Assembly (NCBI RefSeq): GCF_000723165.1
Contig: NZ_HG322949.1
Span: forward strand, 2,477,533 to 2,541,532
Direction of reading: 5' to 3'
DNA length: 64,000 nt
Source of the DNA: Janthinobacterium agaricidamnosum NBRC 102515 = DSM 9628
GTDB taxonomy: Bacteria > Pseudomonadota > Gammaproteobacteria > Burkholderiales > Burkholderiaceae_D
Shown: piece after piece, positions 1-64,000 of the stretch
Layout of the letters: each line of letters opens with the position of its first letter
Numbering within the stretch: position 1 is the first letter of the stretch
The notes under the pieces: generated by a model
Databases searched by the model: none
What the model was told of the DNA's origin: nothing
Seen by the model: the letters and a program-made list of their open reading frames with translations, nothing else
Translations under genes and position numbers: made by a program

Positions 1-582
1 GGACCTGGCCAGATGCTCAATTCGCCGATCGATGCGGCGATTGCCGTCGCCAATCCGTACAAAGGCAAAGGCAAGGACGGCATGTTGGCCGATGAATCGC
101 CTGAGCAAGCCAAGGCCCGCTGGCTGGGAACCTTCGACAAAAACTCTTACCACTCCAGTATCGTCAGTAATCCGATGCACTCCGAAAAAGCCACCGCCTA
201 TGATCTGTGCATAGGCGTCAGCGATATTTTGAAAGATGGCGATTTGACCTGGATCCGGTTTTTGCGGGCGGTTGCGGATTGGCGGACGAATTGGTTTGGG
301 AAGGCCGCATCTGACCCTTCCAGTAACAAAAAAGATCCTTCATTTTCTCCACCGGCCGAGGATCTATTGATATTGTTGAATGATTCGAGTGAAATTGATA
401 CCGCTGAGCGCATCATTATTGAGGAAAACTACAACTATTATGCTATTTCTGGAAAAAATCCGGGAAGTCTGCCAGATATGGTCAAAGAGTGCACATTAAA
501 AAATTTGGAACCGCATGTCAAATCAGAGACTACACGGGAAGCAAGTGCAAGAAAAGAAAAATATGTCTATGGAGATAATTAA
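1..582 (+). CDS. tle3: T6SS phospholipase effector Tle3, C-terminal part (5' partial)
   Basis: The reading frame is open from base 1, so the gene begins left of the window and the ATG at 13 is internal. The visible 193 codons resemble the C-terminal DUF3274 region of Tle3 lipase effectors: an NSYHSSIVSNP-type block, then TAYDLCIGVSD, then AVADWR, and a C-terminal RIIIEENYNYY stretch. The alpha/beta-hydrolase catalytic half would lie upstream. Tle3 enzymes are known to be delivered by type VI secretion to hydrolyse phospholipids of rival cells. The next genes encode a Tla3-like adaptor and a PAAR tip, which fits this reading. The last third is clearly more AT-rich than the first. Confidence 0.72.
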   Translation, partial: GPGQMLNSPIDAAIAVANPYKGKGKDGMLADESPEQAKARWLGTFDKNSYHSSIVSNPMHSEKATAYDLCIGVSDILKDGDLTWIRFLRAVADWRTNWFGKAASDPSSNKKDPSFSPPAEDLLILLNDSSEIDTAERIIIEENYNYYAISGKNPGSLPDMVKECTLKNLEPHVKSETTREASARKEKYVYGDN

Positions 583-583
583 A

Positions 584-2134
584 ATGATGGAAATGTGTGT
601 TTTTAAAAATGTGCAGTTAAAGAAATTTATTGCGAGGCAGCATTCAAGAAATTTTCATAGAATAATGTGGCATATTATTTGCACGGTGCTTAGTTTTCCC
701 TTCTTGGCCTGTGCTATGCCGATATCAATATTTACGGAGAATGATAATTTCATGTCATCCATAAAGAAAAGTGGTAATACAGGAATTGAATCGTTGGAAA
801 TTGTCGGTGTTGGCATCAGTGTCGAGACATGGAGGAATCATCCAGGCTACCCGAAACTCAATTTGTGGAAGGCCGTTGATGAGGGAAATGGTGCTTACAT
901 CATTTCACAAGATCCACAGCAATACCCTCATAATATTGAATCGTCAGGAATGATGAGTGCGAAACGCAAGGAGGACGCTGTAGAGACCGCGATGCGCGAT
1001 TTTATGGATTGCTATCCACTTCCGATAGCGATTGTAGGGCCCGCTTTGCAGGGTTCGAATAAAGAAAGCGACAAACACAAAGTGCGCGAATCAAACGCCG
1101 ATAGCTTTGTCGTGACGAAAGATTCTGAACCCTACACATCTGAAGGCGAGTTTGCCGGTCTCCTGACCCAGAGCGGTCAAGTGATGAATTCCTATTTGAA
1201 CGACAATCCCGACAAGCTCTGGAATACCATTTTCATGACGTTTGACGAGCATGGCGATCTGCCTGCCGTCGGTGTGGCGGCCAAGGATGGTGCGTTTCAA
1301 CGGACTGGGCGTTATTACTTTAACGACCGGCCTAAATTTAACGACATGGCCGAATTGGCCTACCACCCCAAAAATGTCCGTACGCCCACCGATAGCTGGA
1401 CCTTCCTGACCCTGATACGGCGTGGCCGCATCGACTGGCTGCGGTCGTTCGCGCCCTTGGTGGAAGACAATATGACCATAAAAAACTGGCCTGCCGGACC
1501 TTCCCGCAACCGGTCCGAGTTTGTCGGCTGGAACAAGGAGCCGGATCAGCCTTTCGTGCCGACGCCTTTTATCCCCAAGCCATGGACACGATTCCAGATC
1601 GATCAGTACGATCATCTGGAAAACCTGGGTACTTTATACCGGCCGCAAGTGGTGTCTTATCTGGACGATCATGGGCAGCCGGTCAAACCGGCCGAACGAC
1701 GGATGCGCATGGAAGCGGCCTTGCGCGCTGCGCTGGCGCCGTTGGGCGGCAAATCTCCGGCGCGGATCTTTTTCGATTACGGCAGTGTGCTGGATGACCG
1801 TAACGGCGCGGCGCGTTTCTTGCCGCTGGTACAGAGCTTGCAAGCGATAGACGACAATTTCAATCTGCTCGATCCCAGGCAGGGCTACGACCTGGCACGC
1901 ATCCTCGGCGATATCGGCGCCGGCAGTCCTTTTATCGCGGTGGCGCTGGCGACGATGGCTGGCCGGCAGTCGGGCGGGGCGACGCTGGTGGCCAATATGC
2001 GGCGCGACGATGGCGCGACCTTGCTGCTGGTGACGCCGCCGAGCGCCGCACAGATCAAGAAGGACGCCGCCATCCAGCGTCCGTTCTGGCCGCGCCCGGG
2101 TTTCGGGAAGCTGCGCGTTTCAGAGGATAACTGA
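584..2134 (+). CDS. Tla3-like (DUF2875) type VI lipase adaptor
   Basis: A 516-residue protein resembling Tla3, the chaperone/adaptor known to load Tle3 onto a VgrG spike. The frame is open from an ATG at 515, but the ATG at 584 is preferred: a GGAG stands 9 bases before it and it follows the tle3 stop by one base. Residues about 28-45 form a single membrane segment after a basic N-terminus (signal anchor or uncleaved signal). The YPKLNLWKAVDEGNG block and the DCYPLPIAIVGP block are Tla3-like landmarks; the C-terminal third is a globular domain ending near RPGFGKLR. The first 250 bases are AT-rich whereas the C-terminal half is GC-rich like the host, suggesting a mosaic gene. It could instead be a paralogous DUF2875 protein of unknown role. 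Confidence 0.68.
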   Translation: MMEMCVFKNVQLKKFIARQHSRNFHRIMWHIICTVLSFPFLACAMPISIFTENDNFMSSIKKSGNTGIESLEIVGVGISVETWRNHPGYPKLNLWKAVDEGNGAYIISQDPQQYPHNIESSGMMSAKRKEDAVETAMRDFMDCYPLPIAIVGPALQGSNKESDKHKVRESNADSFVVTKDSEPYTSEGEFAGLLTQSGQVMNSYLNDNPDKLWNTIFMTFDEHGDLPAVGVAAKDGAFQRTGRYYFNDRPKFNDMAELAYHPKNVRTPTDSWTFLTLIRRGRIDWLRSFAPLVEDNMTIKNWPAGPSRNRSEFVGWNKEPDQPFVPTPFIPKPWTRFQIDQYDHLENLGTLYRPQVVSYLDDHGQPVKPAERRMRMEAALRAALAPLGGKSPARIFFDYGSVLDDRNGAARFLPLVQSLQAIDDNFNLLDPRQGYDLARILGDIGAGSPFIAVALATMAGRQSGGATLVANMRRDDGATLLLVTPPSAAQIKKDAAIQRPFWPRPGFGKLRVSEDN

Positions 2135-2135
2135 G

Positions 2136-2396
2136 ATGGCGCGCCCGGTTTGCCGTGAAGGCGATGCGACCACCCACGGTGGCAAGGTGATCAAGGTCAG
2201 CGGCAATTTCCCGGTCAATGGCAAGCGTGCGGCGCGGGTTGGCGATATGGTCAGTTGCCCCTTGCATGGCGATAACCCTATCATCGAAGGAGGCGGCGCC
2301 ACATTGGAGGGGGGAATTGCCGTGATCTTGCATGGTTGCCATACCGCTTGTGGCAGTGCCGTGATCGCCAATGCAAGCACCGTGGTCTCCGTATAA
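2136..2396 (+). CDS. PAAR-domain protein (T6SS spike tip)
   Basis: An 86-residue single-domain PAAR protein. It starts with the typical MARPVCREGDATTHGG and contains GKRAARVGDMVSCPLHGDN and a late AVILHGCHTACGS block carrying the metal-binding His/Cys residues. PAAR proteins cap the VgrG trimer and sharpen the type VI spike. The ATG lies one base after the tla3 stop, with AGAGG upstream, so it is translationally coupled to the effector module. No toxin extension is present, consistent with a separate cargo effector (Tle3) being loaded through the adaptor. Confidence 0.85.
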   Translation: MARPVCREGDATTHGGKVIKVSGNFPVNGKRAARVGDMVSCPLHGDNPIIEGGGATLEGGIAVILHGCHTACGSAVIANASTVVSV

Positions 2397-2418
2397 ACTT
2401 TCCACCTTTGAGGCGATG

Positions 2419-2691
2419 ATGATGCCATCTCAATCGGAAGTTCTCGTCGAGCAGGATATTTTCTCCGCTCCCCTGGATGTGCCTGCCGGTGCCGAACACA
2501 TCGCACCGGTTCCCGCCCGGGACCTGGCGTCTTCAGCGCTGGCGCCTGCACCGTTAGTCGCTCATCTGACGCAACTGACTTCAGCGCCGGCCAAGGCCGG
2601 TGCTGCTGAGACCGGCACTTTTACGAAAATATGCGTATCGTCGGTATCGGCCATCTTCGCCATGCTGATATTATTTGCCTGGCTTGACTAA
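2419..2691 (+). CDS. Small C-terminally anchored membrane protein after PAAR
   Basis: About 90 residues. Three consecutive ATGs (2416, 2419, 2422) follow a GAGG at 2410-2413; the second or third has workable spacing, so 2419 was taken. An Ala/Pro-rich soluble part is followed by one C-terminal hydrophobic segment (ICVSSVSAIFAMLILFAWL). I do not recognise a family. It follows the PAAR gene by about 20 bases, so it probably belongs to the type VI cassette, perhaps as an immunity or accessory protein. That role is inferred from position only; known Tli3 immunity proteins are periplasmic and look different. Confidence 0.5.
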   Translation: MMPSQSEVLVEQDIFSAPLDVPAGAEHIAPVPARDLASSALAPAPLVAHLTQLTSAPAKAGAAETGTFTKICVSSVSAIFAMLILFAWLD

Positions 2692-2883
2692 GCTCCCTGC
2701 AATACCATCAAGGCTAAGTTTTTACGATTATCAATCAATCTGTTAAACATTTCGCGGCCTGTTTCGTCATGCTTTTGCAATCTTGCGATGTGGATTATCG
2801 GCTTGGGCCGCCTGATCGTTTATGAAAGTTAATGTTCTTATGAAGCACGATATCTTTGGCTCCTCGGTGGCGCGCGCCTTTCC

Positions 2884-3150
2884 ATGGTAGTGACCGTTAT
2901 CGCCGCTGCATGGCTGGCTGCGTCATGCTTCTATCTTGCTTCGCAACATCAGTCACTGTGGGTACGCGCGCGCCAGTGGCCGCGCCTGTTGCGGGCCGGC
3001 GCCGGGGTGTTTGCCGTCGTGTCGGTCTGGCTGGCGGTCCTGGCCAGCGGTTTTTTCTGTGGCGTCTTTATCGCCTTGTCGGCATGGATGCCGGCCCTGG
3101 TCGCGCTGCCGTATGTTGATGCCTGGCGGCGGGTGACGCATGTGGCTTAA
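2884..3150 (+). CDS. DUF3325-like small membrane protein
   Basis: An 88-residue protein with three hydrophobic stretches. It resembles DUF3325 proteins in the order of landmarks: ASQHQSLWVRARQWPRLLRAG, then a WLAVLASGF segment, then SAWMPALVALPY. In other proteobacteria DUF3325 proteins lie beside DUF3649 proteins, PepSY-domain proteins and TonB receptors in iron-uptake loci; here no PepSY gene is present. The ORF overlaps the next gene by 11 bases. No strong ribosome-binding site is visible at this ATG, and a 16-codon reading frame (2840-2890) overlaps the start. Confidence 0.5.
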   Translation: MVVTVIAAAWLAASCFYLASQHQSLWVRARQWPRLLRAGAGVFAVVSVWLAVLASGFFCGVFIALSAWMPALVALPYVDAWRRVTHVA

Positions 3151-3409
3151 ATCATTGGCCGCGCTGGTGCTTGGCCTGCCGTTGGCGGTCGCCGTGATCG
3201 GCCTTGCAGTCTTGCTCAGCGGCGATCATGTCCGTTATACCTTGCCGTGGCTGCTGATGTTTTTCCCGGCCTGGGTAGGTGCGATGAGCATGGCCTTCCT
3301 GTTCCAGAGCGGCGCACGGGCCTGCTTATGGATGGGCGGCGCCAATCTGCTGGCCTACGCGGTGCTGTATGGCGTGAAGGCTGGCGGCCTGGTCACTATT
3401 GGCGCATGA
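3140..3409 (+). CDS. DUF3649-like small membrane protein
   Basis: 89 residues with three hydrophobic helices and the AAL..GLPLAVA...LP...FFPAWVGAMSMAFLFQSGARACLWMG pattern of the DUF3649 iron-uptake-associated family. The start overlaps the end of the preceding DUF3325-like gene by 11 bases, so the two are probably co-translated. In related loci such pairs sit beside a PepSY ferric reductase-like protein; that partner is absent from this window. Family assignment is by pattern memory only. Confidence 0.48.
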   Translation: MWLKSLAALVLGLPLAVAVIGLAVLLSGDHVRYTLPWLLMFFPAWVGAMSMAFLFQSGARACLWMGGANLLAYAVLYGVKAGGLVTIGA

Positions 3410-3581
3410 GGTATCCACTGCGCACTGCCTGATGCCGGACGACGCACCGCTGCAAGGCGGTGCCGGCGATCGATGGCAAGGCGACCAGCAAGTTTTTTCG
3501 TCGTCATCGGCTATCTGTCTCGTATCGTCAAGAAACGAGCAGGTTGATAGCGCAAACTTGCCGGCGCCTTGCGGGGCGCGC

Positions 3582-3794
3582 TTATGCGGCTTCGGCCGGA
3601 TAACCGGCCTGGTTCAGTACCGTCAGTAATTGCAGCTGTGAAGCGCGCTGTTCGTCGAAGCAGACGCTGGCGGCTTGCTGTATCAGCGATACGCTGACGG
3701 TGCTGACGCCATCGACCGCTTCCAATACCTGGTTGACTTCATCGGCGCAGCCTTCATGATCCATGCCGATAATACTTAATTGTGCTGTTTGCAT
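3582..3794 (-). CDS. HMA-fold heavy-metal-associated protein with degenerate metal motif
   Basis: A 70-residue free-standing ferredoxin-like HMA domain similar to copper chaperones (CopZ type). The usual GMTCxxC loop reads GMDHEGC, so the first Cys is replaced by His and only one Cys remains. The rest of the fold is normal: VNQVLEAVDGVSTVSVSL, then a C-terminal LLTVLNQAGYPAEAA. It could bind metal through His/Cys or have become a non-metal domain. It is monocistronic; no CopA ATPase is adjacent. Confidence 0.72.
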   Translation of the reverse strand: MQTAQLSIIGMDHEGCADEVNQVLEAVDGVSTVSVSLIQQAASVCFDEQRASQLQLLTVLNQAGYPAEAA

Positions 3795-3944
3795 CGTAGT
3801 ATCTTTTCCGAATCAAAATGAAGAGCTTATGTGATATTAATAATATCGTCCAGCCCCGCACGATGCAGCGGAAAGAAATATTGATAATTTTTGATGTAAA
3901 TTAAAATAGTTATCTGGTTTTCACTTTCATCGGCCGGATTATTG

Positions 3945-3964
3945 AGAGCGCCTAACAAAACGTT
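3945..3964. repeat. Half copy of dispersed palindromic repeat
   Basis: The 20-mer AGAGCGCCTAACAAAACGTT matches, at 19 of 20 bases, the left arm of the 103-bp palindromic element at 41179-41281. It lies just beyond the 3' end of the lipase lipoprotein gene (stop at 3971 on the minus strand). The rest of the element is missing, so this looks like a decayed or partial copy of an interspersed extragenic repeat. Confidence 0.6.
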
Positions 3965-3970
3965 TTAAGG

Positions 3971-5848
3971 CTAGTGCTGGCGCAAGATGCGGCGAATTTC
4001 CAAAATCGCTTGCGGATTTTCCTGCACGCTGTGCCACGAAGGAATCACTTTTTCCGATAGCGCGCCATCCAGGTGCGCGCTGGTATACGGCACCACGCCG
4101 TCGCTCGATGCTTGCAGCGGCAGCGCAGGGGTATCGTTGCCCATGATCGAGTAATAACGCACCCGCGGGCTGATCGGCAGATCGGCCGCCAGCCGCACGA
4201 AGCCATCCTTGTCGCTCAGGTTGTCGATGCTGTTTGGTATGCGCAGCGGTTCATGGCTGGTTTGACCCGGCCCCAGTTGCGCCAGCGTGCGGCTGACGTC
4301 GCTCAACTGGTCCAGCATCGACAGCGGCAACGTGACCAGGTTGGCGATCCAGCGCGCCACCCGGTGGTTGGCGAACGAGGTGCCGCGGTGCGGTGCGGCG
4401 ATAAAGATGGCGCTGGACACTTGCGGCATCGGCTCGAATTGCAGATACGGCGCCAGGCTGGTCCGCGCCTTGGCCGCCTGCTTGCCGCTGAGCTTGTATT
4501 CGGCGCCGACCGCGTCGAGCAATTGCTGGTCCGAACGCGACACCAGCAGGCGCGACAACACACCGCCCATGCTGTGGCCGATCAGCACCATGTCGTGCGA
4601 CGCGCGCGCCTTGCCGGATGGATCGACGCTGTGCAGCGTCGCTTCGAGCGCCTGGCGAATGGCCAGGTTGTTGACCGCCAGCGGCGCATTGGTCGGATAA
4701 TACACTTGCCAGATTTGATAGCGGCGCCGCAATTGTTCGTCGCCCAACACTTCATTCGCCACATTGATCCACGCCTCCGGGCTGCTGGCCAGGCCATGCA
4801 GCATGACGATGGTGCGCCGTTCGGGATCGTAGGGCTGCATCAGCAATACTTGCGGCCGGTTCAAGCCATCGGCGCGGCCAAACAGCGTGCGCAGCGCCTG
4901 GCCGGCAAAACCGGAGCGCGCCAGCCACAAGCCGTAACCGGCGGTGAAATTGGCCGCCACCGGCAATTGCTGGCCGGCCATCTTGACCGACGCCGTGCGG
5001 TAGGGATCGACCAGCAACACCATCAATGCGCGCGTCGCCAGTACTTGCTCCAGCGTGTCGCCGCTGAAGCGGATCAGCGCGGTAATCACCGGAAACTGGT
5101 TTTCCAGGTAAGGCTGCGGCGTCTCGTCGTCCTGGGCGGGGCGCGGCATCACGGCCACCAGTTCGGCGCCAAAACCGTCGCGCCGGTACACATTGCGCAA
5201 GCCGGAGAATTTCAGCGACGCGGCCGCCACCAGTTCTTGCGGAACGCCGCCGTCCTGCGGCAGGCGCAGCGCCGACAGTTCGCTGTCGACCGACCAGCCT
5301 GCCACGTGGCTGACCGCGCCGTCCGGCTTGCGTCCGCCGGCGCGGCGGAACATATTGCCGACCGCTTTTTGCACCGCGTAATTGTAATAATCGCGGATCT
5401 GGGTCTGGCGCTCCTCGAACGCCCGTTGACCCGGCGTGCGCGCGGTGAAAAACAGGTAGGCATACGCGTGGCGCGCCGTTTCCAGCCAGGCGTTCAGCGT
5501 CGCATCGCTGTCCGGCGCGCTATCGCGCTCGGCGGCCAGCGCGCTGCCCAGCCACAATTCGGCCAGCGCGGACAGGCGCTGTTCATCCGACAAACCGTCC
5601 GACCTGGCCAGCTCGCCACGGCAGGCTGGCGCATTGCCGGCGCACGCTTCCGGTTCGCTGCCGATCACGCGCAATACCTCCTGCGCCGAAGAGCTGAGCT
5701 TGCCAGTGGTCAAGATGTCGCCGCGGCGCTGCTGCAGATAGTCGGCCGGCGAAATCGATTCGACCTTGACGGCGGCGCAGCCGCTCAACAGTAGCAAGGC
5801 CAGCATCAGCAGGTAAGGACGCAGGTAAGGACGGCGCAATATTTTCAT
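3971..5848 (-). CDS. Alpha/beta-hydrolase (lipase-like) lipoprotein
   Basis: A 625-residue predicted lipoprotein: basic N-terminus, hydrophobic core and lipobox LLSGC with the modified Cys at residue 24. The N-terminal half is a family-specific region. The C-terminal half is a classical hydrolase domain with the oxyanion block MLHGLASSPEAW (about residue 350), nucleophile elbow GHSMGG (about residue 425), and a late SSDGVVPYTSAHL plus SWHSVQENP segment supplying the probable acid and His. Substrate is unknown; triacylglycerol or phospholipid esters are plausible. It diverges from the penicillin-binding protein gene. Confidence 0.8.
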   Translation of the reverse strand: MKILRRPYLRPYLLMLALLLLSGCAAVKVESISPADYLQQRRGDILTTGKLSSSAQEVLRVIGSEPEACAGNAPACRGELARSDGLSDEQRLSALAELWLGSALAAERDSAPDSDATLNAWLETARHAYAYLFFTARTPGQRAFEERQTQIRDYYNYAVQKAVGNMFRRAGGRKPDGAVSHVAGWSVDSELSALRLPQDGGVPQELVAAASLKFSGLRNVYRRDGFGAELVAVMPRPAQDDETPQPYLENQFPVITALIRFSGDTLEQVLATRALMVLLVDPYRTASVKMAGQQLPVAANFTAGYGLWLARSGFAGQALRTLFGRADGLNRPQVLLMQPYDPERRTIVMLHGLASSPEAWINVANEVLGDEQLRRRYQIWQVYYPTNAPLAVNNLAIRQALEATLHSVDPSGKARASHDMVLIGHSMGGVLSRLLVSRSDQQLLDAVGAEYKLSGKQAAKARTSLAPYLQFEPMPQVSSAIFIAAPHRGTSFANHRVARWIANLVTLPLSMLDQLSDVSRTLAQLGPGQTSHEPLRIPNSIDNLSDKDGFVRLAADLPISPRVRYYSIMGNDTPALPLQASSDGVVPYTSAHLDGALSEKVIPSWHSVQENPQAILEIRRILRQH

Positions 5849-6016
5849 GGGGTGGACAGAATGGCGATGCGGCGATTATTGGCGGCAGGTGGTGTTTCTT
5901 GCAAGCATAATCTATCCAGTGCGCCAGCCATCTTGCCATCGCTGCCGGCGGCATGGCACGCTCGGGTATACTTGTCGATTGGATTAACAGTAATTATCGA
6001 CAGGCATCGTATCGGA

Positions 6017-8464
6017 ATGGATCAACAGAATAAGAATAACAAGGCGGCCGGCCGCTGGCGTCTGCCGGAATGGGCGCGTGCCGCCGCAACGCGCTGCCAG
6101 GCGCTGTATGTCCGTGGCCATGCACATTTGATGCGCCGCCCGCCGGCCCGCCGTGCCTTGCTGCTGCTGGTGTGGGGTGGCGGCGCTCTGTGCGGCTTGC
6201 TGCTGATCTATCTGCTCATCCTGATTCCATTGACACCCGGCATTGCCGACTTGCGCCAGGCGCGCATTGCGCAAGCGAGCACGGTAGTGTCGGCGGACGG
6301 CAAGTTGCTGGCCAGTTTCGATGAAGGATTGCAAGAGCGGGTGACGCTGAAACAGATTGCGCCGCAAGTGGTCAGCGCATTGATCGCGACCGAAGACCGG
6401 CGCTTTTATGACCATCACGGCATCGATTTTCACCGCATCGGCGGCGCCATGCTGGCCAGCGCCAAGGGCGATGCGCAGGGCGGTTCGACGATTACGCAGC
6501 AATTGGCGCGCAATATGTTTCCAGAGGAAATAGGCCGTTCGCGCAACCTGAACCGCAAGCTGAAGGAGTTGATTACCGCGCTGAAGATCGAAGCGACGTA
6601 CAGCAAGACGGAAATCCTGGAAGCGTACCTGAACACCGTGCCCTTCCTGTACAACACGTTCGGCATCGAAATGGCGGCGCGTACGTATTTCGACAAGCCG
6701 GCCGCCAGGCTCGACATCCTGGAAAGCGCGACGCTGGTCGGCATGCTGAAGGGCACCAATTACTACAATCCGGTGAATAATCCGGAACGCTCGGTGCAGC
6801 GCCGCAATGTGGTGCTGGGCCAGATGCGCAAGCAGGATGTGATCACCGAAGCGCGTTACCGCGAATTGCTGAAACGCCCGCTGCGGCTGCACTTTGCGCG
6901 GCAAACCGAGCGCAGCCAGACCGACACCCATTTCACCGCCTATGTACGCAAATGGCTGCTGGACTGGGCCGATGAAAACGACTACAACTTGCAACTCGAT
7001 GGCCTGGTGGTGCACACCACGCTCGATTTCGCGCTGCAAACGGCGGCGATGAAGGCGGTCGAACGGCAAGGCAATGCGCTGCAAATGATCGCCGACGTGG
7101 AATGGAGCCGGCCCGGACTGACCGGTTCGACCTCGACCGGCACGTTTGCAGAAATGCATGGCGGCATCAAGCCCTTCGATTATTTCTGGCAATCGCATGG
7201 CGCGCTGGCCGATGCCGTGGTGCGCGAATCGGCGTCCTACCGCAAGGCGGTCGAGGGCGGCGAAGCGCCGGCCGAGGTATTAAAGCGCTTGAAGGCCGAC
7301 CGCAATTTCATTAGCCAATTGCATGAAGCCAAGTCGCGGCTGGAAGCGGGTTTTGTCGCGATGGACCCGGCCAGCGGCGAGTTGAAGGCGTGGGTCGGCA
7401 GCCGCAATTTCCAGCGCGAACAGTTCGATCACGTATCGCAAGCGGCGCGCCAGCCCGGCTCGACCTTCAAACCCATCGTGTATGGCGCGGCGCTGGAAAA
7501 AGGCTTGTTGCCGGACCATTTGTACCGCGACGCCGTGCTCGACATCAAGGCGGCCGACGGCACGATCTGGCGGCCGACCGACATGAGCGGCACCAGCGGT
7601 CAGCAGATCCCGATGCGCGACGGCTTGATCTACTCGAAAAACACCATTACCGCGCAAGTGATGCAAGACACCGGCTTGCCGGGCATCATCAAGCTGGCGC
7701 GCGGGCTTGGCATCCGCGACAGTAAATTACAGGCGGTGCCGTCGCTGGCGCTGGGTACCAGTCCGGTGACCTTGCTGGAAATGGTCAACGCCTATGCCAG
7801 CATCGCCGCGCAGGGCGCATACCGCAAGCCGGTGTTCGTCACGCATATTACCGACCGCAGCGGCAAGACCATCGCCAGCTTTAGCAGCGACAAGACCGAG
7901 CGCGCGCTGTCGGAAACGTCCGCCGTCGAATTGATCGACATGATGCGCGGCGTCATCAATCGCGGTACCGGCACCGGCATCCGCTACCGCTTCGGCATCA
8001 ATAGCGACGTGGCCGGCAAGACCGGCACCACGCAAAATAATGCCGACGGCTGGTTCATCCTGATGCACCCGAACCTGGTGGCGGGCGCGTGGGTCGGCTT
8101 CAACGATGCGCGAGTGACCATGCGCAGCAATTATTGGGGGCAGGGCGGCCACAATGCGGTGTTGCTGGTCGGCGATTTCTTCAAGACCGCGATCGATAGC
8201 GGCAAGCTGGACCGCAACGCCATCTTCCCGGGCGGACACCGTCCGGCGCCGCTCAAGCCGGAAGAACCGCCGGAAGAGGCTGTTGAAGAGCCGGGCGACT
8301 TGCAGCCGGAAGGGGGCGTCCCGGCCGTGCCCGCCGCAACTGCTGCGCCGACGGCGCCGTTCCCGTCCGACGCCGAGCAAGTCATGCCGGGTCCCGACCG
8401 CACGGCGCCAGCGGCTCCGGCCACGCCGCCGCCGGACGATGCGGTCCGGCCGGAATCGCCATGA
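6017..8464 (+). CDS. Bifunctional penicillin-binding protein (GT51 transglycosylase and transpeptidase)
   Basis: A class A PBP that polymerises and cross-links peptidoglycan in the periplasm. The ATG at 6017 gives 815 residues; the frame extends to 5852, but that would add a non-family leader. A single membrane anchor near residues 35-65 precedes the GT51 domain with EDRRFYDHHGID (about 125) and GGSTITQQLARNMF (about 155). The transpeptidase domain shows SxxK in QPGSTFKP (Ser about 482), SKN at about 540 and KTGT at about 668. The C-terminus is a Pro/Ala/Glu-rich tail of about 80 residues. It resembles PBP1A/1C-type proteins, but I cannot assign a specific gene name. Confidence 0.88.
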   Translation: MDQQNKNNKAAGRWRLPEWARAAATRCQALYVRGHAHLMRRPPARRALLLLVWGGGALCGLLLIYLLILIPLTPGIADLRQARIAQASTVVSADGKLLASFDEGLQERVTLKQIAPQVVSALIATEDRRFYDHHGIDFHRIGGAMLASAKGDAQGGSTITQQLARNMFPEEIGRSRNLNRKLKELITALKIEATYSKTEILEAYLNTVPFLYNTFGIEMAARTYFDKPAARLDILESATLVGMLKGTNYYNPVNNPERSVQRRNVVLGQMRKQDVITEARYRELLKRPLRLHFARQTERSQTDTHFTAYVRKWLLDWADENDYNLQLDGLVVHTTLDFALQTAAMKAVERQGNALQMIADVEWSRPGLTGSTSTGTFAEMHGGIKPFDYFWQSHGALADAVVRESASYRKAVEGGEAPAEVLKRLKADRNFISQLHEAKSRLEAGFVAMDPASGELKAWVGSRNFQREQFDHVSQAARQPGSTFKPIVYGAALEKGLLPDHLYRDAVLDIKAADGTIWRPTDMSGTSGQQIPMRDGLIYSKNTITAQVMQDTGLPGIIKLARGLGIRDSKLQAVPSLALGTSPVTLLEMVNAYASIAAQGAYRKPVFVTHITDRSGKTIASFSSDKTERALSETSAVELIDMMRGVINRGTGTGIRYRFGINSDVAGKTGTTQNNADGWFILMHPNLVAGAWVGFNDARVTMRSNYWGQGGHNAVLLVGDFFKTAIDSGKLDRNAIFPGGHRPAPLKPEEPPEEAVEEPGDLQPEGGVPAVPAATAAPTAPFPSDAEQVMPGPDRTAPAAPATPPPDDAVRPESP

Positions 8465-8553
8465 TGTGCGGATGCGCCTTGCACAGTTCCGCCAGCCATT
8501 CGGTAAATACCCGCACGCGCGGCCGCGGATGCTGTTCAGCGATATGCTGCGCC
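8457..8553 (-). pseudogene. Remnant of a LysR-family regulator C-terminus
   Basis: Read on the minus strand, this stretch encodes AQHIAEQHPRPRVRVF followed by TEWLAELC, which is the usual C-terminal end of LysR-type regulators. No HTH or rest of the effector domain is found, and the fragment abuts the 3' end of the penicillin-binding protein gene. It is best read as the leftover of a deleted LysR gene. The short length makes this tentative. Confidence 0.45.
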
Positions 8554-8635
8554 CTTATACTTTTTTAGGCGGCGATGGCGGCGCTAGGGAGCATGCCGAT
8601 TAATGAGACTGGCCGCGTGCGATTTCCTTGGGGGC

Positions 8636-8721
8636 GTCAAGATCCTATAGTTCGTCAAGATCCTATAGTTCGTCAAGATCCTATAGTTCCTCAAGATCCT
8701 ATAGTTCCTCAAGATCCTATA
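8636..8721. repeat. 18-bp tandem repeat, 4.8 copies, upstream of marR-like gene
   Basis: The unit GTCAAGATCCTATAGTTC occurs three times exactly (from 8636, 8654 and 8672); a fourth (8690) and a truncated fifth (8708-8721) differ only at the first base. The array ends two bases before the ATG at 8724. The 18-bp period keeps all frames open, so it can be read through as SRSYSS-type repeats in the marR frame. Copy-number change would move the promoter or leader without a frameshift. Confidence 0.9.
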
Positions 8722-8723
8722 TC

Positions 8724-9236
8724 ATGCGACTTATGCCTGCCTCTCCTGCTCCCGCCCCTATTTCGCCCGAACCGCCATCGGAACCATCGGTGCGCGTGTT
8801 GCGCCAGTTCCGCATGCTGTTCAACGCGGTCAAGGATCACTTTCGCCAGATCGAGCGCGATGCCGGCATCGGTGGCGCGCAATTGTGGGCGTTGAGCAAG
8901 ATCAGCGCGAGCCCCGGCATCGGCATCAACGACCTGGCCGCCGCGCTCGATATCCAGCAATCGACCGCCAGCAACCTGGTCAAATCGCTGATCGAACGGC
9001 AATTGATCGCCACCGAACGGCGCGAAGACGACCGCCGCGCGGTGGCCTTGTTGGCCTTGCCCGCCGGGCAGAGCGTGCTGGACAGCGCGCCGGCGCCGTT
9101 CAGCGGCGTGTTGCCGGCCGCGCTCGATAGCCTGGACCAAGCCACGCTGGGCCGTCTGGAGCAAGACTTGGCCAGCCTGATCGTGTTATTGCGCGCCGAC
9201 GAGCGCAACGCCAAGACCCCGCTGGCGGATCTTTAA
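8724..9236 (+). CDS. MarR-family transcriptional regulator
   Basis: 170 residues. The frame extends upstream to 8628 through the 18-bp repeat; the ATG at 8724 just after the array gives a normal MarR length. A winged-helix core is visible: GIGINDLAAALDIQQSTASNLVKSLIERQLI (recognition helix) followed by ERREDDRRAVALLAL (wing). The leader is Pro-rich (PASPAPAPISPEP). Its target is unknown; the convergent neighbour is a ClC exchanger whose stop codon overlaps this one. Confidence 0.82.
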   Translation: MRLMPASPAPAPISPEPPSEPSVRVLRQFRMLFNAVKDHFRQIERDAGIGGAQLWALSKISASPGIGINDLAAALDIQQSTASNLVKSLIERQLIATERREDDRRAVALLALPAGQSVLDSAPAPFSGVLPAALDSLDQATLGRLEQDLASLIVLLRADERNAKTPLADL

Positions 9237-10555
9237 TCCGCTGGCGCTTGCGGCAAGCGCCGCAATTGCAGTTGCGCCAGCGCGCCATACAGCGGCGGGC
9301 CGAGCACCTTCGACAAGGTGCTGGCCACCACTGCGCACGCCATCAGGCTGAGCACCATGCCGTGGCCGTCGACCATTTCCATGACGATGATGAAGGCGGT
9401 CAGCGGCGCTTGCGTGGTGGCCGCCAGGAAACCGACCATGCCCAGCGCGATCAGCGCCGGCGCATGCGGGTAATGGGTCAGCAGCGCGATGTCGTGGCCG
9501 AGCGCGGCGCCGATCGACAGCGCCGGCGCAAAGATACCGGCCGGCACGCCCGACCAGACCGTCAGCCAGGTCGCCGCATATTTGAACAGCACGAACGCGC
9601 CGGGCATGGCGCCGTCTTCCAGCATGGTACGGGTGGCTTCGTTGCCGCTGCCGTAGGTGGCGCCGCCGCTGGCCACGCCGATGATTGCCACCAGCAAGCC
9701 GCACAGGCCGGCGAACAGCAGCGGATGGGCGGCGCGCCAGCGGCTGACCCGGCCGGCCGGAGCGCCGCCCAGCGAGGCCAGCAGCAAACGGGCGAACAAG
9801 CCGCCCGCCACGCCGCAGCACAAGGTCAGCAGTAAGCCGGGCCACAGCAACGCCAGGCCGATCGGGCCGGCATGGATCACGCCGAAGTGGGTGGCGTTGC
9901 CGTAGAACGATACCGCGATCAAGCCGGCCAGCACGATGCCGGCCACGATCAAGCCGCTGTTGCGCTGCTCCGGCGCGCGCGACAATTCCTCGATGGCGAA
10001 CATGACGCCGGCCAGCGGTGTATTAAACGCGGCGGCGATGCCGGCCGCGCCGCCAGCCACCAGCAGCGCGTGGGCGCTGACCAGTGCATTTTGCGGCAAG
10101 AAGCGGCGCATCGCCAGCATGACGCCGGCGGCGATTTGCACCGACGGGCCTTCGCGGCCCAGCGACAAGCCGCCCAGCAAGCCGGACGCGGTCAGTACGA
10201 TCTTGGCACAACTCAATTTCAATGAAACGAACAGCCGACGCTGGCCCGGCTCCAGCGCCGGGTCGAGCGCGGCCATTACTTGCGGAATGCCGGACCCGGC
10301 GGCGCCGGCCGCATAACGCCGCGTCAGCCAGACGATCGCCGCGCAGCACAGCGGTGTCCAACACAGCGGCATCCACCATGCCTGTCTGGCAAAGTGCATG
10401 AAGCAAGCCAGCGCCCCTTCCGCCAGCCAGGTAAACCCGACCACGGTCAGGCCGGCCAGGGCCGCCGCGCCGACCACCACGATGCGTGCCTGCCAGAGGC
10501 CGGGCGTGGCGAATTCGCGTTTGAAGGCGGAACGGATGTCGTGCGAGTGTTGCAT
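9233..10555 (-). CDS. ClC-family H+/Cl- exchanger
   Basis: 440 residues from the ATG at 10555 (an upstream in-frame ATG at 10612 adds a non-conserved leader). All ClC selectivity motifs are present: GSGIPQ, GREGPSVQ with the gating Glu, and GIFAPALSIGA. The internal proton Glu is present in FAIEEL. These residues indicate a proton-coupled antiporter rather than a channel. It is an inner-membrane protein of about ten hydrophobic segments, without C-terminal CBS domains. Such exchangers support acid resistance. The stop codon overlaps the convergent marR stop. Confidence 0.88.
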   Translation of the reverse strand: MQHSHDIRSAFKREFATPGLWQARIVVVGAAALAGLTVVGFTWLAEGALACFMHFARQAWWMPLCWTPLCCAAIVWLTRRYAAGAAGSGIPQVMAALDPALEPGQRRLFVSLKLSCAKIVLTASGLLGGLSLGREGPSVQIAAGVMLAMRRFLPQNALVSAHALLVAGGAAGIAAAFNTPLAGVMFAIEELSRAPEQRNSGLIVAGIVLAGLIAVSFYGNATHFGVIHAGPIGLALLWPGLLLTLCCGVAGGLFARLLLASLGGAPAGRVSRWRAAHPLLFAGLCGLLVAIIGVASGGATYGSGNEATRTMLEDGAMPGAFVLFKYAATWLTVWSGVPAGIFAPALSIGAALGHDIALLTHYPHAPALIALGMVGFLAATTQAPLTAFIIVMEMVDGHGMVLSLMACAVVASTLSKVLGPPLYGALAQLQLRRLPQAPAD

Positions 10556-10596
10556 GTGGGGGTGGGGGGATGAGGGTGGAAAGTACTTCCTATTAT

Positions 10597-10620
10597 AAAT
10601 ACATTTGGACAAATGTATTT
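10597..10620. promoter_or_regulatory. 24-bp perfect inverted repeat in clc-cupin divergent region
   Basis: Two 10-base arms, AAATACATTT and AAATGTATTT, are separated by GGAC. The element lies 42 bases upstream of the ClC gene start and about 190 bases upstream of the cupin gene. With AT-rich flanks and no T-run it looks more like a dimeric repressor operator than a terminator. The cognate regulator is unknown. Confidence 0.5.
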
Positions 10621-10812
10621 GTTGGCGATGAAAATAAGGCCGTTTTTCTGTTGATTGTTGCCAGTCGAACTATTCCGTGTGGAAAATTGTTTCTATATGA
10701 TGGTATCGATGTGAGCCGGTTCGACCATGCTGTCGCGGCATCGCCGTGGGCGCTGGCTGTATCCGTTTTCAGGCTGGCGCCGTAGCTTGACTTTACAAAC
10801 AATGGAGTTGAA

Positions 10813-11259
10813 TTGATGCGTTTTATATCGAAAGCAGGAACGACTGTATCCCTTGGTATCTCCGGCTTGCTGTTGCTTGGCGCTGTGCAGGCAAAAGATG
10901 CCGCGCCAGCCGTGAAGGTGGAAACCATCTCGAAGAGCAGCGCCGCCTGGGATGGCCAGCAGTACCAGGCCTATCCCGCCGGCACGCCTGAAATCACGGT
11001 ATTGCGAATCAGCATTCCGGCGCACTCGCAATTGCCTTGGCATACCCATCCGATGCCGAATACCGGTTACATCCTGTCCGGTGAGCTGACGCTCGAGAAA
11101 AAGGACACCGGCCAGAAGGAGGTTTTCAAGGCGGGGCAGGCGGTCAATGAAACAATCGGCGAAGTCCATCGTGGCGTGACCGGCGACCAGCCGGTGGAAT
11201 TGATCGTGTTTTATGCCGGTCAGAAGGGCATGCCGCTCTCTGAAAAAACGCTGCCTTAA
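10813..11259 (+). CDS. Periplasmic cupin-domain protein
   Basis: 148 residues with a Sec signal peptide (basic start, hydrophobic ISGLLLLGAVQA, cleavage near AQA/KD). The mature part is a single cupin barrel with motif 1 in LPWHTHPMPNTGYILSGELTLE (two His and a later Glu for metal binding) and motif 2 in GEVHRGVTGDQPVELIVFYAG. Enzymatic or sensory role is unknown; such exported cupins are common in proteobacteria. GGAGTT lies a few bases before the ATG. Confidence 0.8.
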   Translation: MMRFISKAGTTVSLGISGLLLLGAVQAKDAAPAVKVETISKSSAAWDGQQYQAYPAGTPEITVLRISIPAHSQLPWHTHPMPNTGYILSGELTLEKKDTGQKEVFKAGQAVNETIGEVHRGVTGDQPVELIVFYAGQKGMPLSEKTLP

Positions 11260-11265
11260 TATAAT

Positions 11266-11292
11266 GCTTCCTTGATATAACATTAAGGAAGC
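11266..11292 (+). terminator. Hairpin after the cupin gene
   Basis: Arms GCTTCCTT and AAGGAAGC pair across an 11-base loop immediately after the cupin stop. There is no T-run, so it is a weak or factor-dependent terminator candidate. It also lies next to the point where the truncated hydrolase begins. Confidence 0.35.
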
Positions 11293-11314
11293 AGATCCGG
11301 GCCGGTCTGGGTGA

Positions 11315-11815
11315 GCGCAAGACATGCATGCGCTGATGGACGCCTTCCTGCCCGGCATCGGCGACTGGACGAATGTCTGGCTGATGTGCGACCTGTGGCA
11401 TTTCCATTTCTATGGCAAGACGCCGGAAGCGCTGGTGCAGGGCCGCGAACGGATTTACCTGGAACATTTCTGGAACGACTTTGCGGCCGATCCATCGAAA
11501 TCGCTGCCGGAAGCCGACCGCCGCTTTTACGCCGCGCAATACGCCAAGCCCGGCCATATGCACGCCGGCATGGAATATTTCCGCAATTTCGAGCAAGACG
11601 CCAAGGAGTTTGCCGCCTTTGCCCGGACGCCGCTGACGATGCCGATGCTGCTGCTGAGCGGCGACAAGGCGTCCGGCCGCTTCCTGATCGAACAAGCACG
11701 GCTGATGGCCGGCAATCTCGACGGCGTGCTGGTGCAAGATTCCGGCCATTGGCTGATGGAAGAGGCGCCGGGCCAGGTGATACCGAAACTGGTGGCGTTT
11801 TTCAGCCGCGAATGA
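11315..11815 (+). pseudogene. Truncated alpha/beta-hydrolase (C-terminal half only)
   Basis: About 165 residues corresponding to the cap and C-terminal part of an epoxide-hydrolase-like alpha/beta hydrolase: LMDAFLPGIGDWTNVWL, FHFYGKTPEALVQGRERIY, a PMLLLSGD block and the catalytic-His block DSGHWLMEEAPG. The N-terminal half with the HG oxyanion loop and nucleophile elbow is missing, and a stop codon (11312-11314) lies directly upstream in frame. A short product could start at ATG 11324, but it would lack the nucleophile. The 3' end overlaps the convergent LysR gene by 14 bases. Confidence 0.72.
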
Positions 11816-12731
11816 AAGCCGGATAACGTTCATGTTCCGGCAGCGCTTCCTTCAGCATGTGATACAGTTCTTGCGCGCCTGGCGATAATATGCGTCCGGT
11901 GCGCCGGATAATGCCCAGCGTGCGGGTGATTTCCGGATCGACCAGCGGTACCGCCCTCAGCGCGCTCGGATTATCGTGCGGCAGCGCCAGTTGCGGCACC
12001 ACCGCGATGCCCAGTCGCGCCTTGACCATTTCCAGCAGCGACGTCACGTGGCGCACTTCGATAAACGACGGCGGCCGCCGTTCCGCCGGCGCCATGGCCT
12101 GGTCCAGCATCATGCGGTTGCCGCTGGACTTGCCGACTGTCATATACGGATATTGCGCGATATCGTCCCAGGTCACCGCGTCGCGGCTGGACAGCGGGTG
12201 GTCGGACAGGCAGGCCAGCACAAAACGCTCCAGTACGATGGCTTCGAAATCGATGCCTTTTTCGTGCTCCCCCAGAAAGTTCACGCCAAAATCGGCGTCG
12301 CCGCGCGCCACATGGTTCAGCACTTCGTGGGCGCCCTCGTCGACGATGCGGATGCGGATGCGCGGGTAGTGCTGGTGGAAACGCTGCAAGATCGGCGGCA
12401 GGAAATTATGCGCCACCGACGGCACGCAGGCGACGGTGACCTGGCTGTAATGGCTGCGTGAAATATCGCTGATGTTGTGCAGCGAACGCTGCACGCCGTC
12501 GAGAATTTCCTGCGCCTTGTTAAAAAACTCGCGGCCGACCAGCGTCAGCGCGACGCGCCGCGTGGTGCGCTCGAATAATTGCACATTGAGCGCTTGTTCC
12601 AGCTTGGCGATCCGGCGCGACAGCGCTGGCTGCGAAATATTCAAGGCCAGCGCGGCGCTGCGGAAGCCGCCCTGGTCGACTACCGCCACCATCGCCTGCA
12701 AATCATTCAAATCGAACAGCAGCTGGTCCAT
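11802..12731 (-). CDS. LysR-family transcriptional regulator
   Basis: 309 residues, the usual LysR length. The N-terminal HTH reads FRSAALALNISQPALSRRIAKLEQ, and the effector domain follows (VTVACVPSVAHNFLPPIL onward). It is divergent from the binding protein/MFS gene pair, and a LysR-type inverted repeat lies in the shared spacer, so it most likely controls that pair in response to its substrate. The C-terminal end overlaps the truncated hydrolase. Confidence 0.87.
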   Translation of the reverse strand: MDQLLFDLNDLQAMVAVVDQGGFRSAALALNISQPALSRRIAKLEQALNVQLFERTTRRVALTLVGREFFNKAQEILDGVQRSLHNISDISRSHYSQVTVACVPSVAHNFLPPILQRFHQHYPRIRIRIVDEGAHEVLNHVARGDADFGVNFLGEHEKGIDFEAIVLERFVLACLSDHPLSSRDAVTWDDIAQYPYMTVGKSSGNRMMLDQAMAPAERRPPSFIEVRHVTSLLEMVKARLGIAVVPQLALPHDNPSALRAVPLVDPEITRTLGIIRRTGRILSPGAQELYHMLKEALPEHERYPAFIRG

Positions 12732-12758
12732 CGGGCCTCACAAGTTGATTGGTTGATG

Positions 12759-12781
12759 CCTTGCAGGTATCAATTGCAAGG
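12759..12781. promoter_or_regulatory. LysR-type operator (T-N11-A inverted repeat)
   Basis: Perfect 7-base arms CCTTGCA and TGCAAGG are separated by 9 bases and contain the T-N11-A core of LysR binding sites. The site lies 28 bases upstream of the LysR gene and about 120 bases upstream of the divergent binding-protein gene. This is the expected place for autoregulation plus activation. Confidence 0.6.
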
Positions 12782-12899
12782 AATTATGCATTTTACTTTA
12801 TAAATTTCGTTTGTAATAATGCGCCCGCAAGCTCAGCAATTTGAGCGAGCAAAAAGCCGGCTCAATCTAGTCATAAAATAAACAGCAAGAGACAGTGGA

Positions 12900-13682
12900 A
12901 TGAAAAAGAATACAGCAGTGTCGCGCCTGCTTGCCGCCGCTGCGGCCAGCCTGGTGCTGTGTTTCGGCACAGCGCAAGCGGAACAAATCAAGGTCATGAA
13001 TTCCGGCGGTTTTTCCGCCGCCTATAAAGCCCTGGCGCCCAAATTCGAAGCCGCCAGCGGCGATACCCTCGATATCATCTGGGGGCCGTCGATGGGCAAA
13101 TCCCCCGAATCCATTCCGAATCGTTTGCAACGCGGCGAAGAAGCCGATGTCGTCATCATGGTCGGCTACGCGCTGGACGATTTGATCAGGCAGGGCAAGG
13201 TCTTGCCGGACAGCCGGGTCGACCTGGCCGAATCGCGTATCGGCCTGTCGGTCAAGGCCGGCAGCGCCAGGCCGGATATTTCCAGCGCCGAAGCGTTCAA
13301 GGCGGCATTGTTGAACGCCCAGTCGATCGCGTATTCCGACAGTGCCAGCGGGGTCTATATCGAAAGCACGCTGTTCAAGAAGCTCGGCATCGAAGACCAG
13401 GTCAAGGCCAAGGCGCGCATGGTGGCGCGGATACCGGTGGCGTCGGTGGTGGCCGACGGCCAGTTCGAGATCGGCTTGCAGCAAGTCAGTGAATTGCTGC
13501 CGGTGGCCGGCGCCGAGTTTGTCGGCCGCATCCCGGAGCCATTGCAAAGCGTGACGACCTTTTCGGCCGGCATTCCGGTCGGATCGAAACATCCCGAGGC
13601 GGCGCGCACGCTGATACGTTATCTGGCGTCGCCGGCGGCGCAGGCCGACGTGCTGCACAGCGGACTGGATATCAAGCAGTAA
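12900..13682 (+). CDS. ModA-like periplasmic substrate-binding protein
   Basis: 260 residues. A signal peptide (about 1-27, ending near AQA/E) precedes a type II binding-protein fold similar to the molybdate-binding family: IKVMNSGGFSAAYKALAPKFEAASG at the start and a hinge region around IAYSDSASGVYIESTLFKKLG. No ABC permease or ATPase gene follows; the next gene is an MFS symporter. The ligand is probably an organic acid rather than molybdate, which is inference from that neighbour. Confidence 0.78.
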   Translation: MKKNTAVSRLLAAAAASLVLCFGTAQAEQIKVMNSGGFSAAYKALAPKFEAASGDTLDIIWGPSMGKSPESIPNRLQRGEEADVVIMVGYALDDLIRQGKVLPDSRVDLAESRIGLSVKAGSARPDISSAEAFKAALLNAQSIAYSDSASGVYIESTLFKKLGIEDQVKAKARMVARIPVASVVADGQFEIGLQQVSELLPVAGAEFVGRIPEPLQSVTTFSAGIPVGSKHPEAARTLIRYLASPAAQADVLHSGLDIKQ

Positions 13683-13742
13683 TCAATAAAAGGGCGGCCA
13701 TCAACGCCATCGGCTGCCGGAAAAACACGATCGAGACCCTAC

Positions 13743-15065
13743 ATGACCACACTCTCTACCCCTGTCCAGTCGAAATTCGGCACGGTTTTACGTGTCACCA
13801 GCGGCAACTTCATGGAAATGTTCGACTTTTTCCTGTTCGGTTTTTACGCCACCCATATTTCGAAGACGTTCTTCCCGGCCGGCGATGAATTCGCGTCGCT
13901 GATGCTGACTTTCATGACCTTCGGCGCCGGCTTCCTGATGCGTCCGCTAGGCGCGATCTTGCTCGGCGCTTATGTCGACCGGGTCGGCCGCCGCCAGGGC
14001 TTGATCGTCACGCTGGCGCTGATGGCCACCGGCACCGTGCTGATCGCCTGCGTGCCGGGCTTTGCCACCATCGGTTATCTGGCGCCGTTGCTGGTATTGA
14101 CTGGCCGCTTGCTGCAAGGCTTTTCGGCCGGCGTCGAACTGGGCGGCGTTTCGGTGTACCTGGCTGAAATGGCGACGCCGGGCCGCAAGGGCTTTTATGT
14201 CAGCTGGCAATCGGCCAGCCAGCAAGTGGCGATCATCGTCGCCGCCGCGCTCGGTTATGCCTTGAACCTGTGGCTGAGTCCCCAGCAAGTGGGCGACTGG
14301 GGCTGGCGCGTGCCGTTCTTCATCGGTTGCCTGATCGTGCCGGTGCTGTTCATGATACGCCGCTCGCTGCAGGAGACCGAGGAATTCAAGCAACGCAAGC
14401 ACCGTCCTGAATTGAAGGCGATTTTTCGCTCGATGGTCGACAATTGGCGCCTGGTGATTGCCGGCATGATGCTGGTGTCGATGACGACGGTATCGTTTTA
14501 CCTGATCACCGTCTACACGCCAACTTTTGGCAAGAGCGTGCTGAAATTGAGCACCAGCGACAGCTTGATCGTGACCTTGTGCATCGGTGTCTCGAACTTC
14601 ATCTGGCTGCCGCTGATGGGCGCGTTGTCCGACCGCATCGGCCGCAAGCCTTTGCTGCTGTGCTTTACCCTGCTGACCATCGTCAGCGCCTATCCGGCGA
14701 TGAGCTGGCTGGTGCATGCAGCCAGCTTCGAGAAAATGCTGATCGTCGAACTGTGGCTGTCGTTCCTGTACGCCAGCTACAACGGCGCGATGGTGGTGGC
14801 GCTGACCGAAGTGATGCCGGTCGACGTGCGCACCGTCGGCTTTTCGCTGGCTTACAGCCTGGCGACGGCGATCTTCGGCGGCTTTACGCCGGCGATTGCG
14901 ACCGGCCTGATCGAAGCGACCGGCGACAAGGCCGCGCCGGGATTATGGATGACCTTCGCCGCGATCTGCGGCCTGGCCGCTACCGTGCTGCTGTACCGCA
15001 AGGGCAGGACGGCGCCGGTGGTGCGTGCCAGCGAGGCCGGGCAGGATACACGGCGCAGCGCATAA
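13743..15065 (+). CDS. MFS carboxylate:proton symporter (citrate/tricarballylate type)
   Basis: 440 residues, twelve hydrophobic segments, metabolite:H+ symporter subfamily. Typical motifs: [16 protein letters not shown] at the first helix, [13 protein letters not shown] in the 2-3 loop, and LSDRIGRKP in the second half. It resembles CitA/TcuC citrate-tricarballylate transporters. It lies 60 bases after the binding-protein gene and is probably co-transcribed under the divergent LysR regulator. A strong terminator follows. Confidence 0.82.
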
Positions 15066-15082
15066 TTTGCCGTATAAAAAAA

Positions 15083-15120
15083 AATCCCCGCGCTCGAGAG
15101 CTGAGCGCGGGGATTTTTTT
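15083..15120. terminator. Bidirectional rho-independent terminator
   Basis: A 13-bp GC-rich stem (AATCCCCGCGCTC pairing with GAGCGCGGGGATT) with a 7-base loop, A-run before and T-run after. It sits between the convergent MFS genes ending at 15065 and 15140 and can serve both. Confidence 0.92.
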
Positions 15121-15139
15121 ATTGTCGGCTGAAATCACA

Positions 15140-16492
15140 TCAATCGCGGATTTCCAGCGCCCGGTTCAAGCTCAGCGCCGCCAGCGAGCAAGCCGCGCCG
15201 GACAGCAGATAGACGCTGACATAGGCCAGCCCGAAATGGGCCGACAAGCCCAGCGCCACCAGCGGTGCGAAACCGGCGCCGACCAGCCACGCCAGGTCGG
15301 ACGTCAGCGCCGCGCCGGTGTAGCGGAATTTCGATGGGAAATTGGCGGTCACGGCGCCGGCGGCCTGGCCGTAGGACAAGCCCAGCAAGGCAAAGCCCAG
15401 CAAGATAAAGATATCCTGGCCCAGGTCGCCGCCATCCATCAGCGTCGGCACGAAGCCGCTGAACACGGCAATCGTCACCGCCAGCGTACCCAGCGTGGTG
15501 CGGCGGCCGACCTTGTCGGCGATCAGGCCGGAAATGATGATGCCGCCCGCCAATAAGGCCGCGCCTATCATCTGGATAGCTAAAAAGTCGCTGATCGAGC
15601 GTTTGGAGTAGATTGAAATCCACGACAGCGGGAACACCGTGACCAGGTGAAACAAGGCATAACTGGCCAGTGCGGCGAGGGCGCCGATGATCAGGTTGCG
15701 CCCTTGGGAGCGGGCCATTTCGAAGATTTTGGTCGGCTGCAATTCGCGTTCTTCAAGCAGGCGCGAGTATTCATCGGTGGACACCAGCCGCAAGCGTGCA
15801 AACAAGGCCACTACATTGATGGCGAATGCCACGTAGAATGGGTAGCGCCAGCCCCAGTCGAGGAAGTCGGCGTTGCTCAGGTTGCCGGTCAGGTAGCAGA
15901 ACAGGCCGGCGGCAATGAAGAAGCCGACCGGCGCGCCCAGCTGGCCCAGCATCGCATACCAGCCGCGCTTGTTTTGCGGGGCGTTCAGGGCCAGCAGCGA
16001 CGGCAAGCCGTCCCACGAGCCGCCCAGCGCCAGGCCCTGGCCGATGCGCAGCAGCGACAGCAGCACGATGGAAGCGAAGCCCAGATGGGAGTAAGTCGGC
16101 AGGAAGGCGATGCCGGCGGTGGAAATGCCGAGCAGGAACAGGGCCAGCGTCAGCTTGGCTTCGCGTCCGAAACGGCGCTGCACCGCCATTGAAATCACGG
16201 TGCCGATCGGGCGGGCCAGGAAGGCGAATGAAAAGATGACGAACGCATATAAAGTGCCTTCCAGCCGGTTTTCAAACGGAAAGAATACCGAGGGAAACAC
16301 TAATACAGAGGCGATGGCGTAGACGAAAAAGTCGAAGTATTCCGAGGCGCGGCCGATCACCACGCCGATGGCGATTTCTCCGGGGGAAATCTGGCCGTCA
16401 TGGTCGGCGTTGATCTGCCTGGCGTCGTTGCCGATGGTGGTGGGGGAAAAGTCTGCCGAGGAATTGACTGCGGGGGTATTGATGGTTGACAT
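15140..16492 (-). CDS. MFS transporter (metabolite:H+ symporter family)
   Basis: 450 residues with a hydrophilic N-terminal tail of about 40 residues and twelve hydrophobic segments. GRASEYFDFFVYAIASVLVFP marks the first helix, QRRFGREAKL the 2-3 loop, and ADKVGRRTTLG the second-half loop. The family moves organic acids, osmolytes or sugars with protons; the substrate cannot be read here. It converges on the preceding MFS gene and diverges from cyoA. Confidence 0.82.
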   Translation of the reverse strand: MSTINTPAVNSSADFSPTTIGNDARQINADHDGQISPGEIAIGVVIGRASEYFDFFVYAIASVLVFPSVFFPFENRLEGTLYAFVIFSFAFLARPIGTVISMAVQRRFGREAKLTLALFLLGISTAGIAFLPTYSHLGFASIVLLSLLRIGQGLALGGSWDGLPSLLALNAPQNKRGWYAMLGQLGAPVGFFIAAGLFCYLTGNLSNADFLDWGWRYPFYVAFAINVVALFARLRLVSTDEYSRLLEERELQPTKIFEMARSQGRNLIIGALAALASYALFHLVTVFPLSWISIYSKRSISDFLAIQMIGAALLAGGIIISGLIADKVGRRTTLGTLAVTIAVFSGFVPTLMDGGDLGQDIFILLGFALLGLSYGQAAGAVTANFPSKFRYTGAALTSDLAWLVGAGFAPLVALGLSAHFGLAYVSVYLLSGAACSLAALSLNRALEIRD

Positions 16493-16633
16493 AGTAGGCG
16501 TCTCTCAAATTGTTTTCGTCTGTCAATACATTCCGCCGCTCCAGGCGCAGGGTAGGACAAAACGTCCAATGTGCAACCTGACGCGGTCAATGTACATTAA
16601 CATATTCCTACTCCTATGTATTGCACACACCGC

Positions 16634-17650
16634 ATGATTATTTCAATAATTCGTCGCGGATTGATGTTATTACCACTCGGATTGCTGGCAGCTTGCAATA
16701 CGGTGGTGATGAATCCTTCCGGAGACATTGCCGTTCAGCAGGGAAACCTCATCGTTGTTTCGACGCTGTTGATGCTGCTGATCATTATTCCGGTGATCGC
16801 CCTGATCGTTATTTTTGCCTGGCGTTATCGCAAAGGCAACACGGAAGCGAAATATACCCCCGACTGGGATCATTCGACCGGTCTTGAGCTGGTGATCTGG
16901 GGCGCGCCGCTGCTGATCATCATCGCCTTGGGCCTGATCACCTGGATCAGCACCCACACGCTCGATCCCTACCGTCCGCTGGCGCGCATCGACGAACACC
17001 GTCCGCTGGCGGCCGGCCACAAGCCGTTGACCGTGCAAGTGGTGGCGCTGGACTGGAAATGGCTGTTCATCTATCCGGACCTGGGCATCGCGACGGTGAA
17101 TGAATTGGCGGCGCCCGTGGATGTGCCGGTACGCTTCAAGATCACCGCATCGACCGTGATGAACTCGTTCTACATTCCAGCACTGGCCGGCCAGATCTAC
17201 GCCATGCCGGGCATGGAAACGACGTTGAACGCGGTCATCAACAAACCTGGCGTGTACGACGGCTTCTCGGCCAACTACAGCGGCGCCGGTTTTTCGGACA
17301 TGCGTTTCAAGTTCCACGGCATGAGTTCGGCCGACTTCGATGCCTGGGTCGCCCAGACCAAGGCTGGCGGCGAACTGAAGCGCGCGGAATATGTGGAACT
17401 GGAAAAACCTAGCCAGCGCGATCCGGTGCGTCATTACGGTGCGGTCGAAGCGCAATTGTTCGACGCCATCGTCAACCGTTGCGTCGACCTGAATGCGACT
17501 TGCATGAAGGATATGATGACCACCGATGCCAATCGCATCAAGGATAGCAACATGAGCAAGATGGCCCAGCAAAAATCGGGACTGCCTGCCGTTGCCGACG
17601 CCGGCGCTGAAATTTGCGTCACGCCCCCAATTACAATGAAGAAACAATAA
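16634..17650 (+). CDS. cyoA: Cytochrome bo3 ubiquinol oxidase subunit II
   Basis: 338 residues from ATG 16634. A lipoprotein signal has lipobox LAAC with Cys at residue 21. Two membrane helices are followed by a periplasmic cupredoxin domain ([24 protein letters not shown] through [20 protein letters not shown]). The CuA ligands of cytochrome c oxidases are absent ([14 protein letters not shown]), which marks a quinol oxidase. The C-terminal extension after residue 270 is longer than in E. coli. The ATG at 16616 and ATG 16664 are alternative starts. The stop codon shares its last base with cyoB. Confidence 0.93.
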
Positions 17651-19653
17651 TGCTAGACCATATTGACTTGACGAAGCTTATCTTCGGCCGTCTGAGCTGG
17701 GACGCGATTCCATTCCATGAGCCGATCCTGCTGGTGACATTCGCCATGGTGGCGCTGGGCGGCCTGGTGGTGCTCGGCCTGATGACTTACTACCGCCTGT
17801 GGGGCCCGTTGTGGCGCGACTGGATCACCAGTATCGACCATAAGAAAATCGGCATCATGTATATCGTGTTCGGCCTGATCATGTTGCTGCGCGGCTTTGC
17901 CGACGCGCTGATGATGCGCGCCCAGCAGGCGTTCGCCTTCGGCGGTTCGGAAGGCTTCCTGCCGCCGCACCATTACGACCAGATCTTCACCGCCCACGGC
18001 GTGATCATGATCTTCTTTGTCGCGATGCCGCTGGTGACCGGTTTGATGAACTACGTGGTGCCGCTGCAAATCGGCGCGCGCGACGTGGCTTTCCCATTCC
18101 TCAATAACTTCAGCTTCTGGATGAGTGCATTCGGCGGCGTGCTGGTGATGGCGTCGCTGTTCGTCGGCGAATTCGCCCGCACCGGCTGGCTGGCGTATCC
18201 GCCGCTGTCGGGCATCCTGGCCAGTCCGGATGTCGGGGTCGACTATTACATCTGGTCGCTGCAGATCGCCGGGGTAGGTACCTTGCTGTCCGGCGTCAAC
18301 CTGATCGCCACCATCGTCAAGATGCGCGCGCCAGGCATGACCATGATGAAAATGCCGGTCTTCACCTGGACCGCACTGTGCACCAACGTGCTGATCGTTG
18401 CCGCTTTCCCGGTCCTGACCGCGGTATTGGGCATGTTGTCGCTGGACCGTCTGGCCGGCACCAACTTCTTCACCAATGAACTGGGCGGCAACGCCATGAT
18501 GTACGTCAACCTGATCTGGATCTGGGGCCACCCTGAGGTCTACATCCTGGTGTTGCCGGCCTTCGGTATTTTCTCGGAAGTCGTGTCGACTTTCTGCAGC
18601 AAGCGCCTGTTCGGCTACACCTCGATGGTGTATGCGACCGTCGTGATCACCATCCTGTCCTACCTGGTCTGGCTGCATCACTTCTTCACCATGGGTTCCG
18701 GCGCCAGCGTCAACTCGTTCTTCGGCATTACCACGATGATTATCTCGATCCCGACCGGCGCGAAGATTTTCAACTGGCTGTTCACCATGTACCGCGGCCG
18801 CATCCGTTTCGAGCTGCCGATGATGTGGACCATCGCGTTCATGATCACCTTCGTGATCGGTGGCATGACCGGCGTGCTGCTGGCGGTGCCGCCAGCCGAC
18901 TTCGTGCTGCATAACAGCCTGTTCCTGATCGCCCACTTTCATAACGTGATTATCGGCGGCGTGGTGTTCGGCATGTTCGCCGGTATTAACTACTGGTTCC
19001 CGAAAGCCTTCGGCTTCAAGCTCGACGAATTCTGGGGCAAATGCTCGTTCTGGTTCTGGGTCATCGGTTTCTACGTTGCCTTCATGCCGCTGTACGTGCT
19101 GGGCTTGATGGGCGTGACCCGCCGCATGGGCCACTTCGCCGATCCTTCGCTGCAAATCTGGTTCCAGATCGCCGCGTTCGGCGCCGTCCTGATCGCCCTG
19201 GGCATCGCGTCGATGATCATGCAGTTCGCTGTCAGTATCAAGAACCGCAAGGCACTGCGCGACGTGACCGGCGACCCATGGGATGGCCGTACGCTGGAGT
19301 GGTCGACGTCGTCGCCTCCGCCAGACTATAATTTTGCCTTTACGCCAAAAGTGTATGACAACGATACCTGGGCGGATATGAAGAAAAACAACTATGTGCG
19401 TCCTGTGAAAGACTTCATGGCGATCCACATGCCGAAGAACACCGGCGCCGGTTTCATCATTTCCGCGCTGAGCGCCGCGGTCGGCTTCGCGCTGATCTGG
19501 CAAATGTGGCTGCCGGTAATCGCTGGTTTCATCGTCTTGATGGCGGCGATCATCATCCACACCTTTAATTACAAACGCGATTATTACATCTCTGCGGAAG
19601 ACGTTACCCGCACGGAAAATGAGCGCACTCGCTTGCTGGAAAGCCATGTCTGA
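17650..19653 (+). CDS. cyoB: Cytochrome bo3 ubiquinol oxidase subunit I
   Basis: 667 residues, the catalytic heme-copper subunit of the proton-pumping quinol oxidase. Heme and copper ligands are visible: [10 protein letters not shown] (low-spin heme His), [15 protein letters not shown] (CuB His and cross-linked Tyr), LHHFFTMG (two CuB His) and [10 protein letters not shown] (high- and low-spin heme His). The ATG overlaps the cyoA stop by one base. Length and the C-terminal extra helices match Cyo rather than aa3 enzymes. Confidence 0.96.
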
Positions 19654-20281
19654 GATCACCGCTAATAAAGCCGGCGCCCTGAGCGCCGACCCGAGCTCGC
19701 GTTTTTATGTACGCGAGCATCATCCGGAAAACGGCACCTTGCTGGGTTTCTGGCTGTACCTGATGAGCGATTGCCTGATCTTCGCCTGTCTGTTCGCCGT
19801 CTACGCCGTGCTGGGCCGCAACTATGCGGGCGGCCCGTCCGGCGCCGAACTGTTCGACCTGCCGCTGGTGGCGCTCAATACCGCGTTCCTGCTGGTATCG
19901 TCGATCACCTACGGTTTTGCGATGTTGTCGATGCAAGCGAAACACTTGCGCAGCACCATGGTCTGGCTGGCCATCACCGGCATCCTCGGCGCCTGCTTCC
20001 TGGGCCTGGAACTGTATGAGTTCAGCCACCTGATCCATGAAGGCGCGGGTCCGCAACGCAGCGGTTTCCTGACCTCGTTCTTCGCGCTGGTCGGCACCCA
20101 CGGCCTGCACGTGACGTTCGGTATCGTATGGCTGATCACCTTGATGGTGCAGTTGGGCAAGCATGGCTTGACCCCTGAAAACGGCCGCCGCCTGATGTGC
20201 CTGTCGATGTTCTGGCATTTCCTGGACGTGATCTGGATCGGCGTGTTCACCTTTGTTTACCTGATGGGAGTCTTGCCATGA
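19646..20281 (+). CDS. cyoC: Cytochrome bo3 ubiquinol oxidase subunit III
   Basis: 211 residues, five hydrophobic helices, typical Cyo[21 protein letters not shown] near the start, LGLELYEF in the middle and [12 protein letters not shown] later. The start at 19646 follows a GGAAAG site and overlaps cyoB by 8 bases. The subunit stabilises subunit I and influences proton uptake. Confidence 0.94.
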
Positions 20282-20697
20282 GCGAGCATCATAATCATTC
20301 CGCTCATGATGGCCATGACCATCATGAGCACCACGAAACCCATGCCGACCATGGCAGCCTGAAGACGTACGCGATCGGTTTCGTCCTGTCGGTGATCTTG
20401 ACGGCGATCCCGTTCTGGATGGTGATGGGCAATGTGTTCAGCAAGTCGAGCACGGCCGGCCTGGTGTTGCTGGGTTTTGCCGCGGTGCAAATCGTGGTGC
20501 ACATGGTGTACTTCCTGCACATGAACACCAAGTCGGAAGGCGGCTGGTCGATGCTGGCCCTGATCTTCACGATCATGGTGGTGGTGATCAGCTTGTCCGG
20601 TTCGATCTGGGTCATGTATCACCTGAATCACAACATGATGCCTGGCATGATGCATGACGCTGCTCAGCAAATGCAAGACATGCGCACCATGCCATGA
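20278..20697 (+). CDS. cyoD: Cytochrome bo3 ubiquinol oxidase subunit IV
   Basis: 139 residues with three membrane helices (core GFVLSVILTAIPFWMVM, then VQIVVHMVYFLHM, then the last helix). The N-terminal 30 residues are unusually His-rich (about ten His), longer than in E. coli CyoD, and could bind metal. The start overlaps the cyoC stop by 4 bases and the stop overlaps the SURF1 gene start. Confidence 0.93.
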   Translation: MSEHHNHSAHDGHDHHEHHETHADHGSLKTYAIGFVLSVILTAIPFWMVMGNVFSKSSTAGLVLLGFAAVQIVVHMVYFLHMNTKSEGGWSMLALIFTIMVVVISLSGSIWVMYHLNHNMMPGMMHDAAQQMQDMRTMP

Positions 20698-21524
20698 TGA
20701 AGGCGCCGCGTAGCGAGGCGGGGGCGGGAAGCGAGTCTCGGCCGCGCCGACGCTCCGCGGCGCTGTCGTATACCCTGGTGATGTTGGCGGGGCTGGTGTT
20801 TGCCGGCTTCGTCGCACTGGGTTCCTGGCAAGTCAAGCGTCTGTTCTGGAAGCTTGACTTGATAGCACGGGTCGACCAGCGCGTGCATGCCGCACCGGTG
20901 GCCGTACCCGGTCCCGGGCGTTGGGCGGCAGTGACCGCCGACAGCGATGAATACCGCCATGTCAGCCTGGCCGGACATTTCCTCTACCAATTAACCACCC
21001 GGGTACAAGCCACCACCGAGCTGGGCGGCGGCTTTTGGCTGCTGACGCCGTTGTGCATGGCTGACGGTTATACGGTGCTGGTCAACCGCGGTTTTGTGCC
21101 GGGCGATATCGGCGCGCCGCCGAATGTTCCCCATCCGGTGGCAGGCAGCTGCGCGCAAGCGGCCGGGACCTTGGTATCTGCGCCGTTATCGACGATTTCC
21201 GGATTGCTGCGCATCAGCGAGCCGGGCGGCGCCTATCTGCGCCATAACGACCCGGCCAACAACCGCTGGTATTCGCGCGACGTGGCCGCCATCGCCAGCG
21301 CGCATCAGTTGACGCACGTGGCGCCGTATTTTGTCGACGCCGATGCGAAACAGGTGTCTGCCGGCGCGCCGGATGCGCCGACCGGCGGCCTGACCGTCAT
21401 TTCTTTTCATAATAATCACTTGGTGTATGCTTTGACTTGGTATGCTCTTGCCTTGATGATCGCCGGCGCCGTTTTTTGGGTGGTGCGCCAGGAGCGGCGG
21501 TCGCGACTTTCCGGCAAAGAGTAA
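20694..21524 (+). CDS. SURF1-family oxidase assembly protein
   Basis: 276 residues. The typical SURF1 layout is present: N-terminal helix (LVFAGFVALGSWQVKRLFWK), a large periplasmic domain with FWLLTPLCMADGYTVLVNRGFVP, and a C-terminal helix (LTWYALALMIAGAVFWVV). SURF1 proteins help insert heme in heme-copper oxidases. It overlaps cyoD by 4 bases, so in this organism it probably serves the bo3 oxidase. Confidence 0.88.
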   Translation: MMKAPRSEAGAGSESRPRRRSAALSYTLVMLAGLVFAGFVALGSWQVKRLFWKLDLIARVDQRVHAAPVAVPGPGRWAAVTADSDEYRHVSLAGHFLYQLTTRVQATTELGGGFWLLTPLCMADGYTVLVNRGFVPGDIGAPPNVPHPVAGSCAQAAGTLVSAPLSTISGLLRISEPGGAYLRHNDPANNRWYSRDVAAIASAHQLTHVAPYFVDADAKQVSAGAPDAPTGGLTVISFHNNHLVYALTWYALALMIAGAVFWVVRQERRSRLSGKE

Positions 21525-21538
21525 TCAAGAAAGCAACG

Positions 21539-22882
21539 ATGGCGCGTTTTAAAGAAACACCCGCCACGCCGTCAGGCGGGCGGGAAAAGCCGGGGGCGGT
21601 GCTGGAGCACGCCGCCGGCCACAAGAATATGCTGCAACTGATACAGTTGCGCTGGATCGCCGTACTCGGCCAGGTCAGCACGATCTTTGGCGTCAGCATC
21701 GGTTTCGGCGTGCCGTTGCCGCTGCCGCACATGCTGGAAGTGCTGGCGTGCCTGATCGCCTTCAATATCGCCAGCCAGCTGCGCTGGCACGAACGGCGCG
21801 TGGTCGCCAACCGCGAACTGTTCTTTGCGCTGCTGGTCGACGTGGCCAGCCTGACCGCGCAACTGTATTTGAGCGGCGGCACCACCAATCCATTTGCTTT
21901 CCTGTACCTGCTGCAAGTGATCCTCAGCGCGGTGCTGCTGGAAGCGTGGTCGACCTGGACCATCGTCGCCATCACCAGCGTGTGCCTGGGCGGACTGGCG
22001 CTGTTTTCCAAGCCGCTGGCCTTGCCGTTCGACCATGAGCGGGGATTTTCCAGCCTGTATGTGCAGGGCATGCTGATCTGTTTCATCTTGAACGCCTTGT
22101 TGCTGGTCACTTTTATTACCCGTATTTCCAGCAATTTGAAGGCGGGCGCCGCCAAGCTGGCGGGCTTGCGCCAGCGCGCCGCCGAAGAGGAACATATCGT
22201 CCGCATGGGTTTGCTCGCTTCGGGCGCCGCGCATGAACTGGGCACGCCGCTGGCGACGCTGGCGGTGATCCTCGGCGACTGGCGCCGCATGCCGGAATTC
22301 GCCAGCAATGCCGAATTGCTGGAAGAAATCAGCGAAATGCAAACTCAGTTGCAACGCTGCAAAAGCATCGTCAGCGGCATCTTGCTGTCGGCCGGCGAGG
22401 CGCGCGGCGAATCGTCGGTCAAGACCACCATCCATACCTTCCTCGACGAACTGGCCGACGAATGGCGCGCCAGCCGGCCGGTCGGGGCATTCAGCTACGA
22501 CAATTTGATCGAGCAAGACTTGCCGGTGGTATTCGATTCGGCGCTGAAGCAAATGATTTGCAATGTGCTCGACAATGCGCTGGAAGCGTCGCCTGAATGG
22601 CTGAGCATGGAAGCCCGCTGCGCCGGCGATGCGCTGCACCTGGTGATTACCGACGCCGGTCCCGGCTTTTCGTCCGATATATTGGAACATTTCGGCAAAC
22701 CCTATAATTCCAGCAAGGGCCGTCCCGGCGGCGGACTGGGACTATTTCTGGTCGTCAATGTTGCACGCACCCTGGGCGGCAACGTCCACGTGCGCAACCG
22801 GCCGCAGGGCGGGGCGGTGGTCGAACTGAGTTTGCCGCTGTCGGCCATTATCATCGAAGAGGAAGTACCGCATGCCATCTGA
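21539..22882 (+). CDS. regB: RegB/PrrB-type redox sensor histidine kinase
   Basis: 447 residues from ATG 21539, 14 bases after the SURF1 stop (AAGAAAG upstream). Six membrane segments are followed by kinase domains. The quinone-site heptapeptide GGTTNPF lies at 113-119, the H-box GAAHELGTPLATL has His232, and the redox-active Cys is kept in LQRCKSIV (Cys274, 42 residues after the His, as in RegB). ATP-binding boxes are NVLDNALEAS, DAGPGF and GGGLGLFLV. RegB monitors quinone redox state. Its placement behind a quinol oxidase operon suggests feedback control of respiration. Confidence 0.92.
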   Translation: MARFKETPATPSGGREKPGAVLEHAAGHKNMLQLIQLRWIAVLGQVSTIFGVSIGFGVPLPLPHMLEVLACLIAFNIASQLRWHERRVVANRELFFALLVDVASLTAQLYLSGGTTNPFAFLYLLQVILSAVLLEAWSTWTIVAITSVCLGGLALFSKPLALPFDHERGFSSLYVQGMLICFILNALLLVTFITRISSNLKAGAAKLAGLRQRAAEEEHIVRMGLLASGAAHELGTPLATLAVILGDWRRMPEFASNAELLEEISEMQTQLQRCKSIVSGILLSAGEARGESSVKTTIHTFLDELADEWRASRPVGAFSYDNLIEQDLPVVFDSALKQMICNVLDNALEASPEWLSMEARCAGDALHLVITDAGPGFSSDILEHFGKPYNSSKGRPGGGLGLFLVVNVARTLGGNVHVRNRPQGGAVVELSLPLSAIIIEEEVPHAI

Positions 22883-23408
22883 TCGTTTGCTGTTGATCAT
22901 CGAAGACGACGCCGCATTCGCGCGCACCCTCGGCCGCTCGTTCGAGCGGCGCGACTACCACGTATTGCTGGCCTCTAACCAGGAAGAGGCCAGCGCGATG
23001 CTGTTGCAGCATGCGCCGAAATATGCGGTGGTGGATTTGAAATTGAATGGCAATACTTCCGGGCTGGCTTGCGTGCAAATGCTGCACCAGTACGATCCGG
23101 AAATGCTGATCGTCGTGCTGACCGGTTTCGCCAGCATCAATACCGCGGTCGAGGCAATCAAGCTGGGCGCTTGCCAGTACCTGGCGAAACCGTCGAATAC
23201 CGACGATATCGAGGCCGCCTTCAAGCACGTGGCCGGCAGCAGCGAGATCGAACTGACCAACCGGGCCACGTCGATCAAGACGCTGGAGTGGGAACGGATC
23301 CACGCGACGCTGGCGGAAACCGATTTTAATATTTCAGAAACCGCGCGCCGGCTCGGCATGCATCGCCGCACCCTGGCGCGCAAGCTGGAGAAGCAGCGCG
23401 TTAAATAA
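22872..23408 (+). CDS. regA: RegA/PrrA-type response regulator
   Basis: 178 residues: a receiver domain with phospho-acceptor Asp55 in VVDLKL, acidic pair IIEDDA and Lys in YLAKPS, then a Fis-type HTH (FNISETARRLGMHRRTLARKL). This matches the very conserved RegA/ActR/PrrA family. It overlaps regB by 11 bases. Known targets in other proteobacteria include oxidase, photosynthesis and nitrogen genes; here cyo is the obvious candidate. Confidence 0.92.
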   Translation: MPSDRLLLIIEDDAAFARTLGRSFERRDYHVLLASNQEEASAMLLQHAPKYAVVDLKLNGNTSGLACVQMLHQYDPEMLIVVLTGFASINTAVEAIKLGACQYLAKPSNTDDIEAAFKHVAGSSEIELTNRATSIKTLEWERIHATLAETDFNISETARRLGMHRRTLARKLEKQRVK

Positions 23409-23412
23409 GAGC

Positions 23413-23511
23413 TCAAGCGTGCTGTGCTGTGGCCTTGGCGTCGATACGCCAGCTACTCATCAAGATGCGGTCGGCCAGCGCCAGGCTATTGTTGTACTGG
23501 CTATGGTTCAT
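23413..23511 (-). CDS. Possible 32-residue small protein downstream of the pirin gene
   Basis: A short ORF starting MNHSQYNNSLALADRI and ending KATAQHA. It lies 26 bases beyond the pirin stop on the same strand, with AAGAAAG about 8 bases before its ATG. Composition looks coding (amphipathic, no low complexity), but I recognise no family. It also fills the gap up to regA, so it may be a chance ORF. Confidence 0.28.
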   Translation of the reverse strand: MNHSQYNNSLALADRILMSSWRIDAKATAQHA

Positions 23512-23537
23512 GTGACAGGCTTTCTTGCTTGCTTGGA

Positions 23538-24359
23538 TTAAATGTTCAGGTCGCTGCGTATGTGTTCGATCCGCGCTTCGCCCTGGCGCAAGGCCGCGGC
23601 GCTGCTGTGCACCGAGTAGTAGCCCATCACCAGCTCATGCGGATGCCTGGCCGCCGAGCCAAGCACAAAGTCGGTGTCGCCGCTGGCGCTGAAGTGGAGC
23701 GGCGCGCTTGACTCTTCAAAGACGGCGATTTCTTCTTGTAAGGTAACGCCGGACACCTGCAAGGCGCCTTGCGCCAGCGCGACCCAGGCCACGTCATGGC
23801 CGGCCGGCGGCTGGTAGCTCCAGCGTTCGCCATCCTTCAGCGTCACATGCAGGTAATTGAGCGATGCGCGGGTGGCGATCAGGCTGTCCGCCGCGCCGTA
23901 GCTGCCGAGGATCACCCGCGCCGGACCGGCCGAGGGAATCTCGGCCGGGGCCAGGTAGCGGCTGTGGGCCGGGCCGTTTTCATCTTCCGGCGGCAAGGCC
24001 AGCCATAACTGGAAACCGCGCACGCGCTGGCCCGGCTTGACGCTGCCGCCATGCCACACGCCGCCGCCGGCCTGCATCCATTCGACGTCGCCGGCCGCCA
24101 GGCTGCCGCGGCCGCCGCTGGTATCGAGATAATCCATTTGCCCTGAGCGCACCAGCGTGACGGTGGCGATGCCGGAATGCGGATGCAAGCCATCGCCGCG
24201 CGCCGCATCGCCGGCCATGTCGAAATCGTCGAGGAAGATGAAAGGTTTGATATGCTGGCCCAGGTCGGACGGGCTCATCAAGCGGTTGAACCAGCCGTGG
24301 CGCCGGCCGCGCGAGCGGTACAGCACTTGCCGGACCGGGATGTTGGGGACTGCGCTCAT
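23538..24359 (-). CDS. Pirin-family protein
   Basis: 273 residues, bicupin fold. The N-terminal pirin box includes FIFLDDFDMAG, the metal-site HPHSGIATVTLV, and VEWMQAGGGVWHGG. The second cupin is shorter (SGDTDFVLGSAARHPHELVMGYYSVHS). GGAG stands 5 bases before the ATG at 24359; the frame extends further upstream without family signature. Pirins act as quercetinases or redox/transcription cofactors. It is divergent from a LysR pseudogene that probably once regulated it. Confidence 0.87.
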   Translation of the reverse strand: MSAVPNIPVRQVLYRSRGRRHGWFNRLMSPSDLGQHIKPFIFLDDFDMAGDAARGDGLHPHSGIATVTLVRSGQMDYLDTSGGRGSLAAGDVEWMQAGGGVWHGGSVKPGQRVRGFQLWLALPPEDENGPAHSRYLAPAEIPSAGPARVILGSYGAADSLIATRASLNYLHVTLKDGERWSYQPPAGHDVAWVALAQGALQVSGVTLQEEIAVFEESSAPLHFSASGDTDFVLGSAARHPHELVMGYYSVHSSAAALRQGEARIEHIRSDLNI

Positions 24360-24428
24360 CAAAGACTCCTGTTCGGAAAACGATGCAGTCATGGTAGCGG
24401 CTGGACTTCCATCGGGGAAGCCTATATA

Positions 24429-24449
24429 TTTAGATGGAATATATCTAAA
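24429..24449. promoter_or_regulatory. Operator-like inverted repeat between pirin and LysR pseudogene
   Basis: Perfect 7-base arms TTTAGAT and ATCTAAA are separated by 7 bases. They lie 10 bases before the ATG of the damaged LysR gene and 70 bases from the pirin start. The position and symmetry fit the autoregulatory site of the lost regulator. Confidence 0.5.
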
Positions 24450-24459
24450 GGATCGATAG

Positions 24460-24857
24460 ATGTTGGACGCCATGTCGATGGACCAGTTGCGTACCTTCAT
24501 CGCCGCAGCCGATGAAGGCAGTTTTTCCGCCGCCGGGCGCAAGCTGGGGCGGGCCCAGTCGGTGGTCAGCCAGACGCTGGCCAACCTGGAGCAGCAGATC
24601 GGCCTGGCGCTGTTTTGCCGCAAGGGCCGCTATCCGGCATTGACCGAGGCCGGCAAGGCGTTGTTGAGCGACGCCCGCGCGGCGGCCTCGGCTGGGGTTA
24701 TATGCCGCGCCATATGGTGGCCGACGACCTGGAGCGCGGCGCGCTGGTGCAACTCGACGTCGAAGCGCATCCCGGTATCGGCGCGGCGTTTTCGATGCAT
24801 GCGATTCACCGCAAGGATGCGCCGCCGGGGCCGGCGGGGCGCTGGTTTATCCAGTAA
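24460..24857 (+). pseudogene. LysR-family regulator with internal deletion and frameshift
   Basis: The N-terminal 75 or so codons are an intact LysR HTH domain (MDQLRTFIAAADEGSFSAAG, then SVVSQTLANLEQQIG, then LTEAGKALLSDARAA). From about 24690 the homologous reading continues in another frame with the normal LysR C-terminus (GLGWGYMPRHMVADDLERG, ending AGRWFIQ with stop at 24855-24857). About 150 residues of the effector domain are missing. The continuous frame would yield a 133-residue protein with a nonsense tail; a DNA-binding fragment could still be made. Confidence 0.85.
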
Positions 24858-24905
24858 TTGATACGGACCGATCAATATTCCAGCAAGTTTCCGTTGCAGG
24901 GAAAA

Positions 24906-24933
24906 GTGTAGCATATAGTCATTTATGCTACAC
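24906..24933. promoter_or_regulatory. 28-bp inverted repeat upstream of the TonB receptor
   Basis: Arms GTGTAGCATA and TATGCTACAC (10 of 10 paired) flank an 8-base spacer, 8 bases upstream of the Fur-like site and about 120 bases before the receptor start. No T-run follows, so an operator for a second regulator is more likely than a terminator. Confidence 0.5.
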
Positions 24934-24941
24934 ATCGAATT

Positions 24942-24960
24942 GCGAATGAGAATGATTCGT
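24942..24960 (+). promoter_or_regulatory. Fur-box-like site
   Basis: GCGAATGAGAATGATTCGT matches the 19-bp Fur consensus at about 12 positions, including the central AATGA-AAT-ATT core. It precedes a TonB receptor and a HemS-like gene, so iron repression of this pair is expected. Confidence 0.6.
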
Positions 24961-25055
24961 GTTAAAGTGTTGCGCATACGCCAGCAATCTTCCCTGTAGC
25001 ACTGTGTGCCAAAACGGGTTCAAGAGCCAGCCCCTCACTCTTAACCCGGATTATC

Positions 25056-27377
25056 ATGACTACAGTGCATTTGCAGCCGCTGGTTGCGTCCTCGTTTGCT
25101 TCTTTTATTCCACGCCGTCTCAACCTGGCCGTCAAGGCCGCCTTGCTGGGCTTGTTCGCGGCGCCGTTGCCGGGGCATGCCGACGAACCGTCGAAACAGG
25201 CGGTATTCCCGGAAATCCTGGTACAGGCCAGGCAGGACGATGTGCGCAAGCCCGGCACGCGCACCGTCATCACCAGCGAGGAACTGGAACGCCGCAACGT
25301 CACCGGCCTGGCCGGCCTGGTGCGTTATGAACCGTTGATCAGCGCGCCGATTTCGGCCAGCGGCAGCGGGTCGGTGTGGGACAGCTCGGGCAATAGCGGC
25401 TACAACATCCGTGGCATCGAAGGTAACCGGGTCAGCCTCGACATCGATGGCATTTCCTTGCCGGACGCCGCGCCGAAACCGGACGCGACCAGCTTGAACA
25501 GCTTCGGCATCGGCCGCGAATACTTCGATCCTGAAACTTTCCATGAAGTGCGTATCGGTTCCGGCACCTCGCCGGCCGGCGCGGCCACGCCGGGCCTGGG
25601 CGGCAGCGTGGCGTTTATCACCAAGTCGCCGGAAGATTTCCTGGGCAACGGACGCGACAGCTATGTCAGCTACAAGCTCGGTTATACCGCGGCCGACCGC
25701 GCCGCCGCCAATACGCTGACCGGCGCGGCGCGGGTCGGCAATCTGCAGGCGCTGGCCGTGCTGGTGCACCGCAAGGGCAGTGAAACCAAGAGTCTCGGCG
25801 ACTCTCCGCTGAACCCGGACAACTGGAGCTCGAACGCGATCTTGACCAAGCTGGTGTGGGCCTTGCCGGGCGACCAGAAAATCGACTTCACCATTGACGC
25901 CTACGAGCGCGACAACAAGCGCGTCTACCTGAACAAGCAGAGCGCCGCGTATCCGGACGGCGCCAGCCAGGATTCGACCACCCGCCGCAACCGCTTCAGC
26001 CTCGGGCATACCATCGCCGTCAAGGATGTGGCGCTGTTCGATACGCTGACGTCGAAGATTTACATGCAGAACTCCAGGGTCGAAGACCAGACCACCGCGC
26101 ATTACATCACCGGCCGGGTGCGGTACGACCGGCTGATCAATACCGGCTATTTCAACAACAGCTACGGTGTCACCAGCGAAGCGTTCAAGCAAGTCAACGC
26201 CGGCAATGCGCTGACCTATGGCGTCAGCGCGGAACAGACCTCGACCCGCCGGCCATGGCTGGAAGACCGCACCGTGATCAGCACCGGCGCGCACCAGATC
26301 ACGATGAAGAACCGCATGGCCGACATGGACACCACCAAGGTGGCGGTCTTTGTGCGCGATGAACTGGGTTTTGGCCTGGGCGGCTACAAGGCCACGCTGA
26401 CGCCGGGCTTGCGCGCCGAATACCGCAGCCTGAAACCGAAGAACCTGGATCAATACCTGATCGCGGTGCCAGGCGCGGCCAAGGAAATCAAGGAAGAAAG
26501 CGATACTTACCTGACGCCTGGCCTGGGCCTGTCGGTGGAAGTGGCGCCCAACCTGGACCTGTATGGCCAATATAGCCGCGGCACCCGTTTGCCGACCGCG
26601 GCCGAACGCACCGGCACCTACGATTCCTTCAGTTACACCGGCGCCGGCAACGGTTATGCGGTACTCGGCAATCCGAACTTGCAGAAGGAAACCAGCAACG
26701 CTTTTGAACTCGGTCTGAAGGGCACGGCGACCAAGGGCTTGACCTTCCGCAGCGCGCTGTTCTACACCAAATACAACAACTTCATCGACTATCAGGCGCA
26801 GCCGGCCGATCCGGTGAATTACCCGACGATTACGTTTGGTTTGTTCCGTCCTGAAAATATCGGCAATGCCCGCACCTGGGGCGGCGAAGTGTCGGCGCGG
26901 GCCGAGCTGGGCAGCTGGTCGCCGGCCATGCAAGGCTGGTATGTCGACGCCGCCGCCGGCCTGACGCGCGGTTCGTCGCAAGACAAGCTGACCGGCATCA
27001 GCACGCCGCTGGCGTCGGTGGCGCCTTACAAGGGCACGTTCAGCATCGGTTACGACCATGCGTCGCAACTGTTCGGCATCGACCTGACCGCCGTCAAGGT
27101 TGGCGCCAAGCAGGCGCCTGACCAGTCGGTCAATGGCGTCGTCACGCCGAATTTCGCGGTGCCGGGCTACACCTTGTTCGACTTGTCGACCTATTGGAAT
27201 GTGCATAAAAACGCCAAGCTGGTATTCGGCGTGTACAACCTGGGCAACCGCAAATACTGGGACTATGCCTCGTCGCGCAGCCTGGTGGCGGACACCGGCG
27301 GCGCGTCGCACAGCGATATCCAGCGCCAGGCGATGGCCGGGCGCAATGTGGCGGCCAGCCTGACCGTCAGCTTTTAA
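25056..27377 (+). CDS. TonB-dependent outer-membrane receptor (hemoglobin/heme receptor family)
   Basis: 773 residues. A long signal peptide (cleavage near GHA/DE) precedes the plug domain (TVITSEELERRNVTGLAGLVRYEPL, then NIRGIEGNRVSLDIDGISLPDA) and a 22-strand barrel ending in Phe (AASLTVSF). The family resemblance is to hemoglobin/lactoferrin receptors, with the NPNL box in GNPNLQKETSN. The preceding FRAP box is altered to LPTA, and the segment between the two boxes has no His, unlike HmuR-type heme receptors. A Fur-like box is upstream and a HemS-like gene downstream. Confidence 0.85.
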   Translation: MTTVHLQPLVASSFASFIPRRLNLAVKAALLGLFAAPLPGHADEPSKQAVFPEILVQARQDDVRKPGTRTVITSEELERRNVTGLAGLVRYEPLISAPISASGSGSVWDSSGNSGYNIRGIEGNRVSLDIDGISLPDAAPKPDATSLNSFGIGREYFDPETFHEVRIGSGTSPAGAATPGLGGSVAFITKSPEDFLGNGRDSYVSYKLGYTAADRAAANTLTGAARVGNLQALAVLVHRKGSETKSLGDSPLNPDNWSSNAILTKLVWALPGDQKIDFTIDAYERDNKRVYLNKQSAAYPDGASQDSTTRRNRFSLGHTIAVKDVALFDTLTSKIYMQNSRVEDQTTAHYITGRVRYDRLINTGYFNNSYGVTSEAFKQVNAGNALTYGVSAEQTSTRRPWLEDRTVISTGAHQITMKNRMADMDTTKVAVFVRDELGFGLGGYKATLTPGLRAEYRSLKPKNLDQYLIAVPGAAKEIKEESDTYLTPGLGLSVEVAPNLDLYGQYSRGTRLPTAAERTGTYDSFSYTGAGNGYAVLGNPNLQKETSNAFELGLKGTATKGLTFRSALFYTKYNNFIDYQAQPADPVNYPTITFGLFRPENIGNARTWGGEVSARAELGSWSPAMQGWYVDAAAGLTRGSSQDKLTGISTPLASVAPYKGTFSIGYDHASQLFGIDLTAVKVGAKQAPDQSVNGVVTPNFAVPGYTLFDLSTYWNVHKNAKLVFGVYNLGNRKYWDYASSRSLVADTGGASHSDIQRQAMAGRNVAASLTVSF

Positions 27378-27469
27378 TCCCGATTAGTTAACCTGACTAA
27401 TTATTGTCATGCGGTTCGCGGGAGGCGTGCATCGTCTCCTGTTTTTCTTTGTTTTTTAACGGAATGTCC

Positions 27470-28627
27470 ATGAAGCTTACAAAACTTGTTGTCGCCCTGC
27501 TGGGCAGCCTGCTGATCGCCCAGGCCCACGCGGCCCCGGCCAACCTGGCCGAGCGCTGGAGCACCTTGCGCAGCGAACAGCCGAAGTTGCAAATCCGCGA
27601 TGCGGCCCGTACCCTGGGCGTGTCCGAAGCCGACTTGCTGGCGACCAAGCTCGGTAGCGGCGTGACGCGCCTGCTGGCCGACGGCAACAATCCGCGTGAA
27701 ATCATGCGCCGCGCGCTGGACCTGGGCCTGGTACTGGCCACCACCCGCAACGAAAACGGCGTCATCGAGCGCACCGGCACCGCCAGCCGCCTGAAACAGC
27801 CGGAACCAGCGCCGACCGGCGACAAGGACAAGGATGCCGAACGCGAAGCGCGCATGCGCAATATCGCCGGCGGCTACCTGGGCGGCGAGATCGACTTGCG
27901 TTTCCATTTTGCCGACTGGACGTATGCGTTTGCCGTCACGCAAGCCGGTCGCGACGGCAAGCCGGCGCGCAGCCTGCAATTTTTCGACAGCCACGGCACC
28001 TCGGTGCATAAAGTATTCCTGCGCAACGATGCCGGCATTGCGCCATTCGACAAGCTGGTGGCCGACTTCCGCGCGCCGCAACAGGAGGCCGACCTGAAGG
28101 TGGCCGCCGCCGCGCCGGCCGTGCCTGAAAAGGCCGACGCCCAGGTCGACCTGAAGGAATTTCAGTTGGCATGGACCGAGATGACCGACGTGCATCAATT
28201 CGCCCGCATCCTGCGCGAGTTCGGCCTGTCGCGCGAACAGGCGCTGCGCTTGGCGCCGGCCGGCGCGGCCGAACGCATCGCGCCGCAAGCGGTGCGCAAG
28301 CTGCTCGACGATGCCGCCAAGCAGCAAGTGGCGATCATGGTATTCCTCGGCAATGAAGGATTGACGCAGATTTTCAGCGGCAAGATCAACAAGACGGCGG
28401 AAGGGGGCGGCTTTTACAATGTGCTCGATCCCGAATTCAACCTGCATCTGCGCGACTCGGCCTTCACCAGCGGCTGGGTAGTCAAGCGCGGCGGCGTCAC
28501 CTCGGTCGAATTCTTCGACAAGACAGGTGAGCAAGTGGTGTCGTTCTTCGGCGTGCGCGAGCGTGGACAGCCGCAACCGCAAGCGTGGGACGACCTGGCG
28601 GCCAGCCTGCCGCGCGCGGCAAAATAG
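27470..28627 (+). CDS. HemS/HmuS-like hemin-degrading factor with Sec signal peptide
   Basis: 385 residues from ATG 27470 (GGA six bases upstream). The body is a tandem HemS fold: RDAARTLGVSEADLL and SLQFFDSHGTSVHKVFLRNDAG in repeat one, then WTEMTDVHQFARILREFGLSREQALRLAP and FYNVLDPEFNLHLRDS in repeat two. The His of TDVHQF (residue 242) matches the known heme ligand region. Unlike cytoplasmic HemS/ChuS/PhuS, it begins with a clear export signal (VVALLGSLLIAQAHA/AP). It therefore probably handles heme in the periplasm. Co-transcribed with the receptor and ended by a terminator. Confidence 0.82.
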   Translation: MKLTKLVVALLGSLLIAQAHAAPANLAERWSTLRSEQPKLQIRDAARTLGVSEADLLATKLGSGVTRLLADGNNPREIMRRALDLGLVLATTRNENGVIERTGTASRLKQPEPAPTGDKDKDAEREARMRNIAGGYLGGEIDLRFHFADWTYAFAVTQAGRDGKPARSLQFFDSHGTSVHKVFLRNDAGIAPFDKLVADFRAPQQEADLKVAAAAPAVPEKADAQVDLKEFQLAWTEMTDVHQFARILREFGLSREQALRLAPAGAAERIAPQAVRKLLDDAAKQQVAIMVFLGNEGLTQIFSGKINKTAEGGGFYNVLDPEFNLHLRDSAFTSGWVVKRGGVTSVEFFDKTGEQVVSFFGVRERGQPQPQAWDDLAASLPRAAK

Positions 28628-28647
28628 TCAGTGATCAGCTTTCTTGA

Positions 28648-28679
28648 AACCCGCAGCCTTGCCTGGCTGCGGGTTTTTT
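28648..28679 (+). terminator. Rho-independent terminator of the heme operon
   Basis: 11-bp stem AACCCGCAGCC / GGCTGCGGGTT with a 6-base loop and a T6 run, 20 bases after the HemS-like stop. Confidence 0.92.
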
Positions 28680-28810
28680 GCATTTTGGACACACGATTGA
28701 ACGCACCACAGCGTAGCAGGGCGCCGGCCTGAAAAATGGTATGCTCAATCCATATTGATTGTCGTATGGATAGAACGTTATTGCTGTTTGGACTGTAAGG
28801 AAACGATATC

Positions 28811-29734
28811 GTGGCGACCCTTAGCGCAAACGGCATGACCATCGCCTATGACACCCATGGCGATCCGCGCGATCCGGCGGTATTGCTGATCATGGGCCTG
28901 GGCATGCAATTGATTTCCTGGCCGATCGACCTGGTCGACGGCCTGGTGGAACAGGGTTTGTATGTGATCCGCTACGATCACCGCGATGCCGGCCTGTCGA
29001 CCAAGCTGGACCAGTTCGGTACGCCGAACTTGCCGCTGCTCTATATCAAGAATGTGCTGGGCTGGAAGGTGCGCAGCGCTTACACGCTGTACGACATGGC
29101 CGACGACGCGCTGGGCTTGCTGGATGGGCTGAAGATCCGGCAGGCGCACCTGATCGGCGTATCGATGGGCGGCATGATCGCCCAGGTGATGGCGGCGCGC
29201 TTTCCGCGGCGTACATTGAGCCTGACGTCGATCATGTCCAGCAGCGGCCGGCGCGGTTTGCCGGGACCGGCAAAAACGGCGCGCAAGGCGCTGCTGAGCC
29301 GGCCGAAAAATCCGCTGGACCGGGAGCAGGTGATCGCCCACATGGCGCGCAGCGCGCACCTGATCGGCAGCCCGGCGTATCCGACGCCGGACAGGGTGAT
29401 GCGCCAGCACGTGGAACAGTTTTTGACGCGCGGCAGTTGCCCGGCCGGCATGGCGCGCCAGATGGCGGCGATTGCCGCCTCGGGCCAGCGTACCGGATTG
29501 CTGAAAACCATCACTTGTCCCAGCATGGTGATTCACGGCATGGCCGATCCGCTGATACCGGCCGCTTGCGGCATCGATACGGCGGCGCTGATTCCAGGTG
29601 CCGATCTGCATCTGATCGAAGGCATGGGCCACGATTTGCCGGCGCAATTGATCGAACGCCTGCTCGCCTTGATCGATGGGCATCTGCACGGTAAGATGGC
29701 AGCGCAGTCGAGTTCGCAAATCGCCCAAAGCTGA
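28811..29734 (+). CDS. Alpha/beta-fold hydrolase
   Basis: 307 residues with a GTG start at 28811; AAGGAA lies 8 bases upstream. Features of the family: LLIMGLGMQLISW oxyanion region, YDHRDAGLS, nucleophile elbow GVSMGGM, acid in HGMADPLIP and His in EGMGHDLP. It resembles the aclacinomycin methylesterase-like/carboxylesterase branch common in proteobacteria. Substrate is unknown. Confidence 0.82.
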   Translation: MATLSANGMTIAYDTHGDPRDPAVLLIMGLGMQLISWPIDLVDGLVEQGLYVIRYDHRDAGLSTKLDQFGTPNLPLLYIKNVLGWKVRSAYTLYDMADDALGLLDGLKIRQAHLIGVSMGGMIAQVMAARFPRRTLSLTSIMSSSGRRGLPGPAKTARKALLSRPKNPLDREQVIAHMARSAHLIGSPAYPTPDRVMRQHVEQFLTRGSCPAGMARQMAAIAASGQRTGLLKTITCPSMVIHGMADPLIPAACGIDTAALIPGADLHLIEGMGHDLPAQLIERLLALIDGHLHGKMAAQSSSQIAQS

Positions 29735-29768
29735 GACGAACGCTGAGCCACCATCTGATCGAGATATC

Positions 29769-30686
29769 TTGAAAACACCCCAAATCGGCATCGCGATTGC
29801 CGCCCCCGGCGGTTACGCGCTGGACCCGGATGCGCTGCAGCGCGGCATCGAGCGCCTGCGCGAGCAGGGCTGCCTGGTCCATAATTACTACGACCCGGCG
29901 CAAAAATTCCAGCGCTTCGGCGGCACCGAGGCGGGCCGGCTGGCGCAGCTGCACGCCGCCGCCGCCGACCCCGAAGTGCAGGTGGTGATGGCGCTGCGCG
30001 GCAGCTACGGCATCAGCCGCATCTTGCCGGACATCGATTTTGATGCGATGGCGGCCAGCGGCAAACTGTTCGTCGGCTACAGCGATTTCACCGCCTTCCA
30101 CATGGGCTTGATGGCCAGGACCGGCCGGGGCAGCTTTGCCGGACCGATGTTTTGCGACGATTTCATCCGCGATGAGCCGGTCGATTTCACCTTGCAGCAA
30201 TTATGGGATTGCCTGCAAGGCCCGAGCCACACGATCACCGCCAGGGCCAGCGGCAATCCGCAGGTCGATCTGTCCGGCAAATTATGGGGCGGCAACCTGG
30301 CGATGCTGGTGCATTTGCTGGGCACGCCGTATTTCCCGCACATCGATGGCGGCATCCTGTTCGTCGAAGACGTCAACGAACATCCGTACCGGGTCGAACG
30401 CATGTTGCTGCAACTATTCCATGCCGGCGTGATCGGCCGCCAGCAAGCGGTGCTGCTGGGCGATTTTTCGCTGTACCGGCTCGGCGAGCAAGACAATGGC
30501 TACGACTTCGACGCGATGCTGGCCTATCTGCGCCAGCGCCTGCCGGTGCCGCTGCTGACCGGGCTGGAATTCGGCCACATCAAGCGCCGCGTCACATTGC
30601 CGTTCGGCGGCCAGGCGCGGCTGCGTTCCGATGCCGACGGTTTTGAGCTCAGCGTCACCGATTATCCGACCTTGCCGGCCGGCTGA
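29769..30686 (+). CDS. ldcA: Muramoyltetrapeptide (LD-)carboxypeptidase
   Basis: 305 residues. A TTG start at 29769 (GAGATA just upstream) is preferred because the frame upstream has no family similarity. Motifs of peptidase family S66: IAIAAPGGYALDPDALQRG, VVMALRGSYGISRILPDID, the nucleophile Ser in GYSDFTAFH, the Glu-containing FVEDVNEHPYRVERM and the late FGHIKRRVTLPFGG with the His. The cytoplasmic enzyme trims the terminal D-Ala of murein tetrapeptides during recycling. It lies 34 bases after the hydrolase gene. Confidence 0.88.
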   Translation: MKTPQIGIAIAAPGGYALDPDALQRGIERLREQGCLVHNYYDPAQKFQRFGGTEAGRLAQLHAAAADPEVQVVMALRGSYGISRILPDIDFDAMAASGKLFVGYSDFTAFHMGLMARTGRGSFAGPMFCDDFIRDEPVDFTLQQLWDCLQGPSHTITARASGNPQVDLSGKLWGGNLAMLVHLLGTPYFPHIDGGILFVEDVNEHPYRVERMLLQLFHAGVIGRQQAVLLGDFSLYRLGEQDNGYDFDAMLAYLRQRLPVPLLTGLEFGHIKRRVTLPFGGQARLRSDADGFELSVTDYPTLPAG

Positions 30687-30697
30687 ATGGCGCGACG

Positions 30698-31882
30698 ATG
30701 ACCGCGCCGCGCCTGCTGCATGTGGATGTCTTGCGCGGACTGGCGGTGTTCGGCATCTTGCTGGTGAATATCTGGAGCTTTGCGTGGGGCACGTCGTCGC
30801 TGCGTTATGGCGTGTTGCCGCCAGATGCGTCGGTGCTCGATGGCCTGGCCGTGTTCGGCGTCGCCTTGCTGGCGGAACTGAAGTTTTATCCGATCTTCGC
30901 CTTCCTGTTCGGCGCCGGTTTCGCCTTGCAAACCCGCAGCCTGAAGCGCCAACTGGGCAACTGGCAGGCGGCGCAAGCCCGTTACTGGCGCCGCCTGATG
31001 TGGCTGCTCGGCTGCGGCATATTGCATGGCATGCTGGTGTGGAGCGGCGACGTGCTGACCTCGTATGCCTTCAGCGGCTTGCTGATCCTGCGCCTGTCGA
31101 CCGCGCCGGTGCACCGCATTTGCCGCGCGGTATTGACGGCAGCCTTGGCCTTCGCCGCGGTCATCCTGGCCTTGTACCTGTTGCTGGGCGTGGTGATTTC
31201 CTACCGCGAAGTGAACGATATCTGGCTGGCCGCCGAGAACTTGCGCGCCGTCTACAGTCAAGGTTCCTTGCCGGACATCGCCTGGCAACGGGCCGGCGAT
31301 TATGTGACCGCGCAACTGGCCGGTGTGCTGATGCTGCCGCATACCATCGCCCTGTTTTTGCTGGGCATGCTGGCGGTGCGCCTCGGCTGGCTGACCCGGC
31401 CCGAACGGCATCGTGCCGCATGGCGCCGGGTGCGCCTGCTCGGCCTCGGCCTGGGCTTGCCGCTGAATCTGCTGTGGGCTTGTGCCGCGTTGCTGCAAGC
31501 GCTCAACCCGCATCAAGCGACCATCAATGTGCCGCTGCTGGAATACCTGATGTATTTCACCGGCCCCTTGCTGGCCGCCGCCTATGTCGCCGCGCTGGTG
31601 CTGGCGCGGAAAACGGTGCTGGCGTTGCTGGCCCGCTGGCTGGAGCCGGTTGGCCGCATGGCGCTGAGCAATTATTTGCTGCAATCGCTGGCAGGCACCT
31701 TGCTGCTGCAAGGTAGCGGCCTGGGCTGGGCCGCCACGATCACGCCGTCGCAACTGATGTTGCTGGCGTTAGCCATGATGCTGTTCCAGGCCGGATTGAG
31801 CCGCTGGTGGATGGCGCGCTACCAGCAGGGGCCGGCCGAGGCGCTGTGGCGGCACTATGTGCTGGGCGGACGACAGGCATGA
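30698..31882 (+). CDS. DUF418 (YeiB-like) membrane protein
   Basis: 394 residues, about ten membrane helices. It opens with the DUF418/YeiB signature (VDVLRGLAVFGILLVNIWSF), contains FLFGAGFALQ, and ends with the conserved C-terminal block (GRMALSNYLLQSLAGTLLL, later FQAGLSRWWMARYQQGPAE-like). Members belong to the acyltransferase-3-like superfamily; transport or acylation roles are proposed but not settled. It follows ldcA by 11 bases. Confidence 0.85.
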   Translation: MTAPRLLHVDVLRGLAVFGILLVNIWSFAWGTSSLRYGVLPPDASVLDGLAVFGVALLAELKFYPIFAFLFGAGFALQTRSLKRQLGNWQAAQARYWRRLMWLLGCGILHGMLVWSGDVLTSYAFSGLLILRLSTAPVHRICRAVLTAALAFAAVILALYLLLGVVISYREVNDIWLAAENLRAVYSQGSLPDIAWQRAGDYVTAQLAGVLMLPHTIALFLLGMLAVRLGWLTRPERHRAAWRRVRLLGLGLGLPLNLLWACAALLQALNPHQATINVPLLEYLMYFTGPLLAAAYVAALVLARKTVLALLARWLEPVGRMALSNYLLQSLAGTLLLQGSGLGWAATITPSQLMLLALAMMLFQAGLSRWWMARYQQGPAEALWRHYVLGGRQA

Positions 31883-32100
31883 GTGGTGCAGCTCGTTTTG
31901 TCGATTAATATCAAACGGGTAACGTGGTACGGTTACTATAATAAATAAAATGTGAAGATATTAAAAAAAGAAGAAGGAGAGTGTTGTTTCATTTCTTTAT
32001 TAGGTTGCCAACTAAATTGAGTATTGCCAGCGCCGCTTAAACAACTTGCTCCGAGCAGCATGCGAGGAGCCGGGCTTGATAAAGGATCGGAGGAGCTATT
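31883..32100. other. AT-rich intergenic region with promoter-like hexamer
   Basis: This 218-base gap is much richer in A/T than its surroundings. A TATAAT hexamer occurs at 31937-31942, and a GGAGG-type ribosome-binding site lies just before the ATG at 32101. No ORF or strong hairpin was seen. Confidence 0.4.
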
Positions 32101-32463
32101 ATGGAATCGATGGAACATCGTGTCGAAAAGCTCGAAGAGTTGGCCGTGGATGCCAAGCAACGCTTGGTGCGCATGGAGACGCGTTTGGGTGGCATCGATC
32201 ATCGTCTCGACACGACGATGGCAAGCAAGGCCGATATAGCGAGTATGCTGGCGGCGATGGTGACCAAAGCCGATATGGCAAAAGTTGAAGAAAAAATGGC
32301 ACGGATGGAAACTCGTGCAGATGCTACCGATCACTTACTGGCAATAACCGTTGCGACCAAGGCCGATCTTGCGCACCTTGAGTCGAATTTGATTCGCTTA
32401 TTCATTGGCATAACGATATCACTTGCCGGAGTTGCTTTCGCCGCTGCAAGATTGGTGCATTAA
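32101..32463 (+). CDS. Small coiled-coil protein with C-terminal membrane anchor
   Basis: 120 residues. Residues 1-95 show heptad-like repeats with recurring KADIA/KADMA/KADLA units spaced through VEKLEEL, METRLGGIDHRLDTTM and METRADATDHLLA. The last 25 residues are a single hydrophobic helix (LFIGITISLAGVAFAAARLV). The pattern resembles Bdr-like and DUF1640-like coiled-coil membrane proteins. A GGAGGAG site precedes the ATG. Lower GC than neighbours suggests acquisition. Confidence 0.68.
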   Translation: MESMEHRVEKLEELAVDAKQRLVRMETRLGGIDHRLDTTMASKADIASMLAAMVTKADMAKVEEKMARMETRADATDHLLAITVATKADLAHLESNLIRLFIGITISLAGVAFAAARLVH

Positions 32464-32528
32464 AATTGCTAAATACTTCACTCTCGGCCATTGCCAGAGT
32501 GAAGCAATACTCAGGGCCGGGCGGGTCT

Positions 32529-32969
32529 TCACGATAAATCCTTACGCATGAATACCCGGCTGCTGCCCGACGGCTGGCAGGGGATTTCGCCAAATACCGA
32601 CCAGCCCTGGCGCTGGTAAAAGCCGGGGGCCTGGAAACTGATGGTGTATAGCACCGCTGAACGGCAGCCGCGGCGGCGGGCTTCATCTTCCGCCATTTTC
32701 AGCAGGGTGCTGCCAAAACCGCCGCCGCGCAAGGTTTCCGGTAAATAGAACAGGTCGATGAACAGCAAGCCGAGCGAGGTGCGTCCGCTGATGCCGCCCA
32801 GTACCGCCTGGGTGTCCGGATCGGTCAGCAAGACCGCCAGCGGGCGGTGATCGTCGATGCCGCTGATATCGATATTGAACTGGCTTAAGCCTTGCGCCAG
32901 TTGGGACATGGCCGCCGCATGTGGCGCTTCCGTCATGACGATCCTGGGTTGTTTCACCGGCGACTCCAC
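32529..32969 (-). CDS. GNAT-family N-acetyltransferase
   Basis: 146 residues. Acetyl-CoA site region: FIDLFYLPETLRGGGFGSTLLKMAEDEARRRGCRSAVL (R/Q-x-x-G-x-G/A motif as RGGGFGS), followed by the GFYQRQGW motif of GNAT C-termini. Substrate unknown. A second GNAT gene follows upstream on the same strand. Confidence 0.83.
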   Translation of the reverse strand: MESPVKQPRIVMTEAPHAAAMSQLAQGLSQFNIDISGIDDHRPLAVLLTDPDTQAVLGGISGRTSLGLLFIDLFYLPETLRGGGFGSTLLKMAEDEARRRGCRSAVLYTISFQAPGFYQRQGWSVFGEIPCQPSGSSRVFMRKDLS

Positions 32970-33030
32970 ATGGTTGTTTTTAAATGGCTGTATAAATATA
33001 CAGTACTTCGGCCATGTGGTGAAGTCCGGC

Positions 33031-33510
33031 TTATGCCGTCAGCTGGATCTTGAAACCTTCATGGCTGGCGCTAAATCCCAGCCGCGCATAAAAGCGGTGC
33101 GCTTCGGTGCGGGTCTTGTCGCTGGTCAGTTGAGCAACATTGCAGCCCCGTTCACGCGCCAGTCGCAAGGCCTGGGCGATGATCCAGTGGCCAATGCCCT
33201 GGCCGCGCAAGCTGCTGTCGACGCGCACCGTTTCGATATTGGCGCGCAAGGCGCCGCGCCGGCTCAGGCCGGGGATATAGCTCAGTTGCAGCATGCCGAT
33301 CACGCGGCCATCGAGTTCGCCCAGCAACAGGTATTGGTTGGCGTCGGTATCGATCGCCTCGAATGCCTGGACATACACACTGTCGTCGCTGCCGGCCGCG
33401 TCGCGGGCCTGGCCCAGCACATCGTCGGCCAGCAATTCCAGCAGGCGCGGCAAGTCGGCGCGCACGGCGCGGCGTGTCGTCAGGTTTTTATGGTGAATCG
33501 TCTGTGTCAT
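33031..33510 (-). CDS. GNAT-family N-acetyltransferase
   Basis: 159 residues from ATG 33510 (the frame extends to 33567 without family similarity). Shows the GNAT core: GRVIGMLQLSYIPGLSRRGALRANIETVRVDSSLRGQGIG (acetyl-CoA loop RGQGIG), then ARERGCNVAQLTSDKTR and HRFYARLGF. Related to small-molecule/aminoglycoside-like acetyltransferases of broad role. It lies 61 bases upstream of the other GNAT gene. Confidence 0.84.
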   Translation of the reverse strand: MTQTIHHKNLTTRRAVRADLPRLLELLADDVLGQARDAAGSDDSVYVQAFEAIDTDANQYLLLGELDGRVIGMLQLSYIPGLSRRGALRANIETVRVDSSLRGQGIGHWIIAQALRLARERGCNVAQLTSDKTRTEAHRFYARLGFSASHEGFKIQLTA

Positions 33511-33686
33511 ATCAGCTTGCTCCAAGGCTCGTTGGTGATGGACCAGACAGTATATGCCTCGCCACACAATCCCGCCGCCAGCCCTTGCCGGCCGGCGGTT
33601 TATAGAATAGCGGCCAGTCGGTGCTGTATAATAAAGAGAAAGTATCTAACTACCTGATTTAACTGAATAAAGAATAATCACCTTAC

Positions 33687-35285
33687 ATGTTATCCACCGC
33701 AAATATTACGATGCAATTTGGCGCAAAGCCATTGTTTGAAAATATCTCCGTCAAGTTCGGCGACGGCAACCGCTATGGTTTGATCGGCGCCAACGGCTGC
33801 GGCAAATCGACTTTCATGAAGATTCTCGGCGGCGACCTGGAGCCGTCGGCAGGCAATGTGATGCTCGACACCAACGAGCGGCTCGGTAAATTGCGCCAGG
33901 ATCAATTTGCCTATGAAGACATGCGCGTACTCGACGTGGTCATGATGGGCCACACCGAGATGTGGGCCGCGATCCAGCAGCGCGACGCGATCTATGCCAA
34001 TCCGGAAGCCACCGACGACGACTACATGCTGGCCGCCGAACTGGAAGGCAAAGTCTCCGAATACGACGGTTATACCGCTGAATCGCGCGCCGGCGAACTG
34101 TTGCTGGGCGCCGGCGTGGCGATCGATTTGCACCACGGCCCGATGAGCAATGTGTCGCCCGGCTGGAAACTGCGGGTGTTGCTGGCGCAGGCGCTGTTCT
34201 CGAATCCGGATATCCTGTTGCTCGACGAACCGACCAACAACCTGGACATCAACACCATCCGCTGGCTGGAAGACGTGCTGAACGAGCGCAATTCGACGAT
34301 GATCATCATTTCCCATGATCGCCACTTCCTGAACCAGGTCTGCACCCACGTGGCCGACATGGATTACGGCACGCTGAAGATTTATCCGGGCAATTACGAC
34401 GAATACATGTTCGCCTCGACCCAGGCGCGCAACCAGCAACTGGCCAACAATGCCAAAGCGAAAGACAAGGTCGCCGAATTGCAGGAATTCGTGCGCCGTT
34501 TCGCCGCCAATAAATCGAAAGCCCGCCAGGCGACGTCGCGCGCCAAGCAAATCGAAAAGATCAAGGTCGACGATATCAAGCCATCGTCGCGCGCCTATCC
34601 CTTCGTGCGTTTCGACGGCGAAAAGAAATTGCACCGCCTGGCGGTGGAAGTCGAGAATATCTCGAAAGGTTTCGACCGCCAGCTGTTCAAGAACTTCAGC
34701 ATCATGGTCGAAGCGGGCGAGCGCATCGCCATCATCGGCGCCAACGGCGCCGGCAAGACCACCATGCTGCGTTGCATCGCGGGCGATATGGCCGGCTTGC
34801 AGCCGGATCAAGGCCGCGTCAAGTGGGCCGAAAACGCCAACGTCGGCTACATGCCGCAAGATCCGACCGAAGATTTCGCCAAGGATACCAACTTGACCGA
34901 CTGGATGGGCAAGTGGACCAAGGAAGGCGACGACGACCAGGCCGTGCGTTCTATCCTGGGCCGTTTGCTGTTCGGCGGCGACGATGTCAAGAAGGCCGTC
35001 AAGGTACTGTCCGGCGGTGAAAAGGGCCGCATGATGTACGGCAAGCTGATGCTGGGCCGCCACAACGTGCTGTTGCTCGATGAACCGACCAACCACATGG
35101 ACATGGAATCGATCGAATCGTTGAACATCGCGCTGGAAAAATACGCCGGCACGCTGATTTTCGTGTCGCATGACCGCGAATTCGTGTCGTCGCTGGCCAA
35201 CCGCATCATCGAGATCAAGGAAAACGAGATCGTCGATTACAGCGGCAATTACGAAGAGTACCTGAAGAGCCAGGGTATCGACTGA
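33687..35285 (+). CDS. ybiT: ABC-F family ATPase YbiT
   Basis: 532 residues, cytoplasmic translation-associated ABC-F protein with no membrane domain. Two nucleotide-binding domains: Walker [10 protein letters not shown] (about 33) and GANGAGKTT (about 352), Walker [12 protein letters not shown] and [11 protein letters not shown], signature LSGGEKGRM in the second. The first domain has the YbiT-type [16 protein letters not shown] instead of a canonical LSGGQ. The linker holds the ABC-F basic helix ([21 protein letters not shown]). The near end-to-end match to E. coli YbiT is recalled, not computed. Confidence 0.92.
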
Positions 35286-35416
35286 TTGTGCGGGGGAGGG
35301 GCGGATGACGCGCCAGGCGCTGATCCTTCCCGCCGTGCGGAGCCAGCCGGCTCCGGCGAAAATCCCGCCGATATGCGATAGTGTCGATCTACCCAGCTTT
35401 TGTTTGACGAATCACC

Positions 35417-36550
35417 ATGCAAACCTTATCGATCAAATCCGTCGAGTATGAACATCCTCAAGACGGTGCCAGCTGCACAGCCCACGCCTGGGCACGCACG
35501 CCAGCCACGCCTTCCCCGGCCGAAAAAGCCGAACTCATCACGCGCATCAAGCGTTTGCTGAAGGAACGCGAAGCAGTACTGGTTGCGCATTATTACGTTG
35601 ATGCGGACTTGCAAGACCTGGCCGAAGAAACCGGCGGCTGCGTCTCCGACTCGCTGGAAATGGCCCGTTTCGGGCGCGACCATCCGGCCCAGACCCTGGT
35701 GGTCGCCGGCGTCCGCTTCATGGGCGAAACCGCGAAAATCCTGAGCCCCGAAAAAACCGTGCTGATGCCCGACCTCGACGCGACTTGCTCGCTCGACCTG
35801 GGTTGCCCGGCCGATGAATTCACCGCCTTTTGCGACGCCCATCCGGACCGCACCGTGGTGGTGTACGCCAACACCAGCGCCGCCGTCAAGGCGCGCGCCG
35901 ACTGGATGGTGACATCGTCGATCGGCCTCGACATCGTGGCCCACCTGCATGCGCAGGGCAAGAAAATCCTGTGGGCGCCGGACAAGCACCTGGGTTCCTA
36001 CATACAAAAGGAAACCGGCGCCGACATGCTGTTGTGGCAAGGCTCCTGCCTGGTGCACGATGAATTCAAGGGCATCGAGCTGGACTTGCTGAAGGAAGAA
36101 TATCCCGGCGCCAAGGTGCTGGTGCACCCGGAATCGCCGGCCAATGTGGTGGCGCTGGCGGACGTGGTCGGCTCGACGTCGCAAATGATCGCGGCCGCGC
36201 AAACCATGGACGCCGACACCTTCATCGTCGCCACCGACAATGGCATCTTGCACAAGATGCGCGCCGCCGCGCCGGGCAAGCGTTTCATCGAAGCGCCGAC
36301 CGCCGGCAATAGCGCCACCTGTAAAAGCTGCGCGCATTGCCCGTGGATGGCGATGAATGGCTTGCTGAACCTGGCCCAGGTATTGGAAAACATGGACCAT
36401 CCAATCCACGTCGATCCCGCCGTCGGCCAGTTGGCGGTGCGCTCGATCAATCGCATGCTCGATTTCGCCGCCGCGAAGAAAGCGGGGATCGCGCCGGGCG
36501 CCGATCTGGCGCAAGAAAGTAAATTGTTTGCAGGAATAGGACCGGCATGA
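35417..36550 (+). CDS. nadA: Quinolinate synthase A
   Basis: 377 residues. Condenses iminoaspartate with dihydroxyacetone phosphate to quinolinate, using a 4Fe-4S cluster. Landmarks: [39 protein letters not shown], Cys in [10 protein letters not shown], in [11 protein letters not shown] and in [14 protein letters not shown] (cluster ligands), and the late [19 protein letters not shown]. The ATG shares 4 bases with nadC downstream, so nadAC are one operon. Confidence 0.95.
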
Positions 36551-37413
36551 GTACCTTGAAGAATTCTTTTGCGCCGTTCGATGCGGCGCTGGCGCGCGCT
36601 TTCGAAGGCAATTTGCTGGCGGCGCTGCTGGAAGATGTCGGCACGCTGGACTTGACCGGCGAACTGGTGCCGCCGGACCATATCGTCAGCGCGCGCGTGA
36701 TCGTGCGCGAACTGGCGGTGCTGTGCGGCGCGCCCTGGTTTGAAGGCATCATGAAGAGCCTCGACCGCGGCATCCGGATCGACTGGCATTATGCCGAGGG
36801 CGCGCTGATGGCGGCCGACAGCGTGGTGTGCACCATCGAAGCGCCGGCGCGCGCCTTGCTGACGGCGGAACGCAGCGCCTTGAATTTCCTGCAATTGCTG
36901 TCGGCGGTCGCCACCGCGACGCGGCGCTATGTCGATGTGGTGGCCGGCACGTCGGCGGTAATCCTCGACACCCGCAAGACCTTGCCGGGTTTGCGCCTGG
37001 CGCAGAAATACGCGGTGCGTGTCGGCGGCGGGCAAAACCAGCGCCTGGCCTTGTACGACGGCATCCTGATCAAGGAAAACCATATCGCGGCCGCCGGCGG
37101 CGTCACGCAAGCGCTGGAAAACGCCCGCAAGCTCGACGCCGGCGTGCCGGTGCAAATCGAGGTGGAAACGCTGGAACAATTGCACGAAGCGCTGGGCGCC
37201 GGCGCCACCTCGGTCTTGCTGGATAACTTCAGCAACGAGCGGATGCGCGAAGCCGTCAAGATCACGGCCGGCAGGGCGCTGCTGGAAGCGTCCGGCGGCA
37301 TCAATTTCGATACCGTGCGCGCCATCGCCGAAACCGGCGTCGACCGTATTTCGATCGGCAGCCTGACCAAGGATATCCGGGCCACCGATTATTCCTTGCG
37401 GATTATTGGCTGA
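36547..37413 (+). CDS. nadC: Nicotinate-nucleotide pyrophosphorylase (quinolinate phosphoribosyltransferase)
   Basis: 288 residues. Converts quinolinate and PRPP to nicotinate mononucleotide. Family blocks: [69 protein letters not shown] (split here only by reading), [18 protein letters not shown]-type IEVETLEQL and [29 protein letters not shown]. Overlaps the nadA stop by 4 bases; a terminator follows. Confidence 0.95.
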
Positions 37414-37439
37414 AATGCTGTTTGAGGTGCAACACCAAC

Positions 37440-37464
37440 ACGGGCCGCGACATGCGGCCCGTTT
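37440..37464. terminator. Terminator between nadC and the convergent metallopeptidase gene
   Basis: 9-bp stem ACGGGCCGC / GCGGCCCGT with a 5-base loop followed by TT. It lies in the 54-base gap between the two convergent stops. Confidence 0.75.
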
Positions 37465-37467
37465 GCA

Positions 37468-38346
37468 TTACAACTGCCGCGCCTCGAAGGTATTGCACTG
37501 GGCGATTTCGCCCTGGTCCAGCCCCTTGCTGAACCAGCGCACCCGTTGCTCCGACGTGCCATGGGTAAACGAATCCGGCACCACTTCACCGCGCGCCTGG
37601 CGCTGCAACGCGTCGTCGCCGATCGCGCTGGCGGTCTTCAGCGCCGCTTCCACGTCGCCCTGTTCCAGTATCTTGCGGGTCTGGTTGGCGTGGTAAGCCC
37701 AGACGCCGGCGAAGCAGTCGGCCTGCAATTCCAGCCGCACCGACAAGGCGTTGGCCTGGCGCTCCGATGCGCTGCGGCGGGCATGGTCGACCTTGGCCGT
37801 CAGCCCCATCAGGTTTTGCACATGGTGGCCGACTTCATGCGCGATCACATACGCTTCGGCAAATTCGCTGGAGACTTTGAAACGTTGCCGCATCAAATTG
37901 AAGAAATCCAGGTCCAGGTACACTTTCTGGTCGCCGGGGCAATAGAATGGCCCGGTGGCGGACTGGCCGGTGCCGCAGGCGGTCGGCGTGCTGCCCGAGT
38001 ATAAGACCAGTTTCGGCCTGGCGTAATTGGCGCCTTGCTCGCGGAACAGGGCGCTCCAGGTATCTTCGGTATCGGCCAGCACCACGCTGGCGAATTTCGC
38101 GGTACGGTCGTCGGCCGGCGGCGCATGGGCCGGTCCCTGGCTGGTGTGCACCGGGCCGCCGGCGCCGCTCAGCAGGTTCAGGATGGTGACCGGGCTGACG
38201 CCGAAGACATACGAACCGAGCAGCGCCACGACGATGGTGCCGATGCCGATCGAGCGTCCGCCGAATCCGAACCCGCCGCCGCCGCCATCGTCTTCACCGC
38301 GCCGGTCTTCCACATTGTCGCTTTCGCGATTACCTTCCCATTTCAT
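37468..38346 (-). CDS. ypfJ: Neutral zinc metallopeptidase, YpfJ family
   Basis: 292 residues. The N-terminus is polar and Gly-rich (GEDDGGGGGFGFGG), followed by one membrane helix (IGIGTIVVALLGSYVFGV). The extracytoplasmic domain holds the zinc motif HEVGHH (about residue 168) within YVIAHEVGHHVQNLMG, plus LELQADCFAGVWA supplying the third ligand. Matches the YpfJ/KPN_02809 family. Substrates are unknown. Confidence 0.9.
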   Translation of the reverse strand: MKWEGNRESDNVEDRRGEDDGGGGGFGFGGRSIGIGTIVVALLGSYVFGVSPVTILNLLSGAGGPVHTSQGPAHAPPADDRTAKFASVVLADTEDTWSALFREQGANYARPKLVLYSGSTPTACGTGQSATGPFYCPGDQKVYLDLDFFNLMRQRFKVSSEFAEAYVIAHEVGHHVQNLMGLTAKVDHARRSASERQANALSVRLELQADCFAGVWAYHANQTRKILEQGDVEAALKTASAIGDDALQRQARGEVVPDSFTHGTSEQRVRWFSKGLDQGEIAQCNTFEARQL

Positions 38347-38596
38347 GATGTACTCCTGATGTCGCTGATTGCTTGTTGATTGTTGGTTTGCCTATTATTC
38401 CATGGATTCCATGGTATATCGCCCCCATCGTCTGCCGTGCAGCTAGCGTCAGTGTGTTCTTTCCACCCCACATGCACCCGGCGCATTTCTTGCGCTGGCA
38501 ACAGGGGATTCGGTATGATGTTCCTTGATGGAAATATATCCTGCATGTGAAAACATGCTTGCCGAACGTGTCCAGGATTTGCCAGCGGGAGGGGTT

Positions 38597-39388
38597 TTGC
38601 GCATCACACCATATCGGCGCGGCAATGTTTTCCCGCTCAAGCTGCGCTGCCTGCTGGCCGCGCTGTCGCTGGCGGCCTGCTGGCCGCTGCAGGCGCGCGA
38701 ATGGCAGGTGGCCGGCACCCATTTCGAACGTATCTATCAGTTGGACAAGGACGGCGATTATACCGGAATGGGGCCGGACATCATCCGCCAGGTGGCCGCG
38801 CAACTGGGCGATACAGTAAGTTTCAAGATCTATCCGTGGGCGCGGGCGCAGGCGCTGGTGGCCCAGGGCAAGGCCGACATCCTGGTCGGCCCGTACAAAT
38901 CGGCGCGGCGCCAGGCCAGAATGGCGTTTTCCGAACGGCCGTTTTATCAAGACCAGATGGTGCTGTATGCCCGTGCCGATAGCGGTTTCGCGTGGAATGG
39001 CGACTATGCCAGCCTGGCCGGCAAACGTATCGTGGTGTTGAACGGCTGGTTATATGGCGAGGCGTTTGAACACGCCACAAGCAGCAACGGCGCGCGCATC
39101 AGCATCGCCAATACGGTCGAAAATGGCTTGAAAATGTTGATGTACAACCACGTCGATGTGTTTGCCAGCAACCACCGCAATACCGAACCAGTGATCGCGC
39201 ACCTCGGATACGGCGCCAGAATCGCGCCGCTGGCGGGTGTCATCGAGGTGCAAAACGGCTATTTCGCTTTTCCGAAACGGCCATCGTCGGATGCCTTGCG
39301 CTTGCGTTTCGACCAAGCCTTCAATGCGCTGGCCGATAGCGGAGAACTGAAAAAGCTGGGCAGGCGCTACGAAGTCACCGTGCCGTGA
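38597..39388 (+). CDS. Periplasmic solute-binding protein, family 3-like
   Basis: 264 residues if translated from the TTG at 38597, which follows GGGAGGGG and leaves a proper signal peptide (LLAALSLAACWPL, cleavage near LQA/RE). The frame is open to an ATG at 38525, an alternative start that would bury the signal. The mature part is a type II bacterial extracellular solute-binding domain: GMGPDIIRQVAAQLGDTVSFKIYPWARAQ-like start, ADILVGPYKSARRQARMAFSE and LKKLGRRYEV end. No permease genes adjoin, so it may act as a sensor-like binding protein. Confidence 0.72.
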   Translation: MRITPYRRGNVFPLKLRCLLAALSLAACWPLQAREWQVAGTHFERIYQLDKDGDYTGMGPDIIRQVAAQLGDTVSFKIYPWARAQALVAQGKADILVGPYKSARRQARMAFSERPFYQDQMVLYARADSGFAWNGDYASLAGKRIVVLNGWLYGEAFEHATSSNGARISIANTVENGLKMLMYNHVDVFASNHRNTEPVIAHLGYGARIAPLAGVIEVQNGYFAFPKRPSSDALRLRFDQAFNALADSGELKKLGRRYEVTVP

Positions 39389-39412
39389 CACGGCGCCGGC
39401 GACCTGGCAGCA

Positions 39413-41026
39413 TTAACGGTGACCCGGCGTCAGCACGCTCGGCAGCGCTTTCGGCAAGGTTTCCGGATAGTCGCGGCTGAAGTGCAAGCCGCGGCTTTCA
39501 CGGCGCGACAAGGCGCTGTTGACGATCAGCGACGCGACATCGACCAGGTTGCGCAATTCCAGCAAATCATGCGTGATGCGGAAGTTGCGGTAATACTCGT
39601 CGATTTCTTCCTTCAGCAGCGCGATGCGGTGCTGGGCCCGTTCCAATCGCTTGGTGGTGCGCACGATGCCGACATAATTCCACATGAAGCGGCGTAATTC
39701 GTCCCAATTGTGCGAAATGACCACTTCTTCGTCGGCGTCGCTGACCCGGCTTTCATCCCAGTCGGGCAAGTAGGGCGCGCCATTGATTTCCTGGCTTTCG
39801 ATGTCTTGCGCACAAGCGCGGCCGATCACCACGCATTCCAGCAGGGAATTGCTGGCCAGCCGGTTGGCGCCGTGCAAGCCGGTGCAGGCGGTTTCGCCGA
39901 CCGCGTACAGGCCGGGCAAGTCGGTGCGGCCGAACAAGTCGGTGACCACGCCGCCGCAAGTGTAGTGGGCCGCCGGCACGATCGGAATCGGCTCCTTGGT
40001 GATGTCGATGCCCAGTTCCAGGCAGCGCGCGTAGATCGTCGGGAAGTGTTCGATCAGGAAGTCGGCCGGCTTGTGGCTGATATCCAGGTGCACATAATCG
40101 AGGCCGCGTTTCTTGATCTCGAAGTCGATGGCGCGCGCCACCACGTCGCGCGGCGCCAGTTCGGCCCGTTCGTCGTGGGCCAGCATGAAGCGCGTGCCGG
40201 CCGCCGCCCCGGCTTCCGGCGGCAATTTCAGCAAGCCGCCTTCGCCGCGGATCGCCTCGGTGATCAGGAAGGACTTGGCGTACGGGTGATACAGGCAGGT
40301 CGGGTGGAACTGGATGAATTCCATGTTCGACACGCGGCAGCCGGCGCGCCAGGCCATCGCGATGCCGTCGCCGCTGGCGGTGTCCGGGTTGGTGGTGTAC
40401 AAATACACCTTGCCGGCGCCGCCGGTGGCCATCACCGTGTGCTGGGCGGCAAAGGTCAATACCTTGCCGGTTTGCTCATCTTGCACGTACAGGCCGTGGC
40501 ATTTCGGCTGGGCGTTGCGCTGGCCCGGTTTCGGTCCCAGCTTGTCGGAGGTGATCAGGTCGATCGCGCAATGGTGTTCGAACAGCGTGATATTCGGATG
40601 GGCGCGGACTTTTTCTTCCAGCGTGGTTTGCACCGCGTGGCCGGTGGCGTCGGCCGCATGGATGATGCGGCGCTGGCTGTGGCCGCCTTCGCGGGTCAGG
40701 TGGAAACCCAGCTCGGCGTTCGCGTCGCGGGTGAAGGGCACGCCTTGTTCGATCAGCCACTCGATCGCTTCGCGGCCGTGTTCGACGATGTAGCGGGTCG
40801 CGCTTTCGTCGCACAGGCCGGCGCCGGCCACCAGCGTGTCGTCGATATGCTCCTCGTAGCTGTCGCCCGAGTCGAGCACTGCGGCGATGCCGCCCTGGGC
40901 CCAGTTGCTGGCGCCGTCCAGCAGCGCACGTTTGGAAATGATCGCGACAGTGCGCGTTTCAGCCAGATGCAGCGCGACCGATAAACCCGCCAGTCCGCTG
41001 CCGACAATCGCTACATCAAATTTCAT
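39413..41026 (-). CDS. nadB: L-aspartate oxidase
   Basis: 537 residues, FAD-dependent, oxidises aspartate to iminoaspartate for NadA. Dinucleotide-binding [17 protein letters not shown] at the N-terminus, [25 protein letters not shown] block ([20 protein letters not shown]), [24 protein letters not shown] near the second FAD region, and the helical C-terminal domain with [22 protein letters not shown]. It lies 3 kb from nadAC and converges on the binding-protein gene. Confidence 0.95.
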
Positions 41027-41178
41027 GACTTATTTTATTTTGTTTTTTGGGAAGCATACTATAGAGCATTTAGCCTCAGTGCGTCTGCATTGATCTAGAT
41101 TTTGCCAGCCTCATATAGCTGCGCCTGCCGCTTGTGGAGTCTCAACATGTTAGCAAGATAGACAGCCCATCATGATTA

Positions 41179-41281
41179 AGAGCGACTAACAAAACGTTCA
41201 AGGCAAGGCGCATTGCCGTAGGCAGTACGAATGTACGACAAGGCAATGTAACGCCGCCATGGATGTTTTGTTAGACGCTCT
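41179..41281. repeat. 103-bp palindromic interspersed repeat
   Basis: The two ends are near-perfect inverted copies: AGAGCGACTAACAAAACGTT on the left and the reverse complement of AGAGCGTCTAACAAAACATC on the right (17 of 20). Inside, ATTGCC/GGCAAT and GTAC-GAAT-GTAC give further symmetry, so the RNA or single strand could fold into one long hairpin. A 20-base half copy occurs at 3945-3964. It sits between nadB and epsB and has no coding capacity, like a REP/MITE-type element. Confidence 0.78.
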
Positions 41282-41332
41282 AAACCGTTTATCCGCGTGC
41301 GCCGCCGGCCGCTACGCAACAGGGGGGCGATC

Positions 41333-42721
41333 ATGATTCGTATCTTCAGTCATTATGTGTCGAAAACAGCCTTCATTTTATTGTTGCTGGAAGTGCTGAT
41401 CTTGCTGGTGTCGGCGCTGTTGACGTCGATGATCTGGCTGGTCGACAATCACCGGCCCGAGCATGCCGCCGAGATTTACCTGTCGGCGCTGGTATTCGCG
41501 GTGGTGGTGGTATTTAGCATGAGCGCGCTGGGCATGTACCAGCACAGCTCGCGCGAGGATATCCGCAATACCTTGCTGCGCATCATGCCGTCCTTCGCGC
41601 TCGGCTTTGCCTTGCTCAGCTTGCTGGTCTACATGGTGCCGGCGATTCATTTCGGGCGCGGCGCCGGCGTGGTGTTCGGACTGGGAGGCATCGGCGTGGT
41701 GCTGGCGCGGCTGGTGGTGTTCAAGTCGGCCCAGTCGACGATGATGGAAGCGCGCCTGATCCTGGTCGGCAGCGGCGCGCTGGCGCGTGAATGCATCGAT
41801 TTGGCGAGCAGCAAGATCGGCTTCCACCAGTTCACCGTGGTCGGCTGCATCGATGTGGCAGGCGAAGAACGTTGCGTCCCTGTATCTAAATTGTTACCGG
41901 AAGGAAGCTCTTTGCTGGTCATGGCGCAGCGCTACGATGTGCATGAAATCGTGGTATCGGTGACCGACCGGCGCAATGGTGCATTTCCCGTACGGCAATT
42001 GCTGGAATGTGCGCTGGGCGGCGTCAAGGTGATCGACGCGGCCACTTTTTTCGAGCGCGAATCGTGCCAGATCCGCATCGATTCATTGCAACCCAGCTAT
42101 CTGATCTATGGCGGCGGTTTCGACCAGAGTTTCGTGCGCGCCACCTCCAAGCGGCTGTTCGATCTGGTCGCCAGCGCCTTGATTTGCGTCGCCGCCTTGC
42201 CGGTGATGCTGCTCACTTCGCTGGCGATCTGGCTGGAAGATGGCGGGCCGGTGTTTTACCAGCAAGAACGGGTGGGGCGCGACGGCAGCATCTTTAATGT
42301 CTTGAAATTTCGCAGCATGCGTTGCGACGCGGAACAGGATGGCAAGCCGCAATGGGCCAGTGCCGACGATCCGCGCGTGACGCGGGTCGGCCATATCATC
42401 CGCAAGCTGCGCATCGATGAGTTGCCGCAAATGCTGAACGTGTTCAAGGGAGAAATGAGCTTTGTCGGGCCGCGCCCGGAGCGCGCGTATTTCGTCGACC
42501 AGCTGAAGACGCAGGTGCCGTATTACGATATCCGCCACAGCATCAAGCCTGGCGTGACCGGATTGGCGCAAGTGCGTTATCAATATGGCGCGTCGGTCGA
42601 CGACGCCGTGCATAAACTGCAATACGATTTATATTATGTCAAAAATAACAGCCTGTTCCTGGATCTGCTGATCTTGCTCGATACGGTACAGGTGGTGTTG
42701 TTCGGCAAGGGCGGCAGATGA
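41333..42721 (+). CDS. EpsB-type sugar transferase of the XrtA/PEP-CTERM system
   Basis: 462 residues, TIGR03013-like. Four N-terminal membrane helices, a central nucleotide-binding-like domain (ARLILVGSGALARECIDLAS), and a C-terminal bacterial sugar transferase domain that starts at KRLFDLVASALICVAALPVM. The latter has QERVGRDGSIFNVLKFRSM, DELPQMLNVFKGEMSFVGPRPE and the final DLYYVKNNSLFLDLLILLDTV. It transfers the first sugar phosphate to undecaprenyl phosphate for exopolysaccharide. Strong AGGGGGG ribosome-binding site. It overlaps prsK by 4 bases. Confidence 0.88.
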   Translation: MIRIFSHYVSKTAFILLLLEVLILLVSALLTSMIWLVDNHRPEHAAEIYLSALVFAVVVVFSMSALGMYQHSSREDIRNTLLRIMPSFALGFALLSLLVYMVPAIHFGRGAGVVFGLGGIGVVLARLVVFKSAQSTMMEARLILVGSGALARECIDLASSKIGFHQFTVVGCIDVAGEERCVPVSKLLPEGSSLLVMAQRYDVHEIVVSVTDRRNGAFPVRQLLECALGGVKVIDAATFFERESCQIRIDSLQPSYLIYGGGFDQSFVRATSKRLFDLVASALICVAALPVMLLTSLAIWLEDGGPVFYQQERVGRDGSIFNVLKFRSMRCDAEQDGKPQWASADDPRVTRVGHIIRKLRIDELPQMLNVFKGEMSFVGPRPERAYFVDQLKTQVPYYDIRHSIKPGVTGLAQVRYQYGASVDDAVHKLQYDLYYVKNNSLFLDLLILLDTVQVVLFGKGGR

Positions 42722-44757
42722 TCATGCGGGCCGGACTGTCGTCGGACGATATGACCGCGCTCAGTTACGGCCTGGCTTCGCTGGCATTTTTTGCCTTGTC
42801 GCTATTATTGTTGGGTAATTGGCGGGCTCGGCGCAATGCCCGCGCGCTATGCCTCGCCTGCCTGTGCACGGCGCTGTGGGCCACCGGCACGCTGGTCCTG
42901 GCGCTGGGCGGCCAGCCACCATGGAGCGTGGCTGGCGACTTGCTGGAAATCTTGCGTTCCGGTGCCTGGATGGTGTTTTTGCTATTATTGCTGGAGTCGC
43001 CAGGCTTGCGCCGCAATGTGCTGATCGGCCTGCTTGCCGGCCTCGCCGCGGTGCAGTTGCTGGCCGGTATGATGGCGCCGCTCTCGACGCTGGCGCTGAT
43101 GGTCCTGATCGTCGGCCGGCTGTTGCTGGCCGTGCTGGGCATGTTGCTGGTGGAGCAGTGGTACCGCAACACGCCGGCGCCGCAGCGCTGGGGCATCAAG
43201 TTTGCTTGCCTGGGTGTCGGCGGCTTGTTCACCTACGATTTTTACCTGTATAGCGACGCCTTGCTGTTTCGCAGCATTAACGGCGAAATCTGGGCCGCGC
43301 GCGGCATCGTCAACGCGCTGTGCGCGCCGCTGCTGGCCTTGTCGGCCGCGCGCAATCCGGCCTGGGCGCTGGGTTTGTCGATTTCGCGCCAGATGATGTT
43401 CCGTTCGGCCGCGTTGCTGGGCGCGGCCATGTATCTGCTGGCGATGGCGTCGAGTGCGTACTACCTGCGTTATTTCGGCGGCAAGTGGGGCGCCGTGATG
43501 CAAGTGGCTTACCTGGGCGGCGCCGGCCTGCTGCTGGCCGGCGTGCTGTTTTCCGGCGCGCTGCGCGCCAAGTTGAAAGTCTTCATCAACAAGCATTTTT
43601 ACAAGGCAATCTTTGATTACCGCGAGGAATGGCTGCGATTTACGCGGGCGCTGTCCGAAGACGGCCCGGCGCTCGGCGAACGCACCATACAGGCGGTCGG
43701 GCAATTGGTGGAAAGTCCGGCCGGCGCCTTGTGGATCGTCCGCGAGCAAGGCTGTTGCGAACCGGCCGCCAGCTGGAACATGCCGCCGCAAAGCGCGTCG
43801 CTGCCGGTGGCCAGCCAGTGTTGCCAATTCATGGAGAGCCGGTCATGGGTCATCGATGTCGCCGATTGCCAGCGCCATCCGCAGCATTATGACGGCCTGG
43901 CGCTGCCGGATTTCTTGCTGGCCTTGCCGCAACTGTGGCTGCTGGTGCCGCTGATGCTGCATGGCCGGCTATTCGGTTTTGTCGCGCTGGCGCGGCCGCG
44001 CACCCGCATCGGCTTGAACTGGGAAATCCGCGACGTGCTGAAAATTGCCGCCAGCCAGGCCGCCAGCTATCTGGCGCACCGCGAATCGGCCGATTCGCTG
44101 ACGGTGGCGCGCCAGTTCGAGTCGTTCAACCGCATGTCCACCTTCATCGTGCACGACTTGAAAAACCTGGTATTCCAATTGTCGCTGCTGCTCAGCAATG
44201 CCGAAAAGCACAAGGCCAATCCCGCATTCCAGCAAGACATGCTGGGCACGCTGGACCATTCGGTCAAGAAAATGACCTTGCTGCTGCAAAAACTGAGCCG
44301 CGGCGAGGCGCCGGATATGGCTGCACCGTTGCAGATCGAACAATTGCTGCGCCAGGCGGTGCTGGCCAAGGCCAATGCCGAACCGGCGCCGCGGCTGGAA
44401 ATCGGCGCCGCCGGCCTGACCGTGCTGGCCCATCCGGCGCGGCTGGAACGGGTGCTGGGGCATATTATCCAGAATGCGATCGAAGCGACCGCCAAGGATG
44501 GCAAGGTGCTGGTGCGGCTGCTGCGCGAACAATGTTATGCGGTGGTCGAACTGAACGATACCGGGCAGGGCATGAGCGAACAATTCATCCGCGAGCGCTT
44601 GTTCAAGCCATTCGAATCGACCAAGACCGCCGGCATGGGCATCGGCGTGTTTGAAAGCCGGGAATATATCCGCGAAGTGGGCGGCCAATTGGAAGTATCC
44701 AGCGTGCCGGCGGTCGGCACCACTTTCCGCGTGATCCTGCCGTTGCATGTGAGTTAG
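42718..44757 (+). CDS. prsK: PrsK: XrtA/PEP-CTERM system sensor histidine kinase
   Basis: 679 residues. About eight to nine N-terminal membrane helices, a GAF-like middle domain (TIQAVGQLVESPAGALWIV onward), and a C-terminal kinase with H-box FIVHDLKNLVFQLSLLL (His479) and ATP site NAIEATAKDGK, DTGQGM and GMGIGVFESREY. This architecture and its partner prsR define PrsK of the exosortase-A polysaccharide loci. The signal sensed is unknown. Confidence 0.9.
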   Translation: MIMRAGLSSDDMTALSYGLASLAFFALSLLLLGNWRARRNARALCLACLCTALWATGTLVLALGGQPPWSVAGDLLEILRSGAWMVFLLLLLESPGLRRNVLIGLLAGLAAVQLLAGMMAPLSTLALMVLIVGRLLLAVLGMLLVEQWYRNTPAPQRWGIKFACLGVGGLFTYDFYLYSDALLFRSINGEIWAARGIVNALCAPLLALSAARNPAWALGLSISRQMMFRSAALLGAAMYLLAMASSAYYLRYFGGKWGAVMQVAYLGGAGLLLAGVLFSGALRAKLKVFINKHFYKAIFDYREEWLRFTRALSEDGPALGERTIQAVGQLVESPAGALWIVREQGCCEPAASWNMPPQSASLPVASQCCQFMESRSWVIDVADCQRHPQHYDGLALPDFLLALPQLWLLVPLMLHGRLFGFVALARPRTRIGLNWEIRDVLKIAASQAASYLAHRESADSLTVARQFESFNRMSTFIVHDLKNLVFQLSLLLSNAEKHKANPAFQQDMLGTLDHSVKKMTLLLQKLSRGEAPDMAAPLQIEQLLRQAVLAKANAEPAPRLEIGAAGLTVLAHPARLERVLGHIIQNAIEATAKDGKVLVRLLREQCYAVVELNDTGQGMSEQFIRERLFKPFESTKTAGMGIGVFESREYIREVGGQLEVSSVPAVGTTFRVILPLHVS

Positions 44758-44768
44758 CGAGGAACATC

Positions 44769-46127
44769 ATGGGCAAGCAAAAACTGCTGGTCATCGAAGA
44801 CGATTGCGGCCTGCAAAAGCAGTTGCGCTGGAGTTTCGATGCCTATGACGTGCTGGTGGCCGGCGAGCGCGACACGGCGCTGGCCCAGGTGCGCCGCCAC
44901 CAGCCGGCGGTGGTGACGATGGACCTGGGCTTGCCGCCCGACCCGGATGGCGCCAGCGAGGGCCTGGCGACCTTGCAGCAAATCCTGGCGCTGGCGCCGG
45001 ATACCAAGGTGATCATCCTGTCCGGCAACCAGGAGCGGAGCAACGCCTTGAAAGCGATCGGCATGGGCGCCTACGATTTCCATCAAAAACCGTTCGACGC
45101 CGACATGCTGGGGCTGGTGATCGCGCGTGCGTTTTATTTGCACGCGATGCAGCAGGAAAACCGCCGCATGCTGCAAACCCAGGCCGATTCGCCGCTGGCC
45201 GGCATCGTCAGCCGCGATCCCGGCATGCTGAAACTGTGCCGCAGCGTTGAAAAAGTGGCGCCGTCGTCGGCCAGCGTGATGTTGCTGGGCGATTCGGGCA
45301 GCGGCAAGGAATTGATCGCGCGGGGTTTGCATACGCTCAGCGCGCGGCATGACAAGCGTTTTGTCGCCATCAATTGCGCGGCGATCCCGGAAACCTTGCT
45401 GGAAAGCGAGTTGTTCGGTTATGAAAAGGGCGCGTTCACCGGCGCCGCCAAGCAAACCCTGGGCAAGATCGAACTGGCCCATGGCGGCACTTTTTTTCTG
45501 GATGAAATCGGCGACATGGCGCTGGGTTTGCAAGCCAAGCTGCTGCGTTTCTTGCAGGAACGAGTCATCGAGCGCATCGGCGGACGCGGCGAAATCGCGG
45601 TCGATGTGCGGATTGTTTGCGCCACGCACCAGAACCTGAAGGCGCTGGCCGAGGCTGGCCGTTTTCGCGAAGACCTGTTTTACCGGCTCAGCGAAATCGT
45701 GCTGACGATACCGCCGCTGCGCGCGCGCGACGGCGACAGCGCCTTGCTGGCCCACCATTTCAAGAATAAATTCAGCGCCAGCGAAGGGCGCCCGGCGCTC
45801 AATTTCAGTCCCGACGCGCTGGCCGCGATCGAATCGTATGGCTGGCCGGGCAATGTGCGCGAAATGGAAAATTGCATCAAGCGGGCGGTGATCATGTCGG
45901 ATGGACCGCAGATCGGCGTCGACGACCTGGGCTTGCCGCAAGGGCCGCTGGCGGCGTGCGACGAAACCGTCAACCTGCGCCAGGCACGCGACGCGGCCGA
46001 ATACAGGGTGATGGTCAAGGCGCTGGCGCGGGCCGACGGCAATATCGTCAAGGCCGCCGAATTGCTGGGCGTTAGCAGGCCGACTTTATACGACTTGATG
46101 AATCACCACGGCATCAAAAGCACCTGA
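44769..46127 (+). CDS. prsR: PrsR: sigma-54-dependent response regulator
   Basis: 452 residues. Receiver domain with Asp52 in TMDLGLPPD, AAA+ sigma-54 activation domain with Walker A GDSGSGKE (about 174) and the sigma-54 contact loop GAFTGA (residue 221), then a Fis-type HTH (NIVKAAELLGVSRPTLYDLM). It should activate sigma-54 promoters for exopolysaccharide or PEP-CTERM genes elsewhere. It starts 11 bases after prsK. Confidence 0.92.
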   Translation: MGKQKLLVIEDDCGLQKQLRWSFDAYDVLVAGERDTALAQVRRHQPAVVTMDLGLPPDPDGASEGLATLQQILALAPDTKVIILSGNQERSNALKAIGMGAYDFHQKPFDADMLGLVIARAFYLHAMQQENRRMLQTQADSPLAGIVSRDPGMLKLCRSVEKVAPSSASVMLLGDSGSGKELIARGLHTLSARHDKRFVAINCAAIPETLLESELFGYEKGAFTGAAKQTLGKIELAHGGTFFLDEIGDMALGLQAKLLRFLQERVIERIGGRGEIAVDVRIVCATHQNLKALAEAGRFREDLFYRLSEIVLTIPPLRARDGDSALLAHHFKNKFSASEGRPALNFSPDALAAIESYGWPGNVREMENCIKRAVIMSDGPQIGVDDLGLPQGPLAACDETVNLRQARDAAEYRVMVKALARADGNIVKAAELLGVSRPTLYDLMNHHGIKST

Positions 46128-46295
46128 AAAAACGCCGATGGCGGTATTGCATCGACTTGCCTTGACGGTTTTGCCAGGCGCGCCAGCATGGTATTAATTT
46201 AAGTGCAAGTTTATGTTTGGTGCCGCACATACTGGCATCGCCGCGCGGCGCATCCTAGGAACACCTCAATCAGGTAACCATCCCAAGGAGCATCC

Positions 46296-47180
46296 ATGCA
46301 AACTTACAATGTCACATCCGACGCTCACACTTCCGGCGTGTCGTGGGGCGCGGTCTTTGCCGGCGCGGCGGCGGCGGCCGCGCTGTCGTTCATCCTGCTG
46401 ATCCTCGGCGTCGGCCTGGGCCTGTCGTCGGTATCGCCATGGTCGTACAACGCCGGCGCCATCGGCGTGTCGACCATCGTCTGGCTGGCCTTCATGCAAT
46501 TGGCGGCGTCCGGCATCGGCGGCTACATCGCCGGCCGGCTGCGCGTCAAATGGACCGCCGTGCATGGCGATGAAGTGCATTTTCGCGATACCGCCCACGG
46601 CTTGCTGGCATGGGCGGTGGCAACCTTGCTGACGGTAATCCTGCTGGCCAGCGGCGTGCGCGCCATCCTCGGCGGCGCGATCGACGCCGGCGCCGCCGCT
46701 GGCGCCGCGGTGGCGCCGGTCGCCGCCACCGCGCTGGCCAAGGGGAGCGATGGTGCGGTCTCCAGTCCGGTCGATTATTTCTCCGATATGTTGCTGCGCA
46801 CCGATCCGTCCGCGGCTGACAGCGGCAATCCGGGACAGCGCGCCGAAATCAACAAGATATTGGCCACCGATTTGCTGCAAGGCCAATTGTCGCCGGAAGA
46901 CCGTACTTATCTGGCGCAAGTGGTCGCCAAGCGCACCGGCTTGAGCCAGCCGGACGCCGAACGCCGGGTCGACGATATCTATGCGCGCGCCGCCAAGGCG
47001 GTCAGCGATGCGAAAGTGGCGGCGCAGCAAGCGGCCGACACCGCGCGCAAGGCTGCCGCCCATGCGGCGCTGTGGATGTTCGTCGCCTTGCTGCTGGGTG
47101 CCTTTGTCGCGAGCCTGGCCGCGACGCTGGGCGGACGCCAGCGTGACAATGAGCGCGTACAACTGCGCAATCCCGTCTGA
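46296..47180 (+). CDS. Conserved membrane protein of unknown function
   Basis: 294 residues. Two N-terminal hydrophobic helix pairs (SWGAVFAGAAAAAALSFILL, later TIVWLAFMQLAASGIGGYIAGR), one more near 105-130, a soluble Ala/Asp-rich middle (about 160-265, including a predicted coiled coil AAKAVSDAKVAAQQAADTARKAAA-like) and a last helix (LWMFVALLLGAFVASLAATLGGR). Related to small YrzE/PhnA-like membrane proteins by pattern only. A good AAGGAGC site precedes the ATG. Followed by a microprotein gene. Confidence 0.7.
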   Translation: MQTYNVTSDAHTSGVSWGAVFAGAAAAAALSFILLILGVGLGLSSVSPWSYNAGAIGVSTIVWLAFMQLAASGIGGYIAGRLRVKWTAVHGDEVHFRDTAHGLLAWAVATLLTVILLASGVRAILGGAIDAGAAAGAAVAPVAATALAKGSDGAVSSPVDYFSDMLLRTDPSAADSGNPGQRAEINKILATDLLQGQLSPEDRTYLAQVVAKRTGLSQPDAERRVDDIYARAAKAVSDAKVAAQQAADTARKAAAHAALWMFVALLLGAFVASLAATLGGRQRDNERVQLRNPV

Positions 47181-47198
47181 ACCATCGAGGAGATCACC

Positions 47199-47273
47199 AT
47201 GCGTTCGATTTTATTACTGTTACTGGGCATTCCATTGCCGATCGTGATCCTGATCGCCTTGTTTGTCCATTAA
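47199..47273 (+). CDS. 24-residue hydrophobic microprotein
   Basis: MRSILLLLLGIPLPIVILIA is followed by LFVH and a stop. A perfect GAGGAG lies 7 bases before the ATG and 18 bases after the preceding stop. Very similar 20-25 residue single-helix proteins, with the LGIPxPIxILIAL pattern, occur in many proteobacteria as hypothetical proteins. It is probably co-translated with the membrane protein and inserted in the inner membrane; function unknown. Confidence 0.72.
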   Translation: MRSILLLLLGIPLPIVILIALFVH

Positions 47274-47379
47274 GCAAGGTCGCTTTTTCCACCCCGGAGT
47301 GAAGTAGCCCATGCTGACCGCTGGCGGCCCGGGCCGCCAGCGGTGTAAGATAGCGGCGCTCTTACACACTGGACCCATC

Positions 47380-47955
47380 ATGTTATTGAATGCTTCCGGC
47401 AAGGCTCTGCCGCTGCTGAAAAATGCCGCCCTGGTGGCGGCCTGTGTCTTGCTGGCGTCGTGCTCGACGCTGATCGGTCCGCGCCAGGTCGACGTGCCGC
47501 TGGCCAGGATGCAGCAGGGCTTGGATAAACGCTTTCCGCTGCACAAGCGCATGTTGTCGATACTCGACGTGCAATTGACCCATCCGCAGTTGAGTGTGTT
47601 GCCGGAACGCGAGCGCGTCGCGATTTCGCTTGACGCCAGCGTGGCGCCGCCCTTCATCCGCCAAAGCTGGAGCGGCAGCCTGGCCTTGTCCGGCCACCTG
47701 GTGATCGACACCCAGCGCAACGCGGTATTGCTCAGCGATGCGACGCTCGACAAGGTACTCATCGACGGTCTCGACGCGTCGCAGCAAAAGCAATTCGCCA
47801 AGGTCGCCAACCTGGTGACCGAGCAGTTGATGCGCGACACGCCGATTTACAGTTTCAAACCGGAAGATTTGCGCTATGCGGGCGTACAATTCGTGCCGAC
47901 CCAGATCAATACCACGGCAAATGGTATCGTTGTGACATTTGAACCGGTAAAATAG
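47380..47955 (+). CDS. DUF1439 lipoprotein
   Basis: 191 residues from ATG 47380 (an upstream in-frame ATG at 47311 is less likely since it masks the signal). Lipobox LLASC with Cys at about 28. The mature domain matches DUF1439 (YceB-like): [21 protein letters not shown], then [37 protein letters not shown] and [14 protein letters not shown]. These are outer-membrane lipoproteins of unknown role with a lipid-binding-like fold. Confidence 0.83.
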
Positions 47956-47980
47956 AAGATTCACCGATTACTTGTCCTAC

Positions 47981-48664
47981 ATGACCATGACCGAATTAAA
48001 ACGCCCCGTACTGGATTTGCCGCCTGGCCGTAAAAAAGTATTGATGCATTCCTGCTGCGCGCCGTGTTCCGGCGAAGTGATGGAAGCGATGCAGGCGTCC
48101 GGCATCGATTACGCGATTTATTTTTATAATCCGAATATTCATCCAGTCAAGGAATATGAAATCCGCAAACAGGAAAATATCCGGTTCGCGGAAAAGCACG
48201 GCATCACGTTCATCGACGCCGACTACGACATGGACAATTGGTTCGACCGGGTCAAGGGCCTGGAACATACGCCGGAGCGCGGCGAGCGCTGCACCGAGTG
48301 TTTCGACATGCGTTTCGAGCGCACCGCGCTGTATGCGCATGAACATGGCTACGACACCATCACCAGTTCGCTCGGTATTTCACGCTGGAAAGACATGAAC
48401 CAGATTAATGGCTGCGGCGAACGGGCCGCGGCGCGTTATGGCGACCTGGTGTACTGGACCTATAACTGGCGCAAGGGCGGCGGTTCGGCGCGCATGATTG
48501 AAATCAGCAAGCGCGAGAATTTCTATCAGCAAGAATATTGCGGTTGTGTTTATTCCTTGCGCGACACCAATAAACACCGTCGCGAAATGGGGCGCGAACG
48601 CATCCATATCGGGGTCAAGTTTTACGGCAAAGAAGAAATCGATTTCGGTAATGAACCGGACTGA
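47981..48664 (+). CDS. queH: Epoxyqueuosine reductase QueH
   Basis: 227 residues. The non-orthologous alternative to QueG, catalysing the last step of queuosine tRNA modification. Cysteine motifs typical of DUF208/Que[10 protein letters not shown] near the start, [14 protein letters not shown] in the middle and the late EYCGCVYS, plus [17 protein letters not shown] 47981 is preferred to a TTG at 47972. It follows the DUF1439 gene by 25 bases. Confidence 0.92.
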
Positions 48665-48752
48665 TCCGCCGCTCTTTCCCCCCGCATTTCCAGCCGCATC
48701 GGCAGCTTGCTGATTGCGCACCGGAAACTTTGATCCGCCACAAGTCCGGCAC

Positions 48753-49607
48753 TCACCGTGCTGCCACAATGGAATTGTCCGTGCTGGATCGCAAGGAATT
48801 CAGCCAGGCCCGCGGCGACATGCCGTGCCTGGCTGAAAATGCCTTGGTGAATGCCGACTGGCTGCCATAACCCACCTTGATCGCTACCGCCTTGACGGTA
48901 TTGTTGTCCTTGAGCAGAGCCTGTGCCAGCAGCATGCGCTGTTCGGATAAATAATCGGCTGGCGTGGTGCCGATCAGTTGATGGAACAGTTGCGCAAATT
49001 TGCTGCGCGACATGCCGCCAAGGTCGGCCAGTTGCTGCAAGGTCCATGGTTTGTCGGCTTCCTTGTGCATCAGGTCAAGCACGCGCGACATGCCCGTGTC
49101 GGCATGGCCCGCCAGGAGGCCGGTTTGCAAGTTGCCGCTGGCATGCAAATGACATAGCAATTGCGCCAGCACCACGTCGCACAGGCGGTCCAGCACCAGT
49201 TGCTGGCCGGGGCAGCAGTGGGCAGCGTTGCTGTATAGCAGTTCCAGGGTGGCCGGCAAGCCATCGACTTGTTGTGTTTGTACATGTACCAGCTCGGGCA
49301 GCGCCAGCGCCAACGTATTGTGCTTGCCGTGTTGAAGCTGTATCCGGGCGCACAAAAGCAGGGCGCTTTCATGCGCTTCGACATGCAAGCGGTGCTGCAT
49401 GCCGCTCGGATAAAACACCAGGTGATTGCCGGTCATTTCGAGTGCCGGATGGTGCTGGTGATGCATCACGGCGCGGCCGGCCCGCACGATGTGCAAGTAG
49501 CCGTATTGCTGGTCTTCGTCAAAGTTGTTTGAACCGCAAAATTCGGCGTGATGAAACACTTGCGCTTGGTAAGGATGACGCTGTAATAGCGTCGATAAGT
49601 TGTCCAT
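48753..49607 (-). CDS. AraC-family transcriptional regulator
   Basis: 284 residues from ATG 49607 (the frame extends to 49739). N-terminal cupin-6 sensor domain (YLHIVRAGRAVMHH, HLVFYPSGMQHRLHV) and C-terminal double HTH (WTLQQLADLGGMSRSKFAQLFHQLIGTTPADYL, then AVAIKVGYGSQSAFTKAFSARHGMSPRAW). No obvious target is adjacent; the divergent gene is a chemoreceptor. Confidence 0.87.
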   Translation of the reverse strand: MDNLSTLLQRHPYQAQVFHHAEFCGSNNFDEDQQYGYLHIVRAGRAVMHHQHHPALEMTGNHLVFYPSGMQHRLHVEAHESALLLCARIQLQHGKHNTLALALPELVHVQTQQVDGLPATLELLYSNAAHCCPGQQLVLDRLCDVVLAQLLCHLHASGNLQTGLLAGHADTGMSRVLDLMHKEADKPWTLQQLADLGGMSRSKFAQLFHQLIGTTPADYLSEQRMLLAQALLKDNNTVKAVAIKVGYGSQSAFTKAFSARHGMSPRAWLNSLRSSTDNSIVAAR

Positions 49608-49672
49608 TTGGCACCTAAATAGACGTTGAGACATTAAAAATGGACTTGCGGAACTGTTTTTTTGTTGCCCAG

Positions 49673-49699
49673 TGGATATAGTACGTGCCGCGCCGATAA
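49673..49699 (+). promoter_or_regulatory. Putative sigma-28 (FliA) promoter of the chemoreceptor gene
   Basis: An exact GCCGATAA -10 element lies at 49692-49699, about 150 bases upstream of the chemoreceptor ATG. The -35 region at the right spacing (TGGATATA, 49673-49680) matches the TAAAGTTT consensus poorly. An exact -10 before an MCP gene is suggestive. Confidence 0.5.
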
Positions 49700-49850
49700 C
49701 ATGCGTCGCACGCTCAAGTGTATTGCAAAGTATTGACAAGCTGACTGCCTAAACAATGCAAGTTAGTGCGCCGGCAACGTGCGCATTCGCAAACGACTTC
49801 CATTTCGCCGCCTACCGGCGAGTTTCTTTACAGCAGCCATAGGATATACG

Positions 49851-51437
49851 ATGAAATCACTTAGCAGTTTGAAAATTGGCACCCGTTTGATGCTCGGCTT
49901 CGGCACACTGGTGCTGTTAATGCTGGGGCTGGCCGCAATCGCGTTGTTGCGCATCGGCGCCATCGCGGACGCGGTCGAATACCAGCAAAAAATACGCGCC
50001 GACAAGCTCGAACCATTATATGTGGCGCGCGAGGCGCTTGACCAGACCGGCCTAGCGGCGCGCAACGCCTTTATCTTTCATAACGAAACCGATGCGCGCC
50101 GGGAACTCGATATCGTCGATACCCAGAAAGCCCGCTACCTGGAAGCGTTGGCGACGCTGGAGCCGGTCTATGGCGCCCATCCGGATTTCCAGAAAGTCAG
50201 TAGCGGCTTGAAAGCCATGGCCGATGAATTGAAGCGTCCGCGCCAGTTCCGCGAATCGGGCCAGATGGATGCGTACGGCACCTTCCTGGTCGATGAATGC
50301 AGTCCGCTGCGGCGCCGCATCGTCGCCGACATCGAGGTGGTACTGAAGGCGGCGCAGCAGGAAACCGATGCCGCCGGTTTTAATGCGCACGATATTTACA
50401 GCCAGGCGATCCGCTGGATCCTGGTCCTCGCCATCTTCATCAGCGTTATCTGTATCGTCATCGCCGCATTTATCACCCGCGGCTTGCTGAAGCAATTGGG
50501 CGGCGAACCGGCGTATGCGGCTGAAATCGCCGGCCGGATCGCCCAGGGCGAACTGGCGGTCGAGGTGCACACCGCGGCACACGATAGCTCCAGCCTGCTG
50601 TTCGCGATCAAGACCATGCGCGACAACCTGGCCGCCATCGTCGGCAAGGTGCGTATCGGCACCGACACCATCGCCACCGCGTCGACTGAAATTGCCAGCG
50701 GCAACCGCGACTTGTCGGTGCGTACCGAACAGCAAGCCGGCTCGCTGGAAGAGGTGGCGTCGTCGATGGAAGAATTGATTTCCACAGTGCGTCAAAATGC
50801 CGAAAATGCCTTGCAGGCCAACCAGCTGGCGCAAGCCGCAGCCGATATTTCCCAGCGCGGCGGACAAGCCGTCGGCCAGGTGGTCACCACCATGGACATG
50901 ATCCACGCGTCGTCGAACAAGATCGTCGACATCATCGGCGTGATCGACAGCATCGCTTTCCAGACCAATATCCTGGCGCTGAACGCCGCCGTCGAAGCGG
51001 CCCGGGCCGGCGAGCAGGGCCGCGGTTTCGCGGTGGTGGCGACCGAAGTGCGCAGCCTGGCGCAACGCTCGGCCGCCGCCGCCAAGGAAATCAAGGTCTT
51101 GATCGACGATTCCGTCAGCAAGGTCGGCACCGGCACCAAGCTGGTGCAGCAGGCCGGCGCCACCATGCACGACGTGGTGTCCGGCATCAAGCGGGTGACC
51201 GACATCATGGCCGAGATCAGCCACGCGACGCGCGAACAAAGCAGCGGCATCGAACAAGTCAACCGCGCCATCATCGAAATGGATCATGTCACCCAGCAAA
51301 ACTCGGCACTGGTCGAGCAAGCGGCGGCCGCCGCGCAAGAATTGCAAAACCAGGCAGGCGGCCTGGCGCAAGTGGTCGGCGTGTTCAAGCTCGGCCTCGA
51401 TGCCGTACCGCGCAAACGCCTCGCCTTGCGCGCCTGA
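49851..51437 (+). CDS. Methyl-accepting chemotaxis protein
   Basis: 528 residues from ATG 49851 (AGGA six bases before). TM1 about 11-33, periplasmic four-helix-like sensor domain to about 180 ([28 protein letters not shown]), TM2 about 188-210, HAMP ([26 protein letters not shown]), then the long signalling coiled coil with hairpin tip [41 protein letters not shown] (split reading). Methylation helices are visible. There is no NWETF-type CheR pentapeptide at the C-terminus. No other chemotaxis genes are in the window. Confidence 0.92.
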
Positions 51438-51491
51438 TCGTTTCCTCTCCCGGCGCCGCCGCGCCCTTGCTTTTCTGTCCTCTCCTTGATT

Positions 51492-51518
51492 GGATGCCGG
51501 TAGTCTCTACCGGCATCC
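51492..51518 (+). terminator. Hairpin after the chemoreceptor gene
   Basis: 11-bp stem GGATGCCGGTA / TACCGGCATCC with a 5-base loop, 55 bases after the stop. It lacks a T-run, so rho-independent activity is uncertain. Confidence 0.55.
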
Positions 51519-51665
51519 TGCAGTAATGCCCCTCCGATAACTTGTTTGATACACTGCAAGTGCTAAGAAAAATATAATAATTTCCCCTTTGCGGAGAATT
51601 CCACGGCGCAGGCAGGTGGCACGCGGTGTATCGCCAAGGGCAACTTCACTTGAAACGGATTAAAC

Positions 51666-52766
51666 ATGCTGGGTTTCGACATTCGGACAGGGAAAATAGT
51701 GTGGACGACGGCATTGCTTTTGTTGCTGTTTTATATGGTTTATCTGGCGTCGGTGACGATCGTCGTGATGGTGTTCGCGGTATTTTTCAGTTACCTGGTG
51801 TATCCGCTGGTGGAGCTGGCCGAGCGCCGCGCGTCGAAACGGATTCCGCGCACGGTCTGGATCGCGCTGGTGTTTGTGCTGGTGATCGTGCTGGCCGGCC
51901 TGGGCGTGGCGCTGTTCGGCAGCCAGATCCAGGCGGAAGCGATTACCCTGAGCCAAAGGTTGCCGACGCTGATCAATTCGCAAAACGTGGTCGACCGGAT
52001 TCCGTTGCCGGATGCGATGGAACCGATGCGTGCCCGCATCATGGATTTCGTGCGCTCGCAAATCGCGGCCGGTACCGACCAGGCCATGCCGCTGGCCAAG
52101 AATTTCGCCGGCGGCTTGATGCATGCGGCCGGCAACCTGATCTACATCGTGCTGATTCCGGTGCTGAGTTTCCTGATGATCAAGGAAGCGCCGGCCATGC
52201 GCGGCGCCTTGCTGGCGTGGCTGGGGCAGGCCAACCGCCGCTTGTGGGGTGGCATCATCGACGACCTCGACGTGCTGCTGTCGAAATACGTACGCGCGCT
52301 GCTACTGTTGTCGCTGGCGACCTTCATTGCCTACGGCATTGCTTTCTGGCTGCTGGATGTGCCATACGGCATGTTGCTGGCTGGTTTGTCGGCCTTGCTG
52401 GAATTCATACCGTTTGCCGGACCGCTGGGCGCCATCGTGGTCACGCTGGTGGTGGCGGTCTTCAGCGGCCATGAACACATGCTGTGGCTGGTGATCTTTT
52501 TCCTGGCCTATCGCATGTTCCAGGATTATGTCGTCAATCCCTACCTGATGAGCGAAGGCGTCGAAGTCAGCCCGCTGCTGGTGATCGTCGGCTTGCTGGC
52601 CGGCGACCAGATCGGCGGCGTGGTCGGCATCTTCCTGTCGGTGCCGGTGATGGCCGCGCTCAAAATCGTCGCCGTGCGGCTGGTTGCCGCCAAGGCCAGG
52701 AAAGCTGCCGAGGCCGAGCAGCAGGCCGCGCCGCCTGTTGATCTGGAAAAATCCGCCGTTACTTGA
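51666..52766 (+). CDS. AI-2E family transporter
   Basis: 366 residues with the PF01594 layout: two N-terminal helices, a long polar middle, then the diagnostic cluster of helices with LLAGLSALLEFIPFAGPLGAIVV and ending FLSVPVMAALKIVAVRLV. Members export small molecules such as autoinducer-2 or act as Na+/H+ antiporters; the substrate here is open. The C-terminal tail is Ala-rich and polar. Confidence 0.85.
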   Translation: MLGFDIRTGKIVWTTALLLLLFYMVYLASVTIVVMVFAVFFSYLVYPLVELAERRASKRIPRTVWIALVFVLVIVLAGLGVALFGSQIQAEAITLSQRLPTLINSQNVVDRIPLPDAMEPMRARIMDFVRSQIAAGTDQAMPLAKNFAGGLMHAAGNLIYIVLIPVLSFLMIKEAPAMRGALLAWLGQANRRLWGGIIDDLDVLLSKYVRALLLLSLATFIAYGIAFWLLDVPYGMLLAGLSALLEFIPFAGPLGAIVVTLVVAVFSGHEHMLWLVIFFLAYRMFQDYVVNPYLMSEGVEVSPLLVIVGLLAGDQIGGVVGIFLSVPVMAALKIVAVRLVAAKARKAAEAEQQAAPPVDLEKSAVT

Positions 52767-52799
52767 GTAGAATAGACCACATACTGACCAGGAGGATGC

Positions 52800-53573
52800 A
52801 TGAGCAATGCGATACACCGTGCGGCGGCCGACGGCTACACCATCAATGCCGACAGTTATGTCAAGGGCCGGCCGGATTATCCACCTGAACTCGCCGGCTG
52901 GCTGCGCGGCGCGCTGGGCTTGCACGAAGGCAGCACGGTGCTGGACCTGGGCGCCGGCACTGGCAAATTCACGCCGCGCCTGGTGGCCACCGGCGCCCGC
53001 GTGATCGCGGTCGAGCCGGTCGGGCAGATGCGCGCCAAATTGTCTGCGGCCTTGCCGCAAGTCGAGGCGCTGGCCGGCAGCGCCGAAGCGATTCCGTTGC
53101 CGGATGCGTCGCTCGACGCCGTCATTTGCGCGCAAGCGTTTCACTGGTTCGCCACGCCGGCCGCGCTGGCTGAAATCCGCCGCGTGCTGAAACCGGGCGG
53201 CAAGCTCGGGCTGGTGTGGAATATGCGTGATGCGCGGGTCGGCTGGGTGGCCAGCCTGGATGCCATCGTCAACCAGGTCGAAGGCGACACGCCGCGTTAT
53301 TACACCGGCGCCTGGCGCAAGGTATTCCCGGCGCCGGGTTTTGGACCGTTGCACGCGTCGCATTTTTCACATGGCCACAGCGGCAGCCCGGAAGACGTGG
53401 TGCTGAACCGGGTCCGTTCGACCAGTTTTGTCGCCGCATTGCCGCCGGAGCAACGCAGCAGCATCGACCGCCAGGTGGCGGCGCTGATCGCCAGTACCGC
53501 CGAACTGGCCGGCAAGGACGTGGTGACAGTGCCTTACGAAACCGCAGCGTTTGTCATCGCCAAGGAAGCTTGA
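52800..53573 (+). CDS. Class I SAM-dependent methyltransferase
   Basis: 257 residues, AGGAGG just before the ATG. SAM-binding motif I VLDLGAGTGKFTPRLVATGARVIAVEP, motif for Methyltransf_11 (SAEAIPLPDASLDAVICAQAFHWF), and post-motif LAEIRRVLKPGGKLGLVWNMRD (each a separate segment). Substrate unknown; family members act on lipids, biotin precursors or other small molecules. It lies 33 bases after the transporter gene. Confidence 0.85.
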   Translation: MSNAIHRAAADGYTINADSYVKGRPDYPPELAGWLRGALGLHEGSTVLDLGAGTGKFTPRLVATGARVIAVEPVGQMRAKLSAALPQVEALAGSAEAIPLPDASLDAVICAQAFHWFATPAALAEIRRVLKPGGKLGLVWNMRDARVGWVASLDAIVNQVEGDTPRYYTGAWRKVFPAPGFGPLHASHFSHGHSGSPEDVVLNRVRSTSFVAALPPEQRSSIDRQVAALIASTAELAGKDVVTVPYETAAFVIAKEA

Positions 53574-53613
53574 CCGGGGGGGGCGATCCGATGCGCGCCG
53601 ATATGCTGCCGGT

Positions 53614-54117
53614 ATGGAAATCCGGATGACGTCGCCATCCGTCCTGCGTCAGGTGGCGCTTGGCCTGTGCTGGGGCTTGCCGACCTATGGCGTCGGCGTG
53701 CTGGCGCTGTTGCTCGGCAAACTGATGCTGCCGCACCATTTGTGGGGCGCGGATGCCGGCGCGGCGATGTTCGAACGCGAAATGCCGGTATTCCAGCTGT
53801 TTTTCTGGGGGGTGATATATGCGCCCATCTTTGAAACGTTCGTGGGCCAATTGCTGCCGCTGGAAATACTGCGCCGCTTCGGCGCGCGCAGGGCGCTGTG
53901 CATCGCCGCCGGCGCGCTGGTGTGGGGCGCCGGCCATTATCTGTATGGCGGCATGCTGCATGGACTGGTCGCCGCCGCGTCCGGCGCACTGTTGTCGTAC
54001 ATTTACCTGCGCTACCGGGAACCCGGCGTGGCGCTCGCATATTCCACCGCGACCATCGCGCATGCGTGCAGCAATGCGCTGGTGCTGATCGTCAATTACC
54101 TGGGGCTGACAATGTGA
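53614..54117 (+). CDS. CPBP-like intramembrane protein
   Basis: 167 residues, four to five membrane helices. The order IYAPIFETFVGQLLPLEILRR, then WGAGHYLYGGMLHGLVAAASGAL, then ATIAHACSNALVLI recalls CPBP (Abi/CAAX) proteases: acidic helix, His helix and a second His helix. The usual EExxxR reads FETFVGQ, so one of the two Glu is missing. Whether it is an active protease or a degenerate homologue is open. Start at ATG 53614; ATG 53626 is equally possible. Confidence 0.6.
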   Translation: MEIRMTSPSVLRQVALGLCWGLPTYGVGVLALLLGKLMLPHHLWGADAGAAMFEREMPVFQLFFWGVIYAPIFETFVGQLLPLEILRRFGARRALCIAAGALVWGAGHYLYGGMLHGLVAAASGALLSYIYLRYREPGVALAYSTATIAHACSNALVLIVNYLGLTM

Positions 54118-54138
54118 TGCGGACACAGCCTGATGATC

Positions 54139-54168
54139 AAGGCTGCCCGGTTAACCAGGCAGCCTTTA
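54139..54168. terminator. Bidirectional terminator
   Basis: 9-bp stem AAGGCTGCC / GGCAGCCTT with an inner GGTT/AACC pairing, followed by TTATT. It fills the 54-base gap between the convergent CPBP-like and DUF481 genes. Confidence 0.82.
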
Positions 54169-54171
54169 TTC

Positions 54172-54987
54172 TCAGAACGAATACACCAGCGTCAGCGACG
54201 TTTGCGTATCGGTATTCTTCTTATCTTCCGGCACATTGCTATCGTTGCGGGCGACGAAGGCCGCCTTCATTTGCATGGTGCCGTTGATCTTGGCGCTCAG
54301 CGCCGATTCCGCGTTGGAATGCATGTTCGACGTACCGCGCTCGACGCTGAGGCTTTGCGTAAAGGTCGCCGATGAGCTGACTTTCCACTTGAACGCGGCC
54401 GCGCCGCGCACCGTCATGCCGCTTTCGGACTCGCCGGATTCGCGGATGCCGTTGAAATAACCCGGACCGAGTTCGACATCCAGGCTTTTGTCGTCGGTTT
54501 GATACCAGCGCGAGCTGTGACCGACCGCCAGTGTCGAGTATTTGGTATAGGCGCCGAATTTGTCGTTGACATGCGATGCCAGCACGAACAGTTTTGCATT
54601 GTCTTCCAGCAGCTTGTAAGCCGCTTTGGCCGACACCGAAAACCGCTCGGCGGAGCGTTCGCGGGTGCGCTGACCTTCATCGTTGGCGATTTCATCTTCC
54701 TTGAAATAACCGCTGAAGATGTATTGGTTACTCCAGTCGTCCAATTCCTGGCGCGCATCGATCTTGCCGGTGACCGAGGTGCCCTCGGTATTGCCGGAAG
54801 TCGTGATCGCGCCCAGTTCGGCGGAGGTGGCCCAGGTGCCGATCGGGACTTCGTCGAACAGGTAGCGGCTTTTTTTGACTTTGGCGGCTGGCGTGCCGGT
54901 GCTGTCTTGCGTGTCTTTGGTGTTCTCGGCGGCAGCGCCGCCGTGGGCGATGGCCAGCGCCAACGCCAGTAGCGAAAATAATTTCAT
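54172..54987 (-). CDS. DUF481 outer-membrane protein
   Basis: 271 residues with a signal peptide (LLALALAIAHGGAAA/EN). DUF481 pattern: GTWATSAELGAITTSGNTEGTSVTGKIDARQE start, repeated amphipathic beta strands and a C-terminal LTLVYSF ending in Phe, typical of an outer-membrane beta-barrel. Members are called salt-induced outer-membrane proteins; function is unsettled. It is transcribed toward the terminator. Confidence 0.85.
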   Translation of the reverse strand: MKLFSLLALALAIAHGGAAAENTKDTQDSTGTPAAKVKKSRYLFDEVPIGTWATSAELGAITTSGNTEGTSVTGKIDARQELDDWSNQYIFSGYFKEDEIANDEGQRTRERSAERFSVSAKAAYKLLEDNAKLFVLASHVNDKFGAYTKYSTLAVGHSSRWYQTDDKSLDVELGPGYFNGIRESGESESGMTVRGAAAFKWKVSSSATFTQSLSVERGTSNMHSNAESALSAKINGTMQMKAAFVARNDSNVPEDKKNTDTQTSLTLVYSF

Positions 54988-55269
54988 GTGATGTTATCTG
55001 CGACTTGCGTTCATGCGGCGAGGCATTGCGCCAGGGCACCGTATGGGCAAGCCTTCTTTCGTCAAAAAAACGCGTCCTTCAAAGATACCCCGCTACGCTG
55101 CCATGGCGTGCGGCCCTATGGCTTGATCCTGGCAGCTGAGTCCGTATTGTACCCGAGCGGCACGCTAACGTCCGCCCGGGGGGGCAACTTTTCAATTGAC
55201 GAAACGGCGCCGTTATTTTTATTGGAAACATCACCGGCGACGATTTTTTTGACAATATTTTCAGGCGGA

Positions 55270-55905
55270 TCAGCTTGCGCCGGCCAGCACCTTCATCCAC
55301 GGATAGGCCAGCGCATGAGCGGCCTCGAAGTCGCTGATCTGCTGATCCAGCTGCAAGGTCATATCGATCATGTCGATGCCTTCGACGATCATGCGCTTGT
55401 CGCGCGGGGCCAGCGTGAATGGCGTCATGCGGCCGTTGGGGCTGCCGATCGTCATGCGTTCCAGGTCGATTTCCAGGCTGGCGCTGCCGGGTGTGGCGAC
55501 GTCGGCGATCAGGTGATCGATGGCGGCCTGGTCCAGCTTGATCACCAATAAACGGTTGTTCAAGGCATTGCCAAAGAAAATTTCTCCGTAGCTCGGCGCG
55601 ATCACGGCGGCGATGCCGAATTGCTGCAAGCCCCATACCGCATGTTCGCGGCTGGAACCGCAACCGAAGTTCGAGCCGGCGATCAGGATGCGCGCGCCTT
55701 GATAAGCTGGCCGGTTCAGGATGAAGTCCGGCCGCAGCCGGCCATCGCCGTCGAAGCGCAAGTCGTACAGCACGCCCTGGTCCAGGCCTTCCTTGCTAAT
55801 CGTGCGCAAGAATTGCTTGGGCATGATCTGGTCGGTGTCGAGGTTGTCGATCAAGACCGGCGCGGCGACGCCGGCGATCTTGCCGGGCATGGTTTTGTCA
55901 GGCAT
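55270..55905 (-). CDS. leuD: LeuD-type small subunit of a hydro-lyase
   Basis: 211 residues from ATG 55905. Swivel domain of the aconitase superfamily, with NLDTDQIMPKQFLRTI, then ILIAGSNFGCGSSREHAVWGLQQFGIAAVIAPSYGEIFFGNA, in which the SREH active-site block is intact. It overlaps the leuC-like gene by 8 bases. By itself it looks like isopropylmalate isomerase, but the operon (dehalogenase-like hydrolase, LysR) lacks leuA and leuB, so the natural substrate may be another hydroxy acid. Confidence 0.85.
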   Translation of the reverse strand: MPDKTMPGKIAGVAAPVLIDNLDTDQIMPKQFLRTISKEGLDQGVLYDLRFDGDGRLRPDFILNRPAYQGARILIAGSNFGCGSSREHAVWGLQQFGIAAVIAPSYGEIFFGNALNNRLLVIKLDQAAIDHLIADVATPGSASLEIDLERMTIGSPNGRMTPFTLAPRDKRMIVEGIDMIDMTLQLDQQISDFEAAHALAYPWMKVLAGAS

Positions 55906-57364
55906 GCTGTTCTCCCAAAGTGCGCACGTCGGTGATGACACCGGTGATCGCGGCGGCGGCGGCCATGGCCGGGCTCATCAGGTGAGTGCGGCCGGCGCGG
56001 CCCTGGCGCCCTTCAAAATTGCGGTTGGTGGTCGAGGCGCAGCGCTCGAACGGGGCCAGCACGTCGTCGTTCATCGCCAGGCACATCGAACAGCCCGGCT
56101 GGCGCCATTCAAAACCGGCGTCGATGAAAATTTGCGCCAGCCCTTCCTGTTCGGCCTGGCGCCGCACGGCACCGGAGCCGGGCACCACCATGGCGCGCAC
56201 TCGCGGCGCTACTTTATGCTTGCCGACAATCGCGGCGGCGGCGCGCAAGTCTTCGATGCGGCTATTGGTGCAGGAACCGATGAAGACGCGGTCGATCGCC
56301 AGGCCGGTGATCGGCTGGCCGGCCTGCAAGCCCATGTAATCGAGCGCCTTGACGGTCATCGCCGACGCGTGCGGATCGCCGGACTGGCTGTCGCCCGGGC
56401 CGGGCACGGCGCCATTGACCGGCATGCCCTGGTCCGGACTGGTGCCCCAGGTGAGGTACGGCGCCACGTCGGCCGCGTCGAATACGTGTTCGGCGTCGAA
56501 CACGGCGCCGGGATCGGTATGCAAATCGTCCCACGCGGCGGGCAGGGTGGCGTGGCCGGCTTCATCGGTGAAACCGGCCACATGGCTGGCCAGGTAGGCG
56601 CGGGTGGCCTGGTCCGGCGCGATCAGCGCGGCGCGCGCGCCGGCTTCGACCGCCATATTGCACAAGGTCATGCGTGCCTCGACCGACAGGCTATCGATCG
56701 CCTTGCCGCAGAATTCGACCGCGTAGCCGCGCGCGCCTTGCGCGCCGATGCGGCCGATCAGGTACAGCGTCAAATCCTTGACCGAGGTGCCGGGTGGCAA
56801 GCTGCCATCGATGCGGATGCGCATCGTGCTTGCCAGCCGGTAGACCAGCGTCTGGGTCGCCATGATGTGCTCGACTTCCGAGGTGCCGACGCCGAAACCC
56901 AGCGCGCCCAGCGCGCCGTAGGTGGTGGTGTGGCTGTCGCCGCACAAGATCACCATGCCGGGACGCACCAGGCCGCGCTCCGGCGCGATGATGTGCTCGA
57001 TACCCTGGTCGGGGTCGTTGGTGTCGAACAGGCGGATGCCGAACTGTGCGCAATTACGCCGCAAATTCAGCGCCAGCAACGATGAGGCCGGGTCGAGGAT
57101 GACGCGCTGCGGCACGGCCACCGGATGGGTCGGAATGATGTGCGACACGACTGCCAGTTGCTGCGCCGGACGGCGCACGCCGTGGCCCTTGTCCTTCAAG
57201 CCCGTGAATGCCTGCGGGCTGGTGTATTCATTCATGATATGCAAGTCGGCGTACAGCAGGATGTGCTGTGCGTCCAGCCCGGCGACGGTGTGGGTGGCGA
57301 CCAGTTTGCCGTACAGTGTCCGAGGACCCTGCGGGCTGCGGTGTTCCATGCGCTGTTCCATCAT
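55898..57364 (-). CDS. leuC: LeuC-type large subunit of a hydro-lyase
   Basis: 488 residues, GGAG six bases before the ATG. 4Fe-4S cluster ligands in GSCTNSRIED and CSMCLAMN, GDSHTTTYGALGALGFGVGTSEVEH and a C-terminal FEGRQGRAGRTHLMSPAMAAAAA block. The N-terminal portion (LLYADLHIMNEYTSPQAF) deviates from the standard LeuC start (GLHLIHEVTSPQAF). It follows the dehalogenase-like gene by 15 bases. Assigned to LeuC family; substrate uncertain as for its partner. Confidence 0.84.
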   Translation of the reverse strand: MMEQRMEHRSPQGPRTLYGKLVATHTVAGLDAQHILLYADLHIMNEYTSPQAFTGLKDKGHGVRRPAQQLAVVSHIIPTHPVAVPQRVILDPASSLLALNLRRNCAQFGIRLFDTNDPDQGIEHIIAPERGLVRPGMVILCGDSHTTTYGALGALGFGVGTSEVEHIMATQTLVYRLASTMRIRIDGSLPPGTSVKDLTLYLIGRIGAQGARGYAVEFCGKAIDSLSVEARMTLCNMAVEAGARAALIAPDQATRAYLASHVAGFTDEAGHATLPAAWDDLHTDPGAVFDAEHVFDAADVAPYLTWGTSPDQGMPVNGAVPGPGDSQSGDPHASAMTVKALDYMGLQAGQPITGLAIDRVFIGSCTNSRIEDLRAAAAIVGKHKVAPRVRAMVVPGSGAVRRQAEQEGLAQIFIDAGFEWRQPGCSMCLAMNDDVLAPFERCASTTNRNFEGRQGRAGRTHLMSPAMAAAAAITGVITDVRTLGEQHA

Positions 57365-57379
57365 AGGTGACTCCTTGAT

Positions 57380-58282
57380 TCAGGCTGGCCGGACTTGCGT
57401 GGTTTCCAGCCTCAGAAACGGCAAGACTTCGGCGAGCAACGGTTCCGGTGCTTCTTCCGGGATGTAATGGCCGCATGGCAAGGCTTTGCCGCTGACTTGT
57501 TCGGCCAGCAAGTCCCATTCGGCCAGCGGGTCGAAACATTGAGCAACCACGCCTTGCGCGCCCCACAGGGCCAGCATCGGGCAAGCGATCTTGTTGCCGG
57601 CCGCCAGGTCGGTGCGTTCATGTTCCAGGTCGATGCCGGCGCTGGCGCGGTAATCCTCGCACATGCCGTGGATGGCGGCCGGATCTTGCAGGCAGCGCAG
57701 GTATTCGGCGTACGCTTGCGGCGTGAACGGCGCCAGGCCGGCGCTGCGGCCGCCGACGGTGTAGCGCAGATATGCTTCCGGGTTGCCGCCGACCAGGATT
57801 TCGGGGAAGGGCGCCGGACGGATCAGGAAAAACCAGTGGAAATACCTGGTGGCGAATTCGCGGTCGGTTTTCTCATACATGGCCAGCGTCGGCGCGATGT
57901 CGAGCACCACCAGCCGCTGTATGCGTTCGGGAAAGTCCAGCGCCATGCGGTAGGCGACCCGGCCGCCACGGTCGTGACCCATCAGCAAGAACTTGTCGAA
58001 ACCCAGCAATTCCATCAATTTGACCTGTTCGGCGCCCATGGCCCGCTTCGAGTAATTGCTGTGGTCCGGCAAGCCTTGCGGTTTGGCGCTGTCGCCGTAA
58101 CCACGCAAGTCGGCGGCGATCACCGTGAAATGTTGCGCCAGTTGCTGCGCCACCTTGTGCCAGATGACATGGGTTTGCGGATGGCCGTGCAGCAATAACA
58201 GCGCCGGACCGTCACCGCCGCGCACATAGCTCACGTCGGAACCGTCGACGGCGACCGTGTGCCTGGTGAAGTGTTCAAACAT
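57380..58282 (-). CDS. Fluoroacetate-dehalogenase-like alpha/beta-hydrolase
   Basis: 300 residues from ATG 58282 (GGAG upstream); the frame extends to 58360 without family similarity. The nucleophile elbow MGHDRGG carries Asp104 instead of Ser, with Arg105 and Arg108, HW at 149-150, Tyr211 and His272, plus Asp128. By recalled numbering, these are the residues that bind carboxylate and fluoride in Burkholderia FAcD. HGHPQTHVIW also fits the haloacetate dehalogenase branch. First gene of an operon with leuCD-like genes; divergent from LysR. Confidence 0.82.
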   Translation of the reverse strand: MFEHFTRHTVAVDGSDVSYVRGGDGPALLLLHGHPQTHVIWHKVAQQLAQHFTVIAADLRGYGDSAKPQGLPDHSNYSKRAMGAEQVKLMELLGFDKFLLMGHDRGGRVAYRMALDFPERIQRLVVLDIAPTLAMYEKTDREFATRYFHWFFLIRPAPFPEILVGGNPEAYLRYTVGGRSAGLAPFTPQAYAEYLRCLQDPAAIHGMCEDYRASAGIDLEHERTDLAAGNKIACPMLALWGAQGVVAQCFDPLAEWDLLAEQVSGKALPCGHYIPEEAPEPLLAEVLPFLRLETTQVRPA

Positions 58283-58380
58283 GCTTGTCTCCAGAAGTAT
58301 TCTTTCAGCTGCGAATTGTAGGCTGGTTTTTTGCCATATAATTCGTCGAAGAAAAACCAATTCTTTCTTTGAGATAAATA

Positions 58381-59301
58381 ATGAGCGACGTGTCGGATCT
58401 GGCGTTTTTCACCATGCTGGTCAAGCATGGCAGCCTGGCGGCGGTGGCGCGCGAAATGGGCGTCACGCCGCCGGTGGTTACCAAGACGCTGGCCAGCCTG
58501 GAACACCGGCTCGGCGTGCGCTTGCTGAACCGCACCACGCGGCGCATGAGCGTGACGCACGAGGGTGAAGTGTATTATGCCGAAGCGGCGCGCATCCTGG
58601 CCGATATCGAGGAATTGGAAAGCGCGGTGTCGCGCAGCCGGGCCGTGCCGAAGGGCTTGCTGAGGGTGAATGCGACGATCGGTTTCGGCCGCCAGCATGT
58701 CGGCCCGGCGATTGCCGAATTCGCGGCGCGGTATCCGGAAGTCGAAGTGCAATTGCATGTCACCGACCGGCCGGTCAACCTGGCCGACCAGGCGTTCGAT
58801 ATCGGCATCCGCGTCGGCGCCTTGCCGGATGCACGGATGTATGCGCGCAAGATCGCATCGAACACGCGGCGCTTGTGCGCCGCGCCGCAGTATCTGAAAC
58901 GCCATGGGCCGGTCAATACTCCGCGCGACTTGCAGCGCCACCAATGCATCGTGCTGCGCGAAAACGACGCCGCCTATGGCACCTGGAATTTGCAGCAAGG
59001 CAAAACCCAGGAAACCGTCAAGGTACGCGGCAGGCTCAGCACCAACCATGGCGAAATCGCGCTCGGCTGGGCGCTGGACGGCCACGGCATCCTGCTGCGT
59101 TCGCAATGGGATAGTGCGCCGTACCTGCGCTCCGGGAGGCTGTGCGCCGTGCTGGATGACTGGAACGTGCCGGATGCGGATATCTACGCGGTCTATCCGG
59201 AGCGGCTGAACCTGTCGGCCAAGGTGACGGCCTTGCTCGATTTCCTGCAAAAACATTTTGAGCGGCAGTTACAACGCGAGGGACTGGAAAGCGGCTGGTA
59301 G
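58381..59301 (+). CDS. LysR-family transcriptional regulator
   Basis: 306 residues. HTH GSLAAVAREMGVTPPVVTKTLASLEHRLGVRLLNRTTRRMS, then effector domain of the DsdC/AaeR-like branch (LRVNATIGFGRQHVGPAIAEFAARYP, DIGIRVGALPDARMYAR). It is divergent from the dehalogenase-leuCD operon with a 98-base spacer and is its likely regulator. The antiporter gene converges 15 bases from its stop. Confidence 0.87.
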   Translation: MSDVSDLAFFTMLVKHGSLAAVAREMGVTPPVVTKTLASLEHRLGVRLLNRTTRRMSVTHEGEVYYAEAARILADIEELESAVSRSRAVPKGLLRVNATIGFGRQHVGPAIAEFAARYPEVEVQLHVTDRPVNLADQAFDIGIRVGALPDARMYARKIASNTRRLCAAPQYLKRHGPVNTPRDLQRHQCIVLRENDAAYGTWNLQQGKTQETVKVRGRLSTNHGEIALGWALDGHGILLRSQWDSAPYLRSGRLCAVLDDWNVPDADIYAVYPERLNLSAKVTALLDFLQKHFERQLQREGLESGW

Positions 59302-59315
59302 TGTAGGCACGCGTT

Positions 59316-60614
59316 CTATTTGCGCCAGAATTTATCCAGAACTGGCGTCACGCTAGCGCCATGCACCACGATCGACAGCATGATGACCACCACCGTAATC
59401 TGGCTCAAGTCCAACGCCAGCGACGGTGGCAAGCCGTGGTTCAGCGCATACATCAGGTAATACACCGAACCGATGCCGCGCACGCCGAACCAGGCGGCGA
59501 TGCGGCGCATCTTGCGGCTGGCCGCGGCGCCCGATCCCGCCAGACCCAGCATGACGCTGAGCGGGCGGGCGATGAAGAACAGGAATAGCGCGCTGCCCCA
59601 GGCGCGCCAGTTCCACGCATCGGCAGTGATCGCGCCGCCGAGCAGCAATACCAGCGTCAATTCCGACAGGCGCTCCAGGTGCTCCTTGAAGATCAGCGAT
59701 TCGCCGCTGACCGTGCGCGGCGCGTCGTCAAGGGAAGCGCTGGCTGACGGGACATGCAGCGCTTCCGCCTGCAGCAAGCCCTGGCGGTCTTTCGGCGCGC
59801 CGGACAGCACCAGCTCCGTATGCCGCAGCGCGACGCCGGCAAAAAACACCGCCAGGAAACCCCATGCCTGCAGCGCCAGCGCCGCGCCGTACACGGTGGC
59901 GATCAGGCCCAGCCCGGCCAGGTCGTCCAGCACTTCGTGTTTCGGCTCCTTGCCGCGCAATTGCCAGCTCAGCCTGGCCAGCGCCGCGCCGCCGGCCAGG
60001 CCGATGGCGATCGCGCCGCCGGTGGCCCACAGCAAGTCGAGCAGCACCCAGCGCACGCCGAAATCGCCTAATTCGTGCAGCCCCAGCAAGCCCAGCCCCA
60101 GCATCACGAAAGGAAACGCGCTGCCATCGTTCATGCCCGCTTCGCAGGTCAGCGCAAAGCGCAATTGATCCTTGTCGCCGGCGTGGCGCACCTGCACGTC
60201 GGTGGCCAGCACCGGATCGGTCGGCGCCAGGATCGCGCCGAGCAGGATGCCGGCGCCGAGCGGCAAGCCCAGCATGAAATAAGCGTAAGCGGCCATCAGC
60301 GCTACCGACATGCTCATCGACAGCCAGGCCAGCCGGATCGACGGCGCCCAGCGCTGCAGGCTGAACGGCACCGGCATCTTGACGCCGGCCGAAAACAGCG
60401 AAATCAGCACGGCGATTTCGGCCAGTACTTCCAGCAATGCCGACTGCCGGTACAGATTGAATGAAAACAGGCCGAGGCAAACCGGGCCGAGCAGCAAGCC
60501 GACGCCGAGGTAGACCATCGCCGAACTGGCCGGCAAGCGCGCCAGCGTGGTGGCCGCCAAGCCGCGCGCCAGCATCAGGATGCCGATCAGGATAAACCAG
60601 TGGGTGGTGGTCAT
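59316..60614 (-). CDS. Cation:proton antiporter (CPA1/NhaP-like)
   Basis: 432 residues, about twelve hydrophobic segments. Na+/H+ exchanger signatures: LLGAILAPTDPVLATDVQV and EAGMNDGSAFPFVMLGLGLL (the ion-binding ND pair), and AWFGVRGIGSVYYLMYAL. Exports Na+ or K+ in exchange for protons. A soluble insert (residues about 270-300) is present. No CorC/TrkA domains. Confidence 0.85.
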   Translation of the reverse strand: MTTTHWFILIGILMLARGLAATTLARLPASSAMVYLGVGLLLGPVCLGLFSFNLYRQSALLEVLAEIAVLISLFSAGVKMPVPFSLQRWAPSIRLAWLSMSMSVALMAAYAYFMLGLPLGAGILLGAILAPTDPVLATDVQVRHAGDKDQLRFALTCEAGMNDGSAFPFVMLGLGLLGLHELGDFGVRWVLLDLLWATGGAIAIGLAGGAALARLSWQLRGKEPKHEVLDDLAGLGLIATVYGAALALQAWGFLAVFFAGVALRHTELVLSGAPKDRQGLLQAEALHVPSASASLDDAPRTVSGESLIFKEHLERLSELTLVLLLGGAITADAWNWRAWGSALFLFFIARPLSVMLGLAGSGAAASRKMRRIAAWFGVRGIGSVYYLMYALNHGLPPSLALDLSQITVVVIMLSIVVHGASVTPVLDKFWRK

Positions 60615-60678
60615 GATGGGGCGCGGTGGCGCGTAACAGACAGGCGGCCGATTGTAGCGGTCAACTATTGCGGGCGGC

Positions 60679-60748
60679 GCGCGCGAGGCGGTGCGCGCGA
60701 GGCGGGGCGCGCGAGGCGGGGCGCGCCAAGTGGGGCGCGCGAGCGCCG
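60679..60748. repeat. 14-bp GC-rich minisatellite, five copies
   Basis: Units GCGCGCGAGGCGGT, GCGCGCGAGGCGGG twice, then the diverged GCGCGCCAAGTGGG and GCGCGCGAGCGCCG. It fills the space between the MscS stop and the antiporter start on the minus strand, so it lies in the antiporter's upstream region. The 14-bp period is not a codon multiple, so it is non-coding. Confidence 0.8.
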
Positions 60749-60755
60749 CCCGCCT

Positions 60756-61901
60756 TCAGGCCGGGCCGGGGCCGGCCAGGATTTTGTCCAGCCGCACTGC
60801 CGGATACGGCTGCTGGTCCTTGCCGGCCGCCTGTACCGTCAGCGGATCGAGCGACGAGCGCAGCCGTGGCAAGCCTTCCGGATGATGTTGGGCGATAAAA
60901 GCGATGATCGCTTCGCGCACGATGCAGCGCAATTCCAGCACATCGCCCGAATTGCGCGCACTGATCATCAGCCGCAATTGCATCGCGCGCTCGTTCGAAT
61001 CCGTCACTTGCACCTTGCAGACCCGCTCATCCCATTGCGGCGCTTCCTTGCAGATCCGTTCGAATTCGGCGCGCAGCGGCGCCAGCGGCACCTTGAAATC
61101 CATCCACAGGAAAACGGTGCCGAGCAGCGTGGTCGAACTGTGGGTCCAGTTTTCAAACGGATTTTCGATAAACCATTGCAGCGGCACGATCAGGCGGCGC
61201 TCATCCCAGATGCGCACCACCACATACGTGCCGGTGATTTCCTCGACCCGGCCCCATTCGCCGTTGACGATCAGCACGTCGTCGATGCGGATCGGTTGCG
61301 AAAACGCGATTTGCAGGCCGGCGATGAAGTTGCCCAGCACCGGCCGCGCCGCGATACCGGCCACCAAGCCAGCCACGCCGGCCGACGCCAGCAGGCTGGC
61401 GCCGATCTGCCGCGCGCCCGGCAGCGTCAGCAGCACGAACGACAGGCCCAGTATCACCGCGATGGTGTGCGCGCTGCGCGCCAGTACCCGGGTCTGGGTA
61501 ATCATGCGGCGCGCCTTCAGGTTGTCGGCCACGTCGACCGGATGCAGTTCGGCGATGGTGACGCTGACCGACTCGATGCATTGCATGGCGAACCAGGTCA
61601 GCGCCAGGATCAGCGCCACATTGGCGATATGCGACATGCCGAGCAGCCACGGCGTATCGTCCGGCGCGCCGGTCAGCACCAGCCGCAGCGCGAACAGCAG
61701 CAGGCACAGCTGACTGGCGCGGAAGGCGATGCGGGTCGCGGCGCTGGTGAACGGACGGTTGCGGGCCAGTCGGCGCAGCAGCGAAATGCTACCGCGGTGC
61801 AGCACCAGCGCCAGTATGGCGGCCGTCATCGCGCTGACCAGAACCATCAGGCCGGAGCGCAGCGGCCCCTCGTGCAAGCTGTCCATCAAGCTGAAATCCA
61901 T
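60756..61901 (-). CDS. MscS-family mechanosensitive channel
   Basis: 381 residues from ATG 61901 with AAGGAG 9 bases upstream. Four to five membrane helices, then the pore helix and beta domain: GASLLASAGVAGLVAGIAARPVLGNFIAGLQIAFSQPIRIDD, VEEITGTYVVVRIWDERRLIVPLQWFIENPFENWT (both split). Larger than E. coli MscS, akin to YnaI/YbdG-type. Inner-membrane pressure valve. Confidence 0.88.
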   Translation of the reverse strand: MDFSLMDSLHEGPLRSGLMVLVSAMTAAILALVLHRGSISLLRRLARNRPFTSAATRIAFRASQLCLLLFALRLVLTGAPDDTPWLLGMSHIANVALILALTWFAMQCIESVSVTIAELHPVDVADNLKARRMITQTRVLARSAHTIAVILGLSFVLLTLPGARQIGASLLASAGVAGLVAGIAARPVLGNFIAGLQIAFSQPIRIDDVLIVNGEWGRVEEITGTYVVVRIWDERRLIVPLQWFIENPFENWTHSSTTLLGTVFLWMDFKVPLAPLRAEFERICKEAPQWDERVCKVQVTDSNERAMQLRLMISARNSGDVLELRCIVREAIIAFIAQHHPEGLPRLRSSLDPLTVQAAGKDQQPYPAVRLDKILAGPGPA

Positions 61902-62431
61902 AGGCGAAAACTCCTTCTTGTGATTGATCTGGATGTCGGAAGCCCTCCATTCTAAAGGGTGTCGCGGTGACAAGACCGTACTGTAGAGAATTGCTGGCGA
62001 TGCAGGAACGCCTGGCAAGCCGGCCGTCGGCGGCACGGCATCGCTGTTTGCCGCTGCAACCCAGCCCGGAATTTCAGTGATGGCGACGTTATCGATAACA
62101 TTGTTTTCAAATCGAGGCCCGAATGACTATTTTGCCTTGGTTCGGGCCAAAATCGAGGATCTTAAACTTCAATAATGTTGTATTTGCGCAATAGTATACA
62201 CATCCTCATATTTCTTTCTAGAAATTCGTTGCCATAGGAAACCATTGGGATAATAATTCTTCGTGGAAATACTTAGCGCTGCCTTAAAAAGTGTTAAACC
62301 TGCTTGACAAGGCGGTTTTTGAAAAGGCGATTGAATGTTCAAATGATCGCCGCCGCCAGATGCAAGCTTCCGATGCCATGCCGCCGACTGCAATCCAGCG
62401 GCCGGCGTAGTTATTTTCTTTTTGGTGACTA
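61902..62431. other. Divergent intergenic region between MscS and the GH2 gene
   Basis: A 530-base non-coding stretch. It contains the GTTATCGATAAC palindrome at 62088-62099, an 8-bp hairpin GGCCCGAA / TTCGGGCC at 62116-62148, and an AT-rich 62150-62330 segment. No ORF with a ribosome-binding site was found. Confidence 0.5.
62088..62099. promoter_or_regulatory. LacI-type operator candidate upstream of the GH2 gene
   Basis: GTTATCGATAAC is a perfect 12-bp palindrome within ACGTTATCGATAACATT, the symmetric core seen in many LacI/GntR-family sugar repressor operators. It lies 333 bases upstream of the GH2 start. No LacI gene is in the window, so the partner is unknown. Confidence 0.4.
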
Positions 62432-64000
62432 ATGAAAAAAATGAGACCTGCAAAACGGCCTGGCCTGTGGCTGTTTTTTGCGTTATGCCTGTCGGCCGGC
62501 GTGTATCCGACGCCGTACGCCCAGGCGCAACAATCCTCGGTGGCGCCGCCATCGGAGCGTTTGAAGATCAATCTGGGCGCCACGCCGTGGAAATATACGA
62601 AAGACGAAGCCTATACCGATATCAAGAATGCGGCCGCCATCAGCGCCGCCGATTTCAACGATAGCGGCTGGACCACCGTCGGCGTGCCGCATTCGGTCAA
62701 CGAATCCGAAATGTTCGTCAACCATGACAGCGGCTTGGGCAAGATTACCGGCGGCACAGTCTGGTATCGCAAAATCTTGCCGCTGTCGAGCAGCTATGCC
62801 GGCCGCAAGATCCTGATCGAATTTGAAGGCGTGCATACTGGTGCGCAAGTTTTTATCAATGGCCAACTGGTGAAGGGCACCAGTCAATTTAATAAAGACT
62901 TTACCCATGTCATCGGCTTCGTGCCATTCGTGGTCGATATCACCAATCTGGTCACGCTCGGCAGCGATAACGTGCTGGTGGTCAGGGTGACCAAGGATGG
63001 CTTCGAGAATCCGCATTTCGCCAACGACTTCCGCTTTGGCCAGGGCGATTCCGGCTTGTTCCGTCCGGTGCACATGTATGTCACGGACAAAGTGCATATC
63101 CCGCAAAACGTCTATGCCGGACAAGAAACCTGGGGCACCCATGTGTCCACCTTCAGCATCGCGGACGACAAGTCATCGGCCGAGATCCAGGTCGAGACCA
63201 ATATCCGCAACGAAGACAGCGTCGCAAAAAATGTCACGCTGACCACCCGCATCGTCGATGCGGCCGGCAATACGGTGGCCGAAGCGAAGGACGTGCGCGT
63301 ATTGCCGCCGAACGCGGCAGCGCAGCCGGTGGAAAACAAATTTACGCAAAACCTGACGGTCAGGCAGCCGACGCTGTGGTTCCCGAACAATAGCCAGTTC
63401 GGCACGCCGTATATGTATCGTGTCGCGCATATCGTCAGCGTCGACGGCGTGGTGGTCGATGCGGTCGAAAGTCCGCTTGGCATCCGTACCATCACCTGGG
63501 ACAAGGACTTCCCGAGCATTAACGGCCATCCCCACCGTCTGTGGGGCGCTTCCGGTCGCTACGATTATCCGGCGCTCGGCACCGCCGTGCCGGACGAGCA
63601 GCAATGGCGCGACCTGAAGCTGCTGGCCGATGCCGGCGGCAGTTTGTACCGTCCCGGCCATTCGTCGTCGAGCACGGAATTCGTCGAGGCAGCCGATGCG
63701 CTCGGTATCTTCATCGTCCAGCCTAGCGGCGAAGGCGAGGGGGCTTTTGAAAAATGCTATAACGTGCGGGCGGGTGACGGTTGTGCGCAAGACGAGATCG
63801 ATAAATTTGACCTGAAAACGGAAATTCATCGGGAAATGATCGTGCGCGACCGTAATAATCCTTCGATTCTGTCGTGGGAGTCGAATAACGGTCCGATGGA
63901 TACCAATTACGCGCAAGTGTTGATGGCCCTGAACAAACAGTGGGATCCGATCAATACCCGGGTGGCAACCGACCGTACCGCGGATCCGCATAACGGCACC
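62432..64000 (+). CDS. Secreted glycoside hydrolase family 2 enzyme (3' partial)
   Basis: 523 codons are present; the frame is still open at the window end. ATG 62432 gives a Sec signal peptide (PGLWLFFALCLSAGVYPTPYAQA/Q). Then come the GH2 sugar-binding domain (TVWYRKILPL, FEGVHTGAQVFINGQ, GDSGLFRPVHMYV), an immunoglobulin-like domain (about 230-350), and the beginning of the catalytic barrel (GLRT-like GIRTITWD, LLADAGGSLYRPGH, RDRNNPSILSWESNNGP). The last block is where the acid/base Glu of GH2 lies. Beta-galactosidase or related activity on plant or bacterial polysaccharide is likely; the exact sugar is unknown. Confidence 0.82.
   Translation, partial: MKKMRPAKRPGLWLFFALCLSAGVYPTPYAQAQQSSVAPPSERLKINLGATPWKYTKDEAYTDIKNAAAISAADFNDSGWTTVGVPHSVNESEMFVNHDSGLGKITGGTVWYRKILPLSSSYAGRKILIEFEGVHTGAQVFINGQLVKGTSQFNKDFTHVIGFVPFVVDITNLVTLGSDNVLVVRVTKDGFENPHFANDFRFGQGDSGLFRPVHMYVTDKVHIPQNVYAGQETWGTHVSTFSIADDKSSAEIQVETNIRNEDSVAKNVTLTTRIVDAAGNTVAEAKDVRVLPPNAAAQPVENKFTQNLTVRQPTLWFPNNSQFGTPYMYRVAHIVSVDGVVVDAVESPLGIRTITWDKDFPSINGHPHRLWGASGRYDYPALGTAVPDEQQWRDLKLLADAGGSLYRPGHSSSSTEFVEAADALGIFIVQPSGEGEGAFEKCYNVRAGDGCAQDEIDKFDLKTEIHREMIVRDRNNPSILSWESNNGPMDTNYAQVLMALNKQWDPINTRVATDRTADPHNGT

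Follow-up and report, generated by a model that had tools for sequence, protein, structure and literature searches.

A Fluoroacetate Dehalogenase-Like Hydrolase Linked to a Second LeuCD Pair in Janthinobacterium agaricidamnosum: A Possible C4-Dicarboxylate Catabolic Operon

The window analyzed here, a stretch of 64,000 nucleotides from the genome of Janthinobacterium agaricidamnosum (contig NZ_HG322949.1), carries the gene of a fluoroacetate dehalogenase (FAcD)-family hydrolase in one unit with a paralogous LeuCD pair and a divergent LysR-type regulator. The reading placed first, favored tentatively and at somewhat less than even confidence, is that of a LysR-controlled operon for the catabolism of C4-dicarboxylates. 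The hydrolase would open an epoxysuccinate-type (less likely a halosuccinate-type) acid, most simply to tartrate, and LeuCD would convert the latter to oxaloacetate; these are the substrate, the product, and the LeuCD reaction that we infer for the operon. The everyday job of the FAcD-like hydrolase is probably the opening of malate- or tartrate-like acids and not the destruction of fluoroacetate.

FAcDs serve as model enzymes for biological C–F cleavage. If members of the family are, in many lineages, wired to tartrate and malate chemistry, genome and metagenome annotations such as “fluoroacetate dehalogenase” or “defluorination potential” would in many cases be misleading. The FAcD and LeuCD families are themselves known, and no earlier report of their link was found. 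In literature searches with subscription journals outside their coverage, no report joined “fluoroacetate dehalogenase” with “isopropylmalate”, “haloacetate dehalogenase” with “3-isopropylmalate dehydratase”, or, among the papers listed, tartrate dehydrogenase with the dehalogenase names, and LeuC with tartrate and fitness returned only an unrelated study of shield-bug microbiota.

Gene Order of the Operon

FAcD was found in 4 of the 37 genomes of the genus that were searched. The features of the window locus are the following:

54172..54987, minus strand: DUF481 protein; each of the four genus members with the module has it 0.3–0.7 kb from leuD
55270..55941, minus strand: small (swivel) subunit, paralogous to LeuD, of at most 223 aa; AVWGL replaces APWAL after SSREH, and GL replaces GF in the PKQFL loop
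55898..57364, minus strand: LeuC paralogue, large subunit of the aconitase family, 488 aa, with 53% identity to the canonical LeuC of the genome
57380..58282, minus strand: FAcD-family alpha/beta hydrolase, 300 aa, with D104, R105, R108, D128, H149, W150, Y211, and H272 present
58283..58380: divergent intergenic region, with sequence blocks that recur in the three congeners carrying the module
58324-58331 and 58352-58359: inverted repeat TGGTTTTT/AAAAACCA between LysR and FAcD, a candidate LysR site
58381..59301, plus strand: LysR-type regulator, divergent; TtdR ranks best among the listed NCBIfam models (259 bits; cut-off 398, not reached)

The layout agrees with the original prediction: FAcD is followed after 15 bases by leuC, leuD overlaps leuC, and the LysR gene is divergent. 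The order LysR, FAcD, LeuC, LeuD, and DUF481 is identical in the three other holders of the genus, and it is uncertain whether the DUF481 protein is part of the module.

Distribution of the FAcD–LeuC Linkage

The survey of the family comprised 392 genomes, with FAcD accepted at E ≤ 1e-65 and close LeuC at E ≤ 1e-180. FAcD was present in 116 genomes and close LeuC in 51. At 22 of the 51 LeuC loci, FAcD precedes LeuC in the same orientation at a distance of at most 113 bp. The linkage, for whose gene order a search had been suggested, is widespread. FAcD lies 0.7–0.8 kb downstream at two further loci and 2.3 kb away at one, and the remaining 26 are unlinked, some of them with FAcD on another contig, where a contig break is possible.

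A second set consisted of named FAcD loci (the best 80 of 570 confirmed). LeuC is found within 4 kb in 36 of these, in four arrangements, and tartrate dehydrogenase within 6.5 kb in eight (2–29 bp in five, 3.4–3.8 kb in three). Neither partner is present in another 36, including one locus (L174) whose contig ends inside its leuC. About half of the surveyed FAcD loci have neither LeuCD nor tartrate dehydrogenase.

The FAcD–LeuCD pair is carried, among others, by Collimonas, Herbaspirillum, Paraburkholderia, Caballeronia, Burkholderia, and Cupriavidus, as well as by Achromobacter, Halotalea, Rahnella, Pseudomonas, and Pseudocolwellia, and it is also plasmid-borne in Pantoea, Methylobacterium, and Klebsiella pneumoniae. 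On the K. pneumoniae plasmid pBckp206-2 (NZ_CP050847.1), an MFS–leuC–leuD–FAH–FAcD–LysR operon is placed between IS elements and near pco copper-resistance genes (L236). FAcD occurs in 55 Klebsiella plasmid records, with the gene context read in one.

Among 159 mapped FAcD loci, those with LeuC within 6.5 kb have FAcD first in 40 cases, last in 16, divergent in two, and convergent in three; these counts contain duplicate genomes because the genome sets overlap (e.g., L134 and L157). The variety of arrangements suggests that the linkage was assembled repeatedly, gain and loss not being separable on the tree. On the FAcD tree (quick method, LG+G4, 129 labelled tips), LeuCD linkage changes state no fewer than 24 times and tartrate dehydrogenase linkage no fewer than 11 times, compared with means of 40 and 17 after shuffling. 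The linkage is thus partly inherited.

Tartrate Dehydrogenase and Other Partners

At five Halomonadaceae loci, LysR and FAcD are followed 2–29 bp downstream by a tartrate dehydrogenase. The two tartrate dehydrogenases tested, L148 with 580.7 and Ruegeria L241 with 558.8, both pass the curated cut-off of 470.4. The units of FAcD and tartrate dehydrogenase (TIGR02089), such as those of Halomonadaceae (L203) and Ruegeria (L241), resemble the window in placing an FAcD-type hydrolase beside an enzyme for 2-hydroxy-diacids, and L203 also has the divergent LysR; they differ in having an oxidative enzyme where the window has LeuCD. Tartrate dehydrogenases also act on D-malate.

A further sample was an even draw of 398 genomes across the phylum, which was searched with the FAcD of the Klebsiella plasmid at E ≤ 1e-80. 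FAcD was found in 29 genomes at 30 places, two of them in one genome (G557), and 29 places were fetched, the excluded one being that of the window's own genome. Five places are linked to LeuC, nine to tartrate dehydrogenase (eight within 56 bp, one at 1.1 kb), and 15 to neither. In the 159 mapped loci, duplicates included, FAcD is first in 14 of the linkages with tartrate dehydrogenase, last in five, and convergent in three.

Aconitase-family proteins of other types are also found next to FAcD. Two loci (L187 and L165), with FAcDs of 69% identity, encode directly upstream of FAcD a fused protein of 653 aa in which the swivel domain precedes the large domain; tartrate dehydrogenase is 3.4–3.5 kb away and LysR 3–5 kb away. 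At one locus, FAcD adjoins a homoaconitase-type protein. A genome of 1.8 Mb has an FAcD (43%) divergent from a gene resembling homoaconitase or archaeal-type LeuC (L053). The 83 flanking genes of 44 representative unlinked loci revealed no shared partner other than LysR (5), as judged from the best 25 of 97 families and with genes from a heuristic caller.

Transporters and Regulator

The further company of the linked genes comprises transporters and enzymes of organic acids. A DctA-type symporter follows leuD immediately at nine loci, TctC binding-protein genes are included in four FAcD–LeuCD operons, and a 2-hydroxycarboxylate transporter (2HCT) is located between leuD and FAcD in L123. The mqo gene is divergent to leuC in L237, L244, and L285, and the Klebsiella operon includes an FAH-family gene. 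The closest model of the window regulator, TtdR, is an activator responding to L-tartrate. Taken together, the transporters, mqo, FAH, and the TtdR-like LysR point to C4 hydroxy-diacids. The caution that the LeuCD pair might use a different hydroxy acid is the best-fitting part of the original prediction.

Proposed Mechanism

In the proposed mechanism, Asp104 would act as the nucleophile at the carbon adjoining the carboxylate, which Arg105 and Arg108 would hold, while His149, Trp150, and Tyr211 would stabilize the leaving oxygen or halide. Water activated by His272 would then release the product, a 2-hydroxy or 2,3-dihydroxy diacid; with epoxysuccinate as the substrate, this would be tartrate. 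LeuCD would dehydrate tartrate to enol-oxaloacetate, and in other bacteria tartrate dehydrogenase would perform the second step by oxidizing or decarboxylating tartrate. Such a scheme would account for the mutual replacement of LeuCD and tartrate dehydrogenase, and for the recurrence of C4 hydroxy-diacid transporters. A halosuccinate would give a similar picture, whereas a haloacetate does not account for the partners.

The trans-epoxysuccinate hydrolase EC 3.3.2.4 converts epoxysuccinate to meso-tartrate and would perform the proposed step, and its tie to the window gene is put forward as a proposal. To our knowledge, it is an orphan enzyme with no gene, and we know of no LeuCD homologue characterized as a tartrate dehydratase.

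A precedent for dehalogenase-type enzymes that open epoxysuccinate may be seen in the L-tartrate-forming epoxysuccinate hydrolases, which share about 30% identity with L-2-haloacid dehalogenase, a member of another dehalogenase family (PMC6429283). A natural source of the substrate is also plausible, since a second study describes trans-epoxysuccinate as a fungal product and the start of the E-64 pathway, with homologues of the E-64 gene cluster in hundreds of Ascomycetes (PMC12568646).

The proposal may be extended, more doubtfully, to the FAcD family at large. For much of the family, the native task would be the opening of C4 epoxy-diacids (e.g., fungal trans-epoxysuccinate) rather than C–F cleavage, with the resulting tartrate passed to tartrate dehydratases of the LeuCD type or to tartrate dehydrogenase, and defluorination would be a side activity; we consider this generalization rather unlikely. 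If true, it would assign a gene to the orphan trans-epoxysuccinate hydrolase and a role to second copies of LeuCD, such as the supQ/newD enzyme of Salmonella; which gene opens trans-epoxysuccinate and what such copies do, both old questions that are open as far as we know, would become directly testable.

The Hydrolase and the Question of Haloacids

The window hydrolase matches solved FAcDs in overall fold and sequence relation. Its predicted Asp-His-Asp triad, Arg pair, and His-Trp-Tyr halide site are complete, and every residue named in the original prediction as part of the defluorinase set is indeed encoded. When the window protein and those of 130 loci were aligned, D104, R105, R108, W150, Y211, and H272 were invariant (131/131), D128 differed in one member, and H149 was Trp in eight, with the halide pocket His/Trp/Tyr retained in 123. 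This near-invariance marks the residue set as a general signature of the family, which therefore cannot name the substrate or separate haloacetate from other alpha-substituted acids. Five of the eight Trp variants are LeuCD-linked (5/57 linked FAcDs), and linked members can thus dispense with part of the halide site.

The closest known enzymes are the FAcDs RPA1163, Burkholderia FA1, Delftia D4B (9c9f), and Daro3835. The window gene differs from them in being placed in an operon with LeuCD and LysR, with no fluoride-resistance genes found beside it. FAcDs are also the nearest structures, with 58% identity to 9c9f. This entry, deposited as a fluoroacetate dehalogenase, shares 77% identity with a LeuCD-linked protein (L124); LeuCD-linked FAcDs may therefore well defluorinate. 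Next are the “putative epoxide hydrolases” 4b9e and 4bau of Pseudomonas aeruginosa, solved with bound MFA, probably monofluoroacetate. These labels were dropped as support for epoxide opening because some of the entries contain MFA. Cif-type epoxide hydrolases open epoxides by a His/Tyr pair. Arg179 of the window hydrolase, which stands at Trp185 of RPA1163 and is likewise Arg in 9c9f, was rejected as a marker of LeuCD-linked enzymes: it is similarly common in linked (52/57) and unlinked (51/60) FAcDs and is thus a clade trait.

The complete residue set, the nearest structures, and the MFA-bound entries are all in accordance with the alternative that survives best, namely the detoxification or use of fluoro- or chloroacetate. 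FAcD would then yield glycolate, and LeuCD would be a spare or protective enzyme of the aconitase family. In a recent article, FAcDs are taken to have evolved on fluoroacetate (PMC12350541). Nevertheless, we consider this alternative unlikely as the explanation of the operon, given the persistence of the LeuCD linkage where His149 is Trp and the following observations on the genes around it.

In the described fluoroacetate cluster of Caballeronia sp. S22, FAcD is accompanied by an aconitate methyltransferase, a fluoroacetyl-CoA thioesterase, and CrcB (PMC11812338). The window has the FAcD homologue in common with this cluster, for which no LeuCD is described, and its other neighbors differ. 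A tblastn search of the window and 177 loci, run with two CrcB sequences of Burkholderiales, detected no CrcB, although it recovered three control loci; distant CrcBs could escape it. CrcB was also absent from the window's own genome (PF02537 search) and from its three congeners that carry the module. No Rfam family, fluoride riboswitch included, reached the threshold at 53000-62000 of the window, and the only match in seven related loci was one tRNA. No thioesterase was found among the neighbors scanned from 51666 to 62036, and the 25 families most often encoded next to unlinked FAcDs do not include glycolate oxidase.

In favor of the original prediction, a class I (Methyltransf_11) methyltransferase is encoded on the opposite strand at 52800-53573, beyond leuD and DUF481 in the downstream direction of the operon. 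The best 25 of its 27 matches include no aconitate methyltransferase model, and a homologue was found near none of the 177 other loci. Elsewhere in the genome, CrcB was detected at E ≤ 0.001 in 17 of 26 genomes, 16 of which also exceed the cut-off; the set combines G157 with 25 genomes in which LeuC and FAcD are at most 2.3 kb apart. Moreover, the window's own genome encodes outside the window, at 2629567, a protein with GNNLL/GREGT motifs which we take to be a CLC-F-like transporter, and fluoride export may therefore be possible. The argument that the absence of CrcB proves the absence of fluoride handling was rejected on these two grounds. A canonical CLC chloride channel (GSGIP/GREGP) is encoded at about 9311-10345 of the window.

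A fluoroacetate-detoxifying purpose of the FAcD–LeuCD link is thus not supported. From the proposed detoxification or haloacid unit, the FAcD family, the single unit with a hydratase pair, and the divergent LysR stand, while the reasoning from fluorocitrate and aconitase is not supported, given the missing CrcB and riboswitch and the different company of S22.

The catabolism of halosuccinate or halomalate, in which the halide on a C4 diacid would be replaced to give D-malate or tartrate for LeuCD or tartrate dehydrogenase, shares the C4-diacid company with the epoxysuccinate reading, and the halide pocket is retained in 123 of 131 members. The eight members devoid of His149 fit it poorly, as would a D-malate product, since its conversion to maleate by LeuCD would be a poor next step. 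We assign it a low probability.

The LeuCD Pair as a Second Copy

The genome of 5.95 Mb (one contig) contains four aconitase-family loci, one of which, at about 3.94 Mb, consists of canonical leuC and leuD with an adjoining Iso_dh-family ORF. The window pair is therefore a paralogue of this leuC-leuD-leuB-type locus. As had been claimed, leuA and leuB are absent beside the window pair, the leuB-type ORF being at the canonical locus, and the concern that this leuCD might be the only copy, next to leuB, is removed. Both pairs are two-subunit enzymes of the aconitase family: for the TIGR00170 leuC model (cut-off 560), the canonical LeuC scores 789 and that of the window 606, and the window LeuD scores 196 with TIGR00171 (cut-off 116). 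Unlike the LeuCD of leucine biosynthesis, the window pair is a second copy with catabolic company, and its LeuD has the AVWGL motif and the GL loop. Val and Gly after SSREH are found in all 83 LeuDs that best match the window query. Among the 17 that best match the canonical query, Pro occurs in 12 and Ala in 14, at least three of the 17 (L216, L292, and L298) being catabolic-type copies beside FAcD.

It is also conceivable, at a probability that we consider quite small, that LeuCD hydrates citraconate, maleate, or citramalate, with FAcD as a loosely associated enzyme of side activity under a shared regulator. At L128, L132, L133, L136-L142, L144-L146, L242, L243, and L245, LeuCD is accompanied by 2HCT or TctC while FAcD is missing from the stretch, which indicates that LeuCD can work without a neighboring FAcD, and the 26 of 51 family LeuC loci unlinked to FAcD are in agreement. 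Ten of the listed loci (L132, L133, L136-L140, L142, L243, and L245) are LysR–LeuCD–2HCT units, a separate and probably hydroxycarboxylate-catabolic cluster of LeuCD. Such a role leaves unexplained both the four arrangements of the FAcD linkage and the linkage of FAcD with tartrate dehydrogenase elsewhere. A reserve isopropylmalate isomerase for leucine synthesis, which the LeuC score above the cut-off would allow, was rejected as very improbable, given the higher-scoring canonical copy with its Iso_dh-family ORF, the changed LeuD residues, and the different partners.

The supQ/newD enzyme of Salmonella is presumably a second LeuCD copy; a literature search on it gave no match. The LeuCD-linked protein of Klebsiella shares 76% identity with the structure 4nvr, a “putative acyltransferase” of Salmonella enterica whose gene presumably belongs to the leuC2-leuD2 (supQ/newD) region.
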